Made by a program: the position numbers and the translations under genes. Below, in pieces: positions 1 through 7,060 of a stretch of 7,060 bases of DNA; the stretch's first letter is position 1; every line of letters begins with the position of its first letter. This stretch comes from Candidatus Nanoarchaeia archaeon (GTDB taxonomy: Archaea; Nanoarchaeota; Nanoarchaeia; SCGC-AAA011-G17; JAFCDX01), in contig JAQUND010000081.1 in the NCBI GenBank assembly GCA_028717785.1, positions 1 through 7,060 of the forward strand. The letters run 5' to 3'. A model generated the notes under the pieces. That model was not told where the DNA came from and did not search any database. It saw only the letters and a list, made by a program, of their open reading frames with translations.

Positions 1-1
1 A

Positions 2-109
2 AATGGAGCTAAAATAATAGGTATAAATGAATCTATTAAAACTACAGGAAATTGCATTTATTGTAATAAAAAAGCTAAATATACTGTTTATATTTCAAAA
101 ACTTATTAA
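2..109 (+). CDS. proS: Prolyl-tRNA synthetase, C-terminal end (partial)
   Basis: Only the last 35 codons and the TAA stop are present; the gene enters from the left edge. The visible peptide ends in a CIYCNKKAKY motif followed by VYISKTY. This resembles the extreme C terminus of archaeal/eukaryotic-type prolyl-tRNA synthetases, where a zinc-binding extension is followed by a (K/R)(S/T)Y ending. The CxxC pair at visible residues 18 and 21 would be the second half of the zinc site; the first pair lies outside the window. By family knowledge the enzyme charges tRNA-Pro with proline in the cytoplasm. Its stop codon overlaps the stop of the convergent transglutaminase-like gene by 4 bases. The identification rests on a short but characteristic tail. 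Confidence 0.78.
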   Translation, partial: NGAKIIGINESIKTTGNCIYCNKKAKYTVYISKTY

Positions 110-2031
110 AATAAATTTTTAAACCATGAAAGAATTTTTGCGTAAAATGGAACACCCATTACATTTGTTAAAAAAGTTTTATCTGAAGAATATTTGTAAC
201 CATTTTCATCTTCATAAGATATTATTATACTTGATTTATCTTTTGAATAAAAATATTTTCCTGGTAAAGAAATTAACATGGATTCTTCTCCACTAAATGA
301 ATCTAATTTATAAAACTCATTTCCATTTAAAGAAAATACAATATGTTTAACTGGAGCATCTGAATTTAAATTAAATTTCAAATCTACAATTCCGTTATAA
401 ACAATTAAATCTGGATATTCTAAATTGGATATTCTTAAATTTGGATCTGTTAAAGATTTAACCGTAAAGAAATCTTGATAATTTATTTTATCATTATAAG
501 CTTTTATTTCTAATTGTTTATTCCCATCTAAATTTTCAAATTTAATATTTTTTGATTCTGAAATACTTAATGTAACCATTTGACAATTATTATCAATACA
601 AACACTTAACCCATTTAGTATACTATTACCTATATTTTTAACATTACAAATTAAAGAAACAGTTTCGTAATCATAATAACTAGCTTTTTCTGGTTTACAA
701 TTAATGTTTACATTATCCGAATAAGTTAATTGTTCTATTTGTTGATATTCCTTTATTTTTTTATTTGCTTCATCTAAATTAAAAATATCATAATCTTTAG
801 AGTATTCTATTTTAGCTGATTCTAAATTTCCAAATGAATCTATAACTTCAAATATAGTTGTGTATAAATAATTTTCATTAATATCTTCGGGTATTTTTAA
901 AATCCAAAATAAACTTTTTTCTTGATTTGATTTCAATAAAACGGTTTTAATATTATCCTCTGTTAATGCTGGTGCTTTTCTAACTTTTACTTGTAAAGGA
1001 ACATAATAAGGAGCAAGATTTTCTACTTTTACACGAATAGGAACATAACTTCCAGGACCAACTTTATTAGTTAAAACTTCTAAATCCATATTAACTAAAT
1101 CTGATCTTTGTTCTGATTTAGCAACTAAATTTGTATATATATTTAATTTAGTATCTCCAAATTGAGAATTATGCATAGACCCTGATAAAGTTAAAGAAGG
1201 AGTTACAGAATCAACACTATAATCTAAAATAATATGACTTGGATCTATCCATCCATATTGTTGATATGTAACATCAAAAGGAATCCATCCATAATTAGGG
1301 AAATAAACCTCTGCCCACCCATGATTTCCCCATTTATCATCAATATTTGAATAAACAACCCCAGAAACAAATCTTGCAGGAACTCCAACTGAACGACACA
1401 TAGAAATAAATAAATTAGTTATTTCATCGCAAACACCTCTTTTATTTACAAAAACCCAACTTGATTTTTGTACTGCTTCAGCTGTTAAAGTAGATAAATT
1501 ATATTGAACATTTTTTGCAGTCCAATCAGCCAATTTGTAAACTGCGCTGTATAAATCATCTTCCCCTGAAACTAATTCATTTGCTTGGTTTTTTATATCA
1601 TCATTAAGGTCTATATACTCAGCGGGTTGGGTATAAGGCAAAAAAGTATAATTTATATTCTGTATTGGAAAAGGAATTTTTTTATCTATTTTTGGAACTT
1701 CATTTTTTACATGAATATTAGCAGTTAAACCCATTTTAACTGAATTAGAAACTTCATTCCATTGGTATATTATTTTATCGGAAGTTAATTGAACTACTGC
1801 AGTGGGATCTGAAATATAAGTTAAATTAGAAACTCTTTGCATTTCTGTTTGTATTGGATAAATTGATAATTCAGCAATTAAAGAATTAGTAGTTGGATTT
1901 TCTCCATTTGAAACTAAATTAATATTTGAATTTATTGAAAAAGCCATATCAACCCAATTGTAAGAAATAAAATCTTCAGAAGCGCAAACTAAAGGAATTA
2001 ATAATAAGATAAATAATACTATTTTTTTAAT
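106..2031 (-). CDS. Secreted transglutaminase-like protein with Ig/CARDB-like repeats, proposed AUU start
   Basis: Third gene of the minus-strand operon; 641 residues if started at the ATT codon at 2029-2031. Residues 1-18 form a type I signal peptide (KKIVLFILLLIPLVCA, probable cleavage after VCA), so the product is probably exported. A beta-rich N-terminal region is followed by a transglutaminase/papain-like core at about 160-275. It carries the catalytic triad: Cys201 in RGVCDE, His237 in GNHGWAEVYF, Asp253 in FDVTY. Three beta-sandwich segments of Ig or CARDB type seem to follow (about 313-413, 435-525, 530-623). The second has four cysteines (445, 462, 478, 483) that could form disulfides. 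The tail (627-641) is short, hydrophobic and basic, not a full membrane helix. In archaea such proteins are inferred to be cell-surface proteases or cross-linkers; the substrate is unknown. The first ATG (1947) would delete the whole signal peptide, so I reject it. The start overlaps the radical SAM gene by 13 bases. Confidence 0.8.
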   Translation of the reverse strand: MKKIVLFILLLIPLVCASEDFISYNWVDMAFSINSNINLVSNGENPTTNSLIAELSIYPIQTEMQRVSNLTYISDPTAVVQLTSDKIIYQWNEVSNSVKMGLTANIHVKNEVPKIDKKIPFPIQNINYTFLPYTQPAEYIDLNDDIKNQANELVSGEDDLYSAVYKLADWTAKNVQYNLSTLTAEAVQKSSWVFVNKRGVCDEITNLFISMCRSVGVPARFVSGVVYSNIDDKWGNHGWAEVYFPNYGWIPFDVTYQQYGWIDPSHIILDYSVDSVTPSLTLSGSMHNSQFGDTKLNIYTNLVAKSEQRSDLVNMDLEVLTNKVGPGSYVPIRVKVENLAPYYVPLQVKVRKAPALTEDNIKTVLLKSNQEKSLFWILKIPEDINENYLYTTIFEVIDSFGNLESAKIEYSKDYDIFNLDEANKKIKEYQQIEQLTYSDNVNINCKPEKASYYDYETVSLICNVKNIGNSILNGLSVCIDNNCQMVTLSISESKNIKFENLDGNKQLEIKAYNDKINYQDFFTVKSLTDPNLRISNLEYPDLIVYNGIVDLKFNLNSDAPVKHIVFSLNGNEFYKLDSFSGEESMLISLPGKYFYSKDKSSIIISYEDENGYKYSSDKTFLTNVMGVPFYAKILSWFKNLF

Positions 2032-2981
2032 TTCTCCATCACCTCTAAATATTCCAGTAATTTTTCTTTTATATTGCTTTCTATTTCTATATTTTTAAGT
2101 TTTTGTAATTGATTAACATCTGTTAGTGTACTTATAAAAGTTCTACCTGATTTTTTAACTTCTTCTTCGAATATTCTTGCTTTTTTTGAATTAAATAATT
2201 TAGTTGCTGGAAATTTAGTTATTGCATTTGAACCTGCTTTTAGTAAAGATGAAATTTCATTTACTCTATTAGCAGTTGTTCCTGTAATTATTTCTAATTT
2301 AGGAAAATTAATTCTTGTATTTGCTATCCATTTAATATATTCTTCTGTACTTGGTCCTTTTGTGTATATTGTTCCTGTTACAGGTTTTAAAGCATAAAAA
2401 GTAATTCTATCTAATTTATGTTCTTTTATAAAATCAAATAATAAATCCATATCAGAATCTTTTTCTCCTAATCCTATAACAATAGTTGCACTTTTCTTTA
2501 ATCCTTTTGCTGATTTTAACATATCTTTGTATTTATCTAATGGTTTATTAGGACAAATTTTTTCATGTAATTCTGGATTAATAGTTTCTATAGAAGCTAC
2601 AATTCCTTCTGTATATGGTTTTAGTAATTCAAAATCTTCTTGTTTTAAAACTCCTAAATTTAACCACAATTTATCTTGATATATTTCAGAAACTTTCTTT
2701 GTTATTTCAACTAATTTTTCTATTGGATAAATATTATAACCGCCTGTTAAGAATTCAATTCTCCAATTCAAATGTTTAGCTAGTAATGCTTCAACATATA
2801 TTGATTTAGGTGTTCTTCTTGCATTTTCTATACTTTTAATATTATTTTTTATTGTAGATCTATAACAGAATTTACAAGTTCCTATATCACAATACCAACT
2901 AATAAAAATACACTTTCCAAACCAAGTTGTATTTGGAAAATTTTTGTTATAGACTTCGTTTGCTTGTTCTAAAATATTCAT
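2019..2981 (-). CDS. Radical SAM enzyme, biotin-synthase-like barrel with CX4CX2C cluster motif
   Basis: A 320-residue protein. C31, C36 and C39 (CDIGTCKFC) should bind the 4Fe-4S cluster that cleaves S-adenosylmethionine. The spacing is CX4CX2C, not the usual CX3CX2C, and the translation is unambiguous. FLTGGYN (about 77-83) corresponds to the SAM-binding GGE-type strand. NLGVLKQEDFELLK, the IET segment after it, VIGLGEKDSD (about 168-177) and ALKPVTGT (about 197-204) follow the order seen in BioB/HydE/HmdB-type barrels. A C-terminal region (about 230-285) may match the BATS-like end of that group. I infer an archaeal biotin-synthase-related radical SAM protein of unknown substrate. No biotin or hydrogenase maturation genes are in view, so biotin synthesis is not implied. 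It starts inside the stop of the DHH gene (ATGA overlap), which points to translational coupling, and its 3' end carries the ribosome-binding site for the next gene. Confidence 0.82.
   Translation of the reverse strand: MNILEQANEVYNKNFPNTTWFGKCIFISWYCDIGTCKFCYRSTIKNNIKSIENARRTPKSIYVEALLAKHLNWRIEFLTGGYNIYPIEKLVEITKKVSEIYQDKLWLNLGVLKQEDFELLKPYTEGIVASIETINPELHEKICPNKPLDKYKDMLKSAKGLKKSATIVIGLGEKDSDMDLLFDFIKEHKLDRITFYALKPVTGTIYTKGPSTEEYIKWIANTRINFPKLEIITGTTANRVNEISSLLKAGSNAITKFPATKLFNSKKARIFEEEVKKSGRTFISTLTDVNQLQKLKNIEIESNIKEKLLEYLEVMEKLKK
2038..2045 (-). promoter_or_regulatory. Strong Shine-Dalgarno site for the transglutaminase-like gene
   Basis: Read on the minus strand this is GAGGTGAT, an 8-base perfect complement to the usual archaeal 16S rRNA 3' end (AUCACCUC). 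Six bases separate it from the ATT codon at 2031. It is embedded in the last codons of the radical SAM gene (GAG GTG ATG GAG). Those two GAG codons are the only GAG among that gene's 29 glutamates, and the GTG is the only GTG among its 12 valines. The codon choice therefore suggests selection for the site itself. It abuts the out-of-frame ATG at 2039 and so cannot serve that one. Confidence 0.7.
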
Positions 2982-4009
2982 TCTATCTGGTTTTTTATAT
3001 TATCTATAAAAGTCTGAAAATCATCTTTTGAAACATTACCACCTGCAGCATGATCATGACCACCACCATAACCTTTTACATTAATTAAAGCTTTTTCTAT
3101 TATTGGAGGTAGTATTAATTTAGCAGACCTAAAACTTAATTTTACTTCATCTCCCTTTTCTCTACCAATAATAATTAATTTGTCTGGATTTTTATATAAT
3201 AATTCATTAGATAATTCTGCAGTAAAACTCATTTTAACACTTGGATATAAAAATAATAAAATCTTTTTACTTATTACTGCTTTTTGTGCTTGTTGTAATA
3301 ATTCATCATATTGTTTCTTAACTCTTAAATATCTATTATACAAGAATTTTCCTTTTGAAGTTGTTTGATCTAGTATTTCGTAGGGATCTTTTAATTTTAA
3401 AATCACAGCTATATTTTTTCTGATATCTAAAGATTTACCTTTTAATAAAAAGGCAAATACTCTAACTAACTCTCCAAATCTTGATTCAAATAAAATTTTA
3501 TCTGGAGTTTTTTGTTTATCTATTAAATTGGGATAATTTTTCTTAAATTCTTCTAAAAAGTCGGGAACATACCAATCAGCTACAGAACCAATTGCAGCTA
3601 ACCACATTAATTCTTTATTTTTGTAAATATTATAAACCCAGTATGAAGCAGGAGAATTATCTTTTTCATCTTCTTGTCTTGGATTGTAATAATGTACACC
3701 CTTACGTTCAACTAAAGGATGATGATCCAGCCATATAATTGGAACATGAATTTGATCTATAAAATCTTGACTTATTATTGGTTTATCAAAAACAAAGATC
3801 ATATCAGGACTAATTTCTTCTACTTTTTTTAAGTATAATTCATCTAAAACAGGAGAACTTTTAATGATAATTCCTTTAGCATGTTCCTTCATTTTTTTAA
3901 AGATTAAATAAGAACATAAACCATCTGGGTCATCATCATATAAAACTAGAGGATTTTCGGACTTTTCTATGTAATCTCTTATCTCTTTAAGCTTCTTCTC
4001 TGAAATCAT
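2978..4009 (-). CDS. DHH/DHHA1 family phosphoesterase (RecJ-like)
   Basis: First gene of the minus-strand operon; 343 residues. The DHH-superfamily motifs appear in order: YDDDPDG (24-30, motif I), Asp75 in FVFDKP (motif II), DHH at 95-97 in WLDHHP (motif III), and Asp145 in GSVADW (motif IV). These residues bind the two metal ions. The C-terminal DHHA1 substrate-binding domain ends in GYGGGHDHAAGG (about 313-324). Family members hydrolyse phosphodiester bonds in single-stranded nucleic acids, short oligonucleotides or cyclic dinucleotides. The sequence alone does not show which. It is shorter than bacterial RecJ and lacks an OB-fold region, closer to archaeal RecJ-like or nanoRNase-type proteins. 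The ATG at 4009 sits about 26 bp from the shared TATA box, which supports this start and a leaderless transcript. The gene ends in an ATGA overlap with the radical SAM gene. Confidence 0.88.
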   Translation of the reverse strand: MISEKKLKEIRDYIEKSENPLVLYDDDPDGLCSYLIFKKMKEHAKGIIIKSSPVLDELYLKKVEEISPDMIFVFDKPIISQDFIDQIHVPIIWLDHHPLVERKGVHYYNPRQEDEKDNSPASYWVYNIYKNKELMWLAAIGSVADWYVPDFLEEFKKNYPNLIDKQKTPDKILFESRFGELVRVFAFLLKGKSLDIRKNIAVILKLKDPYEILDQTTSKGKFLYNRYLRVKKQYDELLQQAQKAVISKKILLFLYPSVKMSFTAELSNELLYKNPDKLIIIGREKGDEVKLSFRSAKLILPPIIEKALINVKGYGGGHDHAAGGNVSKDDFQTFIDNIKNQIE

Positions 4010-4029
4010 ATATTCCAGTATATAAAAAG

Positions 4030-4039
4030 ATTTTTAAAC
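4030..4039. promoter_or_regulatory. Shared bidirectional TATA box
   Basis: The sequence ATTTTTAAAC contains the palindrome TTTAAA at 4033-4038. Its centre (about 4035.5) lies 25.5 bp from the ATG at 4061 (+) and 26.5 bp from the ATG at 4009 (-). Both flanks supply purine-rich BRE-like sequence reading into the box: AAAAAGA on the plus strand and TAAAAG on the minus strand. The geometry fits leaderless transcription in both directions from one TBP site. TATATAAAA at 4019-4027 is a weaker alternative for the plus strand only. Confidence 0.65.
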
Positions 4040-4060
4040 TTTTAGTACTAGGTATTAATA

Positions 4061-4660
4061 ATGAAAGTAATGAATGAAAAAGAGGCTGAAGATTTTCTAG
4101 AAAAAAAAGGGTTTAATATCAATAAACGTGGTTTTGCTAGTGATTTAAATAAAACTAAAGAAATAGCTAAAAAAATTGGTTATCCTGTTGTTCTTAAAAA
4201 CATCAAATTATTACATAAATCTGAAAAAGGTGGAGTAAAATTACAAGTTAATGAAAATAATATTGATAGTGCTTTTAAAGAATTAAAATCTAATGAAATT
4301 TTAATACATAAACAAATTGAAGGTAAAGAATTTTTACTGGGTATTAAAAAAGATCCTACTTTTGGTTATGTAATCGCTTTTGGTTTAGGTGGAATTTATA
4401 CTGAAATTTTAAAAGATGTTAGTTTTAGAATATTTCCAATTGAAAAAAAAGATGCAGAAAAAATGGTTGAAGAATTAAAATTTAAAAAATATTATGAAGC
4501 TAGAAATATTAAAGTTAATAAAAGTTTAATTATTAAAAATATTCTTAAATTAAATGATTTAATAAAAAATAATAAAAAAATTGTTGAATTAGATATAAAT
4601 CCATTAATTGTAAATGAAACTAGTGCTTTAGTTGCAGATGCTAGAATTGTTATGGAATAA
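4061..4660 (+). CDS. ADP-forming acyl/acetyl-CoA synthetase beta subunit (ATP-grasp), orphan
   Basis: A 199-residue protein of the ATP-grasp type. The family signature is clear: GYPVVLK (40-46), LLHKSEKGGVKL (50-61), LLGIKKDPTFGYVIAFGLGG (92-111), EILKDVSFR (115-123) and ELDINPLIVN (176-185). By family knowledge, the beta subunit of ADP-forming acetyl-CoA synthetase transfers phosphate between an acyl-phosphate/phospho-His intermediate and ADP, giving ATP from acyl-CoA. His52 in LLHKS probably matches the conserved phosphorylated histidine of that subunit. It is shorter than typical beta subunits of about 230 residues. The usual G-x-RG stretch near the C terminus reads ARNI here. The CoA-binding alpha subunit, needed for the full reaction, is not in this window. 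The ATG at 4061 fits the TATA spacing. A membrane-protein gene follows after one base. Confidence 0.85.
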   Translation: MKVMNEKEAEDFLEKKGFNINKRGFASDLNKTKEIAKKIGYPVVLKNIKLLHKSEKGGVKLQVNENNIDSAFKELKSNEILIHKQIEGKEFLLGIKKDPTFGYVIAFGLGGIYTEILKDVSFRIFPIEKKDAEKMVEELKFKKYYEARNIKVNKSLIIKNILKLNDLIKNNKKIVELDINPLIVNETSALVADARIVME

Positions 4661-4661
4661 A

Positions 4662-4943
4662 ATGGACTGGACAAAAATTATATTTTATATTTTTATATTG
4701 ATTGCACTATTTATTTATGTAAAACTTTCTCAATTGCAATTTAATGGAGTTAAAATTAAATTAGTTTATAGAATACTATTAGCATTATTCTTTCCTGTAA
4801 TTTTCTTATTATTTTTACTAATTGGTTCAATTTTAATAGGAATAATATTAACAATATTATTTATTATAGGATTATGGATTTTAATAATTAAATTAAAACA
4901 TAAGTCAAAAATACCTTCTTTTCTTAAAAAAAGGAAGATTTAA
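4662..4943 (+). CDS. Small membrane protein with three predicted helices, unknown function
   Basis: A 93-residue, very hydrophobic protein that I do not recognise. Helix 1 spans about residues 5-21. A short polar loop (QLQFNGVKIK) follows, then two nearly continuous helices at about 36-56 and 57-77, probably a hairpin. The C-terminal tail is strongly basic (KLKHKSKIPSFLKKRK), which by the positive-inside rule should be cytoplasmic. I chose the ATG at 4662, one base after the stop of the acyl-CoA synthetase gene. An in-frame ATG at 4632 would add ten residues but lies inside that gene. No promoter of its own is visible, so it is probably cotranscribed and coupled with the upstream gene. Such hydrophobic sequence makes homology claims unsafe. 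Confidence 0.65.
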   Translation: MDWTKIIFYIFILIALFIYVKLSQLQFNGVKIKLVYRILLALFFPVIFLLFLLIGSILIGIILTILFIIGLWILIIKLKHKSKIPSFLKKRKI

Positions 4944-4947
4944 ATAT
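4938..4947 (+). promoter_or_regulatory. TATA box of the histone gene
   Basis: ATTTAAATAT is preceded by the purine-rich AAGGAAG (BRE-like). The box is centred about 27 bp before the histone ATG at 4970, consistent with a leaderless transcript. It overlaps the stop codon of the preceding membrane-protein gene (4941-4943). The histone operon therefore has its own promoter although it follows the upstream genes closely. Confidence 0.65.
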
Positions 4948-4969
4948 TATTTAGCAATTAAAGGATAAT

Positions 4970-5173
4970 ATGAAAAGAATTTTATCTCTTGCAGCAATGG
5001 AAAAACTTCTTAAAAAAGCAGGAGCTCCAAGAGTAAGTGATGATGCAAAAAAAGCTTTAGCTGAAATTCTTGAAGATTATTCTGCAGAAATTTCTGAAAA
5101 AGCAATTAAAATAGCACATCATACAAAAAGAAAAACTATAAAAGCAGACGATATTAAATTAGCACAAAAATGA
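4970..5173 (+). CDS. Archaeal histone (HMfB-like)
   Basis: A 67-residue single histone-fold protein with no long tails. Landmarks of the HMf/HTk family are present: KLLKKAGAPRVSDDA (about 12-26, end of helix 1 and loop 1 with the DNA-contacting arginine), ALAEILEDYSAEISEKAIKIAHH (about 29-51, central helix), and KRKTIKADDIKLA (53-65, loop 2 and helix 3 with the conserved RKT). It should dimerise and wrap DNA. The C terminus stops at LAQK, a few residues before the RRFKK-type ending of HMfB. The ATG at 4970 fits both the family alignment and the TATA spacing; the internal Met10 would cut helix 1. AAGGAT lies three bases from the ATG, too close for a normal ribosome-binding site. The stop overlaps the next start (ATGA). 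Confidence 0.93.
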   Translation: MKRILSLAAMEKLLKKAGAPRVSDDAKKALAEILEDYSAEISEKAIKIAHHTKRKTIKADDIKLAQK

Positions 5174-5370
5174 TATCAAAAAGAGCATTGAGATTATTAC
5201 AAAGAGAACATGGTAAAAAAGATTATATTTCTTCTATAGTTTTATTATTAGTTGGAATTTATTTAGCTGGAACAGAATTTGGTTATATAGATTATAAAAT
5301 TACATTTTTTTCATTGATTGTATTAATTATGGGAGTATTATTGTTTATTAGAAATATTTCTAGTCATTAA
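5170..5370 (+). CDS. Two-helix small membrane protein, unknown function
   Basis: A 66-residue protein with a basic N terminus (SKRALRLLQREHGKK), which should remain cytoplasmic. Two predicted membrane helices follow, about 19-38 and 43-61, joined by a short YIDYK turn, with a short polar end. I do not recognise a family. Its start overlaps the histone stop as ATGA, and the next gene begins one base after its stop, so the three genes probably form one transcript with coupled translation. No ribosome-binding site is visible. The tight linkage to a histone gene makes a real coding role likely, but it gives no clue to function. Confidence 0.65.
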   Translation: MISKRALRLLQREHGKKDYISSIVLLLVGIYLAGTEFGYIDYKITFFSLIVLIMGVLLFIRNISSH

Positions 5371-5371
5371 A

Positions 5372-6085
5372 ATGAGTATTTTCGAAGGTATAAGGAATTG
5401 GTTTAGCACTAATAAATATGAAACCACTATAAATAATTTAGAAGCAATTGATACAGAAATAGAATTTTTATTAAATGGGATTAATGAAGATCAACAAAAT
5501 AAATATAAAATTATTAAAGAATTAGAAACTTCTGATGGATTGATTGGACAATTAATTACTAGATTTAATAAAATTAATGATATCGAATTAGAAAAATTAA
5601 AAAATAAAAATCCTGAATTAACCCAAAAAATAACAGCAGGTATTTCTAATTTAACTATTTTAAAAAAGAAGATATATAACACACTTAAAAAAGAAAAATT
5701 AACTGAACAAGATAAAAAATCAATTTTAATGTCTTTAGATTTTAGTAAAAATATTTTAATTCAACTAAAAGAAAATATAACTCAATTGTTTGCATTAAAA
5801 AGAAGGGAATTTGATTTTAGTAAGGCAATAATTTATCCAAAACCCGATTATCCTATGAAAACTGCAGACGGAATTCCAATAAGTAAAATTATAAAATTAG
5901 CGAATGGATTTGGATTTACAGTTAGAAAAGGAACTAATCATCTTTTTGAAATTGATTTTAAGGATAGAAAACAACCTTGTGCACTTGCAAAAAATACTGT
6001 TTTTGGTACAAATCCCATTAGAAGTTTTACACAAAATACATATAGATCAAAACTAGATATATATGAATTATTAAAAGCAATGTAA
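5372..6085 (+). CDS. Coiled-coil protein with a divergent HicA-like C-terminal domain
   Basis: A 237-residue protein. Residues 1-145 are highly charged and predicted helical or coiled coil. The C-terminal 70 residues (about 168-235) read GIPISKIIKLANGFGF, RKGTNHLFEI and GTNPIRSFTQNT. This order resembles HicA/YcfA: a leading helix that ends in a glycine turn, the GSHH-like motif with its catalytic-type His (His190 here), and the final helix after a G-x-x-x-RS motif. HicA proteins are small toxins with a double-stranded-RNA-binding fold that cleave mRNA. Here the domain is fused to a long helical region and no HicB-type antitoxin gene is adjacent. An RNA-binding or other non-toxin role is as likely. 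It is the last gene of the histone transcript, and its stop abuts the stop of a convergent gene. The domain call is by eye and tentative. Confidence 0.6.
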   Translation: MSIFEGIRNWFSTNKYETTINNLEAIDTEIEFLLNGINEDQQNKYKIIKELETSDGLIGQLITRFNKINDIELEKLKNKNPELTQKITAGISNLTILKKKIYNTLKKEKLTEQDKKSILMSLDFSKNILIQLKENITQLFALKRREFDFSKAIIYPKPDYPMKTADGIPISKIIKLANGFGFTVRKGTNHLFEIDFKDRKQPCALAKNTVFGTNPIRSFTQNTYRSKLDIYELLKAM

Positions 6086-6406
6086 TTAATTTAAAGAATT
6101 TTCTAATTTGAAATTATTAAATTTATAAAATTCTCTTGTTCTTATATTAGAAAATGGTAATAATTGATCAAGAGAAACAGTCTTTGTTTTAGAGTCTTCA
6201 TAAAATTGTATTGCTTTTACTCTTCTTTTTGGATTAGGAGTAATAATTACTTCATCCTGAATATATTTTGCTATATTAGTAAGTGCTTCATAAGTTATTC
6301 TTTTTATCAAACGTTTATCTTTCTGGAATAAATAATAAGGGGTATCCTGAATTGTAGATAAAAGTTTTCTTCTTTCTAATTGATCATATAAACTATCTAA
6401 TTTCAT
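6086..6406 (-). CDS. Conserved-looking hypothetical protein, 106 residues
   Basis: A protein I cannot assign. The N-terminal part (MKLDSLYDQLERRKLLSTIQ) looks helical. A basic central segment (QKDKRLIKRITYEALTNIAKYIQDE) follows, then a probable beta-rich part containing PKRRVKAIQFYEDSKTKTVS and a Phe/Arg/Asn-rich end. It has no membrane helix, signal peptide or cysteine. I chose the ATG at 6406 over the upstream in-frame ATG at 6418 because the TATA box at 6427-6436 lies about 26 bp from 6406 but only about 13 bp from 6418. The four extra residues (MYII) would not be in a leaderless transcript. Its TAA directly abuts the stop of the convergent HicA-like gene, with no intergenic base. Confidence 0.65.
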   Translation of the reverse strand: MKLDSLYDQLERRKLLSTIQDTPYYLFQKDKRLIKRITYEALTNIAKYIQDEVIITPNPKRRVKAIQFYEDSKTKTVSLDQLLPFSNIRTREFYKFNNFKLENSLN

Positions 6407-6426
6407 AATTATATACATTAGATATT

Positions 6427-6436
6427 ATTTATAAAT
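6427..6436 (-). promoter_or_regulatory. TATA box of the 106-residue protein gene
   Basis: ATTTATAAAT is a perfect palindrome preceded on the minus strand by TAGAAAG (BRE-like). It is centred about 25 bp upstream of the ATG at 6406. The same spacing holds for the other leaderless-type promoters of the window, and this decides the start codon. Confidence 0.6.
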
Positions 6437-6475
6437 CTTTCTATTTGTTACTACTCTAGAATTACTATATATATT

Positions 6476-6823
6476 TTATTTTAAATAATATCTACAATTA
6501 TTACAATAATTAGTTCCTTGTGGGTTTTTCCAACCACATTTTCTACAAAGAGCCCAATTACCTTCAATTCTCATTAATCTTTCAATTTTAGTTTGAACTT
6601 CATTTATATGATTATGAGCGCCACTAATATTATTTTGTTCTAATAATTGATTAAGTACATTAAGATTTTTAGCTAATTCATGTTGTTGTATTTTTAAAAG
6701 AACAAGCATTGATCTTGAAGTTAATTCTTTAGCTTTGTTAACTTCTCCTTTACTCAATTTAATACGTATAAGTTCTAAATTGGATTTTATTTCTCCTATA
6801 ACTTCTATAATGTCGTTAATCAT
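6476..6823 (-). CDS. Helical protein with C-terminal zinc ribbon
   Basis: A 115-residue protein. Residues 1-90 are predicted to form long amphipathic helices (for example IIEVIGEIKSNLELIRIKL and TSRSMLVLLKIQQHELAKNL), possibly a helical hairpin or coiled coil. The C terminus is a zinc ribbon with C93, C96, C107 and C110 (LCRKCGWKNPQGTNYCNNCRYYL), spacing CX2C-X10-CX2C. Small archaeal zinc ribbons of this type often mediate nucleic-acid or protein contacts. The specific role is unknown. The ATG at 6823 lies 25.5 bp from a TATA box that abuts the upstream eL15 stop codon. The gene can therefore be transcribed alone as well as by read-through from the ribosomal gene. Confidence 0.75.
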   Translation of the reverse strand: MINDIIEVIGEIKSNLELIRIKLSKGEVNKAKELTSRSMLVLLKIQQHELAKNLNVLNQLLEQNNISGAHNHINEVQTKIERLMRIEGNWALCRKCGWKNPQGTNYCNNCRYYLK

Positions 6824-6843
6824 GGTTATTTATTGTATAAGAA

Positions 6844-6853
6844 TTATATAAAA
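6844..6853 (-). promoter_or_regulatory. TATA box of the zinc-ribbon gene
   Basis: On the minus strand this reads TTTTATATAA, preceded by the BRE-like AAGTAAG, which overlaps the last codons and stop of the eL15 gene. Its centre is 25.5 bp from the ATG at 6823, which fits a leaderless transcript starting at or next to the start codon. Confidence 0.6.
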
Positions 6854-6854
6854 C

Positions 6855-7060
6855 TTACTTAGCTCTTCTATTATTAGCTTGTAAACTAGGTCTTATTTTT
6901 TCTGCACCAATTCCTTTATGTCTCAAACCTCTGCTTCTCCTTCCTGCAGATGTTAAAGTTCTAAAAACACGACCTCTATTTTTACCTGAACATATCCAAC
7001 TTATTCTTGAATCAGCTTTAATTTCTGGTCTTTCAGGATCAACTAAAATTACTTCATACC
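6855..7060 (-). CDS. rpl15e: 50S ribosomal protein eL15, C-terminal part (partial)
   Basis: The last 67 codons and the TAA stop are visible; the 5' end lies beyond the right edge. The peptide contains the L15e signatures YEVILVDPERPEIKADSRISW, the GRVFRTLTSAGRRSRGLRHKG region and the ending IRPSLQANNRR. eL15 is an rRNA-binding large-subunit protein shared by archaea and eukaryotes and absent from bacteria. Archaeal members are about 190-195 residues, so roughly one third is present. A zinc-ribbon gene follows 31 bases downstream on the same strand, with its own TATA box in that gap. Confidence 0.95.
   Translation of the reverse strand, partial: YEVILVDPERPEIKADSRISWICSGKNRGRVFRTLTSAGRRSRGLRHKGIGAEKIRPSLQANNRRAK

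Follow-up and report, generated by a model that had tools for sequence, protein, structure and literature searches.

In Escherichia coli the infC gene encodes IF3 and is in turn regulated by it. Like pcnB of the same bacterium this gene starts with AUU (cited in PMC5472188 and PMC13009471), and near-cognate starts have been described in Staphylococcus aureus for infC (AUA), ccpN (AUA), cvfC1 (AUU) and citZ (AUA), with an extended Shine-Dalgarno (SD) site for infC, ccpN and cvfC1 and with conservation for ccpN and cvfC1; they were shown by retapamulin-trapped ribosomes and three of them also by reporters (PMC13009471). AUU and AUA starts behind extended SDs are already known from bacteria. The sigR gene of Streptomyces has a GTC start with an extensive ribosome-binding site (AGGAGGTG), the codon being GTC in 32 of 34 species and GTT in 2 (PMC5472188). 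GUG and UUG starts are offset by stronger SDs (PMC5622118). For archaea, a review of initiation names AUG, GUG and UUG as start codons (PMC7531240), and an ATT start with a ribosome-binding site at a plausible distance has been inferred for atubA, a tubulin gene of Asgard archaea (Kariarchaeaceae; PMC13394414). We found no systematic report of AUH (AUU, AUC or AUA) starts in archaea in the open-access literature searched, where this Asgard ATT was the one case.

The window, i.e. the whole stretch of 7,060 nucleotides of a small-genome archaeon analysed here, carries on its minus strand, in this order, genes for a DHH/DHHA1 phosphoesterase (2978..4009), a radical SAM protein (PF04055; 2019..2981), these two overlapping by 4 nt, and a transglutaminase-like secreted protein (106..2031; PF01841 Transglut_core, E 3.4e-28). 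The last gene has 641 codons when it is read from an ATT codon at 2029..2031, and we are largely confident, on the basis of the sequence comparisons below, that it is translated from this AUU and is one case of a recurrent AUH class in DPANN archaea. Elsewhere in the window, two further predicted proteins, one of 237 aa (5372-6085, plus strand) and one of 110 aa (6086-6418, minus strand), have no Pfam match.

No ATG, GTG or TTG is present in the transglutaminase frame, which is open from 2094, between the upstream stop and the ATG at 1945..1947, 28 codons into the protein. The signal peptide IKKIVLFILLLIPLVCA (1981..2031, Met replacing Ile1), whose extent was judged by eye from the translation and which homologues resemble at the same place, is encoded upstream of this first canonical start, which a standard caller has chosen (P0002, 613 aa). 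Around the proposed start the minus strand reads ...TTTAGAGGTGATGGAGAA-ATT-AAAAAAATAGTATTA..., in which 6 bases separate the SD GAGGTGAT (2038..2045) from the ATT (8 nt when counted from GGTG), so that the first-pass annotation was right in placing an ATT 6 bases after an SD in a region without canonical starts. Its further claim of a perfect complement to the archaeal anti-SD also holds: GAGGTGAT is an 8-base match, exactly complementary to the 16S 3' end in two related genomes, G014 and G005, where the anti-SD GGATCACCTCCT is intact (it was not found in the examined part of a third genome, G001), and the site is kept in relatives. The window has two copies of GAGGTG on its minus strand, at 2045 and, inside the coding region, at 1439, and none on the plus strand; the other genes had been described as apparently leaderless or without a clear SD, and a 6-base SD is indeed absent from the 30 bases before each of the nine other listed start positions in the window (the ribosomal L15e gene begins outside it). 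The SD is carried by the final codons of the radical SAM gene (LEVMEKLKK-stop), which overlaps the ATT frame by 13 nt. This gene has 27 GAA and 2 GAG codons (codons 313 and 316) for its 29 Glu and a single GTG (codon 314) among its 12 Val codons; the idea that the SD is written with both GAG codons and the GTG is correct as to the counts but only partly as to the positions, because only the first GAG lies inside the SD and the second is in the spacer.

When compared with the systems as they are described in the sources cited above, the S. aureus set shares the third-position near-cognate start codons, but it is bacterial and works with IF3, and its initiation has been shown by experiment, whereas the DPANN case is known from sequence. 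E. coli infC and pcnB have, as in the window, an AUU start in a chromosomal gene; infC is its own regulator, whereas the DPANN AUH candidates encode a transglutaminase-like protein and metabolic enzymes, and autoregulation of the infC type, which requires the fidelity factor to be the gene's own product, does not apply to the transglutaminase-like product. Streptomyces sigR is similar in combining a strong ribosome-binding site with a conserved noncanonical start and differs in that the codon is GTC and not AUH and in that repression by IF3 has been shown experimentally (PMC5472188). The Asgard atubA start is, like that of the window, an archaeal ATT inferred from sequence together with a ribosome-binding site, but it concerns one gene in one lineage, whereas the DPANN candidates belong to several gene families in many genomes. 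In GUG and UUG genes a weak codon is likewise combined with a strong SD, but the survey of such genes found AUU to be nearly absent, one of 61,358 ancestral AUG codons having changed to AUU (PMC5622118). A recurrent, conserved, multi-gene AUH class in DPANN archaea, as the present data suggest, thus appears to be new with respect to the open-access literature searched.

A protein search gave 1393 relatives at E <= 0.001, and among the 120 of these that were listed, P0002, P0004 and P0006 have an internal Met as their annotated start, and the annotated start of P0003 (77% identity) falls inside the signal peptide; in P0005 and P0104 the SD has been read as RGD ahead of an Ile codon (RGDEKIKK, RGDVEIKK). 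The N termini of homologues are signal-peptide-like at the same place, with a motif EDF.SY.W..M in the upstream stretch. At the DNA level, where the gene was found in 88 of 103 genomes of the same order, a pattern search gave 235 relatives confirmed in genome contigs, of which the best 80 were kept, and 36 further 5' ends chosen as judged new were added, four of them proving to be repeats. In the closest relative among those fetched, L001 (63% identity), the SD, spacer and ATT are identical to those of the window (GAGGTGATGGAGAA-ATT), and the A7 run that follows in the window is broken by a G. GAGGTG is followed by ATT in L016 (GAGGTGATGGGGAG-ATT) and L031 (GAGGTGAACTGGCT-ATT), by ATC in L023 (GAGGTGATGAAACG-ATC), L024 (GAGGTGATGGAGAA-ATC), L026 (GAGGTGTGATAAT-ATC) and L027 (GAGGTGATGAGGAA-ATC), and by ATA in L007 (GAGGTGATTAGAA-ATA) and L029 (GAGGTGGTAATTT-ATA); L174 reads GGGGTGATATGAT-ATT. 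A more distant member of the window's family of genomes, L002 (genome G013), starts with ATG and has no SD. The proposal of an AUU start behind a strong SD for a secreted protein is therefore supported by homologues, in which the non-AUG codon and the SD are conserved while the neighbouring flanks differ, and L001 has neither an ATG nor an indel that would speak against it.

The AUH start overlaps an upstream frame of 315-331 codons by the same 13 nt in L001, L016, L023, L024 and L027. Translational coupling is not needed, because six other loci (L007, L025, L026, L029, L031 and L033) have an SD and AUH without an overlapping long upstream frame, and coupling by overlap is accordingly not common to every case; the window and the five loci with the overlap may benefit from coupling to the radical SAM gene. 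A restart after the upstream UAG, which had been suggested for the window, is possible there in view of the 13-nt overlap but is not required, as the six loci indicate. In L003 the DHH phosphoesterase gene lies directly before the transglutaminase gene, its 347-codon frame ending 4 nt before the ATA, and in the window the radical SAM gene lies between the two.

We next counted start codons. Of the 115 rows, L032 and L041 were dropped because they have no N terminus and L144, L149, L168 and L175 because they repeat L006, L010, L072 and L060, which left 111 distinct 5' ends with the window counted among them. When ATG, GTG or TTG was searched in the 14 residues that precede the hydrophobic core, the SD being ignored, 96 ends had ATG, 4 had GTG only (L003, L025 and L033, with the GTG inside the SD, and L165, with GTG at normal spacing) and 11 had no canonical start: the window, L001, L007, L016, L023, L024, L026, L027, L029, L031 and L174. 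The codon behind the SD was ATT, ATC or ATA in all of these 11. A 6-base SD was present near the start in 15 of 15 non-ATG ends versus none of the 96 ATG ends, among which several show 4- or 5-base matches and L152, with the 6-base motif 71 nt before the core, was left out of the SD count; the Fisher p of 7e-19 for this link is overstated because the rows are related. SDs were longer in 10 AUH transglutaminases than in 21 SD-led ATG genes (median 8 versus 6, p 0.003; the 10 are homologues and not independent), and their spacing was 7-8 nt.

A quick tree was made from 105 of 117 rows, leaving out duplicates, L032, L041, rows shorter than 400 residues (including L174, an AUH case) and, without good reason, L057 and L066 (both ATG). 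For the start-codon count L003, L025, L033 and L165 were excluded, and on the resulting 101 rows, 10 of them AUH, the strict AUH label requires at least 9 changes, so that the AUH start, while conserved across species, has also been gained or lost often. Seven of seven independent pairs on supported branches of this tree agreed with SD presence (p 0.016), the SD label being taken from the start search, where it coincides with the start label.

Frames of at least 150 codons opening beside a 6-base SD were collected from the nearly complete genomes G014 (803,636 bases) and G005 (614,642 bases) and from 216,927 bases of G001. Of 96 entries, 82 had a canonical start, which rules out AUH as a rule for SD-led genes, and 14 had none, corresponding to 13 frames because one G005 frame with two SD sites was counted twice. 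AUH stood 4-9 nt after GGTG in 10 of the 13, and in 7 of 10 after removal of three transglutaminases, as compared with a background of 0.15-0.20 from codons further down the same frames (P about 1e-6 to 2e-5 and 1e-4 to 9e-4, respectively). Three sets of scrambled-motif controls in the same genomes gave 2/7, 2/7 and 0/4 (4/18 when pooled; Fisher 0.004 for 10/13 and 0.02 for 7/10). Two of the 10 AUH frames have an alternative GTG inside the SD, an ATG follows further on in each of the three frames that lack AUH, and the entries at G014 C1 98549 and G005 C1 98473 are weak, the latter having later Met codons. A raw count of GAGGTG-N(5-8)-ATH, which matched in 14 of 14 genomes, showed no excess, a reversed control being as frequent or more so in most. 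In loci from the transglutaminase search, which are not independent of that gene, 18 of 21 such frames had AUH, 3 of them with GTG in the SD, and the remaining three (L063, L068 and L079) had neither a canonical start nor AUH; ACG is at the expected place in the SD-led frames at L068 minus 8778 and L079 minus 4820. We also observed on the minus strand of G014, the genome of L003, three near-identical leaders (C1 near 509188 and 305466, and one on C2) reading GAGGT-N-CCTCAGATT..TTCTGAGATATTTAAAATG or similar directly before ATG, with two nested inverted repeats; two scrambled controls gave 0, as did G005 and the examined part of G001, and the leaders are possibly an operator or RNA leader.

The genes collected in this manner indicate that AUH behind a strong SD recurs and is not a single oddity. 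In an acyl-CoA synthetase (ADP-forming type, PF13607/PF13380) the candidate start is ATT in L003, ATA or ATC in L001 (genome G001), and ATA in G015, where an ATG also overlaps the SD; the third residue of the L003 protein is matched in alignments by residue 2 in 2csu_A and by residue 4 in 4xyl_A, and the other 27 of 30 loci have ATG, GTG or TTG available, some behind an SD. A conserved family without a Pfam match, present in 94 of 103 genomes, has ATA in G001, ATT in G015 and ATA in G014 behind an SD, with a stop directly before the AUH codon in G001 and G015, and in G013 an ATG 1 nt and the aligned ATA 7 nt after GGTG; all four genomes can thus start at AUH, and G013 can also start at ATG. 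The RNase HII gene of L044 reads AGGTGATATAA-ATA with a stop directly before the ATA, and because residues 2 and 3 of its product match the same positions in the solved archaeal enzymes 1eke_A and 1uax_A when aligned, Ile1 stands at the place of Met1. ATA lies behind GAGGTG in the M42 peptidase genes of L042, L049 and L059, the last having a TTG seven codons on, and ATA is also the candidate in a molybdopterin oxidoreductase gene of G001 (L089). The AUH candidates with a GTG inside the SD are L003, L025, L033, L042, L049 and L089.

Other explanations of the window's ATT must be weighed against these data. The protein might start at ATG 1947 or another internal codon, the upstream part being untranslated and the product lacking a signal peptide; ATG 1947 comes first among the canonical starts and was chosen by the caller for P0002, and P0004 and P0006 likewise begin internally. 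We regard this as very unlikely, because the upstream stretch keeps its signal-peptide character and the EDF.SY.W..M motif in relatives, homologues with an ATG begin at the signal peptide, and the motif positions in the window place no SD before ATG 1947. The A7 run at 2028-2022 invites the suspicion of a homopolymer indel, since one extra A would bring the ATG at 2039-2037 into frame and open a plausible signal peptide, MEKLKKIVLFILLL. This is highly unlikely, because that ATG overlaps the SD, L007, L026, L029 and L031 have no such ATG, and in L001 and L016 the run is broken (AAAAAGTTA, AAGAAATTA) and there is still no canonical start. The same run could be the site of a programmed -1 frameshift or slippage on A_AAA_AAA, by which the transglutaminase frame would be joined to the radical SAM frame or to a start at ATG 2039, with the SD as stimulator. 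An SD-like site does lie about 10 nt before the A run and stop, as in the frameshifting of bacterial dnaX, but L001, L016 and L023 lack an intact slippery run, no long upstream frame covers the start in L007, L025, L026, L029, L031 and L033, and a signal peptide joined to a radical SAM enzyme would make little sense, which makes this reading extremely unlikely. Neither indel nor slippage explains the window's ATT, because L001 keeps the SD, spacer and ATT despite its broken run.

A different question is whether the AUH starts are regulatory, i.e. whether weak codons are under selection and aIF1 and SD strength tune output, as in the case of infC and IF3 in bacteria. This is conceivable but rather doubtful. 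SD-led members of the transglutaminase family use AUH or GTG and in 0 of 15 cases ATG, whereas other SD-led genes do use ATG; aIF1 acts against a non-AUG mRNA in Sulfolobus in vitro (PMC6237735), and in S. aureus the activity of AUU and AUA starts is about 10-30% of that of AUG (PMC13009471). On the other hand, the genes concerned are not initiation factors, the at least 9 label changes on the tree could also have arisen by drift in weakly expressed genes, and the 13 of 30 aIF1 loci recovered by pattern showed no AUH start, each having ATG or TTG available. Loss of aIF1 is ruled out as the cause of AUH starts, its gene being found in 97 of 103 genomes. We mention only tentatively that AUU, AUC and AUA might be a standing, selected start class in this DPANN order, working behind extended SDs, used in orthologous genes (transglutaminase-like protein, acyl-CoA synthetase, RNase HII, M42 peptidase and the unnamed family) and tuned by aIF1 as an archaeal counterpart of infC.

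For the preferred reading, a start at the AUU of 2031-2029, the sequences themselves show the arrangement, that it is conserved and enriched, and that it goes together with the SD. We infer from them that GAGGUGAU would pair with the 16S anti-SD and position the small ribosomal subunit at the AUU, and that Met-tRNAi would then be accepted on a codon mismatched at the third base only, so that the protein would begin with Met and its signal peptide would be complete; the yield is presumably below that of AUG. Because all three AUH codons occur, a third-base mismatch by Met-tRNAi seems a better fit than a special tRNA that reads just one of them, and AUU, AUC and AUA would act as starts behind strong SDs in several genes of these DPANN archaea. 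Callers limited to AUG, GUG and UUG shorten AUH-started proteins, and in the window the whole signal peptide is lost; the AUH set shows annotators where to look. Furthermore, a conserved AUH set would offer natural substrates for studying how SD strength and aIF1 determine archaeal start-codon fidelity.
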